A stretch of DNA of 64,000 nucleotides from Chloroflexota bacterium (GCA_019873735.1 JAIOAQ010000002.1:62001-126000); one strand, 5' to 3'; positions 1-64,000 are shown, counted from the first letter of the stretch. Numbers and translations: made by a program. The notes: a model not told the origin generated them from the letters alone.

Positions 1-344
1 TGCAATTTGCCGGGTTTAAAGACAAAGGTGCGGCGGTCTGCCCAGGTAACGGAACCAGGTATCGGTTTGCCGTCAGAACCGGAAAAAGTCCAGGCCGCCT
101 GTGTCTTCGTCTGATCCATATCCCGGTCAAAGGTGAGCCGAATCTCCGGTTCCAGGGCCAGTCTTTCCCCTTCCATTGGAGAGCGATGCACAATCTGCGG
201 CCCAGCAGGCGCCGATTCGACCGTGAGCAATTCAGGGTTCGGAGGGGTGGGCTCAGGCATAGAAGTGGGCGTGGACGTCAGCGGACCACAGGCCACCAGA
301 AATGCAAGCAAAAGAAAAATTGCCTTACGGAAAATGGGTTTCAT
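1..344 (-). CDS. Lipoprotein with bacterial Ig-like domain, N-terminal fragment
   Basis: The gene starts at the ATG complementary to 342-344 and runs off the left edge after about 114 residues. The product opens with a lipoprotein signal (MKPIFRKAIFLLLAFLVACG), so it should be a membrane-anchored exported protein. A Thr/Pro-rich spacer follows. Next comes a stretch with 'RSPMEGERLALEPEIRLTF' and 'DRDMDQTKT', which resembles the Big_5/SbsA-type Ig-like domain found at the start of bacterial alpha-2-macroglobulin-like proteins. A GGAG ribosome site lies 5' of the start. Whether the rest is a full alpha-2-macroglobulin cannot be told from this window. The plus-strand frames over this stretch have no family-like content and are treated as shadows. 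Confidence 0.7.
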   Translation of the reverse strand, partial: MKPIFRKAIFLLLAFLVACGPLTSTPTSMPEPTPPNPELLTVESAPAGPQIVHRSPMEGERLALEPEIRLTFDRDMDQTKTQAAWTFSGSDGKPIPGSVTWADRRTFVFKPGKL

Positions 345-482
345 AAGAGGCGCTCCTTCGAGGATGAATCGAGTATGCCCCGGCTTGAGGAGTCTGTCAA
401 GCAAGAAAAAGGTCAGGTTTTGGGGAGAGACGCAGAGAAAACGACAAAAGTTCCCCAGGGCAGGCGCGCAAATTGCCAGACG

Positions 483-557
483 GTAACTGCTTACCCTCCC
501 GCAGGTTTCGGCGGCCCCGTTCTAATCTGCAGGAGGGTTTAAGGGTAGGCCATTACA
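483..557 (+). repeat. Family A MITE-like repeat, copy 1 (internally deleted)
   Basis: A left end reading GTAACTGCTTACCCTCCCGC and a right end reading AGGGTAGGCCATTAC are joined after loss of about 45 bases of the centre, compared with the 122-base copies at 3403 and 51765. The two arms are inverted repeats of each other. It fills much of the 262-base gap between the divergent lipoprotein and acyl-CoA synthetase genes, so it may sit in or near their promoters. Otherwise 345-606 holds nothing I recognise. Confidence 0.75.
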
Positions 558-606
558 TCAGATGGTAAAATTCCACCTGAAACAGACACCCAAGAAATGA
601 GGAAAC

Positions 607-3357
607 ATGGTCTCTTCACCCGCACCCGTTCCCCGCTTTGACCCGGCTCACGACGTCCTGCATTACCAGCCGCACGCCCTGGATGCGATCTTCAAACCGC
701 GCAGTGTCGCCGTCATCGGCGCCACCGACAAGCCGGGCAGCGTTGGCCGCACTTTGCTATGGAATCTGATTCGCAGCCCCTTTGGCGGGACGGTCTTCCC
801 GGTCAACCCCAAGCGGGAAAACGTCCTTGGCATCAAGGCCTATCCGGCCATCGCCGACATCCCCGATCCAATTGACCTGGCCGTGCTGGTCACGCCCGCG
901 CCTACCATTCCCGACCTGATCGGTCAGTGTGTGGATGCAGGCGTAAAAGGCGCCATTGTCATCTCTGCCGGCTTCAAGGAAATCGGCCCCGAGGGCGCAG
1001 AACTGGAGCGGCGCATCATGGAGCATGCCAATCGAGTCAAAATGCGCATCATCGGCCCAAACTGCCTGGGTGTGATGAATCCGCTCACCGGCATGAACGC
1101 CACCTTTGCGGCCGAAATCGCTCAGCCCGGACATGTCGGCTTTATCAGCCAATCGGGGGCGCTGCTCACCTCCGTGTTGGACTGGTCGTTGCAGGAAAAT
1201 GTCGGCTTCTCGGCCATTGTCTCGCTGGGCTCCATGCTCGATGTGGGCTGGGGCGACTTGATTTATTACCTGGGCAACGACCCTAACACGCACAGTATCG
1301 TCATCTACATGGAGACCATTGGCGATGCCCGTTCCTTCCTTTCGGCTGCGCGTGAAGTCGCCCTGACCAAGCCGATCATCGTCATCAAACCAGGACGCAC
1401 CGAAGGCGCCGCCCGTGCGGCTGCTTCGCACACCGGCTCCTTAACCGGCTCCGACGAGGTGCTGGAAGCCGCCTTCCGGCGCTGCGGCGTTTTGCGAGTC
1501 AATACCATTGGCGAACTTTTCTCCATGGCCGAAGTGCTGGCCAAGCAACCCCGCCCGCAAGGCCCCCGCCTGACCATCCTGACCAACGCCGGCGGTCCGG
1601 GCGTGCTTTCTACCGACGCCTTGCTTTCCACAGGCGGCGAACTGGCCGACCTGCCTGCCGATACGATGGAACGGCTCAATCAAATCCTGCCGCCGGCCTG
1701 GAGTCACAACAACCCGGTGGACATTCTGGGCGATGCCGACCCCAGCCGCTATGCACAGGCTTTGGAAATTGTGGCCGATAACCCCCACAGCGACGGCACA
1801 CTTGTCATCCTCACGCCGCAGGCAATGACCGAACCGACGGCCACCGCCGAAGCCTTGAAAGCCTACGCCAACCGCTACGACAAGCCCATCCTGGCCTCGT
1901 GGATGGGTGGGCGGGACGTAGCCGCCGGCGTTGCCATCCTGAACACCACCACCATTCCCACCTTCAATTATCCTGATACGGCCGCGCGTGCCTTTACGTA
2001 CATGTGGCGTTACAGTTATAACCTGAAAGGCATTTACGAGACCCCTACCCTGACCGAAGAGTCCGGTTCCGGTCCAGACCGTGAGGCTGCCGCGGCCATC
2101 CTGGAGCGGGCGCGGCGTTCCGGGCGGACCATCCTGACCGAAGCCGAATCCAAGCAACTGCTGGCCACTTACGGTATCCCCACCACGCCCACGCGGATTG
2201 CCGCCAACCCGGAGGAAGCCGTCGCCTGCGCCGCAGAGATCGGCTACCCGGTGGTCTTGAAACTGCATTCCGAAACATTAACCCACAAAACCGACGTGGG
2301 GGGCGTCAAACTCAACCTGCAGAACGCCGATGAGGTGCGCGCCGCTTTCAAGGACATGCAAGAAACAGTGCGCGCCAGAGCCGGAGAAGGGCATTTTCTG
2401 GGCGTCACCGTTCAGCCCATGATTCGGCTTGAGGGTTATGAACTCATCGTCGGTTCCAGCCTCGATCCGCAATTTGGGCCGGTGCTGCTCTTTGGCACAG
2501 GCGGCCAGTTGGTGGAAGTTTACAAAGACCGATCCCTGGCCCTGCCGCCTCTCAACACCACCCTGGCGCGCCGGATGATGGAGCAAACCCTGGTCTATAA
2601 AGCCTTGCTGGGTGTACGCGGCCGCCCGGCCGTCGATTTGCAAGCGCTGGAAAAACTGCTGGTACGCTTCAGTCAGTTGGTTGTCGAACAGCGCCGGATA
2701 CGTGAGATTGACATCAACCCCCTCTTGGCCTCTCCCACCGGTCTGCTGGCGCTGGATGCCCGCGTTGTCCTCCACGACCCTCAGACCAGGGAAGAAGATC
2801 TGCCGCCGCTGGCCATCCGCCCTTACCCCATTCAATATGTGCAAACGTGGACAATGAAGAACGGCCTTCAAGTCACCTTCCGGCCCATCCGCCCGGAAGA
2901 TGAGCCGCTGATGCGCCGCTTCCACGAGAGCCTCTCGGAACAAAGCGTAACAATGCGCTATCTGGTGCCATTGGAGTTGGGCGAACGCGTTGCGCACGAA
3001 CGCCTGGCGCGCATTTGCTTCAACGATTACGACCGCGAGATCGCCCTGGTTGTCGACCGGCAGGAACCCCACAATGGTGAACACAACATCCTGGCCGTAG
3101 CGCGCCTTTCCCGCCTGCCCGGCACAGAAGAAGCGCATTTCACCATGCTGGTCAGTGATGGCTGGCAGGGACAGGGCCTGGGCATGGAACTCCTGCGCCG
3201 GCTGATGGACATCTGTCAAAAAGAGAAGATTGGCCGCCTGGTTTGCACCTTTGCCAGCGACAACGGCGCCATGACCAAACTGTGTACCCGCCTGGGCTTT
3301 CGGCTGTTATCCCAAGGCGAAAACCTGACCCGCGCAGAGTGGGATGTGCCGGCGTAA
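607..3357 (+). CDS. ADP-forming acyl/acetyl-CoA synthetase fused to GNAT acetyltransferase
   Basis: 916 residues. Residues ~25-150 form a CoA-binding Rossmann domain ('[15 protein letters not shown]'). Residues ~150-460 are succinyl-CoA-synthetase-like, with the conserved 'SHTGSLTG' loop whose His275 is the phosphorylated histidine of the ADP-forming acyl-CoA synthetase family. Residues ~490-720 are an ATP-grasp domain ('[21 protein letters not shown]'). Residues ~750-916 are a GNAT domain ('[18 protein letters not shown]'). This order matches the PatZ/Pka-type protein lysine acetyltransferases (about 890 residues in E. coli). In PatZ the synthetase half is inactive and senses acyl-CoA. Here the catalytic His is kept, so it may be a working acid-CoA ligase, a protein acetyltransferase or both. 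ATG preceded by GAGG. It faces the same way as the acyl-CoA operon that follows. Confidence 0.85.
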
Positions 3358-3402
3358 GTGGTCGAAAACAGCCACAGGTTTCACAGACAACTGTAAAACG
3401 GC

Positions 3403-3524
3403 GTAACCGCCTACCCTCCCGCAGGTTTTGGCGTAATTTCCAAGCCGCAAGACACCGTCATGATTACCAGCATCGATTGCCGGCCCCGTTCTAACCTGCG
3501 GGAGGGTTAAGGGTAGGCAATTAC
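3403..3524 (+). repeat. Family A MITE-like repeat, copy 2, with 8-bp target duplication
   Basis: A 122-base element starting GTAACCGCCTACCCTCCCGC and ending GGGTAGGCAATTAC. The outer ~27 bases of each end are imperfect inverted repeats; the right arm carries 7 extra bases. It is flanked directly by AAAACGGC at 3395-3402 and again at 3525-3532, an exact 8-base direct repeat as expected of a target-site duplication. It contains no plausible reading frame. It lies downstream of the acyl-CoA synthetase and could also act as a transcript-ending hairpin. Confidence 0.8.
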
Positions 3525-3597
3525 AAAACGGCAGTTTTAACGCCATCCCTATCTGGGGGTGGCGTTAAAGTTTTTTCGCAGACTCACCCGTGGGTCT

Positions 3598-3760
3598 ACT
3601 GCAAAAAGGGCGTTTCCAACGCAAGGGCGCAAAGCCGCCAAGATTTTTTTAAGGTCTATTTCTTTTTTAGGCATAATCCAAAACCGAAAAACGGAGATTT
3701 TGCATTGGAAATTGCATTTTCTTTGCGCCCTGGCGGCTTTGCGTTGTGGCTTTTTGCAGT
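3598..3760 (+). repeat. Family B intergenic repeat, uninterrupted copy
   Basis: A 163-base element bounded by perfect 11-base inverted ends ACTGCAAAAAG (3598-3608) and CTTTTTGCAGT (3750-3760). Inside, two blocks rich in CGCAAAGCCGCCA-type words (around 3619-3642 and 3721-3746) face each other as imperfect inverted repeats around an AT-rich centre. A second copy, in reverse orientation and interrupted by family A, lies at 51679-51947. The copy sits in the gap upstream of the acyl-CoA dehydrogenase. Confidence 0.75.
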
Positions 3761-3843
3761 GAACTCACCTGTTAAAATTTGGGAAAGCCGTTGTATACTA
3801 TTACTTGTATCTGGAGGTGTTTGCTGCCATAGGAGGAGGCGCG

Positions 3844-5001
3844 ATGGATTTTGATTTAAACGAAGAACAACGCATGTGGAAAAAAGCCGTCCACGATTTT
3901 GTGGCGGCTGAAGTACGACCAAAAGCACACGAAACAGACGAAACGGGGGAATTCAACTGGCCCGCCGTCCGCAAAATGGGAGCCCTGGGTCTGCTGGGCC
4001 TCAATATCCCGGAAGAGTTCGGCGGTGCGGGGGTAGACGCCGTCAGCGCGGCGATTGCCATTGAAGAACTGGGCTGGGCATGCGGCTCAACTGCGCTGGC
4101 CATTGCCGCCCACAACGGATTGGGGACAACCCCACTGGTATTATACGGCTCAGAGGAACTCAAGCAAAAATGGCTGCCCCTGGTAGCCAGCGGCAAAGGC
4201 AAATTGGGTTCGCTGGCATTAACCGAACCGGGCGCCGGTTCAGACCTGCAAGGCATCCAGACCAAAGCCGAAAAAGAGGGGAATGAATGGGTTATCAACG
4301 GCGCAAAGATGTGGTGCACCAACGCCAGCATTGCCGAATACATCATCACCCTGGTTCGCACCAACCCGGCAGGCGGCTCACATTCTCTGAGCATGATTCT
4401 GGTTCCAACCGACACGCCCGGCCTGAGCATCGGCCCACCCGAAAAAAAGATGGGGCTCAAAGGCTCGCCCACGAACGCGGTGACGTACGAAAACGTGCGC
4501 GTCCCGCTGTCTAACCTGATCGGCGAAGAAGGTAATGGGCTGTGCCAGACCCTGACCACGCTGGACGGCGGACGGATTAGCATTGGTGCCATTTCTGTTG
4601 GGCTCGCACAAGCCGCTCTGGAGCACGCCGTTGCCTATGCGAAAGAACGTCACGCTTTCGGGGTGCCGATTGCCAGTTTTGAGGCCATCCAGTGGATGCT
4701 GGCCGACGCGGCCACAGAAATCACCGCCGCGCGTAACCTGGTATATTACGCCGCCTGGCGCAAACAGCAGGGAAAACCCTATACTCAAGAGGCTGCCATG
4801 GCCAAGTTGTTTGCCACCGAGATGGGCGAACGTGTCTGCCGCAACGCCATCCAGATTTTCGGCGGCTATGGCTACAGCCGCGAGTACCCGGTAGAACGCC
4901 TCTACCGCGATGCCCGCCTGATGACCATCGGCGAAGGGACAAGCGAAATCCAAAGGCTGGTCATCGCCCGGCATCTGCTCTCAGGCCAAGGGTCGGTATG
5001 A
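3844..5001 (+). CDS. Acyl-CoA dehydrogenase
   Basis: 385 residues from the ATG at 3844, chosen because AGGAGGAGG sits 5-13 bases upstream and the N-terminus then reads MDFDLNEEQ, the usual family start; the in-frame ATG at 3805 would add 13 unlikely residues. FAD-dependent alpha,beta-dehydrogenation of an acyl-CoA. The ACAD signatures '[11 protein letters not shown]' and '[20 protein letters not shown]' are present. The Glu in 'IGEGTSEIQ' is at the usual catalytic-base position of the short/medium-chain branch. A possible weak promoter lies at 3771-3799 (-10 TATACT). It heads a run of co-directional CoA-ester genes reaching 10289, so it probably performs the oxidation step of that pathway. 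The chain length or aromatic nature of the substrate cannot be read from sequence. Confidence 0.92.
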
Positions 5002-5133
5002 ACCGGCCGGGCCATCTTTCGACCTGGAGGTGAATCGTCTGGCGTACAAATCCTGTCACTTCGTCTGAATGTCCTTGAGGGCAAAAAGCCCAAGCGTCGT
5101 CTCACTCTCATACGCCAAAGGAGGAGGAAGAAG

Positions 5134-6114
5134 ATGCAGATTCTTGAGTCGGGTCAGGGGGAACTGATCCAACCGTTCGATCTGGACGAGTTTCGCGAAT
5201 GGAACCGTACCAGAAAAAGCCGCAAGTTGACCGACAAAGTAATGACCGAACAGGAGGCCATTGCCCAATTTGTCTATGATGGTTGCTACATTGGGACAGA
5301 GTTATACGGAACGGTACGCTGTCCGATGTCGCTGGCGCGCGAAGTGATTCGCCAGGGTCGAAAAGATTTGCGCGTTTGCGGACAAGGGGTGCTGGAACTC
5401 GACCTGTGGCTGGCTGCCGGTATTGTCAAGAAGTTAGACATTACCTATATCGGACTGGAAGTGTACGGCACTTCTGCCTGTCTGCGCCGGGCGGTGGAGT
5501 CGGGACAGGTGGAGGCCTGCGTCGAATGGTCCAATGCGTCTATCTCGTGGCGCATGAAAGCCGCCGCCATGGGCGTGCCTTTCCTGCCAACGCGCTCGAT
5601 GTTGGGAACCGATATGTTGAAATACAGTGCCGCCAAAGTGGTAGAGGACCCGTTTACCGGCACAAAAGTGGCCCTGCTGCCGGCGCTCATCCTGGACGTG
5701 GCCCTGATTCACGTCCATCGCGCGGATCGGTATGGTAACTGTCAGATTGAAGGCATCAGCGGCTTCGCGCTGGAGATGGCGCGCGCCTGCAAACGTTTAA
5801 TTATCAGCGCGGAGGAAATTATCTCGACGGACGAAATCCGCAAATACCCCGATCGGACGGTGATTCCTTACTATCTGGTAGACGCGGTGGTACATGCCCC
5901 TTACGGGTCACACCCCGGCGAGATGGCCTATCTCTACGGCCGGGATGAGGACGGCATCAAAGAGTGGGTGGAAATGAGCAAAAGCGCAGAAGGCGCCCAG
6001 GCCTATCTTCAAAAGTACGTTTACGGCCCTAAGGATCACGCCGGCTATCTGGAAATCATCGGCAGCGAGAGACTGGCCAGGTGCGTTGACTTACGCGAAA
6101 GGAGGCAGGCATGA
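5134..6114 (+). CDS. CoA-transferase family protein, subunit A (glutaconate CoA-transferase/IpdA-like)
   Basis: 326 residues, preceded by AGGAGGAGGAAG. It has the type I CoA-transferase fold seen in the alpha subunit of glutaconate CoA-transferase and in IpdA ('RVCGQGVLELDLWLAAG', 'LHVHRADRYGNCQIEG'-like block at residues ~190-205). Its stop overlaps the start of subunit B by 4 bases, so the two are translationally coupled. Family members transfer CoA between acids. The mycobacterial IpdAB branch instead hydrolyses a ring-opened cyclic CoA ester in steroid breakdown, so hydrolytic ring cleavage is an alternative role here. Placement after an acyl-CoA dehydrogenase and before thiolase-like genes fits either role. 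Confidence 0.82.
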   Translation: MQILESGQGELIQPFDLDEFREWNRTRKSRKLTDKVMTEQEAIAQFVYDGCYIGTELYGTVRCPMSLAREVIRQGRKDLRVCGQGVLELDLWLAAGIVKKLDITYIGLEVYGTSACLRRAVESGQVEACVEWSNASISWRMKAAAMGVPFLPTRSMLGTDMLKYSAAKVVEDPFTGTKVALLPALILDVALIHVHRADRYGNCQIEGISGFALEMARACKRLIISAEEIISTDEIRKYPDRTVIPYYLVDAVVHAPYGSHPGEMAYLYGRDEDGIKEWVEMSKSAEGAQAYLQKYVYGPKDHAGYLEIIGSERLARCVDLRERRQA

Positions 6115-6878
6115 GTCAATTGCCCTACTCCAAGACGGAACTGATGATATGCGTGGCGGCGCGCTTATTCGAAGATGGGACAACTTGCTTCATCGGCACC
6201 GGCATTCCAATGCTGGCGGCCATGCTGGCATCCAAGACGACGGCGCCAAATATCGTTCCCGTTTTCGAGTTTGGCGGCACGGGCGCCATGCTGGAGGAAT
6301 TGCCGTTAGCGGTAGGAGAGGCGCGCACGTTTCATAAGGGGGTATCGGCACTGGGCATTTGCGACACGATGGAAACCGCACAGAGAGGGTTCATTGACTA
6401 CGGTTTTCTGGGCGGCGCTCAGATTGACCCCTACGGCAACTTGAACAGCGTGGTGATCGGGGAACACGATTCGCCCAAAGCGCGCCTGCCCGGAAGCGGC
6501 GGCGGCAATGATGTGGGCAGTCACTGCTGGCGGACAATTGCCATTATGCAACACGATGCCCGCCGGTTCGTGCCCAAAGTAGATTTTGTTACCACGCCCG
6601 GCTATCTAACCGGCCCCGGAGCGCGGGAAGCAGCCGGCCTGCCTCGCGGCACCGGCCCGATGGCTGTGGTTTCCACCCTGGCGCTGATGGATTATGACCC
6701 TGAAACCTGCCGCATGCGCCTTAAAGCCCTCCACCCCGGCACCAGCATAGACGAGGTGAAGGCGAATACCGGTTTTGAATTAATCATACCGGAGCAGGTA
6801 ACGGTCAACGACCCTCCGAGCGAGGAAGAGTTACGTCTGCTGCGGGAGGAAATTGACCGGCAGCGATTCTACATTTAG
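6111..6878 (+). CDS. CoA-transferase family protein, subunit B (glutaconate CoA-transferase/IpdB-like)
   Basis: 255 residues; its ATG overlaps the stop of subunit A (ATGA). It carries the beta-subunit motifs 'IGTGIPMLAAMLA', 'FEFGGTGA' and 'GGAQIDPYGNLNSVVIG', and a GSGGGNDVGS loop. Glu53 in 'VFEFGG' lies where the catalytic glutamate of glutaconate CoA-transferase beta sits (family knowledge; alignment not computed). It works with subunit A as an (AB)n complex in the cytoplasm. The C-terminus ends in a helix-rich segment (EEELRLLREEIDRQ). The next gene starts 13 bases downstream, so they share a transcript. Confidence 0.82.
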   Translation: MSQLPYSKTELMICVAARLFEDGTTCFIGTGIPMLAAMLASKTTAPNIVPVFEFGGTGAMLEELPLAVGEARTFHKGVSALGICDTMETAQRGFIDYGFLGGAQIDPYGNLNSVVIGEHDSPKARLPGSGGGNDVGSHCWRTIAIMQHDARRFVPKVDFVTTPGYLTGPGAREAAGLPRGTGPMAVVSTLALMDYDPETCRMRLKALHPGTSIDEVKANTGFELIIPEQVTVNDPPSEEELRLLREEIDRQRFYI

Positions 6879-6891
6879 GAAAGGAGAGTAC

Positions 6892-8052
6892 ATGAACAAA
6901 GAGGTTGCCATTATTGGCGTGGGCTGGTCGGGTTTTCACCCCAGCACACCTGAAGTTTCCTACAAAGAACTGATGTACGCCGCAGCAGTGCGCGCCTACG
7001 CCGACGCAGGCGTGGATCCCCGCCGCGACATAGAATCCTTTGTCACCGTGGCCGAGGATTTTATTGAAGGCACCAGCATTTTCGACGAGTACGTGCCTGA
7101 CCAACTGGGGGCGGCGCTCAAATCTGTGCATACCATTACCGGCGATGGGCTGCACGGGCTGGCCACTGCGTACATGCTCATTCGCACCGGCGTGTTTGAT
7201 GTGGTGGCAGTTGAGGGACACAGCAAGGCCTCTAATATTCAAACGCTCGATTCGATCGTTGGCCACGCCCAAGACCCAGTCTTAAATCGCCCGCTGCGGC
7301 TCAACACGCACTTTGTCGCCGGCCTGGAAATGCAGCGTTACCTGCACGACAGCGGCTCCAGCCTGGAACAGTGCGCTGCCGTGGTGGTCAAAAATCGCCA
7401 TAACGCTCTCAAGAATCCGCTGGCATCCTATTCGGCCAACCTGACAGCCGAAGATGTGATGCAGGGTCCTCCGCTTGCCTGGCCATTGGGGCGCCTGGAA
7501 ACTGCCACGCCGGTAGACGGTTCTGTGGTCATCGTGCTTGCCTCGGGCAGAAAAGCCGCCGAGTTGAGCGACAATCCCGTCTGGATTGCGGGTATGGGCT
7601 GGTGCAACGGTTCTGCTTCTCTGGAAAGCCGCGAGTGGAGCACCCTGCCCTATGTAGAAAAGGCCGCTCAAATGGCCTACCGCCAGGCCGGAATCGGCGA
7701 CCCATGGGATGAGGTGGACTTCGCCGAAATAGACGACACTTATGCCTATAAAGAACTGCAATCACTGGAGGCGCTCGGTATATGTGCATTCGGCGAGGCC
7801 GGAGAACTGCTCATGCAGGGCGCCTTTGACCCCTATGGCGAATTCCCCGTCAATGCTTCGGGCGGCAGCCTGGGAGTGGGTCACCTGCTGGATGCAACCG
7901 GTCTGCACCGTGCTCTCGAAGCCGTGCTGCAATTACGCGGAGAAGCCGGCGCACATCAGATAGAAGACGTGCACACCGGCCTGGTTCAGTCGTGGCGCGG
8001 CGTGCCAACCACCAGCGCAGCCGTTGCAATCTTTGATAATCAGGAGGGCTGA
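6892..8052 (+). CDS. Thiolase-like protein lacking the nucleophilic cysteine
   Basis: 386 residues from the ATG at 6892, after AAAGGAGAG; an in-frame upstream ATG at 6853 lies inside the previous gene. The fold is that of SCP-x/archaeal-type thiolases ('AIIGVGWSGF', 'GVFDVVAVEGHSKAS', 'TPVDGSVVIVLASG', 'GGSLGVGHLLDATG'). The segment that normally carries the active-site Cys reads 'TITGDGLHGLA' and has none, whereas His331 of the GH motif remains. Members without Cys include the Ltp2-type retro-aldolases, which pair with DUF35 proteins like those encoded at 9281 and 9825. It may therefore be a C-C lyase subunit, or a non-catalytic partner of the Cys-bearing paralogue that follows directly. Confidence 0.85.
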   Translation: MNKEVAIIGVGWSGFHPSTPEVSYKELMYAAAVRAYADAGVDPRRDIESFVTVAEDFIEGTSIFDEYVPDQLGAALKSVHTITGDGLHGLATAYMLIRTGVFDVVAVEGHSKASNIQTLDSIVGHAQDPVLNRPLRLNTHFVAGLEMQRYLHDSGSSLEQCAAVVVKNRHNALKNPLASYSANLTAEDVMQGPPLAWPLGRLETATPVDGSVVIVLASGRKAAELSDNPVWIAGMGWCNGSASLESREWSTLPYVEKAAQMAYRQAGIGDPWDEVDFAEIDDTYAYKELQSLEALGICAFGEAGELLMQGAFDPYGEFPVNASGGSLGVGHLLDATGLHRALEAVLQLRGEAGAHQIEDVHTGLVQSWRGVPTTSAAVAIFDNQEG

Positions 8053-8053
8053 C

Positions 8054-9220
8054 ATGGGAATGAGAAAAGTTGCTGTCATTGGCGCCGGGATGACGAAATT
8101 CGTCCGCCGCGCTTTGGAAACCCCCAAAGAACTCTCGTGGGAAGCCGCCAAGATGGCCCTGGATTCCTGCGAACTGACCATGGACGACGTGGACGGCGTC
8201 TGCTTTGGTACCGCGCCAGATGCCTTTGACGGCGTCCACATGAACGGGGAATACTGCAGCGACGGCGCCGGGGCGTGGAACAAACCTTTCATGCGCTGCT
8301 TTGTCGGCGGCGGAACCGGCGTCTTTGTCCCCATTCAGGGCTGGTATCACGTTGCTTCTGGCCTGTTTGATGTCGTGCTGGTCGTGGCAGAGGAGAAAAT
8401 GTCCTCTTATTACCCGCATGCCCAGGCCGCTTTTCTGACCATCTTTGACCATACCACCGAGCGGCCTCTCAAGCCCAATCTGCTGTGGATTTTTGCCCTT
8501 GAGATGAATCGCTACATGACGACCTACGGCATTCGGAAAGAAGACATTGCCCGCGTCTCGGTACAACACAAACGCAACGCAGCCAACCACCCCTGCGCTT
8601 TGCTGGGCGAAGCAAATATCACCGTAGAAGATGTGCTTAACTCCGAAGTCCTGGCCTGGCCGGTACAGCGCTTCGATGTCTCGCCTGTTTCGGATGGCGC
8701 AGTAGCCCTGGTGCTGGCAGCCGAACATGTGGCCAAACGCCTGACCGATAAGCCGGTCTGGATCGAGGGGGTAGGCTGGCACTTGGACACCGCCTACTGG
8801 ACAAACCGCGACCTGGCCTATCCGCGCTATGTCGAATATGCGGCAAAAATGGCCTACGACATGGCCGGAATCAAAGAACCGCGCAAAGAAATCCACATTG
8901 CCGAGCCATACGACCCGTTTGACTACAAGGCCCTCCACCACCTGGAAGGGTTACAACTGGCCGAACGGGGCAAGGCAATTGAACTCTACCTGAGCGGCGC
9001 GGCTGCCCCCGATGGCGACCTGCCCATCTGTCCCTCCGGCGGCCTGCTTGGCGTTGGGAATCCTATCGCCGCGGCCGGCCTGATGAAAGTCGCCGAACTC
9101 TTCTGGCAGTTGCGCAGCGAAGCCGGAGCGCGTCAGGTGCCCGGCCAACCCAGGCGCGGTCTGGCCCAGGCCTGGGGCGATCTGATGCAAGTAGGCACGG
9201 TGATTGTAATGGGACGCTAA
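8054..9220 (+). CDS. Thiolase family protein (acetyl-CoA acetyltransferase-like)
   Basis: 388 residues from ATG 8054, one base after the stop of the preceding thiolase-like gene and behind AGGAGG. It keeps a cysteine at the nucleophile position (Cys82 in 'FMRCFVGGGTG'). The GHP box is altered to 'GVGNPIAAAG' (Asn336 instead of His). The C-terminus reads 'RRGLAQAWGD', as in thiolases that work with a DUF35 protein. It probably cleaves or forms a beta-ketoacyl-CoA together with the preceding protein and the two following Zn-ribbon proteins, as BbsA/BbsB do in anaerobic toluene degradation or the thiolase/DUF35 pair does in archaea. The substrate is unknown. Confidence 0.87.
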   Translation: MGMRKVAVIGAGMTKFVRRALETPKELSWEAAKMALDSCELTMDDVDGVCFGTAPDAFDGVHMNGEYCSDGAGAWNKPFMRCFVGGGTGVFVPIQGWYHVASGLFDVVLVVAEEKMSSYYPHAQAAFLTIFDHTTERPLKPNLLWIFALEMNRYMTTYGIRKEDIARVSVQHKRNAANHPCALLGEANITVEDVLNSEVLAWPVQRFDVSPVSDGAVALVLAAEHVAKRLTDKPVWIEGVGWHLDTAYWTNRDLAYPRYVEYAAKMAYDMAGIKEPRKEIHIAEPYDPFDYKALHHLEGLQLAERGKAIELYLSGAAAPDGDLPICPSGGLLGVGNPIAAAGLMKVAELFWQLRSEAGARQVPGQPRRGLAQAWGDLMQVGTVIVMGR

Positions 9221-9280
9221 AGCAAAGCGACAGGTCGAATCGTTTTTCGGTTTCGGCTTGCGCAAATTTAGGAGATAACC

Positions 9281-9823
9281 ATGACCTCAAGGATTAACCA
9301 TTTCCCCGGCACTTCCCTAAACGAACAAGATTTCGCTGACGGGAAAGTCCTTTTCGTCCACGACGCACTCAAGGCTGAATACGCCTGGGACACCGGCATT
9401 GCCATTGGAACCTATCTGGCAGGCCTCAAGCGCGGCGTCATCCTGGGCGCCCACTGCCGCCATTGCCGCAAGACCGTTGTCCCGCCGCGCACCGTATGTG
9501 AATGGTGCTTCCGGCCAATGAGTGAATACATTCCCCTGCAAGACACAGGCACAGTGAACACCTTCTCGTTGTGCTATGTCACCTGGGATGTGCGCCGAAT
9601 CAAAGAGCCGGAGATTCCGGCAGTCATTACGCTGGACGGCGCTTCGCAACTTGGACCGGCTTCACTTTTTATGGGCGGCATCATGCATAAACTCGGCGAG
9701 GTGAATCCGGAACAGGTGCATATCGGTATGCGCGTTAAGGCCGTGTGGAAGCCCGAGAAAGAACGCGAAGGCGCAATCACCGATATTTTATACTTCAAAC
9801 CGTTACCCAAAGAGGAGGCCTGA
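9281..9823 (+). CDS. DUF35 OB-fold/Zn-ribbon acyl-CoA-associated protein
   Basis: 180 residues behind a GGAG site. A rubredoxin-like zinc ribbon is formed by two Cys pairs ('CRHCRK' and 'CEWCFR', residues ~59-80). An OB-fold follows, ending in the family motif 'GMRVKAVWKPEKE'. DUF35 proteins form complexes with thiolases or thiolase-like aldolases and help bind the CoA part. An N-terminal extension of about 45 residues is not found in its shorter neighbour. Two thiolase-like genes and two DUF35 genes in succession suggest a 2+2 complex or two separate pairs. Confidence 0.88.
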   Translation: MTSRINHFPGTSLNEQDFADGKVLFVHDALKAEYAWDTGIAIGTYLAGLKRGVILGAHCRHCRKTVVPPRTVCEWCFRPMSEYIPLQDTGTVNTFSLCYVTWDVRRIKEPEIPAVITLDGASQLGPASLFMGGIMHKLGEVNPEQVHIGMRVKAVWKPEKEREGAITDILYFKPLPKEEA

Positions 9824-9824
9824 G

Positions 9825-10289
9825 ATGACCTTGCTGGAACGCGATCGCGAAGCCCCGTCTGCGTGGAAAGGGAGTCTCCCCGTCACCAGCCGGTACACGT
9901 ATGGGCTGGCGGGCGAACGTTTCTTCCGCGCATTGAAAGATGAGGGCAAAATCCTCGCCTCATATTGTCCCAAATGCGACCACACCTATGTCCCGGCCGT
10001 GAACTTTTGCGAGCGCTGCCTTTCCGAACTAACCGAGTGGCAGGATGCCGGTCTGGTGGGCGTATTACACACTTACACCCTCCTGTTTGTGGATTTTGAA
10101 GGCCAGCCGCTGGACGAACCCGAACTGATCGGCTTTATTTCCTTTGGAGACGGCGGCATCATCCACAAACTGGATGCCAACCCAGACGAGTTGGAAATCG
10201 GCATGCCGATGAAGGCGGTGCTTAAGCCCCAAAAGGAACGCAGCGGTTCTATTCTGGATATCCGCTGCTTCCAACCGGTCAACAAATAA
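9825..10289 (+). CDS. DUF35 OB-fold/Zn-ribbon protein, second copy
   Basis: 154 residues; the ATG lies one base after the stop of the previous DUF35 gene, with GAGGAGG just before it. Zinc-ribbon Cys pairs are 'CPKCDH' and 'CERCLS' (residues ~48-66). The OB-fold ends with 'GMPMKAVLKPQKERSG', nearly the same as the ending of the neighbour, so the two are paralogues. It is the last gene of the acyl-CoA operon and is followed by a strong hairpin. Likely the partner of one of the two thiolase-like proteins. Confidence 0.88.
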   Translation: MTLLERDREAPSAWKGSLPVTSRYTYGLAGERFFRALKDEGKILASYCPKCDHTYVPAVNFCERCLSELTEWQDAGLVGVLHTYTLLFVDFEGQPLDEPELIGFISFGDGGIIHKLDANPDELEIGMPMKAVLKPQKERSGSILDIRCFQPVNK

Positions 10290-10304
10290 GACCTCGCTGC
10301 CAAC

Positions 10305-10340
10305 AATGAGCGAGACGGGATTGCGTCCGTCTCGCTCATT
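10305..10340 (+). terminator. Transcription terminator-like hairpin after the acyl-CoA operon
   Basis: A perfect 14-base-pair stem (AATGAGCGAGACGG / CCGTCTCGCTCATT) with an 8-base loop begins 15 bases after the last stop codon. There is no T-run behind it, so it is either a weak intrinsic terminator or an mRNA 3'-end stabiliser. Confidence 0.6.
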
Positions 10341-10387
10341 ACAATATTGCCGCCCTTTCGATGGCCCTCGCCTCTTTAGAAAACCAA

Positions 10388-10416
10388 TTGTCTTCTACTG
10401 ACACATATGCTACACT
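10388..10416 (+). promoter_or_regulatory. Sigma-70-type promoter for the cNMP-binding protein gene
   Basis: TTGTCT at 10388-10393, exactly 17 bases of spacer, then TACACT at 10411-10416. The predicted start near 10423 leaves a leader of about 23 bases to the ATG at 10446. Confidence 0.55.
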
Positions 10417-10445
10417 AGCCTAAACACATGTACAAGGAGACAAAT

Positions 10446-10943
10446 ATGAGTTCACTGGTTGACTTCTTGAGACAATGCGATATCTTCTATCAACTGACAC
10501 AGACACAATTAGAGATGGTGGCCGCCATCTGCCAGGAAAAGACATTCGCGGGCGGAGAGTATATCATTCAAGAAAACACTCATACCAAAGAACTATACAT
10601 CATCTCTGAAGGGGAAGTCGAGGTCGTGGTCAACCCGGCACTGGTCGGCAAACCCGGCTCAGAAACCAAGCCGGAAGGTGTGGTTGCCACCCTTCGGCGG
10701 GGACAATCCTTTGGCGAAATAGCCCTGGTAGACGAAGGTTTCCGCTCTGCCAGCGTGCGCGCAACCGGCAAGCGCACCCACGTTGTGCTGATTCCACGCG
10801 AAAAACTGATGATGCTTTGCGAAACCTATCCTCAGTTGGGCTACCGGCTGATGTATAACCTGGCTGCCGACCTGGCGATGAAAATGCGCAACCTGGATTT
10901 GCGCATTCGAGAAGAATTACTGTACAACCCTCGGGAAAAGTAA
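10446..10943 (+). CDS. Single-domain cyclic-nucleotide-binding protein (CRP-like sensor without HTH)
   Basis: 165 residues from ATG 10446, chosen because AAGGAG lies just upstream, whereas the ATG at 10428 has no ribosome site. The whole protein is one cNMP-binding beta-roll with the phosphate-binding cassette 'FGEIALVDEGFRSASVRA' (Gly-Glu and Arg conserved). After the C-helix it stops, so there is no DNA-binding domain and no kinase or channel domain. Proteins of this type act as stand-alone sensors or as subunits of larger assemblies. It has its own promoter and terminator between the acyl-CoA operon and the ABC importer. Its partner is not evident. Confidence 0.82.
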   Translation: MSSLVDFLRQCDIFYQLTQTQLEMVAAICQEKTFAGGEYIIQENTHTKELYIISEGEVEVVVNPALVGKPGSETKPEGVVATLRRGQSFGEIALVDEGFRSASVRATGKRTHVVLIPREKLMMLCETYPQLGYRLMYNLAADLAMKMRNLDLRIREELLYNPREK

Positions 10944-10957
10944 ATATTCACCCAGCC

Positions 10958-10993
10958 GTCAAGCCGCCATCAAAACAAGCGGCTTGACTTTTT
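10958..10993 (+). terminator. Rho-independent terminator
   Basis: Stem GTCAAGCCGC (10958-10967) / GCGGCTTGAC (10979-10988), loop of 11 bases, then TTTTT. It begins 15 bases after the stop of the cNMP-binding protein gene. Confidence 0.85.
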
Positions 10994-11011
10994 CCTGCAT
11001 AAGCCCCAAAA

Positions 11012-11038
11012 ATCCTGTTCATCCTGTACATCCTGTTT
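11012..11038 (+). repeat. Three tandem 9-base ATCCTGTNN units
   Basis: Units ATCCTGTTC, ATCCTGTAC and ATCCTGTTT follow each other directly. Just downstream, GGATAGGCAGTTAC at 11083-11096 matches the outer end of family A, apparently a solitary remnant. The remainder of the 422-base gap 10944-11365 holds the terminator above and the promoter and leader of the ABC importer. Confidence 0.6.
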
Positions 11039-11135
11039 CATACGCTGCATTTTTCACATTCATTGCCAAGAGGGGGCTCTTCGGATAGGCAGTTACAGTT
11101 GCAGATAAAAAAAACATAAAAAACGTCAAAACCTC

Positions 11136-11164
11136 TTGACCTTAAAAAGAAAAATTTGTACGAT
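11136..11164 (+). promoter_or_regulatory. Sigma-70-type promoter of the LivJHMGF-type operon
   Basis: TTGACC at 11136-11141, 17-base spacer, TACGAT at 11159-11164, in an AT-rich stretch that contrasts with the flanking DNA. The predicted start is near 11171, giving a leader of about 195 bases before the substrate-binding protein gene. Confidence 0.65.
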
Positions 11165-11170
11165 ATAAAG

Positions 11171-11365
11171 CATGGAAGAAAGGCTCCGGACTTTTGCCAT
11201 CCAGGAATCCGCGCCGCGGATTCCTTGCGTTGTTTGCAAATCCGTTGCCCCAAGACAGCACAAAGGAGGTGATGTCTGACATCTTGCGCGCCCGGTCGGC
11301 GCATCCGTCTCAACCCGGAACACGGGATCCCTGTTCAAAAAAATGCGTACGGAGGAGAAAGTATT
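11171..11365 (+). promoter_or_regulatory. Long 5' leader of the ABC importer operon with hairpin and overlapping short frame
   Basis: The leader contains a near-perfect hairpin at 11204-11224 (GGAATCCGCG / CGCGGATTCC, one-base centre). It also contains a very strong ribosome site AAAGGAGGTG directly before an ATG at 11272. That ATG opens a 61-codon frame that runs into the substrate-binding protein gene in another frame and stops at 11457. This could be a leader peptide with coupling or attenuation, or a chance match. No known riboswitch motif was recognised. Confidence 0.4.
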
Positions 11366-12613
11366 ATGTCAAAACGTTTGTTCGTCTTGGCGTCCATTTT
11401 GATGGTCGTCACGGTGCTTTTGAGCGCATGCGGCCCCAAGGCTGGCAAGGCTTATGAGTGCACCGATCCGCTGGGCTGCGTTGTTGTAGAAAAAGGCGCG
11501 CCGATTCGCATTGCCTACGCCCTGGTGGTAGAAGGCCCCGATGCTTCGCTGGGAACCGACTCCAAGCGCGGTATCGAAATTCAAATTGATGACCATGGCG
11601 GCACGCTGCTCGGTCACCCGATTGAACTGGTTGGCGAGAACACCGGTTGTAATGCGGAAGGCGGCCAGGCTGCGGCTACCAAACTGTCCACCGACAAGAG
11701 CATTGTGGCCATCGTCGGCACCTCCTGCTCGAGCGAAGCCCGCGCCGGTTTCCCCATCCTGAGCGAGGCCGGCTTCTCGATGATTTCGCCCTCGAACACG
11801 GCTCCTGACCTGACCGACCCGGCCAAGCATGTTCCCGGCTACTTCCGCACCGCCCACAACGACAAGGTGCAGGGTGCTGTGGCTGCTGAATTCGCCTACA
11901 ACTCACTGGGTGCCCGCAAGGCTGCGACCGTACACGACGGCTCACTGTATGCCGATCAACTGCAGCAGGTCTTTGCGGCCCGCTTCAAGGAATTGGGCGG
12001 CGAGGTGGTCTATCAGGGCGCTGTCCAGCCCACCGACACCGACATGCGCTCGGTCCTGACCTCGATTGCGGCCAACCCGCCGGATATCCTCTACTACCCG
12101 ATCTTCGTGGCGGCTGGCGGCTTCATCACCGCTCAGGCCAGGGAAACCCCCGGTCTGGAGAACACCGCTCTGATGGGCGCCGATGGCATTTACACGCCTG
12201 ACTTCTTGAAGGCCGCTGGCGAAGCCTCCAATGGCATGTATCTCTCCAGCCCGGACTTCACTGTCTTTGGCGATGCCTACACCAAGTTCCAGGAAAAGTA
12301 TGAGGCCAAGTACGGCGAAAAGGTGCTGAACGTCTTCCATGCCCATGCTTATGACGCAGCCGGCCTCATTTTCGCCGCGATTGAGAAAGTCGCCGTGGAT
12401 GTGGATGGCACCCTCTACATTGGGCGCCAGGCCCTGCGCGATGCCATTGCGGCCACGAAAGACTACAAGGGTCTGACCGGTAACCTGACCTGCTCCGAGA
12501 GCGGCGACTGCGCTGACCCGAAGATCGCCGTTTACCAGGTCACCAACTCTGACCCGGCCACCTGGAACCCCGGCGCTGCCGCCGATTCCAACCCCAAGAA
12601 AGTTTACCCATAA
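11366..12613 (+). CDS. Branched-chain amino acid-type ABC transporter substrate-binding lipoprotein (LivJ family)
   Basis: 415 residues with a lipoprotein signal and lipobox LSAC (Cys at residue ~22). The mature part is a type I periplasmic-binding fold of the Leu/Ile/Val family: 'AIVGTSCSSEARAGFPILSEAG', 'MISPSNTAPDLTD', 'YFRTAHNDKVQG' and 'FHAHAYDAAGLIFAAIEKV'. Two extra Cys pairs (ECTDPLGC near the N-terminus and 'CSESGDC' near the end) could form disulphides. This is the first gene of a complete importer. The family binds amino acids, amides, urea or aromatic acids. With acyl-CoA genes next door an organic or aromatic acid is possible, but this is inference. GGAGGAG lies before the ATG. 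Confidence 0.92.
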   Translation: MSKRLFVLASILMVVTVLLSACGPKAGKAYECTDPLGCVVVEKGAPIRIAYALVVEGPDASLGTDSKRGIEIQIDDHGGTLLGHPIELVGENTGCNAEGGQAAATKLSTDKSIVAIVGTSCSSEARAGFPILSEAGFSMISPSNTAPDLTDPAKHVPGYFRTAHNDKVQGAVAAEFAYNSLGARKAATVHDGSLYADQLQQVFAARFKELGGEVVYQGAVQPTDTDMRSVLTSIAANPPDILYYPIFVAAGGFITAQARETPGLENTALMGADGIYTPDFLKAAGEASNGMYLSSPDFTVFGDAYTKFQEKYEAKYGEKVLNVFHAHAYDAAGLIFAAIEKVAVDVDGTLYIGRQALRDAIAATKDYKGLTGNLTCSESGDCADPKIAVYQVTNSDPATWNPGAAADSNPKKVYP

Positions 12614-12711
12614 ACCCCTTAACAAGGGTTATTGGGCAGGAAAGTTGCAAGACGCAGGGGCGAGGTCTCCCTCGCCCCTGCCCATGAAAATCTGCTCGTA
12701 GGAGAGCGCCC

Positions 12712-13773
12712 ATGTTGAAAAACTGGCTGAAACGTATTTCAGCAACCGATATCCTCATGTGGGGAATCGGCTTGATCATCATCCTGGGAGTGGTCTGGGG
12801 CTCTGTGGCCACTCTCAGCAGTGGCAAGTACGATTCTGCGGCCTGGCAAAACCTGATCGTCACAGGCCTGACACTTGGCAGTATCTATGCGCTGATTGCC
12901 ATCGGTTATACCGTCGTTTACGGTATCTTGCGGATGATCAACTTTGCGCATAGTGAAATCTTCTCAGGCGGACCATTGGTAGCCTACTACCTGGCACGGG
13001 CATTGAACGATAACGGCTTTCTTGCAAAACAGCCCATCGTCGGCCTGGTCCTGGTCGCGCTGTTTTCGATGTTCATCTCCATGTCTATTGCTTTCCTTGC
13101 AGAGCGCATTGCTTACCGCCCTCTGCGGAAGGCGCCGCGTCTGATCCCGCTCATCACGGCCATTGGGGTTTCGTTCTTCCTGTTGTACACCTACAAAGGT
13201 TTGTTTGGCTCAGGCATTAAGGACTATCCCCAACTGGACATTCTCAAAGGCCGCACCCCATTCCTGGGCATGGATATCCAGATTGTCTACATCGTCATCC
13301 TGATTTCGGCGTTCGTCTTGCTGGCAATCCTATACAGCATCGTTCAGTTCACCAAACTCGGCAAAGCCATGCGGGCCGTTTCAGAAGATAAAGACACTGC
13401 AGCGCTGATGGGTATTGACGTAGATCAAATCATCAGCGCTACATTTATGATTGGTGGTGCACTGGCAGGCGCAGGCGGCTTTCTCTATGCGCTCATGTTC
13501 CATCAGGTAGCCTTTGCAATGGGCTTTTTCCCGGCCCTAAAAGCCTTCACCTCGGCCGTCGTAGGCGGTATCGGCAATGTCGTCGGCGCTATGATTGGCG
13601 CCATGTTCTTGGGCATTATTGAGGCCATGGGACCAAACATCTTCCTGGACGGTCTGGGCGTGCCGGCCCCAAACCAACTGAAAGATGCGATTGCTTTCGT
13701 CCTGCTGGTCTTCATCTTGATCTTCCGCCCAACCGGTATCCTAGGCGAACGCCTGGCCACCAAGAAGGCCTAA
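12712..13773 (+). CDS. livH: Branched-chain-type ABC transporter permease (LivH family)
   Basis: 353 residues and about eight to nine transmembrane helices. An amphipathic N-terminus precedes the LivH core that starts near residue 60 ('TGLTLGSIYALIAIGYTVVYGILRMINFAHSE'-type block). The EAA-like loop around 'ALMGIDVDQIISATFMIGGALAGAGG' should contact the ATPases. It lies 98 bases after the binding-protein gene and 16 bases before the second permease gene. It forms half of the membrane channel of the importer. Confidence 0.92.
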   Translation: MLKNWLKRISATDILMWGIGLIIILGVVWGSVATLSSGKYDSAAWQNLIVTGLTLGSIYALIAIGYTVVYGILRMINFAHSEIFSGGPLVAYYLARALNDNGFLAKQPIVGLVLVALFSMFISMSIAFLAERIAYRPLRKAPRLIPLITAIGVSFFLLYTYKGLFGSGIKDYPQLDILKGRTPFLGMDIQIVYIVILISAFVLLAILYSIVQFTKLGKAMRAVSEDKDTAALMGIDVDQIISATFMIGGALAGAGGFLYALMFHQVAFAMGFFPALKAFTSAVVGGIGNVVGAMIGAMFLGIIEAMGPNIFLDGLGVPAPNQLKDAIAFVLLVFILIFRPTGILGERLATKKA

Positions 13774-13789
13774 GGAAGCGAGGTATCAC

Positions 13790-15466
13790 ATGGAAAAGGA
13801 AAAGTCGTTCTGGAGAATCGCCTTTGAGCGCGGCCTGGTTGCCGGCGTTATCCTGCTGCTGATTTCCCTGATCGGCATGCTGGAAGCCTTCAAAGGACGC
13901 GAGATCATCGGCGGCCTGTTCACCATGAGCCAGGTGCTGATTGTTGGCACGCTGTATCTGACCGGTGCGGCAAGCGGCAAACTGGCCCAAAACAACCTGC
14001 GCCAATCTGCCCTGGGCGCCATGCTGACCGGCGCGGTGGGTGGTTTTACGACGGGCTTGCTGCCCATCATCGGCACCCTGGTCAACCTGCGCTCTGTCTT
14101 GCTCAACGCCAGCCCCGAACTATACAAAATCCTGTCTTTCGGAACCGGACCCTACCTGGGACTGGTCGTCCTGACCATCGTCGGCGCCCTATCGGGCCTG
14201 GCGGCCGTGCTGCTCAACCTGGTCAAAGGCTGGCCCCGGCAAGCCATCAACAACTCACTGGTGGCTATTATCATGTTGGGGTTGCTGGCAGACCTGTTCC
14301 GCGTCACCATTGAACAATGGGGCAACCTCAGCGTCCTCCTCTCCTGGATGCTGGCCATCAAAGGCCTTTCATATGCAGGTGTGGCGGCCATTTTGGCCGT
14401 AACCTTTGGCTTGAGTTATCTCAAGGGCAGGAAGCCTGCCCAAGCGGGATCGGTTTCCATCTTCCAGCAAAAAGGACCGAAAAAATACGCCGCCTGGCTG
14501 GCAGCAGGAATTGGGCTTTTGCTGGTACCACCAATCCTGGGTGTCTATTTCAGTGAAGTGCTAGACAATGTAGGCATTTATATCCTCATGGGGCTGGGGA
14601 TGAACATTTTGCTGGGGTACACCGGCATGTTCAACCTGGGCTTCGTTGCCTACTATGCGCTTGGCGCCTACACCGTAGGCGTGCTCACTTCGCCCGAGAC
14701 TTCTGCCAACCCTATCCCGTGGATTGCAGCCATGCCGGTCGCCCTGCTTGTGGCCATCATTGCCGGCGTCGTGCTCAGCATCCCGGTCCTGCGCATGCGC
14801 GGTGACTATCTGGGCATCGTCACCCTCGGCTTTGGCGAAATTATCCGCATCCTGGCCGGCTCTGACCTGCTCAAGCCCTGGATCGGCGGCGCAAACGGCA
14901 TCACCCAAATTGCCCGCCCCGGCATTGCACTCTGGCTGACAAAAGCAGTCCCAGGCTTCCAGATTCAACAAACGGTTTACTACGTCATCCTGTTCTTCGT
15001 CATCGTGGGCATCTTTCTGTCCATCAGGTTGCGCGACAGCCGCCAAGGCCGCGCCTGGATGGCCATTCGCGAAGACGAAGACGTAGCCCAAGCCATGGGC
15101 ATTGACCTGGTCAACGTCAAACTGCTGGCAGTGATCGTCAGTTCAGCGCTTGGCGGTTTAGCAGGCGCCCTGTTTGCCGGCCGATTAAGTTCCACCTATC
15201 CGCAAAGTTACACGCTGATGGTCTCGCTCAACGCCTTGTGTTTGATCATCGTTGGCGGCATGGGAAGCATCCCAGGCGTAGTGGCCGGTTCACTGGCGCT
15301 GGTTGGCCTTCCCGACCTGTTACGCGAGTTCGGCGAATTCCGCATGCTGGTTTATGGTGCTTTGTTGGTAGTCATGATGTTGGTCAAGCCAGAAGGTCTG
15401 TTGCCCGCAGAGGCAGCAAAGCGCGAATTCCATACCGAAGAAAACGCCCCGGCAGCGGCAGACTGA
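13790..15466 (+). CDS. livM: Branched-chain-type ABC transporter permease (LivM family) with extra N-terminal membrane domain
   Basis: 558 residues, against roughly 300-420 for most LivM proteins. The C-terminal ~300 residues are a standard LivM ('GLGMNILLGYTGMFNLG', 'RMRGDYLGIVTLGFGEIIRI', 'AIREDEDVAQAMGID'). The first ~230 residues add about six hydrophobic helices of unknown role, with a short soluble linker ('SYLKGRKPAQAGS') before the core. No frameshift or second ribosome site is evident at the junction, so it looks like a true extension. It is the second channel half of the importer. Confidence 0.9.
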   Translation: MEKEKSFWRIAFERGLVAGVILLLISLIGMLEAFKGREIIGGLFTMSQVLIVGTLYLTGAASGKLAQNNLRQSALGAMLTGAVGGFTTGLLPIIGTLVNLRSVLLNASPELYKILSFGTGPYLGLVVLTIVGALSGLAAVLLNLVKGWPRQAINNSLVAIIMLGLLADLFRVTIEQWGNLSVLLSWMLAIKGLSYAGVAAILAVTFGLSYLKGRKPAQAGSVSIFQQKGPKKYAAWLAAGIGLLLVPPILGVYFSEVLDNVGIYILMGLGMNILLGYTGMFNLGFVAYYALGAYTVGVLTSPETSANPIPWIAAMPVALLVAIIAGVVLSIPVLRMRGDYLGIVTLGFGEIIRILAGSDLLKPWIGGANGITQIARPGIALWLTKAVPGFQIQQTVYYVILFFVIVGIFLSIRLRDSRQGRAWMAIREDEDVAQAMGIDLVNVKLLAVIVSSALGGLAGALFAGRLSSTYPQSYTLMVSLNALCLIIVGGMGSIPGVVAGSLALVGLPDLLREFGEFRMLVYGALLVVMMLVKPEGLLPAEAAKREFHTEENAPAAAD

Positions 15467-15481
15467 TACAGGAGATGTAAA

Positions 15482-16285
<804 letters not shown>

Positions 16286-16298
16286 GGAGAGATGTCCT

Positions 16299-17009
16299 AT
16301 GGCTATGCTTGAACTTGAAAACGTCCATACTTATTATGGAAACATTCACGCCCTGAAGGGCATCTCCATGAAGGTGGAAAAAGGCGAAATCGTCACCCTG
16401 ATTGGCGCCAACGGAGCGGGCAAGACCACTACCCTGCGTACCATCACCGGCATTTTACGGCCGCGCGAAGGGAAAGTCACCCTCAATGGCGAAGACTTGA
16501 GCCAGTTCAAGGCCCACGAAATTGTCTACAAGGGCGTCTCTATGGTGCCCGAGGGACGCGGCATCTTTGGCCGCCTGACCGTCTCAGAAAACCTGGACAT
16601 GGGCGCCTACAGCCGCAAAGACAAAAACTTTGCCCCCGACCTGGAACGCATCTTCAACCTGTTCCCCCGCCTCAAAGAGCGCCGCTCTCAAGTTGCCGGC
16701 ACCCTCTCCGGCGGCGAACAGCAAATGCTGGCCATGGCTCGCGCCCTGATGGCACGCCCGCAGTTAATCCTGATGGACGAACCCTCAATGGGTCTTGCGC
16801 CCGTGCTGGTAGAGGCAATCTTCGATACCATCGTCCAGATCAACAAGGAAGGCACTACCGTCCTTCTGGTTGAGCAAAACGCCCTGATGGCGCTGTCAAT
16901 TGCTTCGCGCGGTTACGTATTGCAGACCGGCACAATCGTCCTGCACGACACCGCCGAAAACCTGAAGAAGAACGAGATGGTGCAAAAAGCCTACCTGGGC
17001 ATGGAATAA
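16299..17009 (+). CDS. livF: Branched-chain-type ABC transporter ATP-binding protein (LivF family)
   Basis: 236 residues. Walker A 'GANGAGKTT', signature 'TLSGGEQQMLAMARALM', Walker B 'LILMDEPSMGLAP' and H-loop-like 'VEQNA' give the LivF pattern, including 'MVPEGRGIFGRLTVSENL'. An in-frame ATG two codons later (MAMLE) could also be used. It is the last gene of the importer operon and is followed by a terminator. Confidence 0.95.
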   Translation: MAMLELENVHTYYGNIHALKGISMKVEKGEIVTLIGANGAGKTTTLRTITGILRPREGKVTLNGEDLSQFKAHEIVYKGVSMVPEGRGIFGRLTVSENLDMGAYSRKDKNFAPDLERIFNLFPRLKERRSQVAGTLSGGEQQMLAMARALMARPQLILMDEPSMGLAPVLVEAIFDTIVQINKEGTTVLLVEQNALMALSIASRGYVLQTGTIVLHDTAENLKKNEMVQKAYLGME

Positions 17010-17027
17010 AGAGACAAGCGCAGGCTT

Positions 17028-17067
17028 AAGAAGCGCAGAGATCGTCTCTGCGCTTCTTGTTTTCTTT
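17028..17067 (+). terminator. Rho-independent terminator of the ABC importer operon
   Basis: A perfect 14-base-pair stem (AAGAAGCGCAGAGA / TCTCTGCGCTTCTT) with loop TCG, followed by GTTTTCTTT. Confidence 0.9.
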
Positions 17068-17112
17068 ATCCATCTGCCGCCGCAATTCGGCCTCAAGCGC
17101 CCTTTATCTGCT

Positions 17113-17142
17113 TTGACAAGGAATAAAACCTGCGAATATAAT
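17113..17142 (+). promoter_or_regulatory. Near-consensus sigma-70 promoter upstream of the cinA-like gene
   Basis: TTGACA (17113-17118) and TATAAT (17137-17142) both match the consensus fully, separated by 18 bases. The leader to the ATG at 17325 would be about 175 bases. It contains GTAACTGCCCACCC at 17277-17290, which matches one end of repeat family A. I see no gene in this 308-base gap. Confidence 0.7.
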
Positions 17143-17324
17143 GGGCATACCCGGCCGCACTTCGTTTTTCCCGCATCAATCTACGCCTCCGCCTCAACCA
17201 TACCCACCACGACTGCAAGCAACAACCTGGGACAAAAACCTTGCCCCAGCAATGCCGTTTTACAGATGAATTTTTCGTAACTGCCCACCCTTGAGTGTAG
17301 AGAACCATCCTTGACAGGTTGAAT

Positions 17325-18476
17325 ATGCCCTCTGCCGAAATCATTACCATTGGAACCGAACTGCTCCTTGGCGAAACCGTAGACACAAACACACGCACCA
17401 TCGCCCTGGCCCTGCGCGCCATTGGCATTGACCTCTACCGCACCATTACCATCGGTGACAATCCAGGGCGCATTGCCCAGGCCATTCAAGAGTCACTGCA
17501 ACGCGCCGATATTGTCATCACCACCGGCGGGCTGGGTCCAACCGTAGATGACCCCACCCGCCAGGCAGTGGCACGGGCGGTCAATGCAGACCTCGAATAT
17601 CGCCCTGAACTTTGGGAACAAATTGCCGAGCGCATCTCCCGCTACGGACGCACTCCCACCGAAAACCAAAAGCGTCAGGCGTACATCCCACGCGGTGCGC
17701 AGGCCATCTCCAATCCGGTCGGCACAGCCCCCGCCTTCATCGTTGAGCACGACCAAAAAGTCATCATTTCCCTGCCCGGCGTCCCGCGCGAAATGGAGAC
17801 ACTGCTCAACCAAAACGTCCTGCCCTACCTGCAGCAAAGATACAATCTGAATGAAGTCATCCTGGTGCGCGTGCTGCACACTTCCGGCATCGGCGAGGGC
17901 CTGATTGACGACCAAATTGGCGACCTGGAGCAATGGTCGAACCCAACCGTAGGGCTGGCAGCCCACTCCGGCATCGTTGACGTACGCATCACCGCCAAAG
18001 CCGAGACCGCCGAGCAGGCAAAACGTCAGATAGACGCGCTGGAGAAAGAAATCCGCCAACGGCTGGGCCGGGCCATCTTCGGCGCAGATGATGAGACGCT
18101 GGAAAGCGTCACCCTGCAAAAACTCGCACAGCGAGGCTGGACGCTTTCCGCAGTGGAGGCTGGCTGCGATGGACTGCTGGCGCGTCGTCTCTCTGGACCT
18201 GGGCTGGCCCCCGTACACGTAGAGATTCTCCCTTCTCTGGACAGCGACCTGCTTGCCGAAACAGTCCGCCAAACCTGCCAGAAATACAACACCAGCGCAG
18301 GCCTGGGAATCGCCCTCGCCCCTCAGGAAGAACAGACCCGCGTGTACCTGCACCTGCACACCCCGCTTGCTGATCAAAGCCGGCAATTATCCTACGGCGG
18401 GCATCCTCGCAATGCAGCCCGCTGGGCCGTTAACATGGCGCTGGATTGGCTGCGGCTGGAGATCGAGTCGACATGA
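17325..18476 (+). CDS. cinA: CinA-like protein (MoaB/Mog-type N-terminal domain, degenerate C-terminal amidase domain)
   Basis: 383 residues from the ATG at 17325; an in-frame TTG two codons earlier is less likely. Residues 1-170 are the MoCF_biosynth/COG1058 domain ('AEIITIGTELLLGETVDTN', 'TTGGLGPTVDDPTR'), which in CinA has ADP-ribose pyrophosphatase activity. Residues ~170-260 are the linker domain. The last ~120 residues correspond to the nicotinamide-nucleotide deamidase (PncC) domain, but the hallmark 'AESCTGG' is replaced by 'VEAGCDGLLA', so deamidase activity is doubtful. The stop overlaps the next start by 4 bases. Possible roles are pyridine-nucleotide salvage and damage response. 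Confidence 0.82.
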   Translation: MPSAEIITIGTELLLGETVDTNTRTIALALRAIGIDLYRTITIGDNPGRIAQAIQESLQRADIVITTGGLGPTVDDPTRQAVARAVNADLEYRPELWEQIAERISRYGRTPTENQKRQAYIPRGAQAISNPVGTAPAFIVEHDQKVIISLPGVPREMETLLNQNVLPYLQQRYNLNEVILVRVLHTSGIGEGLIDDQIGDLEQWSNPTVGLAAHSGIVDVRITAKAETAEQAKRQIDALEKEIRQRLGRAIFGADDETLESVTLQKLAQRGWTLSAVEAGCDGLLARRLSGPGLAPVHVEILPSLDSDLLAETVRQTCQKYNTSAGLGIALAPQEEQTRVYLHLHTPLADQSRQLSYGGHPRNAARWAVNMALDWLRLEIEST

Positions 18477-19420
18477 AACTGCCGCGCATCTCCAGCCGTT
18501 TGGTTAAGATCATCTGGATGGCCAACCTGGGACTGGGTCTTATTCTTGGGTTGGCGGCTGGCAGTCTATGGTTAAACAATGCCAGTGGTCATCCTGTCTT
18601 TGCCTCCGCGCCGGAGCACACCCCCACCCCGCTCATCCAGTGGACTCCGGGCCCGTTCTTCCGGCCCTCGGCCACGCCTGCCTCACACAACACCGTTGAA
18701 GACACAAACACAAGCGGGCCTTATGGGCCCTATATCATCGGGACGTCTTTTTCAGGCCGCCCGATCGTTGTTTATCGTTTTGGCACCGGCGCGCGGGAAC
18801 GCCTCATTGTTGCAGGCATTCATGGCGGCAACGAGTGGAATACCGTTGTTTTGGCCTATCAGTTAATTGACTACCTCAGCGCGAACCCCGATACCGTCCC
18901 GGCAGATAAAACCCTGTATATTCTGCCGCTTCTCAACCCCGACGGCGCAGCAAGAGCCCACGACCGTACCGGCCGCGTCAACGACCGGGGCGTGGACTTA
19001 AACCGCAACTGGCCCTACCGTTGGGCCGCCGAATGGGATCGCGAAGGCTGCTGGAATTACCTGCCCACCAGCGCCGGCGAATATGCGGGCTCAGAGCCAG
19101 AAACACAAACACTAATGGCTTTCATCGAAAAACACAATTTCGATGCTCTGATCAGTTACCACAGCGCGGCCCTGGGAATCTTCGCCGGTGGAGTTCCCAC
19201 CCTGCCTGAATCTGACCGGCTGGCCAGGGCGCTGGAGAAAGTCAGCCCATACTCCTACCCACCGATGGATACCGGCTGTAATTACACCGGCAACCTCGCC
19301 GACTGGGCATCTTCTGTCCACGGCATAGCGGCTGTGGATATAGAACTTCGAAACCATCGTGACAGCGATTTCGAAGAGAATCTACGTGTGTTGAAAACCT
19401 TTCTTAACTGGGAACCGTGA
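18473..19420 (+). CDS. M14-family zinc carboxypeptidase, membrane-anchored
   Basis: 315 residues from ATG 18473, which overlaps the cinA stop; an earlier in-frame ATG at 18446 lies inside cinA. A hydrophobic segment at residues ~12-37 is a signal anchor, and a Pro/Thr-rich linker follows. The catalytic domain shows zinc ligands in 'GIHGGNEW' (His and Glu) and 'SYHSAA' (His), substrate Arg in 'DLNRNWP' and the general-base Glu in 'DIELRNH'. It is likely an extracytoplasmic carboxypeptidase or gamma-D-Glu-type endopeptidase acting on peptides or wall fragments. Coupling to cinA may reflect only shared transcription. Confidence 0.85.
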   Translation: MKLPRISSRLVKIIWMANLGLGLILGLAAGSLWLNNASGHPVFASAPEHTPTPLIQWTPGPFFRPSATPASHNTVEDTNTSGPYGPYIIGTSFSGRPIVVYRFGTGARERLIVAGIHGGNEWNTVVLAYQLIDYLSANPDTVPADKTLYILPLLNPDGAARAHDRTGRVNDRGVDLNRNWPYRWAAEWDREGCWNYLPTSAGEYAGSEPETQTLMAFIEKHNFDALISYHSAALGIFAGGVPTLPESDRLARALEKVSPYSYPPMDTGCNYTGNLADWASSVHGIAAVDIELRNHRDSDFEENLRVLKTFLNWEP

Positions 19421-19444
19421 CTTGTCAAACCATTTGGAGGCTAA

Positions 19445-21427
19445 ATGACAGAGAAAGCAGATCTCTTGCTGGTTAATGCACATGTCTTGTGCCTGAATGA
19501 GGCGCACGACCAATACGAACGCGGCGCCGTCGCCATCAAAGGGGATTCAATCCTGGCCGTCGGCCCAGAAACGGACATAAAAGGACGGTTCAGCGCAGCA
19601 GAGACCGTTGACTGCGGCGGCAAGGTGCTCATGCCCGGCCTGATCAATGCCCACACCCACATCCCGATGACCCTCCTGCGCGGCCTGGCCGATGATCTGC
19701 GGCTGGATGTCTGGCTGATGGGCTACATGATGCCGGTCGAACGCGAATTTGTCTCCCCCGATTTTGTCCGCCTGGGAAGTCTGCTGGCGTGCGCCGAGTT
19801 GATCCGCTCTGGCGTTACCGCGTTTGCCGATATGTACTACTTTGAAGAAAGCGTAGCGCAGGCCACCAGCGAGGCCGGACTGCGCGCCGTATGTTCGCAA
19901 ACGGTGATGAAATTCCCGGCGCCAGACGCCCGCTCGTACGAAGATTCCCTTGCCTACGCGCGTGACTTCATCCAGCGTTGGAAAAATCACCCGCTGATTG
20001 TCCCCTCGGTTGCGCCGCATGCCCCCTACACCTGCACAGACGAAATCCTGCGCGCCACCGCTGAACTGGCTTGCGAGTTCGACGTCCCCCTGCACACCCA
20101 TATCGCCGAAACAGCCCTGGAAGTGGAGAACATGCGCCAGGAACGGGGCATGCCGGTTGTCCCGTACGTGAAAAAGCAAGGGCTTTTTGATGCCAAGGTG
20201 CTTGCCGCCCACTGCGTGCATATTGACAGCGGCGAGATCCTCACGCTCAAACATTACAACGCCGGCGTAGCCCACAACCCGTCATCCAATCTAAAACTGG
20301 CGTCCGGTTTTGCACCTGTGCCCAAAATGCTTGAGGCCGGCCTGAACGTAGGGATTGGGACCGATGGTCCGGCATCCAACAACGACCTGGATATGTTCGA
20401 AGAAGTCCGCCTGGCATCTTTTATTGCCAAAGCATCGAGCAACGACCCGACCGCCGTACCGGCCATCCAGGCGCTGGAAATGGCCACCCGCCTGGGCGCT
20501 AAGGCGCTTCACATTTCCCATTTGACCGGTTCGCTCGAAGCAGGGAAGCGCGCCGATTTGATTCTGGTAGATATTGCCCGCCTGAACAACGTTCCCCGCT
20601 TCCGCCGCGACCCCGATAACATTTATGCACAAATTGTTTACGCCGCCAAAGCCGCCGACGTGACCGATGTCATGGTCAACGGTAAGTGGCTGATGCGTCA
20701 GCATCGCCTGCTGACGCTTAACGAAAGCGATCTGGCCGCTGCGGCTCAGGAATACGCTCATAAAATTGACACCTTTCTCCTGGCCCGCGAGCAATCGGTG
20801 CTTTCAAAGTTAATTGCACTGGGTGGTTCAAGCGAAGTGGAATCCTTCGAGGTGCAGGTCAAAGTCCGGTTGTCAGACCCGGCCACGGTCCGCGCAGCCC
20901 TGAACCGCCCCGAAATCGAAGTGGTGCGCTACAAGCATTACCGTCAATACGACAACTATTTTGAGTTTGAAGACCCAAGTCAGGGCAGGGTGCGTTTCCG
21001 CGAGGACAACCTGATTGACGAGAAAGGAAACGTAACCAATGTGCGCACCCGTCTCACCCTGCTGGGACCCGCACGCGAGGATCAATTTGCTCACGATGTC
21101 TTGCTTTCCCGCAGCCGCTACCTTGCTCCCGCCACCTACACGCTGCGTTTCTACCGTGAATACTTCAAACCCAGGTCAGAACAGGTGCTCTACAAAGACC
21201 GCCATCGCTGGCTGATTCGCTACAAAGATACCGAGTTTTTCGTCAATCTGGATACCATTGAACAGCCCAACCTTGGACATTTTGTAGAGATAAAGAGCCG
21301 CACCTGGAGCCGCAAAGACGCCGAGCGCAAAGCGGCGCTGGCAACCGAATTGCTGGCCTTGTTCGGCGTTACCGGCCAGGAGACGGTCACCCAGGACTAT
21401 ATTGAGTTTGCAAATAGCAAAGCGTAA
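19445..21427 (+). CDS. Amidohydrolase (S-adenosylhomocysteine/adenosine deaminase-like) fused to a CYTH domain
   Basis: 660 residues, GGAGG before the ATG. Residues 1-~440 are a metal-dependent amidohydrolase of the MtaD/SAH-deaminase/TrzA group: 'GLINAHTHIPMTLLRG' with the HxH metal site, 'HTHIAETALEVE', 'LAAHCVHID' and 'GIGTDGPASNNDLDMFEE'. Stand-alone enzymes are ~430 residues. Residues ~460-655 look like a CYTH (triphosphate tunnel) domain: 'FEVQVKVRL' (Glu469-x-Gln-x-Lys473, close to ExExK), 'YDNYFEF', 'RVRFRED' and 'LGHFVEIKSRTWS'. CYTH proteins hydrolyse or cyclise triphosphates, so the fusion may couple purine deamination with triphosphate chemistry. The substrate is unknown. Confidence 0.8.
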   Translation: MTEKADLLLVNAHVLCLNEAHDQYERGAVAIKGDSILAVGPETDIKGRFSAAETVDCGGKVLMPGLINAHTHIPMTLLRGLADDLRLDVWLMGYMMPVEREFVSPDFVRLGSLLACAELIRSGVTAFADMYYFEESVAQATSEAGLRAVCSQTVMKFPAPDARSYEDSLAYARDFIQRWKNHPLIVPSVAPHAPYTCTDEILRATAELACEFDVPLHTHIAETALEVENMRQERGMPVVPYVKKQGLFDAKVLAAHCVHIDSGEILTLKHYNAGVAHNPSSNLKLASGFAPVPKMLEAGLNVGIGTDGPASNNDLDMFEEVRLASFIAKASSNDPTAVPAIQALEMATRLGAKALHISHLTGSLEAGKRADLILVDIARLNNVPRFRRDPDNIYAQIVYAAKAADVTDVMVNGKWLMRQHRLLTLNESDLAAAAQEYAHKIDTFLLAREQSVLSKLIALGGSSEVESFEVQVKVRLSDPATVRAALNRPEIEVVRYKHYRQYDNYFEFEDPSQGRVRFREDNLIDEKGNVTNVRTRLTLLGPAREDQFAHDVLLSRSRYLAPATYTLRFYREYFKPRSEQVLYKDRHRWLIRYKDTEFFVNLDTIEQPNLGHFVEIKSRTWSRKDAERKAALATELLALFGVTGQETVTQDYIEFANSKA

Positions 21428-21554
21428 GAGGTCTTGACCCGAAGCCTGAACAAACCCGCAGAGGGCCCCGGCTTCGAAACGCCTCCGGCCTTTACGGAGG
21501 CCTTGAAAGTGCCAATGGCCATTCAGGCCAACCGGTTCACAAAAGGAGATAAAA

Positions 21555-22442
21555 ATGTCAAAAGTGGCTGTTTTTTGGGATCCAAACGGCATCGAACTGG
21601 ATTCGCTTGGCAACAAGCAATTCCTGCGCGCCACCGATGGGGATACGCCCTATGTTGCAATGTCCATTCGTATGTTAAGCGTAGATACGCCAGAAGTCCA
21701 TTACCCCGGCACCCAGAAGCCATCCAAAATGGACGATAAACTGGCAGAACTGGCCGAGTGGCTCAGGCAGGGGAAAAGCCAGGTGGACGACCATCTGGCA
21801 GCCTACCTGTACCCCAAACTGGCTACCGGTCAGGCCGGGACATTGCATGAGCAGCAAGGCCAACAAGCCATGCAGGCATTGCAGACACTGGTGGACGAAA
21901 AACTCAAACTTGCTAACGGAAAGTACCGTTCTGTCTTTTTGCGCGTGGCCGACCAGCCATTTGATGATTACGGCCGCCTGCTAGCCTATGTGGCCCCGAA
22001 CTACAGCCCAGAAGAACGCGCCACGCTCAGCCGCATGGAACGCGCCACGTTCAATCTCCTGATGGTAGCCAATGGCTGGGCAGCCCCTTTCCCAATTTAC
22101 CCCAGTTTGCCGCAACATCTCGACCTGACGCTGTTACACGATGCCGCTGAGACGGCATTCAACGAGGGACGCGGCGCCTGGGCAGAGGCCGATATGCTGA
22201 CCGGCTATGAGTTTCGTATGTGCGTCAAATTATATGATGTCACCAAAAAACTGGTAGCCAGCGGCGGGCGGCTGCGCGAATCCACTCCATCGTGGATTTC
22301 GCGCTATTGCGTGGATATGACCACGCGCGAAATTTACTATCCCCAAAATTACATCAAGGTCCAGCCGTATAACCGCATCTTCGTCTGGCCCGATGATGTC
22401 AGCGAAGCAGTCAGTCGGCTAAACCTAACGCCGGGAGGATAA
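21555..22442 (+). CDS. Thermonuclease (SNase)-like domain protein
   Basis: 295 residues, AAAGGAG before the ATG, no signal peptide. Staphylococcal-nuclease-like pieces are 'ATDGDTPYVAMSIRMLSVDTPEV' split over residues ~25-50 and 'YGRLLAYV' (~145). The Arg, Asp and Glu positions resemble the catalytic set. A long insertion of ~85 residues lies between them, and the last ~60 residues are of unknown function. It could be an intracellular nuclease or a nuclease-derived RNA-binding protein. Gap 21428-21554 contains a hairpin (GCCTCCG / CGGAGGC at 21481-21501). Confidence 0.65.
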   Translation: MSKVAVFWDPNGIELDSLGNKQFLRATDGDTPYVAMSIRMLSVDTPEVHYPGTQKPSKMDDKLAELAEWLRQGKSQVDDHLAAYLYPKLATGQAGTLHEQQGQQAMQALQTLVDEKLKLANGKYRSVFLRVADQPFDDYGRLLAYVAPNYSPEERATLSRMERATFNLLMVANGWAAPFPIYPSLPQHLDLTLLHDAAETAFNEGRGAWAEADMLTGYEFRMCVKLYDVTKKLVASGGRLRESTPSWISRYCVDMTTREIYYPQNYIKVQPYNRIFVWPDDVSEAVSRLNLTPGG

Positions 22443-22443
22443 G

Positions 22444-23589
22444 ATGCGTATCGGCATGATGGCCGACACCTACAAACCGCATATCAGCGGCATCACAAAT
22501 TACATTGACTTAAACAAGCGTTCCCTGGAACAGGCCGGGCACGAAGTCTACGTCTTCACCTTTGGGGACTTAGAATATACAGATGACGAACCGCGTGTGA
22601 TTCGCTCTCCCGGCCTGCCATTGATGGACACGGGGTATTACCTTTCGCTCAGTTACAGCCGCCCGGCCAAACATTTGCTCCAAAGGATGGACATTGTCCA
22701 TGTGCACCATCCATTCCTGAGCGGACGGCTGGCCTTACGCTATTGCCGGCCGCTGCGTATCCCGATTGTCTTCACCAATCACACACGCTACGACTTATAC
22801 GCGCAAACCTACCTGGGCTTGCCGGATGAAATCTCCGAAGGCCTGCTCAAAACCTACATGCCGCCTTTCTGCGAAGCGGTGGATATGGTTGTCTCCCCTT
22901 CAGAGGGCATGGCAGGGGTTTTGCGAAAATTGGGCGTCACCACACACATTGAAGTCGTCCCGAATGGCGTGGACTTAAAAACCTTCCAGGCCGCAGACGG
23001 CAACTGCCGGGCAGAATTTGGTTTCAACCGACAGGACATTTTGCTGGTCTATGCAGGCCGGCTGGCTCCCGAAAAAAATCTGGAATTCCTTTTGAAAGCC
23101 TTTAGCGGAGTAGCCGAAGCCATCCCCCAGGCGCATCTGCTTTTCGTCGGCGGCGGCCCAATGGAAGAAAGCCTGCAGGCACAAGCCGAACAATCCAACG
23201 CCTCCAGGCGGATTCACTTTATGGGCATGCAGCCTCACGAAGCAGTTGCCCGCTGCCTGGCAATGGGTGACGTGTTTGTTACCGCCTCGATCACCGAAGT
23301 TCATCCGCTTTCGGTAATCGAGGCAATGGCCGCCGGCCTGCCCGTCCTGGGCATCCATTCTGTAGGCGTCGGCGACATTGTAGAAGACGGCTCTACAGGC
23401 CTGCTCTCCAGTCACGATCTGGCAGCGTTTACCGCCCACATGGCACGCCTGTGTGTGGACGCAGATTTGCGGCTCAAACTGGGAAACGCAGCGCGCCAGG
23501 CTGCCGAAAAGTACGCCATTGAGCGCACAACGCAAATGATGCTTGAACGGTATCAGCGTCTCGTTGAAGCGGCCGCTCCAAGCCAGTAG
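22444..23589 (+). CDS. GT4-family glycosyltransferase
   Basis: 381 residues, starting one base after the stop of the nuclease-like gene, with GGAGG before the ATG. It is a GT-B fold: N-terminal 'GMMADTYKPHISGITNYI' acceptor half, then 'LVYAGRLAPEKNLEFLLKAF' and the nucleotide-sugar motif 'ASITEVHPLSVIEAMAAGLPVLG' with the E-x7-E pattern. Similar sequences are annotated as diacylglycerol glucosyltransferases or mannosyltransferases of cell-envelope glycolipids. A membrane-lipid acceptor is therefore possible but not shown. Confidence 0.88.
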   Translation: MRIGMMADTYKPHISGITNYIDLNKRSLEQAGHEVYVFTFGDLEYTDDEPRVIRSPGLPLMDTGYYLSLSYSRPAKHLLQRMDIVHVHHPFLSGRLALRYCRPLRIPIVFTNHTRYDLYAQTYLGLPDEISEGLLKTYMPPFCEAVDMVVSPSEGMAGVLRKLGVTTHIEVVPNGVDLKTFQAADGNCRAEFGFNRQDILLVYAGRLAPEKNLEFLLKAFSGVAEAIPQAHLLFVGGGPMEESLQAQAEQSNASRRIHFMGMQPHEAVARCLAMGDVFVTASITEVHPLSVIEAMAAGLPVLGIHSVGVGDIVEDGSTGLLSSHDLAAFTAHMARLCVDADLRLKLGNAARQAAEKYAIERTTQMMLERYQRLVEAAAPSQ

Positions 23590-23633
23590 CAGTTGGGGGT
23601 GCGCCTGCGCAATGCCTGGGAAAGAGTTGTACG

Positions 23634-23990
23634 ATGACCAATCGCCGTCAAGAACTGGGCCGCTGGGGCGAACAGATCGCCGCCGATTACCTCAGCAGCA
23701 AAGGCTATCAGGTCATCACCCGTAACGCGCGTACACCCTACGGCGAAATTGACCTGGTGGCACAACAGGATGGCGTCACCATCTTTATCGAGGTAAAGAC
23801 GCGCGCTTCCGACACACTCGGCCAGCCGGAGATATCGGTTGGGCCGCGCAAGCAGGCACATCTGCTGGCCGCAGCCGAACATTACGCCGCCGGGCAAGGC
23901 ATTGAACACTGGCAGATTGATGTCATCGCTATTCTTGGCCGGCCGGGCAGCAATCCACACATTCGACATTTTGAAAATGTACTCGGCTGA
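23634..23990 (+). CDS. YraN family (UPF0102) endonuclease-like protein
   Basis: 118 residues, the normal length of the family. The conserved 'GRWGEQIAADYLSSKGYQVI', 'RTPYGEIDLVA' and 'FIEVKTR' segments form a Holliday-junction-resolvase-like core with the E-x-D...E-x-K active-site pattern. Its 3' end overlaps the start of miaA by 14 bases. Function in vivo is unproven; it is often found next to ribonuclease HII or tRNA genes. Confidence 0.88.
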   Translation: MTNRRQELGRWGEQIAADYLSSKGYQVITRNARTPYGEIDLVAQQDGVTIFIEVKTRASDTLGQPEISVGPRKQAHLLAAAEHYAAGQGIEHWQIDVIAILGRPGSNPHIRHFENVLG

Positions 23991-24933
23991 GCAAAAGAAA
24001 ATCCCTCTGATTGCAATCGTCGGCCCAACGGCAGTCGGCAAGACAGAAATCTCGATCCAGTTGGCTGAGCGGCTGAACGGTGAAATCGTCTCCGCCGACT
24101 CGCGCCTGTTCTACCGCGGCATGGATATTGGGACCGCCAAACCGACGCCAGAGGAACGATCACGCGTCCCGCATCATTTGATTGACGTAGCGGCTCCCAA
24201 CGAGACCTGGAGCCTGGCCCTGTTTCAACAGGCCGCCGCGGCGGCGATAGCAGACATCCAAGCCCGCGGGCGGTTGCCTTTCCTGGTGGGTGGAACAGGA
24301 CAATACGTCCACGCGGTCATGCGAGGGTGGAGGCCGCCGGCCGCAGGTCCGGACATGAACCTGCGCGCCAGGCTAGAGTCGCTGGCCGAAACAAAAGGCG
24401 CTCTTTGGCTACACGAAGAACTTCGCCGCCTCGATCCTGCCGCCGCCGAAAAAATTGACCCTCGCAACGTGCGCCGAACGATCCGCGCCCTGGAGGTCAT
24501 CTACACCACCGGCCGCAAATTCTCCGAGCAGCGCACCCAAACCGAGAGCCCTTACCGTTTGTTGACCATCGGCCTGACGCGCCCCCGCCCAGAACTCTAC
24601 GCCCGAATTGACGCCCGCATCGAGGCCATGTTTGCCGCCGGCCTGCTGGACGAGGTGCGCGCCCTGCTGGCACAAGGCTACGCTCCTCACCTGCCAAGCA
24701 TGTCGGGAATCGGTTACCGGGAATGCTGCCGGGTGTTAAGCGGCGAATGGGACGAGGAGCAAGCCAAGGCCGAGATGCGGCGCGCAACGCGCGTCTTTGT
24801 CCGCCGACAGGCCAACTGGTTTAGATTGGACGATCCGCAGATTCGCTGGTTTCAGGCCGGCGAAACTGACCCGGCCCAAATCGAAGCCGCAATCCGCTCC
24901 TTTTTGGCCGACTCGGAAAAGCAGGTGAGTTGA
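23977..24933 (+). CDS. miaA: tRNA dimethylallyltransferase
   Basis: 318 residues from ATG 23977, chosen because the protein then begins MYSAEQKKIPLIAIVG just ahead of the P-loop; a longer frame from 23839 would run inside yraN. P-loop 'GPTAVGKTE', 'SADSRLFYRGMDIGTAKP', 'HHLID', 'PFLVGGTGQYV' and 'RDPRNVRR'-like 'DPRNVRRTIRALEV' are standard MiaA blocks. It adds dimethylallyl to A37 of UNN-decoding tRNAs. The last residues include 'RRATRVFVRRQANWFR', the usual tRNA-binding end. Confidence 0.95.
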   Translation: MYSAEQKKIPLIAIVGPTAVGKTEISIQLAERLNGEIVSADSRLFYRGMDIGTAKPTPEERSRVPHHLIDVAAPNETWSLALFQQAAAAAIADIQARGRLPFLVGGTGQYVHAVMRGWRPPAAGPDMNLRARLESLAETKGALWLHEELRRLDPAAAEKIDPRNVRRTIRALEVIYTTGRKFSEQRTQTESPYRLLTIGLTRPRPELYARIDARIEAMFAAGLLDEVRALLAQGYAPHLPSMSGIGYRECCRVLSGEWDEEQAKAEMRRATRVFVRRQANWFRLDDPQIRWFQAGETDPAQIEAAIRSFLADSEKQVS

Positions 24934-25042
24934 TTACCTGCCGTCTGCGGGCAAAGCAGGGTAGTCACAACATGCCGGAAGAGACAAAATCGCGTTCTGC
25001 CAAACGGATGGCTGTACACGGGTGACATTGTTGGTGGAGATG

Positions 25043-25095
25043 CGGTAGGACAAATCTCCGACTTGCCTCGCAATGGACAGGTCAAAGACCTGTCC
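25043..25095 (+). repeat. GGACAnnTC-type palindromic repeat, upstream copy
   Basis: TGCGGTAGGACAAATCTCCGAC (25041-25062) is closely repeated as TGCGGTAGGACAAGTCTCTGAT at 27422-27443, after the sortase-fused gene, so the two copies flank that gene as direct repeats. Each is followed by a hairpin of related words; here GGACAGGTC / GACCTGTCC with an AAA loop (25075-25095). The rest of gap 24934-25263 has a terminator and a possible -10 TATAAT at 25162-25167 without a clear -35. Confidence 0.6.
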
Positions 25096-25100
25096 CACAG

Positions 25101-25136
25101 CCGTCCCGAAGGTTGACAAACCTTTGGGACGGTTTT
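25101..25136 (+). terminator. Terminator hairpin downstream of miaA
   Basis: CCGTCCCGAAGGTT / AACCTTTGGGACGG with a four-base loop, one internal mismatch, then TTTT. The stem words (TCCCGAAGG) recur in the hairpins at 28341 and 31221. Confidence 0.75.
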
Positions 25137-25263
25137 GCCTGCCCAAACACAAAAAAGACAGTATAATTTACCTCATCACTTTGCAAACATAAAGTGCCCC
25201 CACTGGCGCGCTGATTTTCATGCCTGCAGGGTGGTTTTGATTTAACAAGCGGGAGGGACCAAC

Positions 25264-27429
25264 ATGCAAAAAAACTTTCACCGTTTTCTCGCCGCCCTGC
25301 TGATCGCCGCGCTCGTGTGGGGCAGCCTGCCTGCCCGCCCGGCCTATGCGGCGGGGTTCGTGGTGGACAGCCTTGCCGATAACAACACCGCAGGCGATGG
25401 TCTCTGCACCCTGCGGGAAGCCATCGAATCTGCCAATAACGCCGGCAACGGCGACTGCGGGGCAGACAGCACCGCCGACGATACCATCACCTTCAGCGTG
25501 AGCGGGACGATTACGCTCAGTTCCACCCTGCCAGCCATCGTGAGCGGGCAGGGCGCGCTGACCGTTGACGGCGGCGGGAACATCACCATCAGCGGGAACA
25601 ACAGCGTGCAGGTGTTTTATGTCAATGCCGGCGCAGCCCTCACCCTGCAAAACCTGACGGTGGCGAATGGGCGTACTACGACAGACGGCGGCGGCGTTTA
25701 CAACGCCGGCACGCTGACGGTCAGCAACAGCACGTTCTCGGGCAACAGAGCTCACTACGGCGGCGGCATCTACAACGCCAGCACGCTGATGGTCAACAAC
25801 AGCACGGTCTCGAATAACGGGGCTGCCCATGGTGGCGGCGTTTACAATGCCGGCACGCTGACGGTCAGCAACAGCACGGTCTCGGGCAACTCGGCTAACT
25901 ACGGCGGCGGCGGCATTGACAACCTGTACGGTACGCTGACGGTCAGCAACAGCACGTTTTCAAGCAATCAGACCTACGAGAATGGTGGCGGCATTAACAA
26001 CGTGTACGGTACGATTACGGTCAGCAACAGCACGTTCTCAGGCAACGCGGCTCGCTACGGCAACGGTGGCGGCATTCAAAACGACGGCAGGCTGACGGTC
26101 ATCAACAGCACATTCTCGCGCAACTCGGCTGACTACCCCGGCGGCAGCATTCACAACCGCGGAACGTTGACGCTACACAACACCATCATCGCCAACAGTT
26201 CCTACGGCGGCGAATGTGTCGGGACGGTTTCCTCCGCCCAGAACAACCTGATTGAAGGTACAGGCAACCGCGCCTGCGGCCTGACGGACGGCGTGAACGG
26301 CAACATCATCGGGTTTGACCCGGATCTGGGCACATTGACCGGCTCGCCAGCCTACCTCCCGCTCAACGCCGGCAGCCTGGCCATTGACGCCGGGGATAAC
26401 GCCCTCTGCGCCGCCGCGCCGGTGAGCAATCAATCGCAAAACGGCGCCACCCGCCCGCAGGATGGGAATGGCGACAGCAGCGCCATTTGTGACATCGGCT
26501 CCTACGAAGCGCCGGACACCTTCCCTCCCTACGTCCTCTCCACCTCCTTGCAGCCCTCCTATACCAGTAGCGGCCCCTCCAGCTTCGAGGTGACCTTCAA
26601 CGAAGCGATAGATGATCAACCCGGCCTCAACCCCGACGACGTCACTAACCCGGCCAACTACCTGCTCATCAACAAAGGCGCCAACGGCGCGGCCGATACC
26701 CTTTCCTGCCTGGCAGGCCCGGCGGGCGATGACAGCCAGGTGACGGTCAGCAGCGTCAGTTACAACCCCGCGACCTTTACATCCACTGTGACGCTGGCTG
26801 CTCCGCTGGGGGCTGGCTCGTACCGCCTGTTCGTCTGCGGCACAACATCCATTGTAGACCTGGCCGGCAATGCGCTCAACGGTGCGACAGATTTCACCTT
26901 CGACTTCGCCGTCTCACGGGCAGCCCTGCCGGCGACCGGCTTTCCGAGGGGACAGGTCACCCTGCTTCCGCCGCAGACGACCGCCTACGCCGACAGCGGC
27001 ATGACGCTGGACATCCCCAGCCTGAACCTGCGCGCCCCGATCGTCGGCGTGCCGCAGACCGTCTCCGGCTGGGACACCACCTGGCTGGGGACATCGGTCG
27101 GCTGGCTGCAGGGCAGCGCCTTCCCCACCTGGGCGGGCAACACCGTCCTGACGGGTCATGTGTGGAATGCGGACAACACCCCCGGCATCTTTGCCCCCAT
27201 CAAGAACCTGCGCTACGGCGACCGCATCTACATCCATGCCTTCGATCAGACCTACGTCTACGAAGTGCGCGAGAACCGCCTGTTGAGCGGCCTGAGCGGG
27301 GCGGCGAGCGTCTTCCGGCACGAGGACTACGACTGGGTGACGCTGCTCACCTGCGAGGGCTACAGCGAGCGGGTCGACACCTATCTCTTCCGCCGCATCG
27401 TGCGCGCCGTGCTGGTGGAAGTGCGGTAG
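25264..27429 (+). CDS. Exported CSLREA/parallel-beta-helix protein with LPATG motif and C-terminal sortase domain
   Basis: 721 residues. A signal peptide (MQKNFHRFLAALLIAALVWG, AYA cleavage site near residue 30) leads into a CSLREA-type N-terminus ('VDSLADNNTAGDGLCTLREAIESAN'-like). Next are about seven repeats built on 'GTLTVSNSTFSGN' and 'GGGIYN' (residues ~130-320), typical of right-handed beta-helix adhesins. A 'DAGD' end block and an Ig-like domain (~430-550) follow. LPATG lies at residues 555-559. The last ~140 residues are a sortase: catalytic His632 ('TGHVWN'), Cys697 ('LLTCEGY') and Arg710/711 ('LFRRIVR'). Substrate motif and transpeptidase therefore lie in one chain, suggesting self-processing or self-polymerisation at the surface. 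GGGAGGG before the ATG. Confidence 0.88.
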   Translation: MQKNFHRFLAALLIAALVWGSLPARPAYAAGFVVDSLADNNTAGDGLCTLREAIESANNAGNGDCGADSTADDTITFSVSGTITLSSTLPAIVSGQGALTVDGGGNITISGNNSVQVFYVNAGAALTLQNLTVANGRTTTDGGGVYNAGTLTVSNSTFSGNRAHYGGGIYNASTLMVNNSTVSNNGAAHGGGVYNAGTLTVSNSTVSGNSANYGGGGIDNLYGTLTVSNSTFSSNQTYENGGGINNVYGTITVSNSTFSGNAARYGNGGGIQNDGRLTVINSTFSRNSADYPGGSIHNRGTLTLHNTIIANSSYGGECVGTVSSAQNNLIEGTGNRACGLTDGVNGNIIGFDPDLGTLTGSPAYLPLNAGSLAIDAGDNALCAAAPVSNQSQNGATRPQDGNGDSSAICDIGSYEAPDTFPPYVLSTSLQPSYTSSGPSSFEVTFNEAIDDQPGLNPDDVTNPANYLLINKGANGAADTLSCLAGPAGDDSQVTVSSVSYNPATFTSTVTLAAPLGAGSYRLFVCGTTSIVDLAGNALNGATDFTFDFAVSRAALPATGFPRGQVTLLPPQTTAYADSGMTLDIPSLNLRAPIVGVPQTVSGWDTTWLGTSVGWLQGSAFPTWAGNTVLTGHVWNADNTPGIFAPIKNLRYGDRIYIHAFDQTYVYEVRENRLLSGLSGAASVFRHEDYDWVTLLTCEGYSERVDTYLFRRIVRAVLVEVR

Positions 27430-27464
27430 GACAAGTCTCTGATCTGTGCCAACACAACACAGAA

Positions 27465-27496
27465 AGCAGGACAAGTCAAAGACTCGTCCTGCTTTT
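27465..27496 (+). terminator. Terminator after the sortase-fused gene
   Basis: AGCAGGACAAGTC / GACTCGTCCTGCT (13 pairs, one mismatch) with loop AAA, then TTTT. It separates the gene from the convergent toxin gene and belongs to the same word family as 25075-25095. Confidence 0.75.
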
Positions 27497-27564
27497 GATA
27501 TCCAGATATGGTTATCCGGTCTGAGTGACAGCAAAGGACTGTTGTCGAAAGATGGTTGAATGAC

Positions 27565-27993
27565 TCAGGGGGAGTCCAGTGAAAGCAGGCGGACGTGGAT
27601 GACATCCTTCGCGCGTTCTGCCTGCTCGGAATCCAGCGTCACCAGCGCGGCATCCGAGCGGCGCGCAACCGCAACATACACCGCATCACTGGCACGCAGA
27701 CGATGCGCGGCGGCAATTTCGGCGGCTTCTTTCGCCAGGTCATCATCCAGGGGGACGAGGGTCAGTTCCGGAAAGCGGCTGATCTCCATAGCAAAGGCAT
27801 ACCCCAATTCGGGTTTCCCCTGGCCGCGTCCAATGGCAGCGGCGATTTCAACGATGACCAGGGTCGGCAGCACAAGTGCCGCGCCCTCTTGCCGCACTTG
27901 ACGCAAAAAGGTTTTGCTTGACGGATGTGCCGGCTCTGAGGGAGTGAAAGCGCTCACAAATACACTGGCATCCACAGTAAAAACAGCGCTCAT
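27565..27993 (-). CDS. vapC: PIN-domain ribonuclease toxin (VapC family)
   Basis: 142 residues. PIN-domain acidic residues are at 'FTVDASVFVSAF' (Asp8), 'VIVEIAAAIG' (Glu), 'LRASDAVYVAVA' (Asp) and 'ALVTLDSEQ' (Asp). The expected action is Mg-dependent cleavage of an RNA such as tRNA when free of antitoxin. Its ATG overlaps the antitoxin stop (ATGA), the usual antitoxin-toxin order. The unlinked neighbours (adhesin and clpB) suggest a mobile or recently gained module. Confidence 0.88.
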   Translation of the reverse strand: MSAVFTVDASVFVSAFTPSEPAHPSSKTFLRQVRQEGAALVLPTLVIVEIAAAIGRGQGKPELGYAFAMEISRFPELTLVPLDDDLAKEAAEIAAAHRLRASDAVYVAVARRSDAALVTLDSEQAERAKDVIHVRLLSLDSP

Positions 27994-28244
27994 CGCCGCA
28001 TCTCCGAGAGGATTTCTACGGCGCTCTTCTCGCTTTGCCAGTTTTCCGCAATTTCCTTACCAAGCGATTCGAGCCGCGCCCAGACTTCCTCAGGGTCAGG
28101 CTGAGGCGGCAGGGCATCCAGCGGCACCAGGATGGCGGCCGGGCGTCCGCGTTGGGTAATAACGTAGCGGGCGCGGCGTTCTTTTACGGCGCGCACCACT
28201 TCCGAAGCGCGCGCTTTGAGTTCGCGAATGCCGATCTCTTCCAT
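27990..28244 (-). CDS. Phd/YefM-type antitoxin
   Basis: 84 residues from the ATG complementary to 28242-28244, chosen because AAAGGAG lies five bases upstream; a longer frame to 28265 lacks a ribosome site. The N-terminus 'IGIRELKARASEVVRAVKE' and 'YVITQRGRPAAILVPLD' are the DNA-binding Phd/YefM fold. The acidic C-terminus (EEVWARLESLGKEIAENW) would wrap the PIN toxin. It should also repress its own operon. Confidence 0.85.
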   Translation of the reverse strand: MEEIGIRELKARASEVVRAVKERRARYVITQRGRPAAILVPLDALPPQPDPEEVWARLESLGKEIAENWQSEKSAVEILSEMRR

Positions 28245-28340
28245 AGAGACTCCTTTTGTGGTCACATTCTTGTTCTATTGTAGTCACTTTGACGAGTTAA
28301 GTCAATCTCCTGCGTGTTTTCCTGACCCGCCCAACACCCA

Positions 28341-28376
28341 TCCCGAAGGTTCGCAACCCTTCAGGACGGTTTTCTT
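28341..28376 (+). terminator. Imperfect hairpin followed by T-rich tract
   Basis: TCCCGAAGGTT pairs imperfectly with AACCCTTCAGGA and is followed by TTTTCTTT. It resembles the hairpins at 25101 and 31221. It lies in the gap between the divergent antitoxin and clpB genes, so its role here is unclear. A possible clpB -10 (TATACT, 28424-28429) lies downstream with no good -35. No CIRCE or HAIR heat-shock operator was seen. Confidence 0.4.
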
Positions 28377-28561
28377 TAACATTTCTCCAACCTGCCTCCA
28401 ACTTTTCTCCAACACAACCGGCCTATACTCTACCCTGGAACGCCTCGGCACGTGCCACGGCGTTTCTACCCCTGTCTGATAACCGCTATGCTCGTCGGGC
28501 GCGGGCGGACGAAAGTCCTGCCTCAGATCATGGAAGTCGGCTCAAGCCGCCTCGCCCCGCT

Positions 28562-28609
28562 TTGACTATTCGACTATCCGACCATCGACTATTTGACTAT
28601 TTGACTTAC
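28562..28609 (+). repeat. Six ~8-base GACTAT tandem units just upstream of clpB
   Basis: Degenerate units TTGACTAT, TCGACTAT, CCGACCAT, CGACTATT, TGACTATT, TGACTTAC abut each other and end directly before the clpB ribosome site. Unlike most other periodic arrays in the window, this one lacks a complementary second half. Confidence 0.65.
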
Positions 28610-28623
28610 CCAGGAGAACAACC

Positions 28624-31218
28624 ATGAACCTCGATAAATTCACCCAAAAATCACAGGAGGCGATTTTCTCTGCCCAGCAAACCGCCCAGGAACATCATCA
28701 TCAGACCATTGAACCGATTCACCTCGAACTGGCGCTGATTCGTCAGGAGGGCGGAGTCGTCCCGGCGATTGTGACCAAAGTGGCCGGCTCCACCCTCGCT
28801 TTGCGCGAGGAACTGGAGCGCGAACTCGCCAAACGCCCGCAGATTCAGGGCGCGAACATGCAGGTTGGGCTGTCGCAAGCCGCCGCCGATGTCCTGACCG
28901 CCGCCGAACGCTACGCCAAAGGCATGAGCGATGATTACGTCTCCACCGAACACATCCTGCTTGGGCTGACCGATTCCATCGAAGGCAAGCGGCTGGCCTC
29001 TTACGGGCTGACCAAAGACGCCATCCTCAAAGCCCTGCAGAGCGTGCGCGGCTCACAGCGCGTCACCTCGCAAGACCCCGAATCCACCTATCAGGCACTC
29101 GAAAAATACGGGCGCGACCTGACCGACCTGGCGCGCAAAGGCAAACTCGACCCGGTCATCGGGCGCGATGAAGAAATTCGGCGTGTCATTCAGATTCTCA
29201 GCCGCCGCACCAAGAACAACCCCGCCCTCATTGGCGAACCCGGCGTGGGCAAGACCGCCATCGCCGAGGGGCTGGCCCAGCGCATCGTCAACGGCGACGT
29301 GCCGGAAGGTCTGAAGAAGAAGCGCATCGTGCAGCTCGATATGGGCGCGCTGGTGGCCGGGGCCAAGTATCGCGGCGAGTTCGAGGAGCGGCTGAAAGCC
29401 GTCCTCAAAGAAATCACCGAATCGGCGGGCGAAATCATCCTGTTTGTGGATGAAATGCACACCGTTGTCGGCGCGGGCAAAGCCGAAGGCAGTATGGACG
29501 CGGGCAACATGCTCAAACCCATGCTGGCGCGGGGCGAACTGCACCTGATTGGCGCGACCACCCTCGACGAGTACCGCAAGCACGTCGAAAAAGACCCCGC
29601 CCTCGAGCGGCGCTTCCAGCCGGTTTTGGTGGAAGAGCCGAGCGTGGAAGACACCATCAGCATCCTGCGCGGCCTCAAGGAGCGTTACGAAGTCCATCAC
29701 GGCGTGCGCATCACCGACCCGGCGGTCATCGCCGCGGCGACCCTCAGTCACCGCTACATCCCCGACCGTCACCTGCCCGATAAGGCCATTGACCTGATTG
29801 ACGAAGCCGCCGCCCGTCTGCGCACCGAAATCGACTCCAAGCCGCAGGAATTGGACGAAGTGGACCGCGCCATCATGCAGTTGGAAATTGAGCGCGAGGC
29901 GCTGAAGAAGGAAAAGGACAAAGCCTCTAAAGAGCGGCTGAGCAAACTGGAGGGCGAACTGGCGGAACTGCGCGAGAAATCCAAAGCCATCACCGCCCGC
30001 TGGCAGGCTGAAAAAGCCGCCATTGGCGAACTGCGCGCCCTGAAGGAGAAACTGGAGCAAACCCGCACCGAAATGGAGCGCGCCGAACGCGCCGCCGACC
30101 TGGAGAAGGCTGCCCGTCTGCGCTACGGCGAACTGCGCGCCCTCGAGGAGCAAATCCGCGCCGCCGAAGCCCGCCTGAAAGCCATGCAAACCGAAGGCGC
30201 GCTGCTCAAGGAAGAGGTGGACGCTGAAGAGGTCGCCGCCATCGTCGCCCGCTGGACGGGCATTCCGGTGGATAAACTGCTGGAAGGCGAAACCCAAAAA
30301 CTTCTGCACATGGAAGAGAACCTGCACCGCCGCGTGGTAGGGCAAGACGAAGCCATTCGCGTCGTCTCCAATGCCGTGCGCCGCTCCCGCGCCGGTCTGC
30401 AAGACCCCAACCGTCCGCTCGGCTCGTTCATCTTCCTCGGTCCCACCGGCGTGGGCAAGACCGAACTGGCGCGCGCTCTGGCGGAATTTCAGTTTGACGA
30501 TGAACGCGCCATGATTCGGATTGACATGAGCGAGTATCAGGAAAAGCACACCGTCAGCCGGCTGATTGGCGCGCCGCCCGGCTATGTGGGCTACGACGAA
30601 GGCGGCCAACTGACCGAAGCCGTCCGCCGCCGCCCGTACAGCGTGGTCTTGTTCGACGAAATCGAAAAGGCGCACCCCGAAGTCTTCAACGTCCTCCTGC
30701 AACTGCTGGACGATGGCCGCCTGACGGACGGTCAGGGCCGCACGGTGGACTTCCGCAACGTGGTGGTGATTATGACCTCCAACCTGGGCAACACGCTGTG
30801 GGAGAACGGTCGCAGCGTCAGCCGTGATGAAATCACCCGCGTCTTGCAGGCGCACTTCCGCCCGGAGTTCCTCAACCGCATTGACGAGATTGTGGTCTTC
30901 CACCCGCTGGGTAAGGAACACCTGACCGGCATTGTAGATATTCAACTGCGCCGGGTGGCAAAACTGCTGGCGGAAAAGGGCTTCAAACTGGAAGTGACCG
31001 AAGCCGCCCGCGAATACCTGGCCGAAGTGGGCTACGACCCGCAGTTTGGCGCGCGCCCGCTCAAACGCGCCATCCAGCGCGAACTGCAAGACCCGCTGGC
31101 GCTCAAGATTCTGGCGGGCGAGTTCAAGGAAGGCGATACCATCAAGGTAGAGCGGGGTGACGCAAATCTGGAGATTTGTGCGGATGTGCCGGTGGTGGAA
31201 GGCGAAGTGGTGGCGTAA
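28624..31218 (+). CDS. clpB: ATP-dependent disaggregase ClpB
   Basis: 864 residues, the usual length. Order: N-domain (1-~145), AAA+ 1 with Walker A 'GEPGVGKTA' and the '[12 protein letters not shown]' pore loop, a long coiled-coil M domain (~400-530, dense in Glu/Lys/Arg), and AAA+ 2 with 'GPTGVGKTE', pore loop '[10 protein letters not shown]' and the arginine-finger region '[11 protein letters not shown]'. It rescues aggregated proteins with DnaK in the cytoplasm. It is transcribed alone, between an upstream repeat array and a bidirectional terminator. Confidence 0.97.
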
Positions 31219-31220
31219 AA

Positions 31221-31260
31221 GAAAACGTCCCGAAGGTTTGCGCATCTTCGGGACGTTTTC
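31221..31260. terminator. Bidirectional terminator between clpB and the GGDEF gene
   Basis: A perfect 15-base-pair stem GAAAACGTCCCGAAG / CTTCGGGACGTTTTC with a 10-base loop. The stem ends form T-tracts in both directions, fitting the convergent gene ends at 31218 and 31261. Confidence 0.88.
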
Positions 31261-33198
31261 TTACACTATGGCATCGCTAAAGACGACAACCCTGTTTCTG
31301 CCCGTTTGTTTGGCTTGATAGAGCGCATGGTCAATACTCTGGTACAAAGTGTTGTAGTCTGTGCCATGAATCGGATAAGCGGCCACCCCCGCCGAGAGCG
31401 TAACGTGGTATGAAACTACCGGCAGGATATCCGTCAGCGCTTCAGCGCGCTGACAAATCTCTTCGGCGCGTTGGCCAGTATCCTCTAGGGAGGAACCAGG
31501 CATGATGATGAGAAATTCTTCTCCTCCTATTCGAAAAGCCAGGTCCTCTTTGCGAATGGAATTGTTAAATAGATTCCCCAATGCCTGCAATACCCGGTCT
31601 CCTGCCTGATGACCAGCAACATCGTTGATTTTCTTGAAATGGTCAATATCGAATAGGATCATACCCACCGGCTGCTGATTTCTTTTAGCGGCAGAGAAAA
31701 TGCCTTCCAAACACTCGTTCAGATAGCGGCGGTTGAAGAGTCCGGTCAAGGGGTCGTGAATTGCCTGCTCTTGCAATTCTTCCTTTAGATTTTCCACCTC
31801 TTCTAGCCGCAATTGCAGAGCGTCGTTGGCGGAGGCTAATTCCCGCGTTCGCTCGTTGACCTGCGCCTCCATCTCATTAACCAGAATATTCAATTGCGCG
31901 CCAATTTCATTGAAGGCTCTGGTCAGAAAGCCGATTTCATCGCGGTACTTGATGACCAATTGCGCGCCTAGATCGCCCTTATCCATCTTGCGGATTCCAA
32001 CCAGCAGCACTTCCAGCGGCTGGATGAGCGTGGAATAGAACAAGAACGGTAAACCAATCAGGATGACCAGACTGCCTCCCAATGCCACTGCTGCCAGCGG
32101 GTTAAGAAATCGCCCCAGATAGCGGCGAAAATCGTTGTGGAAATCTTGAACCAGGCCGTTCGGGCCGACGATCGCGCCCGATGTCAGGTTGTCGGTTTGC
32201 CCCACCGGGGCGTCCAGACCAGGGGTCAGTCCGCGCAGCCAGGGGTTGGCGGAAGGGATTTGGTTGTGGTCGAAGACCAGCGTTTCCGGCAAACCGTTAT
32301 AGGCGAAGTCAATGCGTCCATCCGCGTAAAGAATTGCCTGAAACGTGAATATCCAGTCGGGGCGCTGGTCAGCCCGCATGTGGTTCCAGGTGACCACCAG
32401 GCGGTCGGGGTCCTTGCGGACGTAGACTCCTCCGCCCCCGTCTGTCGGCTCCAGGTCAATCAGCAGCGGGAAAATGCCCGGAAAATGCCCATAATCGTTT
32501 TGCAAGTTGGGGTGATATTGCGGCGCTTCCAGGCTCAAAATCCCCGACGGGGTAACATAGATTTGCGAATAGGTTTTTCCGAAAAACGGAAACTCAAAGT
32601 CCACAGCCTGATTCCAATACACATTTTCGCTGCCGCTGTCCAGCCGCTCGCCCAAGTCGGTCTCGAAGCGGAAAGGCGCTTCGCTCGCCGCATAACCGCC
32701 TGCGCCGTTTGGGATAAAACGCAGGGTCTGCCTGTCTTGCAAGGCTGGCTGATAGGTGGCAATGTACGTGGGCGTACCAATCCAGCCCACGATGCCTAAC
32801 AAGGTCAGCAAAATGGTCAGCGTGATGCCGGAGAGTTTAATCATGAACGAGGTCGTTTCAGGCAGGTAGTTGATGTATGCCAGGATGAAGAGCAGGAGAA
32901 CCGCCAGCACCCCCACTGACATGACGATATTGTACAGCGCAGTGGTGACTTCTCCGGTGTTGCGCCATAGGTTGATGAGCGCTAAAACGGGCAGGATAAG
33001 ATAAATCAGGGTAAACGAAAGCAGCGCCCGGACGGCTTCTCCGTGCGGGTGGAGCAGTTTTTTCAGCCAGGGCAGCAGACGCGGGTCAATGCACACGGTC
33101 TGGCGCAGAAACGCTACCGGCAGCCAGATGATGACAAAGAGAAGGGCGATGTCCATAGTGACAGAACGGTAAGCCACCGTTTCTTGCGTCAAAAGCAA
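31261..33198 (-). CDS. Membrane GGDEF-domain protein (diguanylate cyclase), downstream part of an amber-split gene
   Basis: 645 residues if a TTG at 33198 is used; an in-frame ATG lies at 33156. Content in order: remaining helices of an N-terminal membrane domain, an extracytoplasmic beta-rich domain (~150-345), a transmembrane helix, HAMP ('KMDKGDLGAQLVIKYRDEIG', ~400-450), a coiled coil, then a GGDEF domain (~495-640) with active site 'RIGGEEFLII' and 'DIDHFKKIND'. The output should make cyclic di-GMP. Upstream, the same frame continues through a TAG codon at 33289-33291 into the separate fragment 33289-33582. The intact gene would therefore be about 773 residues with a seven-helix-like sensor. 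Whether the truncated product is made is uncertain. Confidence 0.85.
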   Translation of the reverse strand: MLLTQETVAYRSVTMDIALLFVIIWLPVAFLRQTVCIDPRLLPWLKKLLHPHGEAVRALLSFTLIYLILPVLALINLWRNTGEVTTALYNIVMSVGVLAVLLLFILAYINYLPETTSFMIKLSGITLTILLTLLGIVGWIGTPTYIATYQPALQDRQTLRFIPNGAGGYAASEAPFRFETDLGERLDSGSENVYWNQAVDFEFPFFGKTYSQIYVTPSGILSLEAPQYHPNLQNDYGHFPGIFPLLIDLEPTDGGGGVYVRKDPDRLVVTWNHMRADQRPDWIFTFQAILYADGRIDFAYNGLPETLVFDHNQIPSANPWLRGLTPGLDAPVGQTDNLTSGAIVGPNGLVQDFHNDFRRYLGRFLNPLAAVALGGSLVILIGLPFLFYSTLIQPLEVLLVGIRKMDKGDLGAQLVIKYRDEIGFLTRAFNEIGAQLNILVNEMEAQVNERTRELASANDALQLRLEEVENLKEELQEQAIHDPLTGLFNRRYLNECLEGIFSAAKRNQQPVGMILFDIDHFKKINDVAGHQAGDRVLQALGNLFNNSIRKEDLAFRIGGEEFLIIMPGSSLEDTGQRAEEICQRAEALTDILPVVSYHVTLSAGVAAYPIHGTDYNTLYQSIDHALYQAKQTGRNRVVVFSDAIV

Positions 33199-33288
33199 AA
33201 CATAACGGTAAACGGCAAAGTCCGCTTCGTAGAGCGTATATCCCAGGCTGACAGCCAGCGCCAGCCGCGCTTCCCACTTCCGACACGG

Positions 33289-33582
33289 CTACAGGGAAGG
33301 GAAGTGATAAGCAAATTGAATCAGCAGGGTGAGCGCCAGCGCCAGCGCCGTGTTTTCCAGGTACACCGCATACAGGCGGGGAGTGGGCAGCAGGGAAAGG
33401 TCAAGAAACAGCAGGCCGATGAAAACGGTGATCAGCGCGAGCGCCCCTGCCAACAAGAAAGATTGCGTATCGCGTCCTTTTGGCTTTCGCAGACGCAAGA
33501 TGAGATAGCCGGAAATCAACCCGGAAAGGATGAATTGGGTCAGGTAACTGATGGAGGCGGGGGTCAGGGAAAGTTCAGGCAT
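33289..33582 (-). CDS. N-terminal membrane fragment of the same GGDEF protein, ending at an in-frame amber codon
   Basis: 97 residues with three hydrophobic helices ('YLTQFILSGLISGYLIL', 'SFLLAGALALITVFIGLLF', 'LALALTLLIQFAY'). After the TAG the frame continues without other stops into the GGDEF frame, and the next 30 codons keep the same membrane-protein character (WEARLALAVSLGYTLYEADF). One base change (CAG to TAG) would explain the break. A nonsense mutation, an assembly error or readthrough are the options. Confidence 0.75.
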   Translation of the reverse strand: MPELSLTPASISYLTQFILSGLISGYLILRLRKPKGRDTQSFLLAGALALITVFIGLLFLDLSLLPTPRLYAVYLENTALALALTLLIQFAYHFPSL

Positions 33583-33626
33583 GGGCAGGCGTTTTTATTT
33601 ATTATCGCATAAATTTTGTGAAAAAT

Positions 33627-33725
33627 GATACCTGCCTGCCCTCCCGCAGGTTTTGGCGCAATTTCCAACCCGCAAGGCGCCATCGTGATGACCAACATCG
33701 CTTGCCAATCTGTTCTAACCTGCGA
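33627..33725 (+). repeat. Family A MITE-like repeat, copy 3 (right end lost)
   Basis: It retains the left arm (GCCTGCCCTCCCGCAGGTTT) and the centre (CCAACCCGCAAGGCGCCATC), close to copy 2, up to CTAACCTGCG. There the right terminal ~20 bases are replaced by a different palindrome. It lies between the divergent GGDEF fragment and the iorB end. Confidence 0.7.
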
Positions 33726-33753
33726 AGTGGGACAGGATTAATCCTGTCCCACT
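33726..33753. terminator. Perfect 28-base palindrome at the iorB stop codon
   Basis: AGTGGGACAGGATT followed immediately by its exact complement AATCCTGTCCCACT. It overlaps the first base of the iorB stop. As RNA it would be a stem with a tight loop that could end or protect the iorAB transcript. It replaces the right end of the family A copy. Confidence 0.6.
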
Positions 33754-34379
33754 CACATGTCGGCTACTTTAACGGCCTCCCTGCCCGCCAGGAACGCCCG
33801 GCGGTTCAGTTCAACGTGTTTGGCGGGGACGCGCTCTTCGATGACCTTCAGCCAGGTCTCGGCGGAGAGGGCCGCGCCGCTCAGGGCCGGGTCGGCCTCC
33901 AGCAGGGCAGAGAGGGCGCCCAGCAGGACGACGTTGGCGACGCGCAGGTTGCCCAGTTCCTCGGCCAGCCGCTCACCCGGGACGAAGTGGACGCGCTCCG
34001 TCACGGCGTGGAAGGCCCCCAGGATGTTTTCATCGGCGGGGTAGGTTTGCCCGCCCGAGGTGACCGTCAGCGGGACGATGGCCTGGTCGTTGATCAGCGC
34101 CAGTCCGCCGGGGCGCAGCGCCCGCACATTGCGCAGGGCTTCCAGTTTCTCGAAGGCCAGCAGAATATCGGCCTCGCCCAGGCCGACGATGGGGGAATAG
34201 ACCTGTTTTCCCCAGCGCACATGACTGGTGACGCTGCCGCCGCGCTGGCTCATGCCGTGCACTTCGGCTTGTTTGGCGTCCAGGCCGGCAGCCAGCCCCA
34301 CGTTGACCAGCACGTCGCTGGCCAGGACGGTCCCCTGTCCGCCTACACCGCACAACAGGAAGTTGATGACTTCTTTCAT
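33753..34379 (-). CDS. iorB: Indolepyruvate:ferredoxin oxidoreductase, beta subunit
   Basis: 208 residues. The gamma-type 2-oxoacid oxidoreductase domain is shown by 'NFLLCGVGGQGTVLASDVL', 'VHGMSQRGGSVTSHVRWG' and 'ANVVLLGALSALLEAD'. Together with IorA it oxidatively decarboxylates aryl pyruvates to aryl-acetyl-CoA, reducing ferredoxin. The 148-base gap to iorA contains a periodic palindromic repeat. AGGA before the ATG. Confidence 0.9.
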   Translation of the reverse strand: MKEVINFLLCGVGGQGTVLASDVLVNVGLAAGLDAKQAEVHGMSQRGGSVTSHVRWGKQVYSPIVGLGEADILLAFEKLEALRNVRALRPGGLALINDQAIVPLTVTSGGQTYPADENILGAFHAVTERVHFVPGERLAEELGNLRVANVVLLGALSALLEADPALSGAALSAETWLKVIEERVPAKHVELNRRAFLAGREAVKVADM

Positions 34380-34422
34380 GAAGAGTTCCTTTCGATGAGT
34401 TCGTTGCTTTGAAAACGATCAG

Positions 34423-34494
34423 CCACAGATTTCGCAGATGAGACAGATGGATGAAATTGAAAGAAAAATCTGCGAAAATCTGTGCAATCTGTGG
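34423..34494. repeat. CAGAT-word 9-base periodic palindromic repeat
   Basis: Starts CCACAGATTTCGCAGATG and ends AAAATCTGTGCAATCTGTGG; the two halves are imperfect inverted repeats made of ~9-base units (NNNCAGATN and its complement). It separates iorA from iorB. Confidence 0.75.
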
Positions 34495-34527
34495 ATGAAC
34501 CATCTGCCCGGCAGGAGCGCCCAACGA

Positions 34528-36327
34528 CTAGACGAAGATGCTGTCGGGGCGGAAGGTGATGGCGTCGCGCGGGCAAATCTGGGCGCAGACCTCGCAGCCG
34601 GTGCAGAGACTGGCGTCAATCAGCGCTTTGGGGCGCTGGGTCTTCTCGTCCAGTTCCTCGCTCTTCAGGATGGCCGGACAGCCGATGCGGAAGCAGAGCG
34701 TGCAGCCGTTGCATTTATCGGCCAGCACCTCCAGCGGCACCCATTTCTTGCGCGCCTCGGGCAGCAGGGCGCACGGCTCTTGGACGATCAGCACCGAAGG
34801 CTCGTCCAGTTTGATGTACTCTTTGAGCGTCTTTTCGATTTCGTCCACATCCAGCGCCGAAAGGGTGCGGGCGTGTTTGACGCCGCAGGCGCGCACCAGC
34901 GGCTCCAACTCGACGACGGGCGCTTCTTTGCCCAGCAGGGTCTGGCCGGTGCCGGGGTTTTGCTGATGACCGGTCATGCCGGTGATGCGGTTGTCGAGGA
35001 TGACGGTCACGACCGGGGCCTGGTTATAGACGACGTTGAGCAGGGCCGGGACGCCGGTGTGGAAGAAGGTCGAATCGCCGATGACGGCCACGTGTCGTTC
35101 GGGACTTCCGGCCTGGGCCGCGCCATGGGCGACGGCGATGCCGGCCCCCATGCAGCCGCAGGTGTGGATGGCGCTCAGCGGCGGAATCAGGCCGAGGGTG
35201 TAGCAGCCGATGTCGCCGTTGACCGGCACTTTGAGTTTGTTCAGGACGTAGAAGGTCGGGCGGTGCGGGCAACCCGGGCACAGCACAGGCGGCCGGGCGG
35301 GGAGCGGACCCGGATCGGGGGGCGCGGCGCTTTCGATAACGGAAGCAGGCAGAAGTCCGGCGCGAACCGCCGACTGCCGCACCACGGAGGGGTCGAATTC
35401 GCCGGTCAGCGGGAAGATGCTCTTCCCCTCGCAGGCGATTCCCATCAGTTTTACGCCTTCTTCGATGAAGGGGTCGAGTTCTTCGAGGATGATGAGCCGT
35501 TCGACCGAGGCGGCAAAGCGGCGGATGAGGCCTTCGGGCAGCGGCCACGACATGCCGAGTTTGAGGATGGAGGCTTCGGGGAAGACTTCGCGGGCGTACT
35601 GGTAGGAGACGCCGGAGGTGATGATGCCCAGGGCGCGGCCGCGCATTTCGAGGCGGTTGTGGGGGTAGTCTTCGGCGTAGGCGGCGATGGCGCGGATGCG
35701 TTCTTCGATGACGGGATGGCGTTTGATGGCGTTGCCCGGCACCATGACGTATTTGGCCGGGTTGCGCGGGAAGGGCTTGGTCTCGGCGGGGAGTTCGGGG
35801 CGCTCGCCCAGTTCGACGGCGCTGGTGGAGTGGCAGATGCGGGTGGTCAGGCGCAGCAGGACGGGGGTGTCGAAGCGCTCGGAGAGTTCGAAGGCGGCGA
35901 TGGTCAGGTCTTTGGCTTCCTGGCTGTCGGAGGGTTCGAGGCAGGGGACGCGGGCGAATTTGGCGAAGGTGCGGTTATCTTGCTCGTTCTGGCTGGAGTG
36001 CATGGCGGGGTCGTCGGCGCTGACGATGACCAGCCCGGCCTCGGTGCCGGTCATGGAGGCGTACATGAACGAGTCGGCGGCGACGTTGAGGCCGACGTGT
36101 TTCATCGCCGCCAGGGCGCGTTTGCCGGCGTAGGCCGCCCCCACGGCCACGTCCACGGCGACTTTTTCGTTGGTGGCCCATTCGGCATAGACGCCGGGGA
36201 AGAGGGCGAAGTTTTCGAGGATTTCGGTGCTGGGCGTGCCGGGATAGGCCGAGGCGACCTGCACGCCGGCCTCCCACATGCCGCGGGCGACGGCTTCATT
36301 GCCGGAAAGCATTTTTTTGATGGCCAA
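34528..36327 (-). CDS. iorA: Indolepyruvate:ferredoxin oxidoreductase, alpha subunit
   Basis: 599 residues from a TTG start complementary to 36325-36327. It is chosen because GAAGGAG lies six bases upstream; the ATG-initiated frame from 36366 would precede that ribosome site. Order: pyrimidine-binding domain ('SGNEAVARGMWEAGVQVASAYPG'-like), transketolase-C-like domain, TPP domain ('GDIGCYTLG', 'GCMGAGIAVAHG', 'GDSTFFHTGVPALLNVVYN', 'ILDNRITGMTGHQQNPGTG'), then two 4Fe-4S clusters ('CNGCTLCFRIGCP' and 'CTGCEVCAQICP'). It catalyses aryl-2-oxoacid oxidation in aromatic amino acid fermentation. Its Crp/Fnr-type neighbour upstream is co-directional (51-base gap). Confidence 0.93.
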   Translation of the reverse strand: MAIKKMLSGNEAVARGMWEAGVQVASAYPGTPSTEILENFALFPGVYAEWATNEKVAVDVAVGAAYAGKRALAAMKHVGLNVAADSFMYASMTGTEAGLVIVSADDPAMHSSQNEQDNRTFAKFARVPCLEPSDSQEAKDLTIAAFELSERFDTPVLLRLTTRICHSTSAVELGERPELPAETKPFPRNPAKYVMVPGNAIKRHPVIEERIRAIAAYAEDYPHNRLEMRGRALGIITSGVSYQYAREVFPEASILKLGMSWPLPEGLIRRFAASVERLIILEELDPFIEEGVKLMGIACEGKSIFPLTGEFDPSVVRQSAVRAGLLPASVIESAAPPDPGPLPARPPVLCPGCPHRPTFYVLNKLKVPVNGDIGCYTLGLIPPLSAIHTCGCMGAGIAVAHGAAQAGSPERHVAVIGDSTFFHTGVPALLNVVYNQAPVVTVILDNRITGMTGHQQNPGTGQTLLGKEAPVVELEPLVRACGVKHARTLSALDVDEIEKTLKEYIKLDEPSVLIVQEPCALLPEARKKWVPLEVLADKCNGCTLCFRIGCPAILKSEELDEKTQRPKALIDASLCTGCEVCAQICPRDAITFRPDSIFV

Positions 36328-36378
36328 GGGAAACTCCTTCTTAAGAGATAAAAGGTGAAACCACAAGGGTTACAAAGA

Positions 36379-37056
36379 TCACGCCTCCGTCACCAGCCGG
36401 GCCAGACCGGCGCGGTCGGTGAGGATGAATTCGGTGCGGGTGACGTCAATCAACTTCTCGTCCGCAAAGCGGTACAACGTCCGGCAAACGACCTCGCGCG
36501 TGGTACCGAGACGGGCGGCCATTTCGTCCAGGGTGAGGGCGCGCCGCGCCGATTGCCGGTCGGGCGGGACCTGTTCCAGCAGCAGACGCGCCAGGCGCCC
36601 GGCCACGGGCTGAAAGGCCAGGCTCTCGATGACGGTGCTGGCATGCAGCATGCGGCTGACCATCAAACGCGCCAGTTCCCAGGCCAGGCGTCCGTTGGCG
36701 AGCAGCGTGTCCTGCACCTCCTCGCGCCGCCACAGATAGAGCAGCAACGCCGACCGGCACTGCAAGGTGACCGGATTGGCCGCGCCTTCCTGAAAGAAGG
36801 CCACTCCCCAGAAAATCTCCCCTTCCCCGATTTCGGCCACGACAAAGGCACGCCCTTCGGCCGATTCCTTGGCGGCGGCAATCCGGCCGGAGGCCACCAG
36901 CAACAGGTAGGGCCAGCAATCGCCGGCCAGCGAGACGATTTCATCCGCCTGGTAACGCCTGGCAATGGCCGCGTCTGCCCACCGTGCCTGCTCGGGAGCA
37001 GACAACGCCATAAAGACGGGATGCGCTTGCAGCAAGGCGGAGAGCGAAGGGTTCAC
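36379..37056 (-). CDS. Crp/Fnr-family transcriptional regulator
   Basis: 225 residues from a GTG start (37054-37056). An N-terminal cNMP-type beta-roll without the FNR Cys cluster is followed by the dimer helix. The C-terminal winged HTH reads 'LTLDEMAARLGTTREVVCRTLYRFADEKLID' in overlapping pieces. A TATAAT on the minus strand (37063-37068) ends only six bases before the GTG, so the mRNA may be leaderless. A CRP-like palindrome lies further upstream at 37114-37129. It faces away from the membrane-protein run at 37161 and reads into iorAB, so it probably governs one or both. Dnr-like NO sensing is conceivable from the neighbours but unproven. Confidence 0.88.
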   Translation of the reverse strand: MNPSLSALLQAHPVFMALSAPEQARWADAAIARRYQADEIVSLAGDCWPYLLLVASGRIAAAKESAEGRAFVVAEIGEGEIFWGVAFFQEGAANPVTLQCRSALLLYLWRREEVQDTLLANGRLAWELARLMVSRMLHASTVIESLAFQPVAGRLARLLLEQVPPDRQSARRALTLDEMAARLGTTREVVCRTLYRFADEKLIDVTRTEFILTDRAGLARLVTEA

Positions 37057-37062
37057 GATGTA

Positions 37063-37129
37063 ATTATAGCCCAGACTGGACTTGACTTAAGATAAAGACA
37101 GGCATGTTCTCTTCGTGATATATCTCACA
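37063..37129. promoter_or_regulatory. Divergent control region with CRP/FNR-like operator
   Basis: CGTGA-TATATC-TCACA at 37114-37129 matches the CRP-type pattern TGTGA-N6-TCACA in 9 of 10 positions. The minus-strand -10 TATAAT lies at 37063-37068, so the operator centre is about 65 bases upstream of the inferred regulator start. It is also about 40 bases upstream of the ATG at 37161, where it could repress the divergent membrane-protein genes. Confidence 0.55.
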
Positions 37130-37160
37130 TAGATTCCAAAACTTTTCCCTGGAGGTTTCC

Positions 37161-38009
37161 ATGCAAAACACACCCAAACCGATCCGTCTGGTGCTGGCTG
37201 CCCTGGCCATGACCGTCGGCCTGTTCATGGTCGCCGCCGCGCCGTTCATCATCCAGACTTCGCTGGAGCGGGTGCTGACCGAATTGAGCATAGTGGCCCA
37301 GCAGAAGCCGGCCTATGCCAGCGGCATCCTGCTCTTCTCGTTTGCCTTTCCGCTCTACCGCGGGCTGATTTTCATCGGCGGGATCGCGCTCCTGCTGATG
37401 GCCAAAGCCATCGCCGAAGGCCAGGAGTGGACCTTCCCGGCCGCGCTGCTGGCCTCGGCCTTCCCCTCGGCAGGCGGGATGTTCATGTTCATGCCCTACG
37501 TCTCGTTTGTGGACGGCTTCCCGCTGCCGATGGTGGTCTCTTTCGTCGGGCTGGCCTTCTTCTGGTCGCTCATCCTGCTGCGCAAGGTGGACAAGTGGCT
37601 GAAGTGGGGCCAGTTCCTGGCGCTGACGTTCTCCGGCATGCTGACCACGCACGCCTTCATCGTCGGCATCGGCAACCTGCGCATGCTCCTGACCCGCCCC
37701 GAAAAGCCGTTCTACGACGGCCTCGGCACCTGGGTGCTGGCCTGGTCGCAGCCCATTCAGTGGATCTGCGTCCTCCTGCTCTTCGCGGCGATTTACCTGC
37801 TGGCGGAGCGCAAAATCTGGGGCTGGCGGCTGGCGCTGGTCTCGGTGGTTTCGCTGGCCGCAATGGACATCCCCATGCAGATCATCCGCCTGGTGATCGC
37901 CCGCTCTACCTCGTGGGATTATTCCTACGGCCTGCCGGTCATCATCGGTCTGCTGTTCGTGCTGCTGTTCCCGAAGTTCAAGGGCGCGCTGATTGCCGAC
38001 CAGTCGTGA
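37161..38009 (+). CDS. Polytopic membrane protein of unknown function
   Basis: 282 residues with about eight hydrophobic helices spread over the whole length, short loops and a conserved-looking 'PFYDGLGTWVLAWSQP' loop near residue 190. GGAGG before the ATG. I do not recognise the family. It is the first gene of the run that diverges from the Crp/Fnr-like regulator and contains a heme O synthase and a hemerythrin. A role in a membrane redox or gas-response system is therefore an inference from context. Confidence 0.75.
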   Translation: MQNTPKPIRLVLAALAMTVGLFMVAAAPFIIQTSLERVLTELSIVAQQKPAYASGILLFSFAFPLYRGLIFIGGIALLLMAKAIAEGQEWTFPAALLASAFPSAGGMFMFMPYVSFVDGFPLPMVVSFVGLAFFWSLILLRKVDKWLKWGQFLALTFSGMLTTHAFIVGIGNLRMLLTRPEKPFYDGLGTWVLAWSQPIQWICVLLLFAAIYLLAERKIWGWRLALVSVVSLAAMDIPMQIIRLVIARSTSWDYSYGLPVIIGLLFVLLFPKFKGALIADQS

Positions 38010-38020
38010 AAGGAGGAAGG

Positions 38021-38809
38021 ATGAAAACCAGAAACGCCATCGGAATCGTGCTGGCCGTTGCGGGGGTGCTCATCGGCCTGCTGCTGGCCTACCAGATTGC
38101 CAGCATTTACCAATCTACGATGGACGGGAAAATCGCCGACGGCCGCCCCGACGAGGCCATCACCGTTCAGATTGTCTTCGCCATCCTCGGCTGGCTGACC
38201 CTGGCCGGCGCGGCGCTGATGGGACTGGCGCTGTACGGATTTGCGTATCGCCAGCCCTGGGCCTGGTTCTGGGGAACGGTGGCGGCGACGATTTACATGC
38301 TGACGGCCTTCTTCCCCATCATCCCGCCCGCCAGCGTGGGGCTGCCCTCGCCCACCGCCCCGACCTTCGGCCTGGCTGCCATCCTCTGGTTTGGGATGCT
38401 CATCGTCGGCGGCGCGGCCTGGAAATTGATCGCCCTGACCTTTGTGGCCGGCATCGCCTATGTGCTGACCTTCATGGACGGCGTGGCCTGCATCTCGCGC
38501 TATCAGACCGTCCCCGATGCCTTCCTGCACGGCCTCTACGCCGTGACGCAGATGGTGAACTGGTGGGGTGCGGCGGCCTGGGCGGCCTTCATCTTCGCCG
38601 CCCTGAAACGCAAGGCCTGGGCCGCGCCGCTGGGCGTGTTCGCGGCCGGGCTGTCCATGCTGGGCGGCTTCCCGCTGGGAATCAGCGACGTCATCCGGCT
38701 GGGACGCTTCTCGATGTTCCTGCCCGCGCCGCTGATCAGCACCCTCCTGCTGGTCGCCCTGTCCCTGCCCGGGACGCGGAGTCTCCTCCAGAAACCGGAG
38801 GCAGGCTGA
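38021..38809 (+). CDS. Polytopic membrane protein of unknown function
   Basis: 262 residues from ATG 38021, behind AAAGGAGG; the long open frame that begins at 37427 is a shadow of the previous gene joined to this one. There are about seven helices. Pieces such as 'GFAYRQPWAWFWGTVAATIY' suggest a lipid-embedded scaffold without obvious cofactor ligands. The gap to the previous gene is 11 bases, so they are co-transcribed. The 3' end including the stop is duplicated 84 bases downstream. Confidence 0.75.
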   Translation: MKTRNAIGIVLAVAGVLIGLLLAYQIASIYQSTMDGKIADGRPDEAITVQIVFAILGWLTLAGAALMGLALYGFAYRQPWAWFWGTVAATIYMLTAFFPIIPPASVGLPSPTAPTFGLAAILWFGMLIVGGAAWKLIALTFVAGIAYVLTFMDGVACISRYQTVPDAFLHGLYAVTQMVNWWGAAAWAAFIFAALKRKAWAAPLGVFAAGLSMLGGFPLGISDVIRLGRFSMFLPAPLISTLLLVALSLPGTRSLLQKPEAG

Positions 38810-38902
38810 CGGTCCGCGCGACGAGGCTCACCACAAAGGACACAACGGAACACGAAGGGTTTCCTTTGGCTCCAGAAACCGGAGGCAGGTTGACGGTCCG
38901 CC
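38786..38902 (+). repeat. 33-base direct repeat flanking a CACAAAGGA-word element
   Basis: CTCCAGAAACCGGAGGCAGG and the 13 bases after it occur at 38786-38818 and again at 38870-38902 with one mismatch. Between them lies CTCACCACAAAGGACACAAC and related 9-base words. The first copy contains the stop codon of the preceding gene. This looks like a small insertion that duplicated the gene end, or an unequal exchange. Confidence 0.75.
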
Positions 38903-39031
38903 GCGCAGCGGGAATGTGACCTTTGTTACAGAAGTGAACAGGTACCTGTGCAATAATTCACATGAAAACCCGTCCTCGTTCGTCGGGTTTAATCCCATGG
39001 AGGTTGTTCCCCTCCAGAAAAGGAGAATGTG

Positions 39032-39649
39032 ATGAACCTGTTCACCCTCGACAATCTGTTCCTTCTGCTGACCGGCCTGACGGCCATCTACCTGCTCTGG
39101 CGCTTTTACACCCGCTGGAGCAAGGGAAAAGCCCTGTACGATGTGTACTACATGATGGGCTTCCTCGTCCTGCTGGTCTCCGGGCTGCTGCTCATCTTCC
39201 TGGGGCTGGGCATCCTCGAGTCGCCCTATGTGCTGACGGTGGCCTCGCTCATCCCGCTGGGCATTTCGATGGGCATCATGGAGCAGTACTTCCCGCAGTG
39301 GAAGAAGGCCTTCAAGTGGTTTGCCCTGGTCGGCTTTTTAGCCATCGCCGTCTTCAGCATTGCCGGCGTCGAGATCGGACGCAAGATTTCGGTGCCGCTC
39401 TTCCATGGCGTGGCCGGGCTGGTGATCTTCATCGGGCCGTTCATCGCCAAAGGCGCGGCCAAGGGCTTCTGGTGGGTCGGCATCGGCGGCCTGCTCATCG
39501 GCCTGGGCGGGATCGCGCTGGCGTTCATCGCCAACGACGCGCAATTGCTCTTCTTCAGCCCGGAATTCGTGATGATGATTCTTACCCCCCTGCTGCTGCT
39601 CATGACGCTGGCGTTTACGTTTGGGTTCGTCAAAGATATCAAGAAGTAA
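39032..39649 (+). CDS. Small polytopic membrane protein, paralogue of the protein at 43788
   Basis: 205 residues from ATG 39032 (AAGGAG six bases upstream; a GTG one codon earlier is possible). About six helices. 'LILGLGILESP'-like and 'LVGFLAIAV' blocks, 'GGLLIGLGGIALAF' and 'LLLLMTLAFTFGFV' are shared with the 201-residue protein at 43788-44393, clearly a duplication at both ends of the heme-related run. Function unknown. It is followed by a 120-base periodic repeat. Confidence 0.78.
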   Translation: MNLFTLDNLFLLLTGLTAIYLLWRFYTRWSKGKALYDVYYMMGFLVLLVSGLLLIFLGLGILESPYVLTVASLIPLGISMGIMEQYFPQWKKAFKWFALVGFLAIAVFSIAGVEIGRKISVPLFHGVAGLVIFIGPFIAKGAAKGFWWVGIGGLLIGLGGIALAFIANDAQLLFFSPEFVMMILTPLLLLMTLAFTFGFVKDIKK

Positions 39650-39652
39650 GCA

Positions 39653-39772
39653 CTGGCACGTTGGCACGTTGGCAGGTTGACAAGTTGATGGGTTGGAAAG
39701 TTGGCAGGTTCGAAGGTTCGACTCTTCAACCTGCCAACCTTTCAACTTTCAAACCTTCCAACGCTCAAATCG
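39653..39772. repeat. Fifteen-unit 8-base periodic array forming a large imperfect palindrome
   Basis: The left nine units follow NTGGNANG/TTGGCAGG-type words (e.g. TTGGCACG, TTGGCAGG, TTGACAAG, TTGGAAAG). The right six are their complements (TTCAACCT, GCCAACCT, TTCAACTT, TCAAACCT, TCCAACGC). All keep the same 8-base register across 120 bases, ending just before the ribosome site of the next gene. Confidence 0.85.
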
Positions 39773-39784
39773 AGGAGAGACATA

Positions 39785-41260
39785 ATGGAATTTCTCAAAG
39801 CCCGCTTTAACTATCTCTTCAACTCCACCAAGGGGCTCATCCTGGTGGCCATCGCGATGATCGCCATGGTGACTGCCGTCTGGGGCATGCTCTCCGGTCC
39901 GATGGCCGAGATGGGCGTGCGGGAGGTGGTCATCAAGACCCTCGGCATGGACATCGTCCAATCCGAGCGCGAGGGGCGCATCATCATCCTGTACCATTCC
40001 ATCGCCATGGCCGTGGTGGCCATCGAAGTCTATATGATCACCGGCCTGCTGGCGATGCGCGAGTTCTACAAAAAGGCCGTGCGCGTGCTCATCACCGTCG
40101 GTTACATGATGGCAATGATCTTCGGCATGGGCTTCGCCTACTTCGGGCATAACTGGGCCTTTCACGGGCTGTACATCACCGGCCTGGCGCTGATCTTCTT
40201 CGCCGGGGTTTTGCTGTGCGTGGCGCTGTGGCCGTGGAACAGGGAATACTACATCACCGACACGAACTACGCGCGAACGAAAAAGGGCGTTGACCTCGAG
40301 CGCGTGGCGTTTTTCACCACTGCGGTCACAACCGTCCTCTCTGCGCTCTTCGGCGCGGTGCCCGGCTCGTACTTCGGCAATGGCTTCGAAGTCTTCCTGG
40401 CCGAGAACATCATCCGCCTGCCCGAAAAGACCACGATGGAGTATTCCGTCATCGGCCACCTGCACATCATGCTGGCGCTGATTGCCATCATGATCACGCT
40501 CGTCATCGGGCGCTGGCTGAACTTCAAAGGCGCGTGGCACAAGGCCGCCATGCCGCTGATGATTCTGGGCTGCATCGTGCTCAACCTCGGCGTCTGGGGC
40601 GTGGTCACGCCGCTCGAACCCGTCGCCCACATGATCATCTACGTCGGCGCGACCCCGTCCATGCTGGCGGCGCTCTTCCTGCTCATCTGGAGTTGGGGCA
40701 AACTCATCAAGGACGGCACGGCGGGCATCGCCAAACCGACCTTCCTGCAAAAACTCGGCGCTCTCGTCCGCGACCCGCTCAAGTTCGGTCCCACCTGGCA
40801 GATGCTCTTTATGAACTTCACCACCAGCGGCGTTGGCATCTTCATGGCCGTCCGCCTCGACGAAATCTTCCGCATGTGGCCGGCCCGCGAAGAACGCATC
40901 GAACTGACCGGTCACTGGCACGCCCTCTCGGCCATCATCGCCACCATCATCCTGTTCTACTACGGCGACATGATCGGGCTGAAGGGCAAAGTGCGCCAAC
41001 TCTACGGCTGGGCGATCATCTTCCTCTCCGACCTCGCCCTGGGCGCGGTGACCGTCTTCGAGATGAAACGTCTCTTCATCGAGGAAGCCGTGCAGCAACC
41101 GCTTGTCAATACCTTGATGTATATGATTGACATCGGCCTCGGTCTCCTGCTTGTTCTCCTCGCCATTGTGATGGTCTGGCGCTTGACCGACCTGTTCAAG
41201 AAAAAAGGCCGCTGGACGGAAGAAGCCGCCCACGAACTCGCCGAGGAGGTGTCGAAATGA
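39785..41260 (+). CDS. His-rich polytopic membrane protein, possible heme-copper oxidase-like subunit
   Basis: 491 residues from ATG 39785, behind GAGGAG, with about 12 helices. Histidines inside or at the ends of helices are His71 ('LYHSIAMA'), His122/His127 ('FGHNWAFHG'), His225/His227 ('IGHLHIML'), His282 ('PVAHMIIYVG') and His377/His379 ('LTGHWHAL'). The HxH helices resemble the heme-binding helix X of heme-copper oxidases and NO reductases, but the usual CuB His-His pair is not evident. The assignment to that superfamily is therefore tentative. Four-base overlap with the following FGE-domain gene, and a heme O synthase two genes on, support a heme-containing respiratory or NO-related enzyme. 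Confidence 0.6.
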   Translation: MEFLKARFNYLFNSTKGLILVAIAMIAMVTAVWGMLSGPMAEMGVREVVIKTLGMDIVQSEREGRIIILYHSIAMAVVAIEVYMITGLLAMREFYKKAVRVLITVGYMMAMIFGMGFAYFGHNWAFHGLYITGLALIFFAGVLLCVALWPWNREYYITDTNYARTKKGVDLERVAFFTTAVTTVLSALFGAVPGSYFGNGFEVFLAENIIRLPEKTTMEYSVIGHLHIMLALIAIMITLVIGRWLNFKGAWHKAAMPLMILGCIVLNLGVWGVVTPLEPVAHMIIYVGATPSMLAALFLLIWSWGKLIKDGTAGIAKPTFLQKLGALVRDPLKFGPTWQMLFMNFTTSGVGIFMAVRLDEIFRMWPAREERIELTGHWHALSAIIATIILFYYGDMIGLKGKVRQLYGWAIIFLSDLALGAVTVFEMKRLFIEEAVQQPLVNTLMYMIDIGLGLLLVLLAIVMVWRLTDLFKKKGRWTEEAAHELAEEVSK

Positions 41261-42159
41261 AGCGCATCGTTCTGACCCTGGGCTTGCTCCTCGTTCTCCT
41301 GGCCGCCTGCGCCCCGGTTGACCTCGACCCGCCCATCCCGGTCTACGACACGGGCATGGACCCCGAAGCCTGGGCGCGCGTCCCCGCCGGGACGTTCTAC
41401 CACGGGCAGGAAGCCGAACTCGAAGAGATTCCCTACGACTACGAAATCATGGTCACGCCCGTGACGGTGGCGCAGTACGTAGATTTTCTTAACGCCGCCC
41501 TGAACGATGGGACCGTTCTGCTGGAGGGCGAATACGCCGTCGCCTTCTACCCCGGCGATCCTTTCCACGGCAAGAAGCACGAAATCCGCATTGACCCCGG
41601 CAACTACCTGCTCGTGCCGCTCAACGACCCGGCCTCACGCTTCACCTTCGACGGTCAGCGCTTCGCCGTCAAACCCGGCTGGGAGAATCACCCGATGACC
41701 AACGTCTCCTGGTTTGGCGCCTGGGCCTACTGCGGTTCCTACGGCTGGCGGCTGCCGACCGAACTGGAGTGGGAGAAAGCCGCTCGCGGGTCCGAAGACG
41801 ACCGCCCCTTCCCCTGGGGCTACGAAATCGCCCGCAACAACGCCAATTTCTACGCCAGCCGCGATCCCTTCGAGGACATGTCCTCCTACGGCTCGCTGAC
41901 CACCCCGGTCGGCTTCTACAACGGCCGCGCCTACGGCGGCTACCAGACGCTCGACTCGGCCAGCCCCTACGGCCTCTATGACATGGCCGGCAACGTCTGG
42001 CAATGGATCGGCGATGTCCAGCCGCAGGAAGGCTTCAGCGACCGGCTGATGCACGGCGGCTCGCGCAACACCTACGATATGGACCTGCGCATCTGGGTGC
42101 GCAACTCCGCCCCGCCGATGTACTACGGCCCGGCGGTGGGGTTCAGGTGCGTGCGGTAA
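41257..42159 (+). CDS. Lipoprotein with formylglycine-generating-enzyme (FGE-sulfatase) domain
   Basis: 300 residues. Signal with lipobox LAAC (Cys at residue ~18). The FGE/SUMF1 fold is seen in 'MVTPVTVAQYVDFLNAA', 'HPMTNVSWFGAWAYCGSYGWRLPTELEWEKAAR' (in overlapping pieces), 'YGLYDMAGNVWQWIGD' and 'GGSRNTYDMDLRIWVRNS'. The catalytic Cys pair of true FGE is not evident. Such NirV-like proteins often sit beside nitrogen-oxide reductases and probably act as accessory factors. Start overlaps the His-rich protein gene by 4 bases (ATGA), indicating coupled translation. Confidence 0.85.
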   Translation: MKRIVLTLGLLLVLLAACAPVDLDPPIPVYDTGMDPEAWARVPAGTFYHGQEAELEEIPYDYEIMVTPVTVAQYVDFLNAALNDGTVLLEGEYAVAFYPGDPFHGKKHEIRIDPGNYLLVPLNDPASRFTFDGQRFAVKPGWENHPMTNVSWFGAWAYCGSYGWRLPTELEWEKAARGSEDDRPFPWGYEIARNNANFYASRDPFEDMSSYGSLTTPVGFYNGRAYGGYQTLDSASPYGLYDMAGNVWQWIGDVQPQEGFSDRLMHGGSRNTYDMDLRIWVRNSAPPMYYGPAVGFRCVR

Positions 42160-42160
42160 G

Positions 42161-42264
42161 CACGTAGACAGGTACACAAGTATACAGGTATACTTGCCAC
42201 CTGAATTATTTTCCTGTGCATGTCTTTACGTGTGTACGTCTTTACGTGTATACCTGTCTACTTA
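42161..42264. repeat. Thirteen-unit 8-base periodic palindromic array
   Basis: Units CACGTAGA, CAGGTACA, CAAGTATA, CAGGTATA and their complements TTTACGTG, TGTACGTC, TATACCTG, TCTACTTA keep an exact 8-base register. The array starts two bases after the FGE-lipoprotein stop and ends at the heme O synthase ribosome site. Confidence 0.85.
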
Positions 42265-42277
42265 CGAAGGAGTCCGC

Positions 42278-43159
42278 ATGACCGCTAAATCACCAATGGC
42301 CAATCACCAGCAATCCATCCTCCAACGCATCCGCCTCTACCTCCCCCTCATCAAATCCCTCCAAACCAGCCTCTTGCTGGCAACCGGGCTGGCTGGCTAT
42401 CTGAGCGCGCACACGCCGCCCTCCGGGCTGACCCTGCTGGGCGTGGCCGTCAGCCTGTTTCTGGCCATCAGCGGCTCGACCGTGCTCAACATGTGGTACG
42501 ACCGCGATATTGACGCCGTGATGAACCGCACCCACCACCGTCCGCTGGCCGATGGGCGCGTCTCGCCGACCGAAGCCTTGCGCCTGGGGTTGATTCTCTC
42601 CATCCTGGGCGTGGGGCTGGCCGTGTGGATGTCGCCGCTCTACGGGCTGGTCGTCTTTGCCGGGTTGTTCTTTGACGTGGTCATCTACACCCTCTGGCTC
42701 AAGCGCCGCACCTGCTGGAGCATTGTCTGGGGCGGGGTCTCGGGCGGCATGCCCATCCTCGCCGGGCGGGTGATGGCCACCGGTCAGATTGACCTGATCG
42801 GCATCCTGCTCAGCATGGCCGTCCTGTTCTGGATTCCCACTCACATCCTGACCTTCTCCATGCGTTACTTCGCCGATTACCAGTCAGCGCGCATCCCCAC
42901 CTTCCCCTCCACCTACGGCTTCGAGACCACCCGCGCCGTGATCGCCCTCTCGGCCATCATTGCCGCGGCCAGCATGGGGGTGGCGGGGGTGATGATCGGC
43001 GTCCAGGCCGGCTTCCTGCGCCTGATGGCCGTGCTCTCGGCAGGGCTGCTCGTCCTGTCCTTCGCCACCGTCTTCCGCCCCTCCGAGCGGGTCAATTACA
43101 GCCTGTTCAAGTATGCTTCGCTGTACATGCTGGCTTCGATGATTTTGCTTTCGATTTGA
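42278..43159 (+). CDS. ctaB: Protoheme IX farnesyltransferase (heme O synthase)
   Basis: 293 residues from ATG 42278 behind GAAGGAG; the frame extends upstream through the repeat array but without support. UbiA-type prenyltransferase with first Asp-rich motif 'NMWYDRDIDAVMNRTHHRPL', second region 'YTLWLKRRTCWSIVWGG' and 'GGMPILAG'. It converts heme b to heme o for heme-copper oxidases, in the membrane. Its presence implies that an o- or a-heme enzyme is assembled nearby, most plausibly the His-rich protein at 39785. Confidence 0.93.
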   Translation: MTAKSPMANHQQSILQRIRLYLPLIKSLQTSLLLATGLAGYLSAHTPPSGLTLLGVAVSLFLAISGSTVLNMWYDRDIDAVMNRTHHRPLADGRVSPTEALRLGLILSILGVGLAVWMSPLYGLVVFAGLFFDVVIYTLWLKRRTCWSIVWGGVSGGMPILAGRVMATGQIDLIGILLSMAVLFWIPTHILTFSMRYFADYQSARIPTFPSTYGFETTRAVIALSAIIAAASMGVAGVMIGVQAGFLRLMAVLSAGLLVLSFATVFRPSERVNYSLFKYASLYMLASMILLSI

Positions 43160-43161
43160 CC

Positions 43162-43217
43162 GTAGACGGTAGACCGTAGACCGTCCACTGTCCACCGTCT
43201 ACCGTCCACCGTCTATA
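43162..43217. repeat. Eight-unit 7-base periodic palindromic array
   Basis: Units GTAGACG, GTAGACC, GTAGACC then GTCCACT, GTCCACC, GTCTACC, GTCCACC, GTCTATA. The first three complement the later ones. It lies between the ctaB stop and the hemerythrin ribosome site. Confidence 0.8.
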
Positions 43218-43230
43218 AAAGGAGTGCCCT

Positions 43231-43791
43231 ATGAAAGCCACCGAAATCCTCATGGAAGAACATCGCGTCATCGAACGCGTCCTGAATGCCCTGGAACGGG
43301 CGGCTCAACGCGCCGCTGCCGGTGAACACGTCCGCCCGGCCTTCTTCATCAACGCTGCTTTGTTCATCAAGAATTTTGCCGATGGCTGCCACCACAGGAA
43401 AGAGGAGGGCGTGCTCTTCAAGGCCATGAACGAGGCCGGCATGCCTGTTGAAGGCGGGCCGATTGCCGTCATGCTGGCCGAACACGAACAGGGTCGCGCC
43501 TTCACCCGCGAAATGCGTGCCGCCGCCGAAATGTGGGAGAAAGGCGATCGCTCGGCGCTTCAGGCTGTTGTCCAAAACGCCCTCGGCTACGTTGCCCTGC
43601 TCCGCCAACACATTCACAAGGAGGACAACATCCTCTTCCCCCTGGCCGGGCGCGTCATCCCGACCGAGCGCTACGAGGCGGTGACCGAAGCCTTCGAGCG
43701 CGTCGAACACGAGGAGACCGGCGAGGGCGTTCACGAGAAATATCTCGCCCTGGCAGAAGTTTTGGAGAAAGAAAGTCAACAGAACGCATGA
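43231..43791 (+). CDS. Hemerythrin HHE-domain protein
   Basis: 186 residues. A four-helix-bundle with di-iron ligands: 'MEEHRVIERVL' (His), 'CHHRKEEGVLF' (His and Glu), 'AEHEQGR' (His) and 'HIHKEDNILFPLA' (His and Glu). The length and the cation-rich tail fit the DUF/HHE group that includes NO- and oxygen-responsive proteins. Next to heme O synthase it may bind O2 or NO. AAAAGGAG before the ATG; its stop overlaps the following start. Confidence 0.92.
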   Translation: MKATEILMEEHRVIERVLNALERAAQRAAAGEHVRPAFFINAALFIKNFADGCHHRKEEGVLFKAMNEAGMPVEGGPIAVMLAEHEQGRAFTREMRAAAEMWEKGDRSALQAVVQNALGYVALLRQHIHKEDNILFPLAGRVIPTERYEAVTEAFERVEHEETGEGVHEKYLALAEVLEKESQQNA

Positions 43792-44393
43792 AGACTTCCC
43801 CCCTCTCCCGCCTTCTCTTGCTGCTCACCGCGTTGCTGGCTGCCTGGCAGGTGGCCATCGGCATCGAAGGGCTGGAGCGCGTCCCCGTGCTGGCCTATAC
43901 CGTTGGCTTCGGCATCCTGCTCGTTGCCTGCCTGCTGCTCATCATCCTTGGCCTGGAAGTGCTGGAAAGCCCGGTCGTGGTCATCGTCTCGACCGTCATC
44001 CCGCTCAGCCTCTCGCTGGGACTGGTCTGGGAGCACCTGACCTCCTGGCGGACGGCTTACCTGACCTTCGTCCTGGCCGGCTTTCTGGCCATCCTCGTCA
44101 CCCGTGCCTTGCCTTTCAAGGGACGGCTGCCGGTCATTGTGCTGGCGGTTGTCCACGGCATCTCTGGGATGGTCATCTTCCTCCTGCCGAGCGTCCTGGC
44201 GGCGCAGGGGACGACCCGTGCGGGCTTTGCGCTGGTCGGCCTGGGCGGCGCGCTGATCGGACTGGGCGGACTGCTGCTCTCGTTCTTGAAGGCCGGCCGG
44301 CCGATCCTGCCGCGCGAGACGATCCTGCGCATCCTGCCGGCCCTCTTGCTGTTGATGACTGCCACCTTCGTAGCCGGCTTCATGCTGGCGTAA
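43788..44393 (+). CDS. Small polytopic membrane protein, paralogue of the protein at 39032
   Basis: 201 residues; ATGA overlap with the hemerythrin gene. About six helices; 'LLLIILGLEVLESPVVV', 'LAGFLAIL', 'GGALIGLGGLLLSF' and 'LLLLMTATFVAGFML' align by eye with the 205-residue protein at 39032. Tight coupling to a hemerythrin suggests that this family is a membrane partner of the di-iron protein. Function otherwise unknown. Confidence 0.78.
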   Translation: MKTSPLSRLLLLLTALLAAWQVAIGIEGLERVPVLAYTVGFGILLVACLLLIILGLEVLESPVVVIVSTVIPLSLSLGLVWEHLTSWRTAYLTFVLAGFLAILVTRALPFKGRLPVIVLAVVHGISGMVIFLLPSVLAAQGTTRAGFALVGLGGALIGLGGLLLSFLKAGRPILPRETILRILPALLLLMTATFVAGFMLA

Positions 44394-44401
44394 CGCAAAA
44401 A

Positions 44402-44473
44402 CACGACGGGCACAAAGTCACACAAAGGAAAACTCTGTCGTTGCTCCTTCGTGACCCTTGTGTCCTTGGTGGT
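44402..44473. repeat. Eight-unit 9-base periodic palindromic array
   Basis: CACGACGGG, CACAAAGTC, ACACAAAGG, then complementary CTTCGTGAC, CCTTGTGTC, CTTGGTGGT words. It shares CACAAAG-type words with the element between the duplicated ends at 38819-38869. Confidence 0.78.
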
Positions 44474-44494
44474 AAAAACAAAAAGGAGTATGCT

Positions 44495-45175
44495 ATGCAA
44501 AACACCTGGTGGGCTAAAACCCTGCGCATCCTGGGCATCGTCCTGATGAGCCTGACCGCCGCCTTCACCCTGATGGGCGGAGCCGGGACGGCCTGCGTTG
44601 CCCTCAACCCAACCGGCTGGGACGGGAAGTTCGCCGGCATCGCCCCGTTCCAGTGGCTGTGGATTCTGTTCGTGCTGGTGGGCGTGGCCGCCGGTATTCT
44701 GGGCGTGCGCGCCGTGATTCAACTCGTCCGCGGCCGGAAGCACGCCTACCGCGACGCGCTGATCGCCCTCATTCTCGGCACGATCCTCAACGCGGTCCAC
44801 GTCTTCGCCTCGCGCGCCCTGCGCGGCGCCTCCATGCCCGTGGATGCCGTTCTGTACACCAACCTGCTGACGCTGATCGTCTTCCTGCTCTTCCGCCTGC
44901 TCGGCCTCTGGCAGGGCGTCAACTATGAGAAGCCAGATGGGGCAAAGGAAACCGGACGCTACGCCGCGGCAATCGCCCTGGCCGCGGTCGGCCTGCTGAC
45001 CCTGACCATCCAGTTCCTCATGGCGCCCACCCACACCATCGGCGGGGTCAACTATGCCGATGTCTGGCACACGGCTCTGACCGCCATCGGAATCGGCCTC
45101 CTGACCGCATCCGTCGTCAGCGCCTTCTCAACGCGCAAATCTGTGGTTCTCCCCGCCGCAGCGCCGGCAAAGTAA
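44495..45175 (+). CDS. Polytopic membrane protein of unknown function
   Basis: 226 residues from ATG 44495 behind AAAAGGAG. About six helices; 'GGAGTACVALNPTGWDG' forms a periplasmic-side loop with one Cys, and 'DALIALILGTILNAVHVF' one helix with a His. It is the last gene of the run that starts at 37161. No family recognised. Its separation from the previous gene by a periodic repeat matches the pattern within the run. Confidence 0.72.
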   Translation: MQNTWWAKTLRILGIVLMSLTAAFTLMGGAGTACVALNPTGWDGKFAGIAPFQWLWILFVLVGVAAGILGVRAVIQLVRGRKHAYRDALIALILGTILNAVHVFASRALRGASMPVDAVLYTNLLTLIVFLLFRLLGLWQGVNYEKPDGAKETGRYAAAIALAAVGLLTLTIQFLMAPTHTIGGVNYADVWHTALTAIGIGLLTASVVSAFSTRKSVVLPAAAPAK

Positions 45176-45470
45176 ATCCACTGCGCCCAACAGCAGCATT
45201 TCAAGCTACAATGTGCTGATGAGCCATCGCGTTGAAGAGCGGCTACAAATTTCACGAAGGAACGCGCATCTTCCTGATATTTTTCCAAGCCGCAGAGAGT
45301 CCCGCCTGCCTGGCGGAAGCGGCAATACATAGTGGGTGGTGTCCTAGCCCCTTTCTGGCTACACGCAGGTTATGGCTATTCAACAGCCGTCAACCTGCGC
45401 CCCACCTACTAAAGGGAGCCTCCAAATTGCTGCTCCAACACCCAAAAACACCACAATCACAGATATAAAA
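45176..45470. other. Intergenic region with several stable hairpins, no gene seen
   Basis: Between the convergent membrane-protein and oxidoreductase genes. Notable structures: CCGCCTGCCTGGCGG near 45302; TAGCCCCTTTCTGGCTA near 45347; and CGCAGGTT...AACCTGCG enclosing GGCT...AGCC (45364-45400). Consecutive hairpins in a 300-base spacer could belong to an RNA, but there is no convincing promoter and no reading frame with family-like content. Confidence 0.35.
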
Positions 45471-45472
45471 AA

Positions 45473-45500
45473 CCCGGCTCCTTCCACGAGCCGGGCCTTT
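45473..45500 (-). terminator. Rho-independent terminator of the 2-oxoacid oxidoreductase operon
   Basis: On the minus strand GCCCGGCTC / GAGCCGGG with a seven-base loop is followed by TTTTTTAT. It starts 18 bases after the gamma-subunit stop. Confidence 0.88.
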
Positions 45501-45517
45501 ATTCTCCTTGCTTATTT

Positions 45518-46078
45518 TCACGCTTTCGCTGCTACCGTGTGTGCCTGGGCATAGGCATAGCCTTTGCGAATGGCCTCAATGTTTTTGGGCAATAGATGCT
45601 TATGGCGGCCGGGCATGTGGGCATTGAGCGTTGCTTCAATGTCTTCAGTCTTCAGGACAGAAACAGCCGTGAGCAAAGCGCCAACGGCAACCATGTTTGC
45701 CAGCCGCTTGTCGCCGATTTCTTCTGCAATCTCATTTGCCGGAATATAAATGGCAGTAATGTCCTCGCGTCGGACCGAACGATCTACCATCGAAGAGTTG
45801 ACTACCAACGTCCCACCCGGACGCATCAACGGCTCGTATTTATCCAGCGAGGGCAGGTTCATGACCAACGCCACAGGCGGATTCTTGACCAGAGGGGAGC
45901 CAATCTCCTCATCTGCAATGACCACAGTGCAGTTCGCCGTGCCGCCACGCATTTCCGGGCCGTATGAAGGAATCCAGGTGACTTCCTTGCCGGTTTCCAT
46001 GGCCGCATAAGAGAGAACCTGACCGGCAAACATGATCCCTTGCCCGCCAAAACCAGCCAGAACAATTTCGATTTGCAT
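45518..46078 (-). CDS. 2-oxoacid:ferredoxin oxidoreductase, gamma subunit
   Basis: 186 residues. 'VLAGFGGQGIMFAGQVLSYAA', 'SYGPEMRGGTANCTVVI' and 'NMVAVGALL' are the gamma-subunit blocks of the 2-oxoglutarate/2-oxoisovalerate group. It is the last of four genes in the order delta-alpha-beta-gamma. The enzyme decarboxylates a 2-oxoacid to its acyl-CoA and reduces ferredoxin. Confidence 0.92.
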   Translation of the reverse strand: MQIEIVLAGFGGQGIMFAGQVLSYAAMETGKEVTWIPSYGPEMRGGTANCTVVIADEEIGSPLVKNPPVALVMNLPSLDKYEPLMRPGGTLVVNSSMVDRSVRREDITAIYIPANEIAEEIGDKRLANMVAVGALLTAVSVLKTEDIEATLNAHMPGRHKHLLPKNIEAIRKGYAYAQAHTVAAKA

Positions 46079-46097
46079 GCTTTGTTCCTCCGATTTT

Positions 46098-46877
46098 CTA
46101 TATCTTCAGGGCTGCCACTGGCTCTGAAATCTTGTAATCGCCCAGTGGGAAGGCCGGAATCATGTGTTCTTCCAACCAGGTCAGGGATTCTACCGGGGTT
46201 AAACCCCAGCCGGTAGAACAGGTGGACAGCAACTCAACCATCGAAAAACCGAGCGCATGTTTCTGGACTTCAAACGCGGTGCGGATGGCCTTCTTTGCCT
46301 TGCGGATGTTGGCAGGATCATGCAGACTGCGGCGTACAATGTAGCCCGCGCCATCCAGCGTAGAAAGCATTTCCGCCATGCGAATCGGGTAGCCCTGCGC
46401 CTCCACGTCGCGCCCGCTCGGCGAAGATGTGGTCTTCATGCCCGGCAAAGTGGTGGGTGCCATCTGACCGCCGGTCATGCCGTAAATGGCATTGTTAATG
46501 AAAATGACCGTGATGTTTTCGCCGCGGGCTGCCGCGTGGACAATCTCGCCCATGCCGATAGAAGCCATGTCGCCATCGCCCTGGTAGGTGAAGACAATGC
46601 GGTCGGGCAGGACGCGTTTGACGCCGGTTGCCATGGCCGGGGCGCGGCCATGTGCCGCCTCAAGAAAATCACAATCAATAAAGTTATAGGCAAAAACCGA
46701 GCAGCCAACAGGAGCAATGCCAATTGTGCGGTCGAGGACGTTCATCTCTTCCAACACTTCTGCCACAAGACGATGGGCAATGCCATGGGTGCAGCCGGGG
46801 CAATAGGTCGTCACGGTGTCGGTCAAACCGACCGGGCGTTTATAGACGATATTTTCGGGGGTCACCAGAGTAGCCAT
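46098..46877 (-). CDS. 2-oxoacid:ferredoxin oxidoreductase, beta (TPP-binding) subunit
   Basis: 259 residues. '[18 protein letters not shown]', '[14 protein letters not shown]', '[20 protein letters not shown]' and '[17 protein letters not shown]' form the TPP/Mg site. The substrate group (2-oxoglutarate or branched-chain 2-oxoacid) cannot be settled by eye. The 'CPGC' and GDGD patterns are complete, so it should be active. Nineteen bases before the gamma-subunit gene. Confidence 0.93.
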
Positions 46878-46886
46878 ACATACCTC

Positions 46887-48005
46887 TCATTTTACAGTTT
46901 CAAGCATACGGTGCAGCCAAATCGCCGCCGGATCATCTTCGGCTTTGGGCGGATGCTTGACCATTTGCTCAATTTCGTCCAGGATTTCATCGGGCAACGG
47001 CATCACCCCGCCCAGGCGTCCATAGAAGCGGATCGGGACGCGGCCGCGGACGGCCAGGCGGACATCCTCCAGCATCTGCCCGGCATTCATTTCAGTCACT
47101 AAAAAGGCCTGCGTTTTAGCGCACAGTTCCTCAATGCGCTTGTAGGGATAGGGGGAGAGGCTGATGGGGCGGAAGAGACCGACCTTGATGCCCTTGGCGC
47201 GCGCCGCGCGCACTGCCGAGAGAGCGATTCTGCCGGCGGTACCAAAGCCAATGACCACGTATTCCGCATCTTCAAGGTAATATTCTTTGTAGCGGATTTC
47301 GTTCTTTTGAATTTGTTCCCAACGCTTGAGCAGGCGCAGGTTGGTGATTTCTTCTTCAGGCGGATCGAGGTAAATAGAAGTCAGGATGCGGCGTTCACGC
47401 CCGATGGCGCCGTTCACAGCCCAGGGCTGGTTAAACGGGCGGGGATAGGGCTGCATTTCGGGCAGTTCGGCAGGTTCCATCATCTGGCCAATTGAACCGT
47501 CCAGCAACACGCAACAGATGTTCAGATACTTCTCGGCCAGATCAAAGGCAAGCGGCATCATATCTACCGCCTCTTGAATATTGGCCGGGGCAAGGACAAT
47601 GGGATGATAATCTCCATGTCCGCCGCCTTTGCAGATCTGGTTGTAGTCGCCCTGGGAGGGAGCAATATTGCCCAGACCGGGGCCGCCGCGCATCACATTG
47701 ACCAGCACCATCGGCACCTCTGTCCCGGCGATGTAGGAAAGGCCTTCCTGCATCAGGCTGATGCCGGGGCTGGAGGAGGATGTCATCACCCGAGCGCCGG
47801 TACAGGCCGCGCCGTAAACCATGTTAATGGCGCCCAGTTCGGCTTCCGCTTGAACGAAAGCGCGTCCCAGTTCGGGCATCCGCTTGGACATCCATTCCAG
47901 AATTTCATTTTGCGGCGTGATCGGATAGCCATAGTAAGCATCCAGGCCGGCACGGATCGCCGCTTCGGCAATGGCTTCATTTCCCTTGAGCAATTCGCGG
48001 GCCAT
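46887..48005 (-). CDS. 2-oxoacid:ferredoxin oxidoreductase, alpha subunit (VorB/KorA-like)
   Basis: 372 residues. '[30 protein letters not shown]' split over the N-terminus, '[20 protein letters not shown]' and '[23 protein letters not shown]' are alpha-subunit blocks. They resemble 3-methyl-2-oxobutanoate dehydrogenase VorB. It carries the pyrimidine-binding and CoA-site domains. AGG-rich ribosome site; 3-base gap to the ferredoxin subunit. Confidence 0.92.
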
Positions 48006-48008
48006 AGG

Positions 48009-48248
48009 TTAACCTCCTGCAGCGGCTTTGGTTACTTCGCGGTACACGGTAATCGCCGCGTCCGGGCAAACCAGGGCACAAATAGCACACCCGGTGCAAC
48101 CGTCTGCAACGATATGCGCCGGGTGGTAGCCCTTTGGAGTCAGCCGCCCCATATCCAAGGCGATGACCTTTTGGGGACAGGCATTGATGCAAAGTTCACA
48201 GGCTTTGCAATACAGGTCATTGACTTCAATCCAACCTTTAGCAGGCAT
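48009..48248 (-). CDS. 2-oxoacid:ferredoxin oxidoreductase, delta (2[4Fe-4S] ferredoxin) subunit
   Basis: 79 residues. Two 4Fe-4S motifs, 'CKACELCINACP' and 'CTGCAICALVCP', joined by a 28-residue loop. It passes electrons from the TPP centre to soluble ferredoxin. First gene of the operon. GGAG before the ATG. Confidence 0.93.
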   Translation of the reverse strand: MPAKGWIEVNDLYCKACELCINACPQKVIALDMGRLTPKGYHPAHIVADGCTGCAICALVCPDAAITVYREVTKAAAGG

Positions 48249-48310
48249 CCAAGTTGCTCCTTTTATTTGAGAAGTTGGACAAGATTTAGCGGGATTACGC
48301 CCGCAGTCTG

Positions 48311-48356
48311 ATTATGACGTTTTCAGACATGTGCGGGTAGTGCCATGCGTCATAAT
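48311..48356. promoter_or_regulatory. Inverted repeat upstream of the oxidoreductase operon
   Basis: ATTATGACG at 48311-48319 and its exact complement CGTCATAAT at 48348-48356, 28 bases apart, lie 60-110 bases upstream of the delta-subunit start. The distance (about 3.5 helical turns between centres) would allow two dimers or a looped regulator. No regulator can be named. Other contents of gap 48249-48708: the periodic repeat below and a weak hairpin at 48684-48705. Confidence 0.4.
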
Positions 48357-48493
48357 GATTTTATACAAAAATCCTCTTTGGCAAGACAGCATGGCAGGCA
48401 ACAATTCTCAGTATGGCTAAAAAACGCCCCGAAGATTCCTGAAAATCGCAAAATTTGACGGTCTTCCTCCAGGGTGTTGCTGAAAACAATTTG

Positions 48494-48558
48494 CCACGAA
48501 TGAAACGAATTTCGCGAAAAACGTCAGGAAAATTCGTGTCCCTTCGTGAAATTCGTGG
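48494..48558. repeat. CACGAAT-word 9-base periodic palindromic repeat
   Basis: Begins CCACGAATGAAACGAATTTC and ends CCCTTCGTGAAATTCGTGG. The halves are inverted repeats of ~9-base words, with the same architecture as the arrays at 34423 and 44402. Confidence 0.75.
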
Positions 48559-48708
48559 CCGATTTCTAAGGAAATGATTCATCAACACGCAACGGGGAAA
48601 CTACTCAAAATTTGCGCTAAAAGAATCTTCGGGACGTTCTCTTGCAATTCATTGAGAATTGCTGACATAGCAGGAAAGCACAAAGGCTTTTTGCAAAAGG
48701 AGCCTCTG

Positions 48709-50061
48709 TTATTGCATCCAGGGCGGCAAGCCATGATCAAAATTGTAGTACAGGGTTTGGTAGGGCAAGCGGAAGTCCTCCACGTCTCTGGCAACGGCGG
48801 CAGGCGCCTCATTCTCAACCAGCACTCGGGCAATGAAGCCGGCAATCGTTTCCATGTCTGTCTCGCGCATGCCCAGACGCGTGACTTCAATTGTGCCCAT
48901 GCGCAGGCCGCCGGGGCGATCCCAGTCTTTTGGTTCGTCGCTGGGAATCAGATTTTTATTGGTGATCAGGTTGGCATCTGCCAGGCGGTGTGCTACCTCC
49001 AGTCCGCCGCCGAATTGCCTTACATCTGCAACCACCTGATGGGTGCGCGTGTAGCCGCGTTTGGCGCCAAGGACCGGGATGCCGCGCTCGTCCAGGGCTT
49101 TGGCCAGCGCCTGGGCGTTCTTGACGATTTGGGCCATATAGACTTTGCCAAACTCGATCATTTCGGCAGCCGAAACCGCCAGGGCGGCCACGCGATTAAC
49201 CTGATGGGTGGCCGCCAATACCGGGAAAATGGTATCCGCTATCGGCCTGGTCAGAGCCGGATCGTTCCACATGATCATGCCGCTTTGGGGGCCAGAAAAC
49301 GTCTTGCCGGCCGAGCCGGTCAATACGGCCGCGCCTTCATTGAGCGGGTCCTGGAATTGTCCGCCGGCAATCAGGCCGGCCTGATGCGCGCCGTCAAAGA
49401 TGAATTTGCCGCCCCATTCGGCCAGGATTTCACTCATCTGGCGGACAGGGAGCGGAAAGAGGGTCATGGACATGCCCATGACTACCAGCCGGGGCTTGAC
49501 CTGCCGCGCCACTCTGGCAAAGGCCTCCAGGTCCACATCCAATTCAACCGGGTCAAAGGGCACATCCACAATTTTCAGCCCGCGCATGCCGGCGGGGCCG
49601 TCGACGCGGTTGCTGGAATGTCCGCCAAAGGGCTGGGCGGCGCTCATGATCACGTCGCCGGGCTGGGTCAGGGCATGATAAACGGCCATATTGCCCAGCA
49701 TACTGCCCATCAGGCGGTGATCGGCATAGCGGCAGCGAAAGGCCAGTTTGAGCAGTTCCACGCACAAGGCTTCCACCTCGTCAATGTACTTGGTGCCGGC
49801 AAACCAGCGGTTGAGCCGGCCAATATGGCCTTCGGCTGCACGGGTTCCAATTTCAGAAGAGAGCAGTGCGCGCACGGTGGGGCTGGTGGGCGCCTCGGGC
49901 GCCAGCAAATTGATGCAGCGTTTGCCGCGCCATTCTTCGTTGCGCCGGACGGCTTCAACTACGGCTTTGGCCCAATCGGCAGGCGATTCGCTGGCATTGA
50001 GAATGGCTCTGGCCTGGGCAAGCGCTTCTGGGTCATGAACTTCAAAGGTATTGGGTTCCAT
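48709..50061 (-). CDS. Serine hydroxymethyltransferase-like PLP enzyme
   Basis: 450 residues, GGAG before the ATG. Fold-type I aminotransferase with SHMT-like blocks: 'RWFAGTKYIDEVEALCVELLK', 'QPFGGHSSNR', 'FIFDGAHQAGLIAGG' and the PLP-lysine segment 'LTGSAGKTFSGPQSGMI' in place of the SHMT 'TTHKTLRGPRGG'. Changed active-site surroundings suggest a relative acting on another amino acid (for example an aldolase or alpha-methylserine-type hydroxymethyltransferase). It lies 13 bases after a GntR regulator with operators, so it is probably an inducible catabolic enzyme. A weak hairpin (AGGCT / AGCCT, 48684-48705) lies just beyond its stop. Confidence 0.8.
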   Translation of the reverse strand: MEPNTFEVHDPEALAQARAILNASESPADWAKAVVEAVRRNEEWRGKRCINLLAPEAPTSPTVRALLSSEIGTRAAEGHIGRLNRWFAGTKYIDEVEALCVELLKLAFRCRYADHRLMGSMLGNMAVYHALTQPGDVIMSAAQPFGGHSSNRVDGPAGMRGLKIVDVPFDPVELDVDLEAFARVARQVKPRLVVMGMSMTLFPLPVRQMSEILAEWGGKFIFDGAHQAGLIAGGQFQDPLNEGAAVLTGSAGKTFSGPQSGMIMWNDPALTRPIADTIFPVLAATHQVNRVAALAVSAAEMIEFGKVYMAQIVKNAQALAKALDERGIPVLGAKRGYTRTHQVVADVRQFGGGLEVAHRLADANLITNKNLIPSDEPKDWDRPGGLRMGTIEVTRLGMRETDMETIAGFIARVLVENEAPAAVARDVEDFRLPYQTLYYNFDHGLPPWMQ

Positions 50062-50074
50062 ATTTTTCTCCGTT

Positions 50075-50737
50075 TCAGCCTTCTAAATCCTTTAAAAAGG
50101 TGGTCAGGTGTTTGCTGGCCAATTGCAGGTGTTGCTGCAACAGGTTAACAGCCGTGACAATATCGCCACTGCGGCAAGCGGACAGGATTTGGCGGTGTTC
50201 AACCTGGGACTGGTTTTGATAATCCATTCCTGCCAGATAGATAATGAGGTAGCGCGAGACGTTAAAGTGAAGCGTTTTCACCCACTCCATCAGGCGGGGC
50301 ATGTTGGCCGGGTCATACAAAATGGCATGGAATTCCCAGTTGAGTTCGCTCCAGCGGGCAACGTTTTTTTCCTGGTCGAGGGTAGAGAGGATTTCCTCGG
50401 CGCGTTTCAGGTCGGCAATGGTCAGGCGCGGAATGGCGCGCTGCAGAGCCGTCGTCTCTAAAGCCGCGCGCATGGCATAGATTTCGTCTACTTCGGCGGC
50501 CGAGAGTTCTGAGACAACCGCGCCGCGGTTGGGATAGAAGGTCACCAGCCCTTCGGCTTTGAGTTGATACAAGGCCTCGCGCACAGGAATTTTGCTGACA
50601 CCGTAGCGGGAGGCAATTTCATCCTGCCGCAAAGGCTCTCCGCTTCGCAGTTTGCCGTGCCAGATATCGGAACGCAAGGCGGCGGCAATTGTATCGGCCG
50701 AATAGTGGGTTTCTGAAGAGGCGGGAAAAGAGGACAT
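50075..50737 (-). CDS. GntR-family regulator, FCD type
   Basis: 220 residues from the ATG complementary to 50735-50737; the upstream frame beginning at 50803 would start inside the operator-promoter region. Winged helix 'DEIASRYGVSKIPVREALYQLKAEGLV' is standard GntR. The C-terminal FCD helical domain supplies metal ligands for carboxylate effectors ('DLKRAEEIL', 'EFHAILYD', 'EHRQILSACRSGD'). It should repress its own operon, which includes the SHMT-like enzyme, and be released by an organic acid or amino acid. Two palindromic operators lie in its promoter. Confidence 0.93.
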   Translation of the reverse strand: MSSFPASSETHYSADTIAAALRSDIWHGKLRSGEPLRQDEIASRYGVSKIPVREALYQLKAEGLVTFYPNRGAVVSELSAAEVDEIYAMRAALETTALQRAIPRLTIADLKRAEEILSTLDQEKNVARWSELNWEFHAILYDPANMPRLMEWVKTLHFNVSRYLIIYLAGMDYQNQSQVEHRQILSACRSGDIVTAVNLLQQHLQLASKHLTTFLKDLEG

Positions 50738-50755
50738 GGTCAAACATGCTCCGCT

Positions 50756-50803
50756 TCGTATACGATTTATGCATATACTACAATATCGTATACGATTTGT
50801 CAA
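50756..50803 (-). promoter_or_regulatory. Promoter with two TCGTATACGA operators for the GntR/SHMT-like operon
   Basis: On the minus strand: TTGACA (50798-50803), 17-base spacer, TAGTAT (50775-50780). The perfect palindrome TCGTATACGA lies inside the spacer (50786-50795) and again around +4 to +13 (50756-50765), 30 bases apart, close to three helical turns. GTATAC-centred sites are typical of FCD-type GntR repressors, so autorepression is expected. Confidence 0.82.
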
Positions 50804-50845
50804 GATGTTTTCTGCTGTTGTTCGAAGGCAATAGCCAAGCGCCGA

Positions 50846-51619
50846 TTACCTTTTCTTGCTTCTAACCTGTTCGCGAATCGAACGCAGGTACTCATCCGAC
50901 AATCTCTGCGTATCTATTTGACGGCTGGCCTGCACATCAACGGCATAACCGAACTTACGCAAGAAGAAATATCGTAGCCAACTGACGATGCCCCACGGCA
51001 GAAAGTTCTGCCCGTAAGGGACAGGGACCGTCAGATTGGAATCCAGCGCCTGACGCAGGTCTTGGGCCGTTGAGCCGGGGAATTTCGTCCACGTTGCGCC
51101 AACCGCCCAGATGACGTGAGCATCACTGGAAGCAATCCTGGCCAGAGGCAGGTAAATAGAGAGTTTCTGGGCAGTCTGGTTGCGAGCCTGCGTGCTCATG
51201 TTATGGGTCTCAATGCCTCTCAAAACCCCCTTAACCCGCGTGTTTGCCAACACCGAAAAAACCGATTCCTGCCGCAGGCTATTGGGCAAAGACGTAAAAG
51301 GATGAGGCAGGATGGCAATCCCGCCCTGACGGCCAATGGAAAACAAGGTATCTGCCAGAGATGCACCCACAGGAGGCAGTTCCCGAATAAACAAGGCCAG
51401 CAAATGACCTTCCTGGGTGGTTACCTCGGCGGCAGGAACGGCTTCAATGCCGTAGCGTGGCGCCAGTTCGCAGGCTTCGAGCGAACCGCGTATCTGGTCG
51501 TGATCGGTAATTGCAATCACGCTCAGGCCAACGTCCGCTGCCTTTTTCACAATTGCCTCAACCGTCATGGTGGAATCATAAGAATACAGGCTGTGGATGT
51601 GTAAATCGGCTTTTCCCAT
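50846..51619 (-). CDS. PHP-domain phosphoesterase
   Basis: 257 residues. The PHP metal ligands appear in order: 'DLHIHS', 'ITDHDQ', 'AAEVTTQEGH', 'ILPHPF', 'ETHNM' and 'SSDAH'. Related proteins are 3',5'-nucleoside bisphosphate phosphatases or RNA-processing enzymes (RNase AM/YciV) and histidinol phosphatase-like enzymes. The C-terminal ~60 basic residues are not part of the PHP barrel. It is single and co-directional with the GntR gene. Confidence 0.87.
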   Translation of the reverse strand: MGKADLHIHSLYSYDSTMTVEAIVKKAADVGLSVIAITDHDQIRGSLEACELAPRYGIEAVPAAEVTTQEGHLLALFIRELPPVGASLADTLFSIGRQGGIAILPHPFTSLPNSLRQESVFSVLANTRVKGVLRGIETHNMSTQARNQTAQKLSIYLPLARIASSDAHVIWAVGATWTKFPGSTAQDLRQALDSNLTVPVPYGQNFLPWGIVSWLRYFFLRKFGYAVDVQASRQIDTQRLSDEYLRSIREQVRSKKR

Positions 51620-51678
51620 CGGCTATCTTCGCTTTCTGTTGTGCAGTGTTGGAACAATTGAATTATATGACTGACTCC

Positions 51679-51947
51679 ACTGCAAAAAACAAAAAATCTC
51701 AACGCAAAGCCGCCAGGACGCAAAGAAAATGCAATTTACAATGCAAAATCTTCATTTTTCGGTTGTAATTGCCTACCCTTAACCCTCCCGCAGGTTAGAA
51801 CGGGGCCGGCAGGCAATACCGGCAATCATGGAGATATCTTCTGCCTTGGATATTGCGCCAAAACCTGCGGGAGGGTAGGCAGTTACAATAGACCTTAAAA
51901 ATCTTGGCGGCTTTGCGCCCTTGCGTTTGAAACGCCCTTTTTGCAAT
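51679..51947 (-). repeat. Family B repeat, reverse copy interrupted by family A
   Basis: Read on the minus strand it follows the 3598-3760 copy: GCAAAAAGGGCGTTT, the CGCAAAGCCGCC block and AAGGTCTATT. Then a 122-base family A element replaces the 22 bases TCTTTTTTAGGCATAATCCA plus two A's of the other copy, and ACCGAAAAA and the second CGC block resume. The ends are nearly ACTGCAAAAA and TTTTTGCAAT. This repeat occupies most of the 421-base gap between the PHP and acyltransferase genes. Confidence 0.8.
51765..51886 (-). repeat. Family A MITE-like repeat, copy 4, nested in family B
   Basis: 122 bases, the same length as copy 2; termini GTAATTGCCTACCC and GGGTAGGCAGTTAC. Its centre differs from copy 2 (TATCCAAGGCAGAAGATATC in place of the CAAGACACC segment) while the arms are conserved. 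No target duplication is visible, because flanking bases belong to family B. Confidence 0.82.
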
Positions 51948-52040
51948 AGACTCAAGTCTTTATGCAAAGTAAACATGCCTGCATAAAAGATAGGAGATGT
52001 GATGTCAATCGTCCCCTAAACAAGCGGCTATAATAGTCTT

Positions 52041-52925
52041 ATGCGCACCGACGACTCGCTTACCCTGCTGACTCGCATCAACCTGGACGATTTGGTGGTT
52101 TCGTTTGGGTGGCAAAAATCCAAAGTCCTGGCGGCTGCCCTGCGGTTCATCTTTCGCAAGCCGGCCGAAAAATTCGCCCGCTGGATGCTGGATTTTGACC
52201 ACCACGTTGGCCGCGAGACGCTGCCGGCTGCTGCCGAGGCCATGTTGCGCAAAACCGTCGCCGGGCTGCGCGTTGAAGGGAGCGAAAACCTGCCCGCCGC
52301 CGGGCCGACCCTCTTCCTGTCCAACCACCCCGGCATGACCGACACCCTTTGTCTGTTCGCCGCCATCGGCCGGCCCGACCTGCGCATCATCGCCCTCGAC
52401 CGTCCCTTCTTGCAGGCCTTGCCCAGCGTCAGCGCCCACCTGTTCTACGTCAGCGATCACCCGGCAGACCGCATGCGGGCGGTGCGCCAGGGAACGGGTC
52501 ACCTGCGCAGCGGCGGGGCGCTGCTCACCTTCCCGGCCGGAAAAATTGAGCCAGACGCTGTCGTTTACCCCGGCGCGTTGCAATCCCTGCAAACCTGGAC
52601 CGACTCGGCCGGCGTCTTTGCCCGCTTTGTGCCAGAAACCAGGGTTGTCCCCGTCTTGGTGCGCGGCGTGCTCTGGCAACGGGCCGTCAAGCATCCCCTC
52701 ACCCGTCTCAAGCCAGCCGGACCCGAACGCGAAAAGTTTGGCGCCGCCCTTCAGTTGCTGGCGCAAGTTCTCTTCGACCTGAAGCCCGTCACCCCGCTGG
52801 TTCGTTTTGGCCATCCTATCCTGGCGAGTGAACTTGGCTCCAGAGATCCGGCCGTATTGCACGCCGCCGTCCTGGCCGAAATGGAACGCCTGCTCGCCCA
52901 GGAGGACAGGAACGAAAACAAATAG
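52041..52925 (+). CDS. PlsC-like phospholipid/glycerolipid acyltransferase
   Basis: 294 residues. Acyltransferase motif I 'LSNHPGMTD' (NHx4D) and motif III-like 'FPAGKIEPDAV' are recognisable; the latter has Ala for the usual Glu of FPEG. No clear transmembrane helix, so it may act at the membrane surface. It opens a co-directional cluster with a dehydrogenase, a PTPS-like protein, a glycosyltransferase and a methyltransferase, and may acylate their product. The ATG is not preceded by a strong ribosome site. Confidence 0.78.
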   Translation: MRTDDSLTLLTRINLDDLVVSFGWQKSKVLAAALRFIFRKPAEKFARWMLDFDHHVGRETLPAAAEAMLRKTVAGLRVEGSENLPAAGPTLFLSNHPGMTDTLCLFAAIGRPDLRIIALDRPFLQALPSVSAHLFYVSDHPADRMRAVRQGTGHLRSGGALLTFPAGKIEPDAVVYPGALQSLQTWTDSAGVFARFVPETRVVPVLVRGVLWQRAVKHPLTRLKPAGPEREKFGAALQLLAQVLFDLKPVTPLVRFGHPILASELGSRDPAVLHAAVLAEMERLLAQEDRNENK

Positions 52926-52938
52926 GTTCTACAGCACG

Positions 52939-53958
52939 ATGCCCCTCACCACCCGCCGTTCTCTCTACTTCCTTGCGCCTCGCCGCCTGGAAGTGCGCCA
53001 GGAAACGCTCAGGCCGCCGCAGGCCGGCCAGGTCGTCGTCCAAACGCTGGTCTCGGCCATCAGCCCCGGCACCGAAATGCTCGTCTATCGCGGCCAGTTT
53101 CCCCAACACCTGAAAGTAGACCTGCCCGACACGGACAAGGAATTCGCCTACCCGATCGCTTATGGCTACGCCTGCGTCGGTCAGGTCATCGAGGCCGGCC
53201 CGGCCGTTTCTCCCGACTGGCTGGGGCGGCTGGTCTTTGCCTTCCAACCGCACGTCTCACATTTTGTCGCCGCCGCCGAGCGCCTGTTGCTCGTCCCCGA
53301 AGGATACTCGCCCGAAACCGCCTGCTTCCTCGCCAACGCCGAAACAGCCGTCAACCTGGTGCAGGACGCCGCGCCCCTCCTCGGCGAACAGGCCCTTGTC
53401 CTCGGTCAGGGCATCGTCGGCCTGCTGACCACCGCCCTGCTGCAAGCCTTTCCGCTGACGACCCTGATCGCGGCCGACCGCTACCCCCTGCGCCGCAAGG
53501 CCTCACAAGCCCTGGGCATCACCGCTTGTCTCGACCCGGAAGCGGCGGATTTCCTCCCCCAGGTCAAGACTCTCCTCCCCCACGGCTCCGACCTGACCCT
53601 GGAACTGAGCGGCGTTCCCCAAGCCTTAAACCTGGCCCTAACCCTGACCGGCTTCGACGGGCGGATCATCATCGGCTCCTGGTATGGCAAAAAAAGTGCC
53701 CCGCTTGACTTGGGCGGCAGTTTCCACCGCTCGCGCATCAAACTGATCTCCTCCCAGGTCAGCACAATTGCCTCCTCCCTTTCCGGCCGCTGGAACAAAG
53801 CCCGCCGCTTTGGCGTGGCCTGGCAAGCCCTCCAGCGCATTCGCCCCGAACGCTGGATCACGCACCGTTTCCCACTTGAGCAGGCAGCCGAAGCCTATCG
53901 CCTTTTGGACGAATCGCCCGACCAGGCCATTCAGATTGTCTTTGATTACCAGACCTAA
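52939..53958 (+). CDS. MDR-family (zinc-type alcohol dehydrogenase-like) oxidoreductase
   Basis: 339 residues from ATG 52939; the longer frame from 52807 lies inside the acyltransferase gene. GroES-like N-half 'SAISPGTEMLVYRGQFP' and Rossmann half 'ALVLGQGIVGLLTTALLQ'. The catalytic-zinc Cys of alcohol dehydrogenases is replaced by Ser in 'SAISPGTE', so it is probably a Zn-independent reductase. The substrate is unknown. In the presumed pterin cluster it could reduce a pterin side chain, by analogy only. Confidence 0.82.
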   Translation: MPLTTRRSLYFLAPRRLEVRQETLRPPQAGQVVVQTLVSAISPGTEMLVYRGQFPQHLKVDLPDTDKEFAYPIAYGYACVGQVIEAGPAVSPDWLGRLVFAFQPHVSHFVAAAERLLLVPEGYSPETACFLANAETAVNLVQDAAPLLGEQALVLGQGIVGLLTTALLQAFPLTTLIAADRYPLRRKASQALGITACLDPEAADFLPQVKTLLPHGSDLTLELSGVPQALNLALTLTGFDGRIIIGSWYGKKSAPLDLGGSFHRSRIKLISSQVSTIASSLSGRWNKARRFGVAWQALQRIRPERWITHRFPLEQAAEAYRLLDESPDQAIQIVFDYQT

Positions 53959-53998
53959 CCCCACCCTGGCATCAACCGTCAATTTTCCAGGAGCAGCC

Positions 53999-54376
53999 AT
54001 GTACACCCTTTCTGTCCGCCGCGACTTTATTGCCAGTCACTACCTGATTGGAGGCGACTGGGGCGCCGAAAACTTCCCCAATTCGCATCACTATGTGCTT
54101 GAGTTGCAACTCACCGGCGCCAGCCTCGACCAGCACGGTTATCTGTGCGACATCGTCGAGGTAGAAAAAAGCCTGGACGAGACCATCGCCCGCTACCGCG
54201 AGCAAATGCTCAACGACCTGCCGGAGTTCGCCGGCCTGAACCCCTCCCTGGAGCATTTTGCCCGTCTCCTGGCCGAACAACTCAACCTGAAAATTCAGGC
54301 CGCCAACATCACCGCGCTGACCGTCCGCCTGTGGGAAAACGAGTCCGCCTGGGCCTCCTACACGCTCAACCGCTAA
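53999..54376 (+). CDS. 6-pyruvoyl/6-carboxy-tetrahydropterin synthase family protein
   Basis: 125 residues from ATG 53999 behind CAGGAG, the normal PTPS length. Zinc ligands are His14 ('FIASHYL') and the 'NSHHYVLELQL' pair. 'YLCDIVEVEKSLDETI' and 'LNPSLEHFARLLAEQL' (Glu for the NPTxE position) are the other PTPS blocks. Such proteins convert dihydroneopterin triphosphate to pyruvoyl- or carboxy-tetrahydropterin (biopterin or queuosine routes). No queuosine genes are near; instead a glycosyltransferase and methyltransferase follow, which suggests a pterin conjugate. Confidence 0.87.
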   Translation: MYTLSVRRDFIASHYLIGGDWGAENFPNSHHYVLELQLTGASLDQHGYLCDIVEVEKSLDETIARYREQMLNDLPEFAGLNPSLEHFARLLAEQLNLKIQAANITALTVRLWENESAWASYTLNR

Positions 54377-54384
54377 ACCGCAGC

Positions 54385-55458
54385 ATGCGCCTGGCACTCC
54401 TCATTTACGGCTCGATCAACACCCTCAGCGGGGGCTATCTCTATGACCGAAAACTGGTCGAGTTCCTGCGCGGCTGCGGCGATAGCGTGGAAATCATCAG
54501 TTTGCCGTGGCGCAACTACGCCGCCCACCTGAGCGATAACCTGACCTTTCGCCTGCCCGCCGGTTTCGACCTGATCATCCAGGACGAACTCAACCATCCA
54601 TCGCTCCTGGCTGCCAATGCCCGCCCGCATCCCTATCCATTGGTGGGTCTGGTGCATCACCTGCGTTCGTCGGAACAGCACCCGGCCTGGATCAACTGGT
54701 TCTACCGACTGGTGGAAAAGCGCTACCTCCAAAGCGTGGACGGTTTTATCTTCAACTCTCACACCACCCGCCGCGTGGTGGAAAATCTGATCGGGGCCGG
54801 CAAGCCCTACGTGATCGCCTACCCGCCCACCGACCGTTTTGGCGTGCAGGTGGACGAAGCCGAAATCAACCGCCGCGCCCGACAAGGCGACTTGCGCCTC
54901 CTGTTTGTCGGCAATGTCATCCGGCGCAAAGGATTACACACCCTGCTGAAGGCCCTGCAGGCTTTGCCCGCCGCGGTGCGCCTGGACGTGGTCGGCAGTT
55001 TGACGTTTGAGCCGCGTTACGCCGAGGAGATGCGTCGCCGCGCCGCCGCGCTGCCCGGCCAGGTGTTCTTTCACGGCGCGCTGGAGGCCGATTCCCTGCT
55101 GGAGCGTTTCAAACAGGCGCATGTCCTGGTGCTCCCTTCGGCCTACGAGGGATTCGGAATCGTGTATCTCGAAGCGATGGGCTTTGGTCTGCCCGCCATC
55201 GGGACGACCGCCGGCGCCGCGCCCGAAATCATCACCGACGGGCAAACCGGCTTCCTCATTCCGCCAGATGACACTGCTACGCTCGCCAGACACCTGACCC
55301 GCCTGGCCCTCGATCGCTCCCTCCTGGCCGAGATGGGCTACCGGGCGCTCGAACGCTACCGCCGCCAGTCCTCCTGGCACGAAACGGCTACTTCTGTCCG
55401 CTCATTTCTATCTGACATGGAGCAAAAATGGAATTCAAATTCAGCGATTACCTCTTAG
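54385..55458 (+). CDS. GT4-family glycosyltransferase
   Basis: 357 residues from ATG 54385, 8 bases after the PTPS-like stop; the longer frame from 54145 lies within that gene. GT-B fold with 'LLIYGSINTLSGGYLYDRKL' N-terminus, 'LLFVGNVIRRKGLHTLLKAL' and 'LPSAYEGFGIVYLEAMGFGLPAIG' carrying the E-x7-E donor motif. A sugar is transferred from an NDP-sugar to an unknown acceptor; the position in the cluster makes a pterin a candidate. The C-terminus overlaps the methyltransferase gene by 31 bases. Confidence 0.87.
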   Translation: MRLALLIYGSINTLSGGYLYDRKLVEFLRGCGDSVEIISLPWRNYAAHLSDNLTFRLPAGFDLIIQDELNHPSLLAANARPHPYPLVGLVHHLRSSEQHPAWINWFYRLVEKRYLQSVDGFIFNSHTTRRVVENLIGAGKPYVIAYPPTDRFGVQVDEAEINRRARQGDLRLLFVGNVIRRKGLHTLLKALQALPAAVRLDVVGSLTFEPRYAEEMRRRAAALPGQVFFHGALEADSLLERFKQAHVLVLPSAYEGFGIVYLEAMGFGLPAIGTTAGAAPEIITDGQTGFLIPPDDTATLARHLTRLALDRSLLAEMGYRALERYRRQSSWHETATSVRSFLSDMEQKWNSNSAITS

Positions 55459-56315
55459 CCAAACAAAGCGTGGATGACCGCGCCCTGAACAAAGATGTAC
55501 TTTCGATATTACAAACCTATTTCGACATGGCAGGGCCAAGTCTCTCGATCATAGAAGCCGGCGGCGGGATCGGCACCATGCTCGCCCGTCTCCTGCGCTG
55601 GAACATGCTCCCGCCGCATGTAGGTTACACCCTGGTCGATTCGATGCCCGAAAATATCGCCTATGCCAAGACCTGGCTGCCCCAATGGGCGGCCTCGGCC
55701 GGCCTGCAAACCGAAACAACGCCGGCAAACGAATTGCGTTTATTCGATGCCAAGCACGAAGTTTACCTGCGACTGATTTGCGCAGATATCTTTGACTTCA
55801 TTGCAAGGCGCCCGCCACAGGCCGATTTGCTTATCGCCCACGCCTTTTTGGATTTGCTGCCTTTGCCCAACGGCCTGCCAGACCTGCTCTCCCTGAGCCA
55901 CCGCATGGCCTGGCTGACACTCAACTTTGACGGCGTCACCATTCTCGAACCCATACTTAACCCGCTAACAGACGAATATATTATACGGCTGTACCACAGG
56001 TCAATGTATGAACGGCCAGGCGGTGGAGACATTCAAAGCGGACGGCATTTGTTTTCATACTTACTCGAATCTGATGCTTCCATTTTGGCTGCTGGCGCTT
56101 CGGATTGGGTCGTATATCCCAGGAATGGAAAGTACCAGCCTGAAGAATACTATTTTCTGCATTGCATTCTGCACTTTATAGAAGAGTCGCTCAGCGGAAA
56201 CCGCCGGCTCGACCCTCAGGCGTTCAAAGACTGGCTGACTGTTCGACGCTCACAGATTGAGCGGGGGAAATTGACCTACATCGCCCATCAGATGGATTTT
56301 CTGGTTATCGTTTAA
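55428..56315 (+). CDS. SAM-dependent methyltransferase-like protein
   Basis: 295 residues. The SAM-binding G-loop is 'LSIIEAGGGIGTMLARLL' (residues ~38-55) and the acidic post-II residue lies in 'YTLVDSMPENIAYA'. The catalytic centre cannot be assigned. Its start lies inside the last 31 bases of the glycosyltransferase gene, in another frame, which argues for translational coupling and a shared pathway. The last ~60 residues have no recognised motif. Confidence 0.78.
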   Translation: MEFKFSDYLLAKQSVDDRALNKDVLSILQTYFDMAGPSLSIIEAGGGIGTMLARLLRWNMLPPHVGYTLVDSMPENIAYAKTWLPQWAASAGLQTETTPANELRLFDAKHEVYLRLICADIFDFIARRPPQADLLIAHAFLDLLPLPNGLPDLLSLSHRMAWLTLNFDGVTILEPILNPLTDEYIIRLYHRSMYERPGGGDIQSGRHLFSYLLESDASILAAGASDWVVYPRNGKYQPEEYYFLHCILHFIEESLSGNRRLDPQAFKDWLTVRRSQIERGKLTYIAHQMDFLVIV

Positions 56316-56371
56316 ACGGACAGGCATGCAACGTCGAAAAGGCGATTTGGTTTATAATTTTTGCAACAAAC

Positions 56372-56479
56372 TTAACTACCTACCCTCCCGCAGGTTTTGG
56401 CACACTGTCCAAACCAGAAGGCATCTCCACAAACACCGGCATCGTCCGCCAGCCTCTTTCTAACCTGCGGGAGGGTTAA
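56372..56479 (+). repeat. Family A MITE-like repeat, copy 5 (right end truncated)
   Basis: Left arm TTAACTACCTACCCTCCCGC, divergent centre, right arm CTAACCTGCGGGAGGGTTAA without the final GGGTAGGCAATTAC. It lies in the gap between the methyltransferase and the epimerase genes and may end the former's transcript. Confidence 0.75.
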
Positions 56480-56533
56480 CACGATCAAGTCTTTTTTGGT
56501 TTCGGCTCGTCCGATTTAGGGAATAACCTGTCA

Positions 56534-57463
56534 ATGAACTTTCTCATCACCGGCGCGGCCGGTTTCCTTGGCTCTCACCTGTCCAACCGCCTCGTCCGCG
56601 AAGGGCATCAGGTTCGCGGCCTGGACGACCTCTCTACCGGCAACCCTGATTTGCTTGATCCGGGTGTTCTGTTTACGCGCGGCGACATCAACGACCGGCC
56701 CAAATTGTGGACATTGCTCCAGGATGTGGACTGTGTCTACCATCTCGCAGCGCGCGTCTATGTCTCCGAATCCCTTCTTTACCCGCGCGAGTACAATGCC
56801 GCCAATGTGGGCGGAACGGTCAGCCTGATGGAAGCCATGCGGGATGTCGGCATCCGGCGGGTCGTATTCATCTCGTCGGGCGCCATCTACGGTGAACAGG
56901 CCGAACAACCCTTGCGTGAGGACATGATTCCCAACCCGGGTTCGCCTTACGCCGTTTCCAAACTGGCGGCAGAATACTACGTCCGCACCATTGGCACATT
57001 ATGGGGAATTGAGACCGTCTGCCTGCGCATTTTCAACGCTTATGGTCCCGGCCAGCAACTGCCCCCGGCGCACCCGCCAGTCATCCCCTATTTTCTACGG
57101 CAGGCTACGCGCAATGGAAGCCTGGTCTTACACGGCAACGGCAAGCAAACGCGCGATTATGTCTACGTGGACGATGTGGTCTCTGCCATGATTGCCGCCT
57201 CCACGGCGCCAGACATCAACGGCCTGGTAATCAACGTCGGCTCCGGGGTGGAAACCAGCGTCGGCGACCTGGCAAGGCTGGTGCTGAAGGTCACCGGCAG
57301 CCCGTCGAACCTGATCGAAAACCCGCACGCCAACAGCGGGGTCTCGCGCATGTGCGCCAGCATTGCCCTGGCAGAAAAACGGCTGAATTACAAGCCGTCC
57401 ATTTCGCTTGAAGATGGGTTGCGGCTGACGCTGCAACGCGACCCAAGATTCAAAAATGGATGA
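56534..57463 (+). CDS. NAD-dependent nucleotide-sugar epimerase/dehydratase
   Basis: 309 residues. Extended SDR: 'FLITGAAGFLGSHLSNRL' (GxxGxxG), 'DCVYHLAARVYVSES', catalytic Ser in 'VFISSGAIYG' and Tyr-x3-Lys in 'SPYAVSKLAAEYY', and 'RIFNAYGPGQ'. UDP-glucose 4-epimerase-like. It could provide NDP-sugars for the glycosyltransferases upstream. Its 3' end overlaps the glycosylase gene by 8 bases. Confidence 0.9.
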   Translation: MNFLITGAAGFLGSHLSNRLVREGHQVRGLDDLSTGNPDLLDPGVLFTRGDINDRPKLWTLLQDVDCVYHLAARVYVSESLLYPREYNAANVGGTVSLMEAMRDVGIRRVVFISSGAIYGEQAEQPLREDMIPNPGSPYAVSKLAAEYYVRTIGTLWGIETVCLRIFNAYGPGQQLPPAHPPVIPYFLRQATRNGSLVLHGNGKQTRDYVYVDDVVSAMIAASTAPDINGLVINVGSGVETSVGDLARLVLKVTGSPSNLIENPHANSGVSRMCASIALAEKRLNYKPSISLEDGLRLTLQRDPRFKNG

Positions 57464-58061
57464 AAACGCTTCGCCGTTCACCTTCAGCCGTCACATGATT
57501 TTATCCCCCGATTTTTACGCCCGCCCCACGCTGACCGTTGCCCGCGAATTGCTGGGCGCCCGGCTGGTACGGCTGCTGGATGGAATCCGGCTGGCCGGCA
57601 TCATCACCGAGACCGAGGCCTATATCGGCGAAAAAGACCTGGGCTGTCACGCCAAGTCTGGCAAGACGAAACGCAATGCGGTCATGTACGGGCCGCCGGG
57701 ACATGCCTACGTCTATTTCACATACGGCATGCATTGGTGTCTGAACGCCGTTACCGAGGCGGAGGGCTTCCCGGCTGCCGTGTTGATTCGCGCCATCCTG
57801 CCAATAGAAGGCGTGGAAATCATTCACAAACGCCGCAACGGAGGGGACACGCGCGGGCCGGCAAAATTAACGCGGGCCCTGGCCATTGACGGGGCTTTAA
57901 ATGGGGTCCGTTTAACGGAACCATCTTCCGGCTTATGGATAGAATCGGGCCTTTCGGTCCCAGATGAAAGCGTGACGGTTGGGCCGCGTGTGGGGTTATA
58001 TACAGTGCCAGAGCCGTGGAAGTCTATGCCCTGGCGTTTCCGGGTGATAGATCCGTTCTGA
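57456..58061 (+). CDS. mpg: 3-methyladenine DNA glycosylase (AAG/MPG family)
   Basis: 201 residues, the family length. 'YARPTLTVARELLGARLVR', 'IITETEAYIGEKDLGCHA' with the catalytic Glu, 'YGPPGHAYVYFTYGMHWCLN' and 'RGPAKLTRALAI' are signature segments. It removes alkylated purines and hypoxanthine from DNA. The start could also be the ATG 13 codons downstream ('MILSPDFYARPTL'). Confidence 0.93.
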   Translation: MDENASPFTFSRHMILSPDFYARPTLTVARELLGARLVRLLDGIRLAGIITETEAYIGEKDLGCHAKSGKTKRNAVMYGPPGHAYVYFTYGMHWCLNAVTEAEGFPAAVLIRAILPIEGVEIIHKRRNGGDTRGPAKLTRALAIDGALNGVRLTEPSSGLWIESGLSVPDESVTVGPRVGLYTVPEPWKSMPWRFRVIDPF

Positions 58062-58086
58062 ATTTCGCTAGAAGAGGAGAAAAAAT

Positions 58087-58875
58087 ATGGGATTGTTAGA
58101 AGGGAAAAAGGCTCTCGTTTTTGGGCTGGCCAACGAGCGTTCAATTGCCTGGGGCATCACGCAAGCCTTCAAACGCGAAGGGGCTGAATTGGGCCTCAGT
58201 TACGCCGGTGAAGTGTTGAAGCACCGCGTCCTGCCGCTGGCCGAACAGGTTGGCGCCACCTTTGTTGAGCCGTGTGACGTCTCAAATGACGATGATATCC
58301 AAAACATTGCCCAAAAGGCCGCGGCGCATTTCGGAGAAGTGGACATTCTGGTACATTCCATTGCTTATGCCAATCGCGAAGACTTGATGGGCACTTATTA
58401 CAATACCACCCGCGCCGGCTTTCACCTGGCCATGGACGTCAGCGTTTATTCCTTTGTCGCGCTTGCCCGCGCTTTTCAGCCTATCCTTCGCCCGGGCGGC
58501 GCGCTGATCTGCCTCTCGTATTACGGGGCCGAAAAGGTCGCGCCCAATTACAACGTTATGGGGGTGGCAAAAGCCGCGCTGGAAGCCTCCACGCGTTACC
58601 TGGCTTACGATTTTGGCCCGCAGAAGGTGCGCGTCAATGCCATCTCGGCCGGTCCGATCCGCACCCTCTCGGCAGCCGGCGTGACCGGCTTCAAAGACAT
58701 GTACCGTCACTTTGCAGAAATTGCCCCTCTGCATGAAAACGTCACTGCCGAAGACGTTGGCAACGCGGCCGTTTTCCTGTGTTCCGACCTTTCCAGCCAC
58801 ATCACCGGCGAAGTATTGTATGTAGATTCAGGCTACAACATCATGGGAGCGCCCGATCTACACCGCAAGGAATAA
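58087..58875 (+). CDS. fabI: Enoyl-[acyl-carrier-protein] reductase (NADH)
   Basis: 262 residues. '[19 protein letters not shown]', '[11 protein letters not shown]', catalytic Tyr and Lys in '[19 protein letters not shown]' and '[11 protein letters not shown]' are FabI blocks. It performs the last reduction of fatty acid elongation in the cytoplasm. AGGAG before the ATG; followed by a terminator. Confidence 0.95.
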
Positions 58876-58900
58876 ACCGGACTCGCTTTAGGTTTCAGGT

Positions 58901-58934
58901 GCGGCGTACTTCTAAAGTACGCCGCGCTCTTTTC
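58901..58934 (+). terminator. Rho-independent terminator after fabI
   Basis: GCGGCGTACT / AGTACGCCGC with a TCTAA loop, then GCTCTTTTC. Confidence 0.85.
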
Positions 58935-58950
58935 GGGGTAAAATATTCTC

Positions 58951-59457
58951 ATGTTCAAACGCAACCTTCCCCCTACCGACACCACCCAGCCCATTCAAGC
59001 CGTGGAACGCATCACCTCTGTGCTTGGGCCAGGCGTTATCTGGCATGGAAGCATCAACGGCTCTGGCGGCGTACGCATCGAAGGCGCTTTTGAAGGGGAG
59101 ATCGCCTTACGCGGCATGCTGGTCATCGGCGAGACCGGCCGCGTCACCTGCGATGATCTACGCGCCAATGCAGTCATTGTTGCCGGGGCCTTGCGCGGCA
59201 ACATCACCGCACAGAAAGTCGAAATCCGCTCGACCGGGCGCGTTTGGGGTAACGTCGTGACCACATCCTTCACAACAGAAGAAGGCGCCTTCCTGCGCGG
59301 TCAAATCCGCATGGAAGAAACGATCGAACTGGACCTTGGGCCCGCTCCCGAAGCCACGCCTTCAGAAGCCGCCGCGGCCGCCTCAGAAGCCGCCGCGCCT
59401 TTAGCCATGCCCGACACACAGGCCGAAACGACCGCTATCCGCAAAAAGAAGGCCTGA
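58951..59457 (+). CDS. Bactofilin (polymer-forming cytoskeletal protein)
   Basis: 168 residues. A central beta-helical bactofilin domain (~25-125), with 'GSINGSGGVRIEGAFEGEIAL', 'GALRGNITAQKVEIRSTGRVWGNV' and 'AFLRGQIRM' in pieces, is flanked by disordered ends. The tail is Ala/Glu-rich and ends in KKK. It forms nucleotide-free filaments tied to the membrane or wall. A short -10-like TAAAAT lies upstream of the ATG. Confidence 0.93.
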   Translation: MFKRNLPPTDTTQPIQAVERITSVLGPGVIWHGSINGSGGVRIEGAFEGEIALRGMLVIGETGRVTCDDLRANAVIVAGALRGNITAQKVEIRSTGRVWGNVVTTSFTTEEGAFLRGQIRMEETIELDLGPAPEATPSEAAAAASEAAAPLAMPDTQAETTAIRKKKA

Positions 59458-59493
59458 GCCTTACCCTCTACAGATTACAACCAGGAAACCCAC

Positions 59494-60705
59494 ATGCGTT
59501 ACACTGACCTTCATATCCAAACTCAGCGCGAGGCGCCCGCCAATGCCCGCAGCGAAGGGCATGCCCTGCTGGTCCGCGCCGGCTACCTCAGCCACGCCGG
59601 CGGACTTACGCCTTTGGGCCAACACCAAATTACCCGCCTGCACACCCTGGCCGAAAAGTTTGGGGAAGATTTCTTCACCCGCCTGGGCCTGAAAGTCATC
59701 GGAAAAGAGCAGGTTTTCTTCCCCTTTGAAAGCGGATCGGTAGAAGCGATTCACTGCCCGGCCTGCGGTTATGCCGCCCGGCAGGAACTGGCCGCCTTCA
59801 AAAAAGCCCCCCTCCCCGCCGAAGCGCCGCTGCCGCCAGAAAAAGTGCTCACCCCAAACTGCCACACCATTGAAACGCTGGCAAACTTCTTGGGCATCCC
59901 CCAAGAAAAGACCGCCAAGGCCCTGATGTTTACCCGCATCTCGGATGGCAAGTTCATCTTTGTGGTTGTACGCGGCGACATGACCCTGAGCGAAGCCAAA
60001 CTCAGAAACCTGGTAGGGGAATTTCGCCTGGCAACCGCCGCCGAAATCATCCAGGCGGGCGCCGAGCCGGGGTATGCTTCCCCCATCGGGCTGCGCGAGG
60101 CCCTGGTGGTAGTGGACGACCTCATTCCGCATTCGGCCAACCTGGCAGCCGGCGCCAACGAAGCCGGCTATCACCTGATCAACACCAATTATGGCCGCGA
60201 TTACACCGCCGATCACATTGCCGATCTGACCCTGGCGCACGCCGGCGATCCCTGTTTCCACTGCGGCAACCCGCTCACACAAACGCGCGCTATGCTGCTT
60301 AAGGACGGCAGCGCAATCCATTTTGAGGCCGTCCTCTTGGCCCTGGCCGAAGCCCATCACGACGAGAAAGGCCTGATCCTGCCTCCCGGCGCAGCGCCGT
60401 TTGAAATCTACCTGATGCACGTCCCCGGCAAAATGCTGGATACGCTGGCCGAGGCCGAGAAAATCTATGCCGACCTGCAATCTGCCGGTTTAAGCGTCCT
60501 GTTTGACGACCGCAACGAACGCGCCGGAGTCAAGTTCAACGACGCCGATTTAATCGGCTGCCCCTTGCGGGTCACGGCAGGCGAACGCGGCCTGCAAAGC
60601 GGCACGGTTGAGTTGAAACCGCGCCGGGCGCAGGACAACATCCCCTGTCCTCTCAATGAGTTGCCGCTTCAGATCCGCCGCCTGTTAGACGAATCGGCAC
60701 AATGA
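59494..60705 (+). CDS. Prolyl-tRNA synthetase-like protein without catalytic motifs 2 and 3
   Basis: 403 residues, against ~570 for bacterial ProRS. Residues 1-60 keep a ProRS-type N-terminus and a motif 1-like helix ('LTPLGQHQITRLHTLAEKF'). Then the chain jumps to 'HCPACGYAARQELAAF', the point normally reached after motif 2. Residues ~125-270 are the YbaK-like editing domain ('TAKALMFT', 'VVVRGDMTLSEAKLRNL'). The place of motif 3 has 'HFEAVLLALAEAHHDEKGLIL' without the Gly-Arg signature. Residues ~305-400 are the anticodon-binding domain. Aminoacylation is unlikely; tRNA-Pro editing or regulation is possible. The next gene overlaps by 4 bases. Confidence 0.82.
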   Translation: MRYTDLHIQTQREAPANARSEGHALLVRAGYLSHAGGLTPLGQHQITRLHTLAEKFGEDFFTRLGLKVIGKEQVFFPFESGSVEAIHCPACGYAARQELAAFKKAPLPAEAPLPPEKVLTPNCHTIETLANFLGIPQEKTAKALMFTRISDGKFIFVVVRGDMTLSEAKLRNLVGEFRLATAAEIIQAGAEPGYASPIGLREALVVVDDLIPHSANLAAGANEAGYHLINTNYGRDYTADHIADLTLAHAGDPCFHCGNPLTQTRAMLLKDGSAIHFEAVLLALAEAHHDEKGLILPPGAAPFEIYLMHVPGKMLDTLAEAEKIYADLQSAGLSVLFDDRNERAGVKFNDADLIGCPLRVTAGERGLQSGTVELKPRRAQDNIPCPLNELPLQIRRLLDESAQ

Positions 60706-61142
60706 ACGTGGGCCACCCTTCTCTCTGGCGCGTCGCCCAAACAGACTATTTTGCCTCGACTGTGACGACAATCCCATTGGTCGGATGGGGAATGTATCTC
60801 ATCCTCCCCGGCCCGGCGGGTCAGGCGCGGGACCCATGGCTGGCTGGCACTGCCCTCGGCCTGACTCTCATCTGCAGCCTGATCCTGCTCTGGCGCTGGC
60901 GATTCATCGTTTCAGTGTTTGAAAACGGCGAGCAAGTAGACGGGACCATCCTGCAGGCCAATTTCCGGCGCGAACGCGGCCGCGTTACCTACGCCTACGT
61001 TTTTCAGGGTCAAAAATACGAAAGAGTCGAAAAGATACTGAAAAACAAACGCACCTCCCTGCTCTATGCCGGTCAAAAAGTGATGGTCATCCTCAGCCGC
61101 GAGAAGCCTGAACGCGCATTCCTACAGGAGATTTATCTTTAG
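60702..61142 (+). CDS. DUF3592-like membrane protein
   Basis: 146 residues; ATGA overlap with the ProRS-like gene. Two helices (~20-40 and ~48-65) and a beta-rich soluble half ending 'AGQKVMVILSREKPERAFLQEIYL'. That half resembles the DUF3592 domain ('DGTILQANFRRERGRVTYAYVF'-type). Role unknown. Confidence 0.65.
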   Translation: MNVGHPSLWRVAQTDYFASTVTTIPLVGWGMYLILPGPAGQARDPWLAGTALGLTLICSLILLWRWRFIVSVFENGEQVDGTILQANFRRERGRVTYAYVFQGQKYERVEKILKNKRTSLLYAGQKVMVILSREKPERAFLQEIYL

Positions 61143-61147
61143 CATAG

Positions 61148-61669
61148 ATGGACATTCCCTTCAACGGCCAATATGACCGGAAGACCTTTCTGCGGGCCTT
61201 GCGCCTTGTCCAACACACTTCCTGGGTGGACCGGGCTTTGCGGATTGCCGCCCTTGGCCTGGCGTTGATTCTGCTGGGCGCAGCCTGCTACAACTGGGCA
61301 AAAAACAACCGTTTGGAATACTATCAGGCCTTTCTCTTCCTTCCTCTGCTCCTGTATGCAGCCGCCCCCTGGCTTTCGGCCTGGTGGACTGCCTACCGTC
61401 TGTTTCAGGGGCGGCCCCAGCGCGTTATCAGCGGGCGGGCAAACGAACAGGGCATTACCCTGCTCTCAAAAATAGCCCCCGGCAAACAGCGCCAGATCCG
61501 GTGGGAAGCCTTCCAGCGCGCCGGTCACAGCCCCGATATGATCGGCCTTCTGACCAACGATGGCAGCCTTTGGGTCTTTTGCAGCGCGTTTTTCTCCAAC
61601 AAAAACCAGTGGAAGGCATTTCAACAACTGGTGCAAAAACACATCCTTGAACCGAAGCGAAAACGATGA
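61148..61669 (+). CDS. YcxB-like membrane protein
   Basis: 173 residues with two helices (~35-55 and ~60-85). The C-terminal half 'GITLLSKIAPGKQRQIRWEAFQRAGHSPD' and 'LLTNDGSLWVFCSAFF' matches the YcxB-like domain layout. Six-base gap to the previous gene and 4-base overlap with the next, so it is part of one operon with the DUF3592-like and aminotransferase genes. Confidence 0.68.
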   Translation: MDIPFNGQYDRKTFLRALRLVQHTSWVDRALRIAALGLALILLGAACYNWAKNNRLEYYQAFLFLPLLLYAAAPWLSAWWTAYRLFQGRPQRVISGRANEQGITLLSKIAPGKQRQIRWEAFQRAGHSPDMIGLLTNDGSLWVFCSAFFSNKNQWKAFQQLVQKHILEPKRKR

Positions 61670-62841
61670 AAAGTTCAATCCAAGTTCCCATGTCTTCCCC
61701 CGACCTGACAGATGCCGACCGTCAGGAAGTGATGAATGTTTTGAACACCCCGATTTTGAGCATGGGGCATTATGTCCAGGATTTCGAGCGGGCCTTTTGT
61801 GAGTACACCGGCGCCAAACACGCCATTGCTGTCAACTCCGGAACAGCCGGGCTGCATCTGTGTGTGCGCGCCGCCGGTCTCGCCCCTGGAGACCTGGTCA
61901 TCACCACGCCCTTTTCCTTTGTCGCCTCGACCAACGCCTTGCTGTTTGAAAACGTAGTGCCGGTTTTTGTGGACGTTGACCCCAAAAGCGGAAACATAGA
62001 CCCACTCCAGGTGGCCGAGGCTGCAAAAGACATCTCCCGATTCCTGCCGCGGCGCGCGCCCTCCGACCTGAAGCATGCCCGCCTCAAGGCCATTTTGCCG
62101 GTAGATGTGTTTGGCCAGCCGGCAGAAATGGAAAACCTGCGTCAGATTGCCGATACGTATGGCTTGAAATTCATCGAAGATTCCTGCGAGGCACTTGGCG
62201 CAGCGTATAAAGGGCGCCTGGCCGGGACATTTGGCGATTACGGCGTTTTTGCCTTTTATCCCAACAAACAAATGACTACCGGTGAGGGCGGCCTGATTGT
62301 GACCGACGACGATGACGCCGCGGGACTGATGCGCGCCCTGCGCAATCAAGGCCGCGCCCCCGGCGATACCTGGCTTCAGCACACGTACCTGGGCTACAAC
62401 TACCGGCTGGACGAGATGTCGGCTGCGCTGGGCCTGGCACAAATGCGCAGGCTGGAAGAGTTGCTCACGAAACGGGAGCAGGTCGCGGCCTGGTATGCGA
62501 ACCGTCTGGCAGAGATCCCCGGGGTGGAGATTCCCTACGTCGCCCCCACCACGACTCGCATGTCATGGTTCGTCTATGTCGTCCGCCTGGATGCAAAAAT
62601 CAACCGCAGTCAGGTAGCCAAACGCCTGGAACAGCGCGGTATCCCCGTCCGCCCCTATTTCCTGCCCATTCACCTGCAGCCGTACATGGTAGAACGCTTC
62701 GGCTGGCAGGAGGGGGATTTTCCGGTAACCGAAGATTTGGGACGCCGCGGGCTGGCTCTGCCTTTCTCTGGCGTGATGACCGAGGAACAAGTGGAAATTG
62801 TTTGTCAGAATCTGCGTCAGACGCTGACCGAGGTGGCATGA
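61666..62841 (+). CDS. DegT/DnrJ/EryC1/StrS-family sugar aminotransferase
   Basis: 391 residues, start overlapping the previous stop by 4 bases. PLP enzyme with 'VNSGTAGLHLCVRAAGL', 'FIEDSCEALGA' and the PLP-lysine segment 'AFYPNKQMTTGEGG'. 'GYNYRLDEMSAALGLAQMRRL' and 'LPIHLQPYM' complete the family pattern. It transaminates a keto-sugar nucleotide, as in amino-sugar decorations of envelope polymers. It could work with the epimerase at 56534. Confidence 0.93.
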   Translation: MKSSIQVPMSSPDLTDADRQEVMNVLNTPILSMGHYVQDFERAFCEYTGAKHAIAVNSGTAGLHLCVRAAGLAPGDLVITTPFSFVASTNALLFENVVPVFVDVDPKSGNIDPLQVAEAAKDISRFLPRRAPSDLKHARLKAILPVDVFGQPAEMENLRQIADTYGLKFIEDSCEALGAAYKGRLAGTFGDYGVFAFYPNKQMTTGEGGLIVTDDDDAAGLMRALRNQGRAPGDTWLQHTYLGYNYRLDEMSAALGLAQMRRLEELLTKREQVAAWYANRLAEIPGVEIPYVAPTTTRMSWFVYVVRLDAKINRSQVAKRLEQRGIPVRPYFLPIHLQPYMVERFGWQEGDFPVTEDLGRRGLALPFSGVMTEEQVEIVCQNLRQTLTEVA

Positions 62842-63743
62842 GCGCACAAGAGTTTCTGCCGCCGCGCCAACGCGGCCTGGCCGTTCACGCCGGGCTGATG
62901 GTGATTCTGTTGACGCTCAGCGTCTTTTCTTTTGTAAGCGCCACGCGTCAAGAGGTGGGGCTGGCCTTTACCCTGGCTCTGCTGGCAGGGCTGATCTCAT
63001 TTGCTCCGCTGCCTTTGCTTGCTTATCGCCTATACGCACTGCAGCGCGCCCACTATCGGCTGGATCGGGATACGCTGACGCTTTCGTGGGGGCTGCGGCT
63101 GGAACAACTGCCGCTCAACGAAATTGAATGGGTGCGCCCGGCCAGCGGCCTGACAACGCCCCTGGTCTTGCCGCCCCTCAGCCTGCCCGGCGCCATCCTG
63201 GGCACACGCCATCACCCCGACCTGGGTCCGGTTGAGTTCTTGGCTTCCGAAAGGCGCGGCCTGTTGCTGGTGGCTACGGCGCGGCGCGTCTTTGCCATCT
63301 CGCCGGCGCGCCCAGATGCATTTGTGCGCGATTTTCAACGGGCTATCGAACTGGGCAGCCTCGAGCACAGCAAAAGCCGTTCGCTTTATCCCGCCTTTAT
63401 CCTGGCACGCGCCTGGGAAAGTCCGCCGGCGCGCGTTTTATGGCTGAGCGGCTTTTTGCTCAATCTCGGCCTGCTGGCCTGGGTCAGCCTGCTGATTCCT
63501 TCCCGGCAACAGGTGCATTTGGGCTTTGCATCTGATGGCACCCCTCTCCCGCCGGTGCCGTCCACGCAAATCATCCTCCTGCCGGTTTTCAGCCTGGCCT
63601 TTTTCCTCATTGGCTGGCTGGCAGGGTTGTTCTACTATCGCCGTCCCGAACAGCGTATTCTTTCGTTTATCGTTTGGACTTCCAGCGTGCTGAGCAGCCT
63701 GATTTTCATCGTCGCCGTGTGGATGAACACTGCAACAGGATAG
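62838..63743 (+). CDS. Membrane protein with PH-like domain
   Basis: 301 residues from ATG 62838, overlapping the aminotransferase stop. Two N-terminal helices, a soluble beta-rich middle ('YRLDRDTLTLSWGLRLEQLPL', 'GPVEFLASERRGLLLVATARRVFAISP') typical of bacterial PH domains, then two more helices at the C-terminus. Function unknown. Confidence 0.72.
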   Translation: MSAQEFLPPRQRGLAVHAGLMVILLTLSVFSFVSATRQEVGLAFTLALLAGLISFAPLPLLAYRLYALQRAHYRLDRDTLTLSWGLRLEQLPLNEIEWVRPASGLTTPLVLPPLSLPGAILGTRHHPDLGPVEFLASERRGLLLVATARRVFAISPARPDAFVRDFQRAIELGSLEHSKSRSLYPAFILARAWESPPARVLWLSGFLLNLGLLAWVSLLIPSRQQVHLGFASDGTPLPPVPSTQIILLPVFSLAFFLIGWLAGLFYYRRPEQRILSFIVWTSSVLSSLIFIVAVWMNTATG

Positions 63744-63746
63744 CGT

Positions 63747-64000
63747 ATGCAAAAACTTTTTCTCGGCTTCTTACTGGCAGCATTGATTGCACTGGCCGCC
63801 TACCGTCTTCGCAGCCTCAGCCGTTCCGGCGCGTGGGGGGCGCTTGCTACCGGCACCATTATCTTTGGGCTGGGCGGATGGCAGTGGGCAGTTGTCCTGC
63901 TGGCTTTCTTTGTTTCATCCAGCCTGCTGACGCGTTTATTTGGAAGGCGCAAAGCCGGTCTGAGCGAAAAATTTGAAAAAGGCGGACAGCGCGACCTGGG
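63747..64000 (+). CDS. DUF92 family membrane protein, N-terminal fragment
   Basis: 84 codons are visible before the window ends. 'AAYRLRSLSRSGAWGALATG' and 'GLGGWQWAVVLLAFFVSSSL' followed by 'KAGLSEKFEKGGQRDLG' match the start of the DUF92/TIGR00297 family. Its plant relatives include phytyl-phosphate kinase (VTE6), so a polyprenyl-phosphate kinase role is possible. Three bases after the preceding stop. Confidence 0.82.
   Translation, partial: MQKLFLGFLLAALIALAAYRLRSLSRSGAWGALATGTIIFGLGGWQWAVVLLAFFVSSSLLTRLFGRRKAGLSEKFEKGGQRDL

Follow-up and report, generated by a model that had tools for sequence, protein, structure and literature searches.

We propose that a His-rich membrane protein encoded at positions 39785-41260 of the DNA analysed here represents a new family with the heme-copper-oxidase fold, most likely a nitric oxide (NO) reductase, and we assign this reading a probability of roughly 0.5. 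The window, a stretch of 64,000 nucleotides from Chloroflexota bacterium (GCA_019873735.1), carries the gene within a cluster that is conserved in anaerobic Chloroflexota and apparently undescribed. An earlier description of the heme-copper-oxidase-like (HCO-like) protein was not found in the open-access literature searched, and may exist elsewhere. The first-pass annotation of the window had suggested an undescribed heme membrane system, possibly an oxidase, an NO reductase or a sensor. This suggestion is supported by the conservation of the histidines and of the gene set, the predicted fold and placement of the histidines, a dedicated heme O synthase (CtaB) and genomic links to NirS, all of which were computed here.

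Nine genes on the same strand (+) occupy positions 37161-45175, preceded by a divergent gene for a Crp/Fnr-family regulator (36379..37056, - strand; PF13545 and PF00027), with both the run and the type of regulator already recognised in the first-pass annotation. The run begins with M1 (37161..38009) and M2 (38021..38809), two membrane proteins of unknown family that gave no family match, in the case of M2 for the stretch from 38030. These are followed by M3 (39032..39649), a predicted seven-helix membrane protein with an invariant H125, and by the HCO-like protein (39785..41260), which has 491 amino acids and 12 predicted transmembrane (TM) helices. Its gene shares an ATGA overlap with that of an FGE-domain lipoprotein (41257..42159; PF03781, lipobox C18). 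Further downstream lie ctaB (about 42278..43159), a gene for a hemerythrin-like (HHE) protein (43231..43791; PF01814), M4 (43788..44393; invariant H123) and M5 (44495..45175), another membrane protein of unknown family, in which C34 and H180 are invariant. The identities given earlier to the FGE protein, the heme O synthase and the hemerythrin were reproduced with Pfam and NCBIfam. M3 and M4, previously called paralogues, are indeed ~34-45% identical in cross-matches and share one invariant His, and M4 is coupled to the hemerythrin gene, whose stop codon overlaps its start as ATGA. It also holds that the nine genes encode neither oxidase subunit II nor III, and no c-type cytochrome or NorC. 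The predicted structure of M3 (pLDDT 93.9) matched only generic seven-helix proteins, mostly GPCRs and rhodopsins, none of them confidently, and a known fold for M3 and M4 was rejected. The Crp/Fnr regulator has three Cys in total, and no Fnr-type Cys cluster was seen in its sequence (36379-37056). An Fnr-type palindrome, sought between the regulator gene and the operon, was represented by a weak match at 37082 only.

Of 298 genomes sampled from this class, 55 gave a homologue of the HCO-like protein in a six-frame search, and a GTDB-wide scan gave homologues at 320 places in the genome collection, so the nine-gene run is not a product of chance. The best 80 of these 320 matches belong nearly all to Chloroflexota, including the cultured Thermanaerothrix daxensis (DSM 23592), whose cluster is located at about 117-119 kb of NZ_LGKO01000005.1. 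In an alignment of 41 homologues, reaching down to ~31% identity, seven histidines are invariant: H71, H127, H225, H227, H282, H377 and H379. Six of these had been named in the first-pass annotation, which missed H127. Among the other invariant residues of the same alignment are R65, Y70, E207, R211, E370 and W378. The protein has no sequence match in Pfam, NCBIfam, PHROGs or the PDB, and a wider alignment gave none in Pfam or the PDB either; since Pfam offers no match, domain-based annotation misses the family. Membership of PF00115, the family of heme-copper oxidase subunit I, was rejected at the level of sequence: PF00115 matched none of 25 family members at E<=10, and hhalign comparison of the family profile with Chloroflexota COX1 profiles reached a probability of at most 1.9%. 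One protein, L215, is a weak further relative and carries an HSH motif.

To define the conserved partners we considered 101 distinct close loci, that is, loci with a homologue of the HCO-like protein at >=50% identity. FGE occurs in 98 of them, CtaB in 93, M4 and M5 in 69 each, Crp in 59, M3 in 57, M2 in 53, M1 in 13 and hemerythrin in one; these counts are lower bounds, because contig ends cut some loci. The FGE gene lies 3' of the HCO-like gene in the same orientation, the ends of the two matches being separated by a median of 28 bases. The core of the system is the HCO-like protein, the Cys-less FGE lipoprotein (without the catalytic Cys pair, see below), the dedicated heme O synthase and M5. 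Thus, conservation of the gene set in related genomes, which the first-pass annotation had proposed to examine, is borne out for the core genes and fails for M1 and the hemerythrin. M1 is accessory, and the di-iron component, given earlier as a defining part of the system, does not belong to the core, because a hemerythrin occurs at only one of the 101 close loci; synteny marks it as a lineage-specific accessory. Distant homologues were found at 14 distinct loci, mostly without the FGE and M3-M5 set. Four of these have CtaB. A COX1-like protein is encoded at four, joined at three by a cupredoxin gene, and five, L219 among them, carry hemerythrin-DUF438-PAS proteins; L219 additionally encodes a flavodiiron protein of the NO-reductase flavorubredoxin type.

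The structure of the HCO-like protein was predicted with AlphaFold2 from 60 aligned sequences, as a single chain without cofactors. The model (pLDDT 80, pTM 0.85) has 12 long helices. In a Foldseek search of the PDB the best 11 matches were all heme-copper oxidases (ba3, aa3), with TMq values of 0.44-0.62 and probabilities of 0.96-1.00, and other folds among the 50 matches listed had TM-scores of at most ~0.30. As the Foldseek E-values are weak (best 0.015), the assignment rests on coverage, TM-score and the lack of a competing fold. The model, a check that the first-pass annotation had recommended, points to the fold of a heme-binding superfamily, and we predict a divergent heme-copper-oxidase-like fold. 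Alternatively, a non-heme 12-helix membrane protein might resemble oxidases through a modelling artefact, as the weak E-values and the missing sequence similarity would allow; we consider this highly improbable, since agreement over the full length is found only with heme-copper oxidases, and seven invariant histidines on the outer side occur together with a dedicated heme O synthase.

In heme-copper oxidases, the hemes and CuB are bound towards the outer ends of the helices. By its charge pattern (28 K+R inside, 10 outside) the HCO-like protein is oriented N-in, and this topology places all seven invariant histidines towards the outer ends of TM2, TM4, TM6, TM8 and TM10. H71 on TM2 and the HxH motif on TM10 (H377/H379) fit the heme-ligand scheme of oxidases, and would bind heme. 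TM6 carries a second invariant HxH (H225/H227), and H127 on TM4 and H282 on TM8 are invariant as well. The protein therefore resembles subunit I of heme-copper oxidases in its 12 TM helices, its predicted fold (TMq up to 0.62), the outer-half His on TM2, the HxH on TM10, a His on TM6, the heme O synthase partner and an internal sequence repeat. It differs in the lack of detectable sequence or profile similarity and of subunits II and III, in the TM6 HxH, in the invariant histidines of TM4 and TM8, and in TM7, where the 41 homologues have no invariant His and the paired CuB histidines are absent. An active site would consequently need a different build. The internal repeat, detected by comparing the family profile with itself, has a four-helix offset (E 8.8e-7) and pairs H127 with H282 and the HxH of TM6 with that of TM10; ordinary oxidases, combined in one mixed profile, have a repeat of their own between N-terminal and C-terminal parts (E 2e-7). 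If our reading is true, the oxidase fold also occurs in a clade whose set of metal ligands differs, and this is relevant to the origin of the fold from a repeated four-helix unit.

The dedicated CtaB scores 228.4 bits against TIGR01473 (cut-off 210.3; UbiA/CtaB). Most carriers have a second CtaB, ~32% identical to that of the operon; in the window's genome it lies ~3 kb from an ordinary COX1 on the same contig (contig 21). Four carriers (G164, 99% complete, G039, G091 and G174; 91-99% complete altogether) are devoid of any PF00115 protein and of CtaA, and retain the dedicated CtaB as well as the HCO-like gene. This suggests that the HCO-like protein is the client of this CtaB, and that heme O rather than heme A is used. 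Counter-evidence comes from three genomes (G223, G192, G089) which have a CtaB of the operon type without the HCO-like gene.

Taken with the fold, these observations lead to the following model. The protein at 39785-41260 would be the catalytic subunit of a divergent heme-copper-oxidase-fold family. A low-spin heme may be held between H71 of TM2 and H379 of TM10, and a high-spin heme on H377 would face a non-heme metal bound by H225/H227 of TM6 together with H282; a further ligand set involving H127 is conceivable. At least one of the hemes would be heme O supplied by the dedicated CtaB. Electrons would be drawn from the membrane, with quinol as the probable donor, since neither a c-type cytochrome nor a cupredoxin subunit is encoded. 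Reduction of NO to N2O would be the most likely reaction, the divergent Crp/Fnr regulator would exert control, and the Cys-less FGE lipoprotein and M3, M4 and M5 could serve as accessory subunits or assembly factors. In its complete form, that is, a new NO reductase family with an oxidase fold, a rebuilt site (HxH on TM6, His on TM4 and TM8, no TM7 pair) and heme O, which supplies the NO step in NirS-bearing Anaerolineae, the proposal is tentative and falls somewhat short of even odds.

The substrate is suggested by the genomic context. In two genomes (G079, G260) nirS is the next same-strand gene after the operon, in a third (G230) nirS begins there at the contig end, and in G027 three Crp genes separate the operon from a divergently oriented cluster that contains nirS. 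The flavodiiron NO-reductase-like protein (L219) and the hemerythrin-DUF438-PAS proteins beside distant homologues add to the link with NO. nirS was detected in 11 of 30 close carriers versus 2 of 37 non-carriers (Fisher p 0.002), and nirS or nirK in 17/30 versus 6/34 (p 0.002), both without correction for relatedness, so that the test overstates independence, the genomes being phylogenetically related. Neither gene scored above threshold in 13 of the 30 carriers, nor in the window's own genome, where the HCO-like protein would, without nirS or nirK, remove NO of external origin or act on some other substrate. Such a genome would also suit a terminal or protective O2 reductase with this fold and heme O site, in which case the association with nirS would reflect nothing but shared microaerobic or anaerobic regulation. 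The HCO-like fold agrees with this, and heme O synthases usually serve O2 reductases. Yet we regard an O2 reductase as unlikely, in view of the missing TM7 pair, the lack of subunits II and III in the run, the three genomes in which nirS adjoins the operon, and the fact that many carriers already possess an ordinary COX1, accompanied by CtaB and CtaA of its own.

The position of the operon directly upstream of nirS in G079, G260 and G230 could also be that of a multi-heme quinol dehydrogenase feeding NirS or another periplasmic acceptor, rather than of a gas reductase. The many histidines without a canonical CuB site, and a NapH/NosR-like ferredoxin protein upstream in some loci, would be in keeping with such a role. 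We find it very unlikely, since most carriers lack nirS and the distant homologues sit with COX1-like and flavodiiron proteins instead.

An NO reductase is further indicated by genomes in which this step seems to be missing. T. daxensis, Ca. Desulfolinea nitratireducens and G663 each combine nirS with only one COX1, which scores high (480-485 bits), and no NO reductase of the PF00115 type was detected in these three; the HCO-like protein is thus left as their only other heme-copper-type candidate. G130, G114 and G193 resemble T. daxensis in having nirS and only one COX1, a high-scoring one. Some nirS carriers contain other, low-scoring PF00115 proteins, G050 and G125 on the nirS contig itself, and these may be NO reductases. 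The genome paper of T. daxensis gives NirS and NrfA and no NOR (PMC4653793), and a nor gene seems to be lacking from most Chloroflexota that have the unusual C1-C2-NirS, a finding which its authors called counterintuitive (PMC8756737). The HCO-like cluster may be the missing NO reductase of these anaerobic Chloroflexota. If so, the NO-reduction step has been found for NirS-bearing Anaerolineae seemingly without one, with a candidate in a cultured organism. With known NO reductases (cNOR, qNOR, eNOR, sNOR, gNOR, nNOR) the HCO-like protein has in common the fold class and, in some genomes, the linkage to nirS. It differs from them in having no NorC-type or cupredoxin partner and in having a dedicated CtaB and an FGE lipoprotein; moreover, the NO-reductase-like proteins of Chloroflexota examined here match PF00115, whereas the HCO-like protein does not.

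NnrS-type proteins (PF05940) share with the HCO-like protein a polytopic structure, an HxH on a middle helix and denitrification neighbourhoods. A non-catalytic, NnrS-like protein that handles NO or heme, and whose task under nitrosative stress would be to protect, to sense or to deliver metal, has to be weighed against the NO reductase. An NnrS-like membrane protein of 392 amino acids with an HxH shares the neighbourhood in several genomes, and Crp-family regulators and hemerythrin-DUF438-PAS proteins are nearby. Membership of NnrS was nevertheless rejected, as PF05940 matched 0 of 25 homologues and the profile showed no similarity to the NnrS-like protein of these genomes (hhalign probability 1.2%). 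The dedicated heme O synthase and the seven invariant histidines suggest a redox enzyme, which renders the NnrS-like role rather unlikely.

Concerning the remaining partners, the FGE lipoprotein matches PF03781 with an E-value of 1.5e-35 and shares this domain with proteins of the FGE, SUMF2 and NirV types. Unlike these, it is a lipoprotein in a heme-enzyme operon and lacks the catalytic Cys pair of FGE: its only conserved Cys are C18 of the lipobox, C159 and C298, and the region HGGSRNTYDMDLRIW has no conserved Cys. Among solved structures the nearest is that of SUMF2, the human paralogue, which has no FGE activity. The hemerythrin protein (PF01814, E 1.7e-22) remains below the cut-off for RIC/YtfE (TIGR03652; 38.4 versus 204.7 bits); it is weakly RIC/YtfE-like, and YtfE is a weak match in the PDB.

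Homologues of the HCO-like protein, the His-rich operon product with a heme-copper-oxidase-like predicted fold, have further neighbours. At L056:11319-13379, and also at L057, L058 and L105/L264, a COX1-like protein matching PF00115 and a cupredoxin subunit are encoded beside the HCO-like genes. TM6 of this COX1-like protein reads GLDMVADGN, compared with GHPEVY in ordinary oxidases, and the adjoining cupredoxin subunit is devoid of the usual CuA cysteines; we take the COX1-like protein to be possibly a gNOR-like NO reductase. In genome G027, a cluster oriented away from the HCO-like operon (L235:15062-19408) encodes a NirS of the C1-C2 type together with three products that are seen again at other loci of the family: a cupin, an NnrS-like membrane protein of 392 aa, which contains an HxH motif and has no match in Pfam, and a 121-aa membrane protein. 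In the window, 2-oxoacid:ferredoxin oxidoreductase-like genes, judged as such by their translations, lie on the minus strand on either side of the operon (33753-36366 and 45518-48248).

A 520-aa membrane protein of genome G435 (L215:652-2211) with the motifs FLHG and GSHSHEM shows a weak relationship (64% probability in hhalign) to the profile of the HCO-like protein and may represent a further branch.

Outside the Chloroflexota label, a MAG labelled Neomarinimicrobiota (L147) carries the HCO-like gene (protein identity ~62%) in the order M3-HCO-FGE-CtaB-M4, i.e. with two operon membrane proteins, the FGE-domain lipoprotein and heme O synthase, reflecting either horizontal transfer or a binning error. 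In genome G039, three membrane proteins of the operon's M1 type are encoded in tandem 3' of a CtaB, apart from the HCO-like gene (L243:8391-11246).
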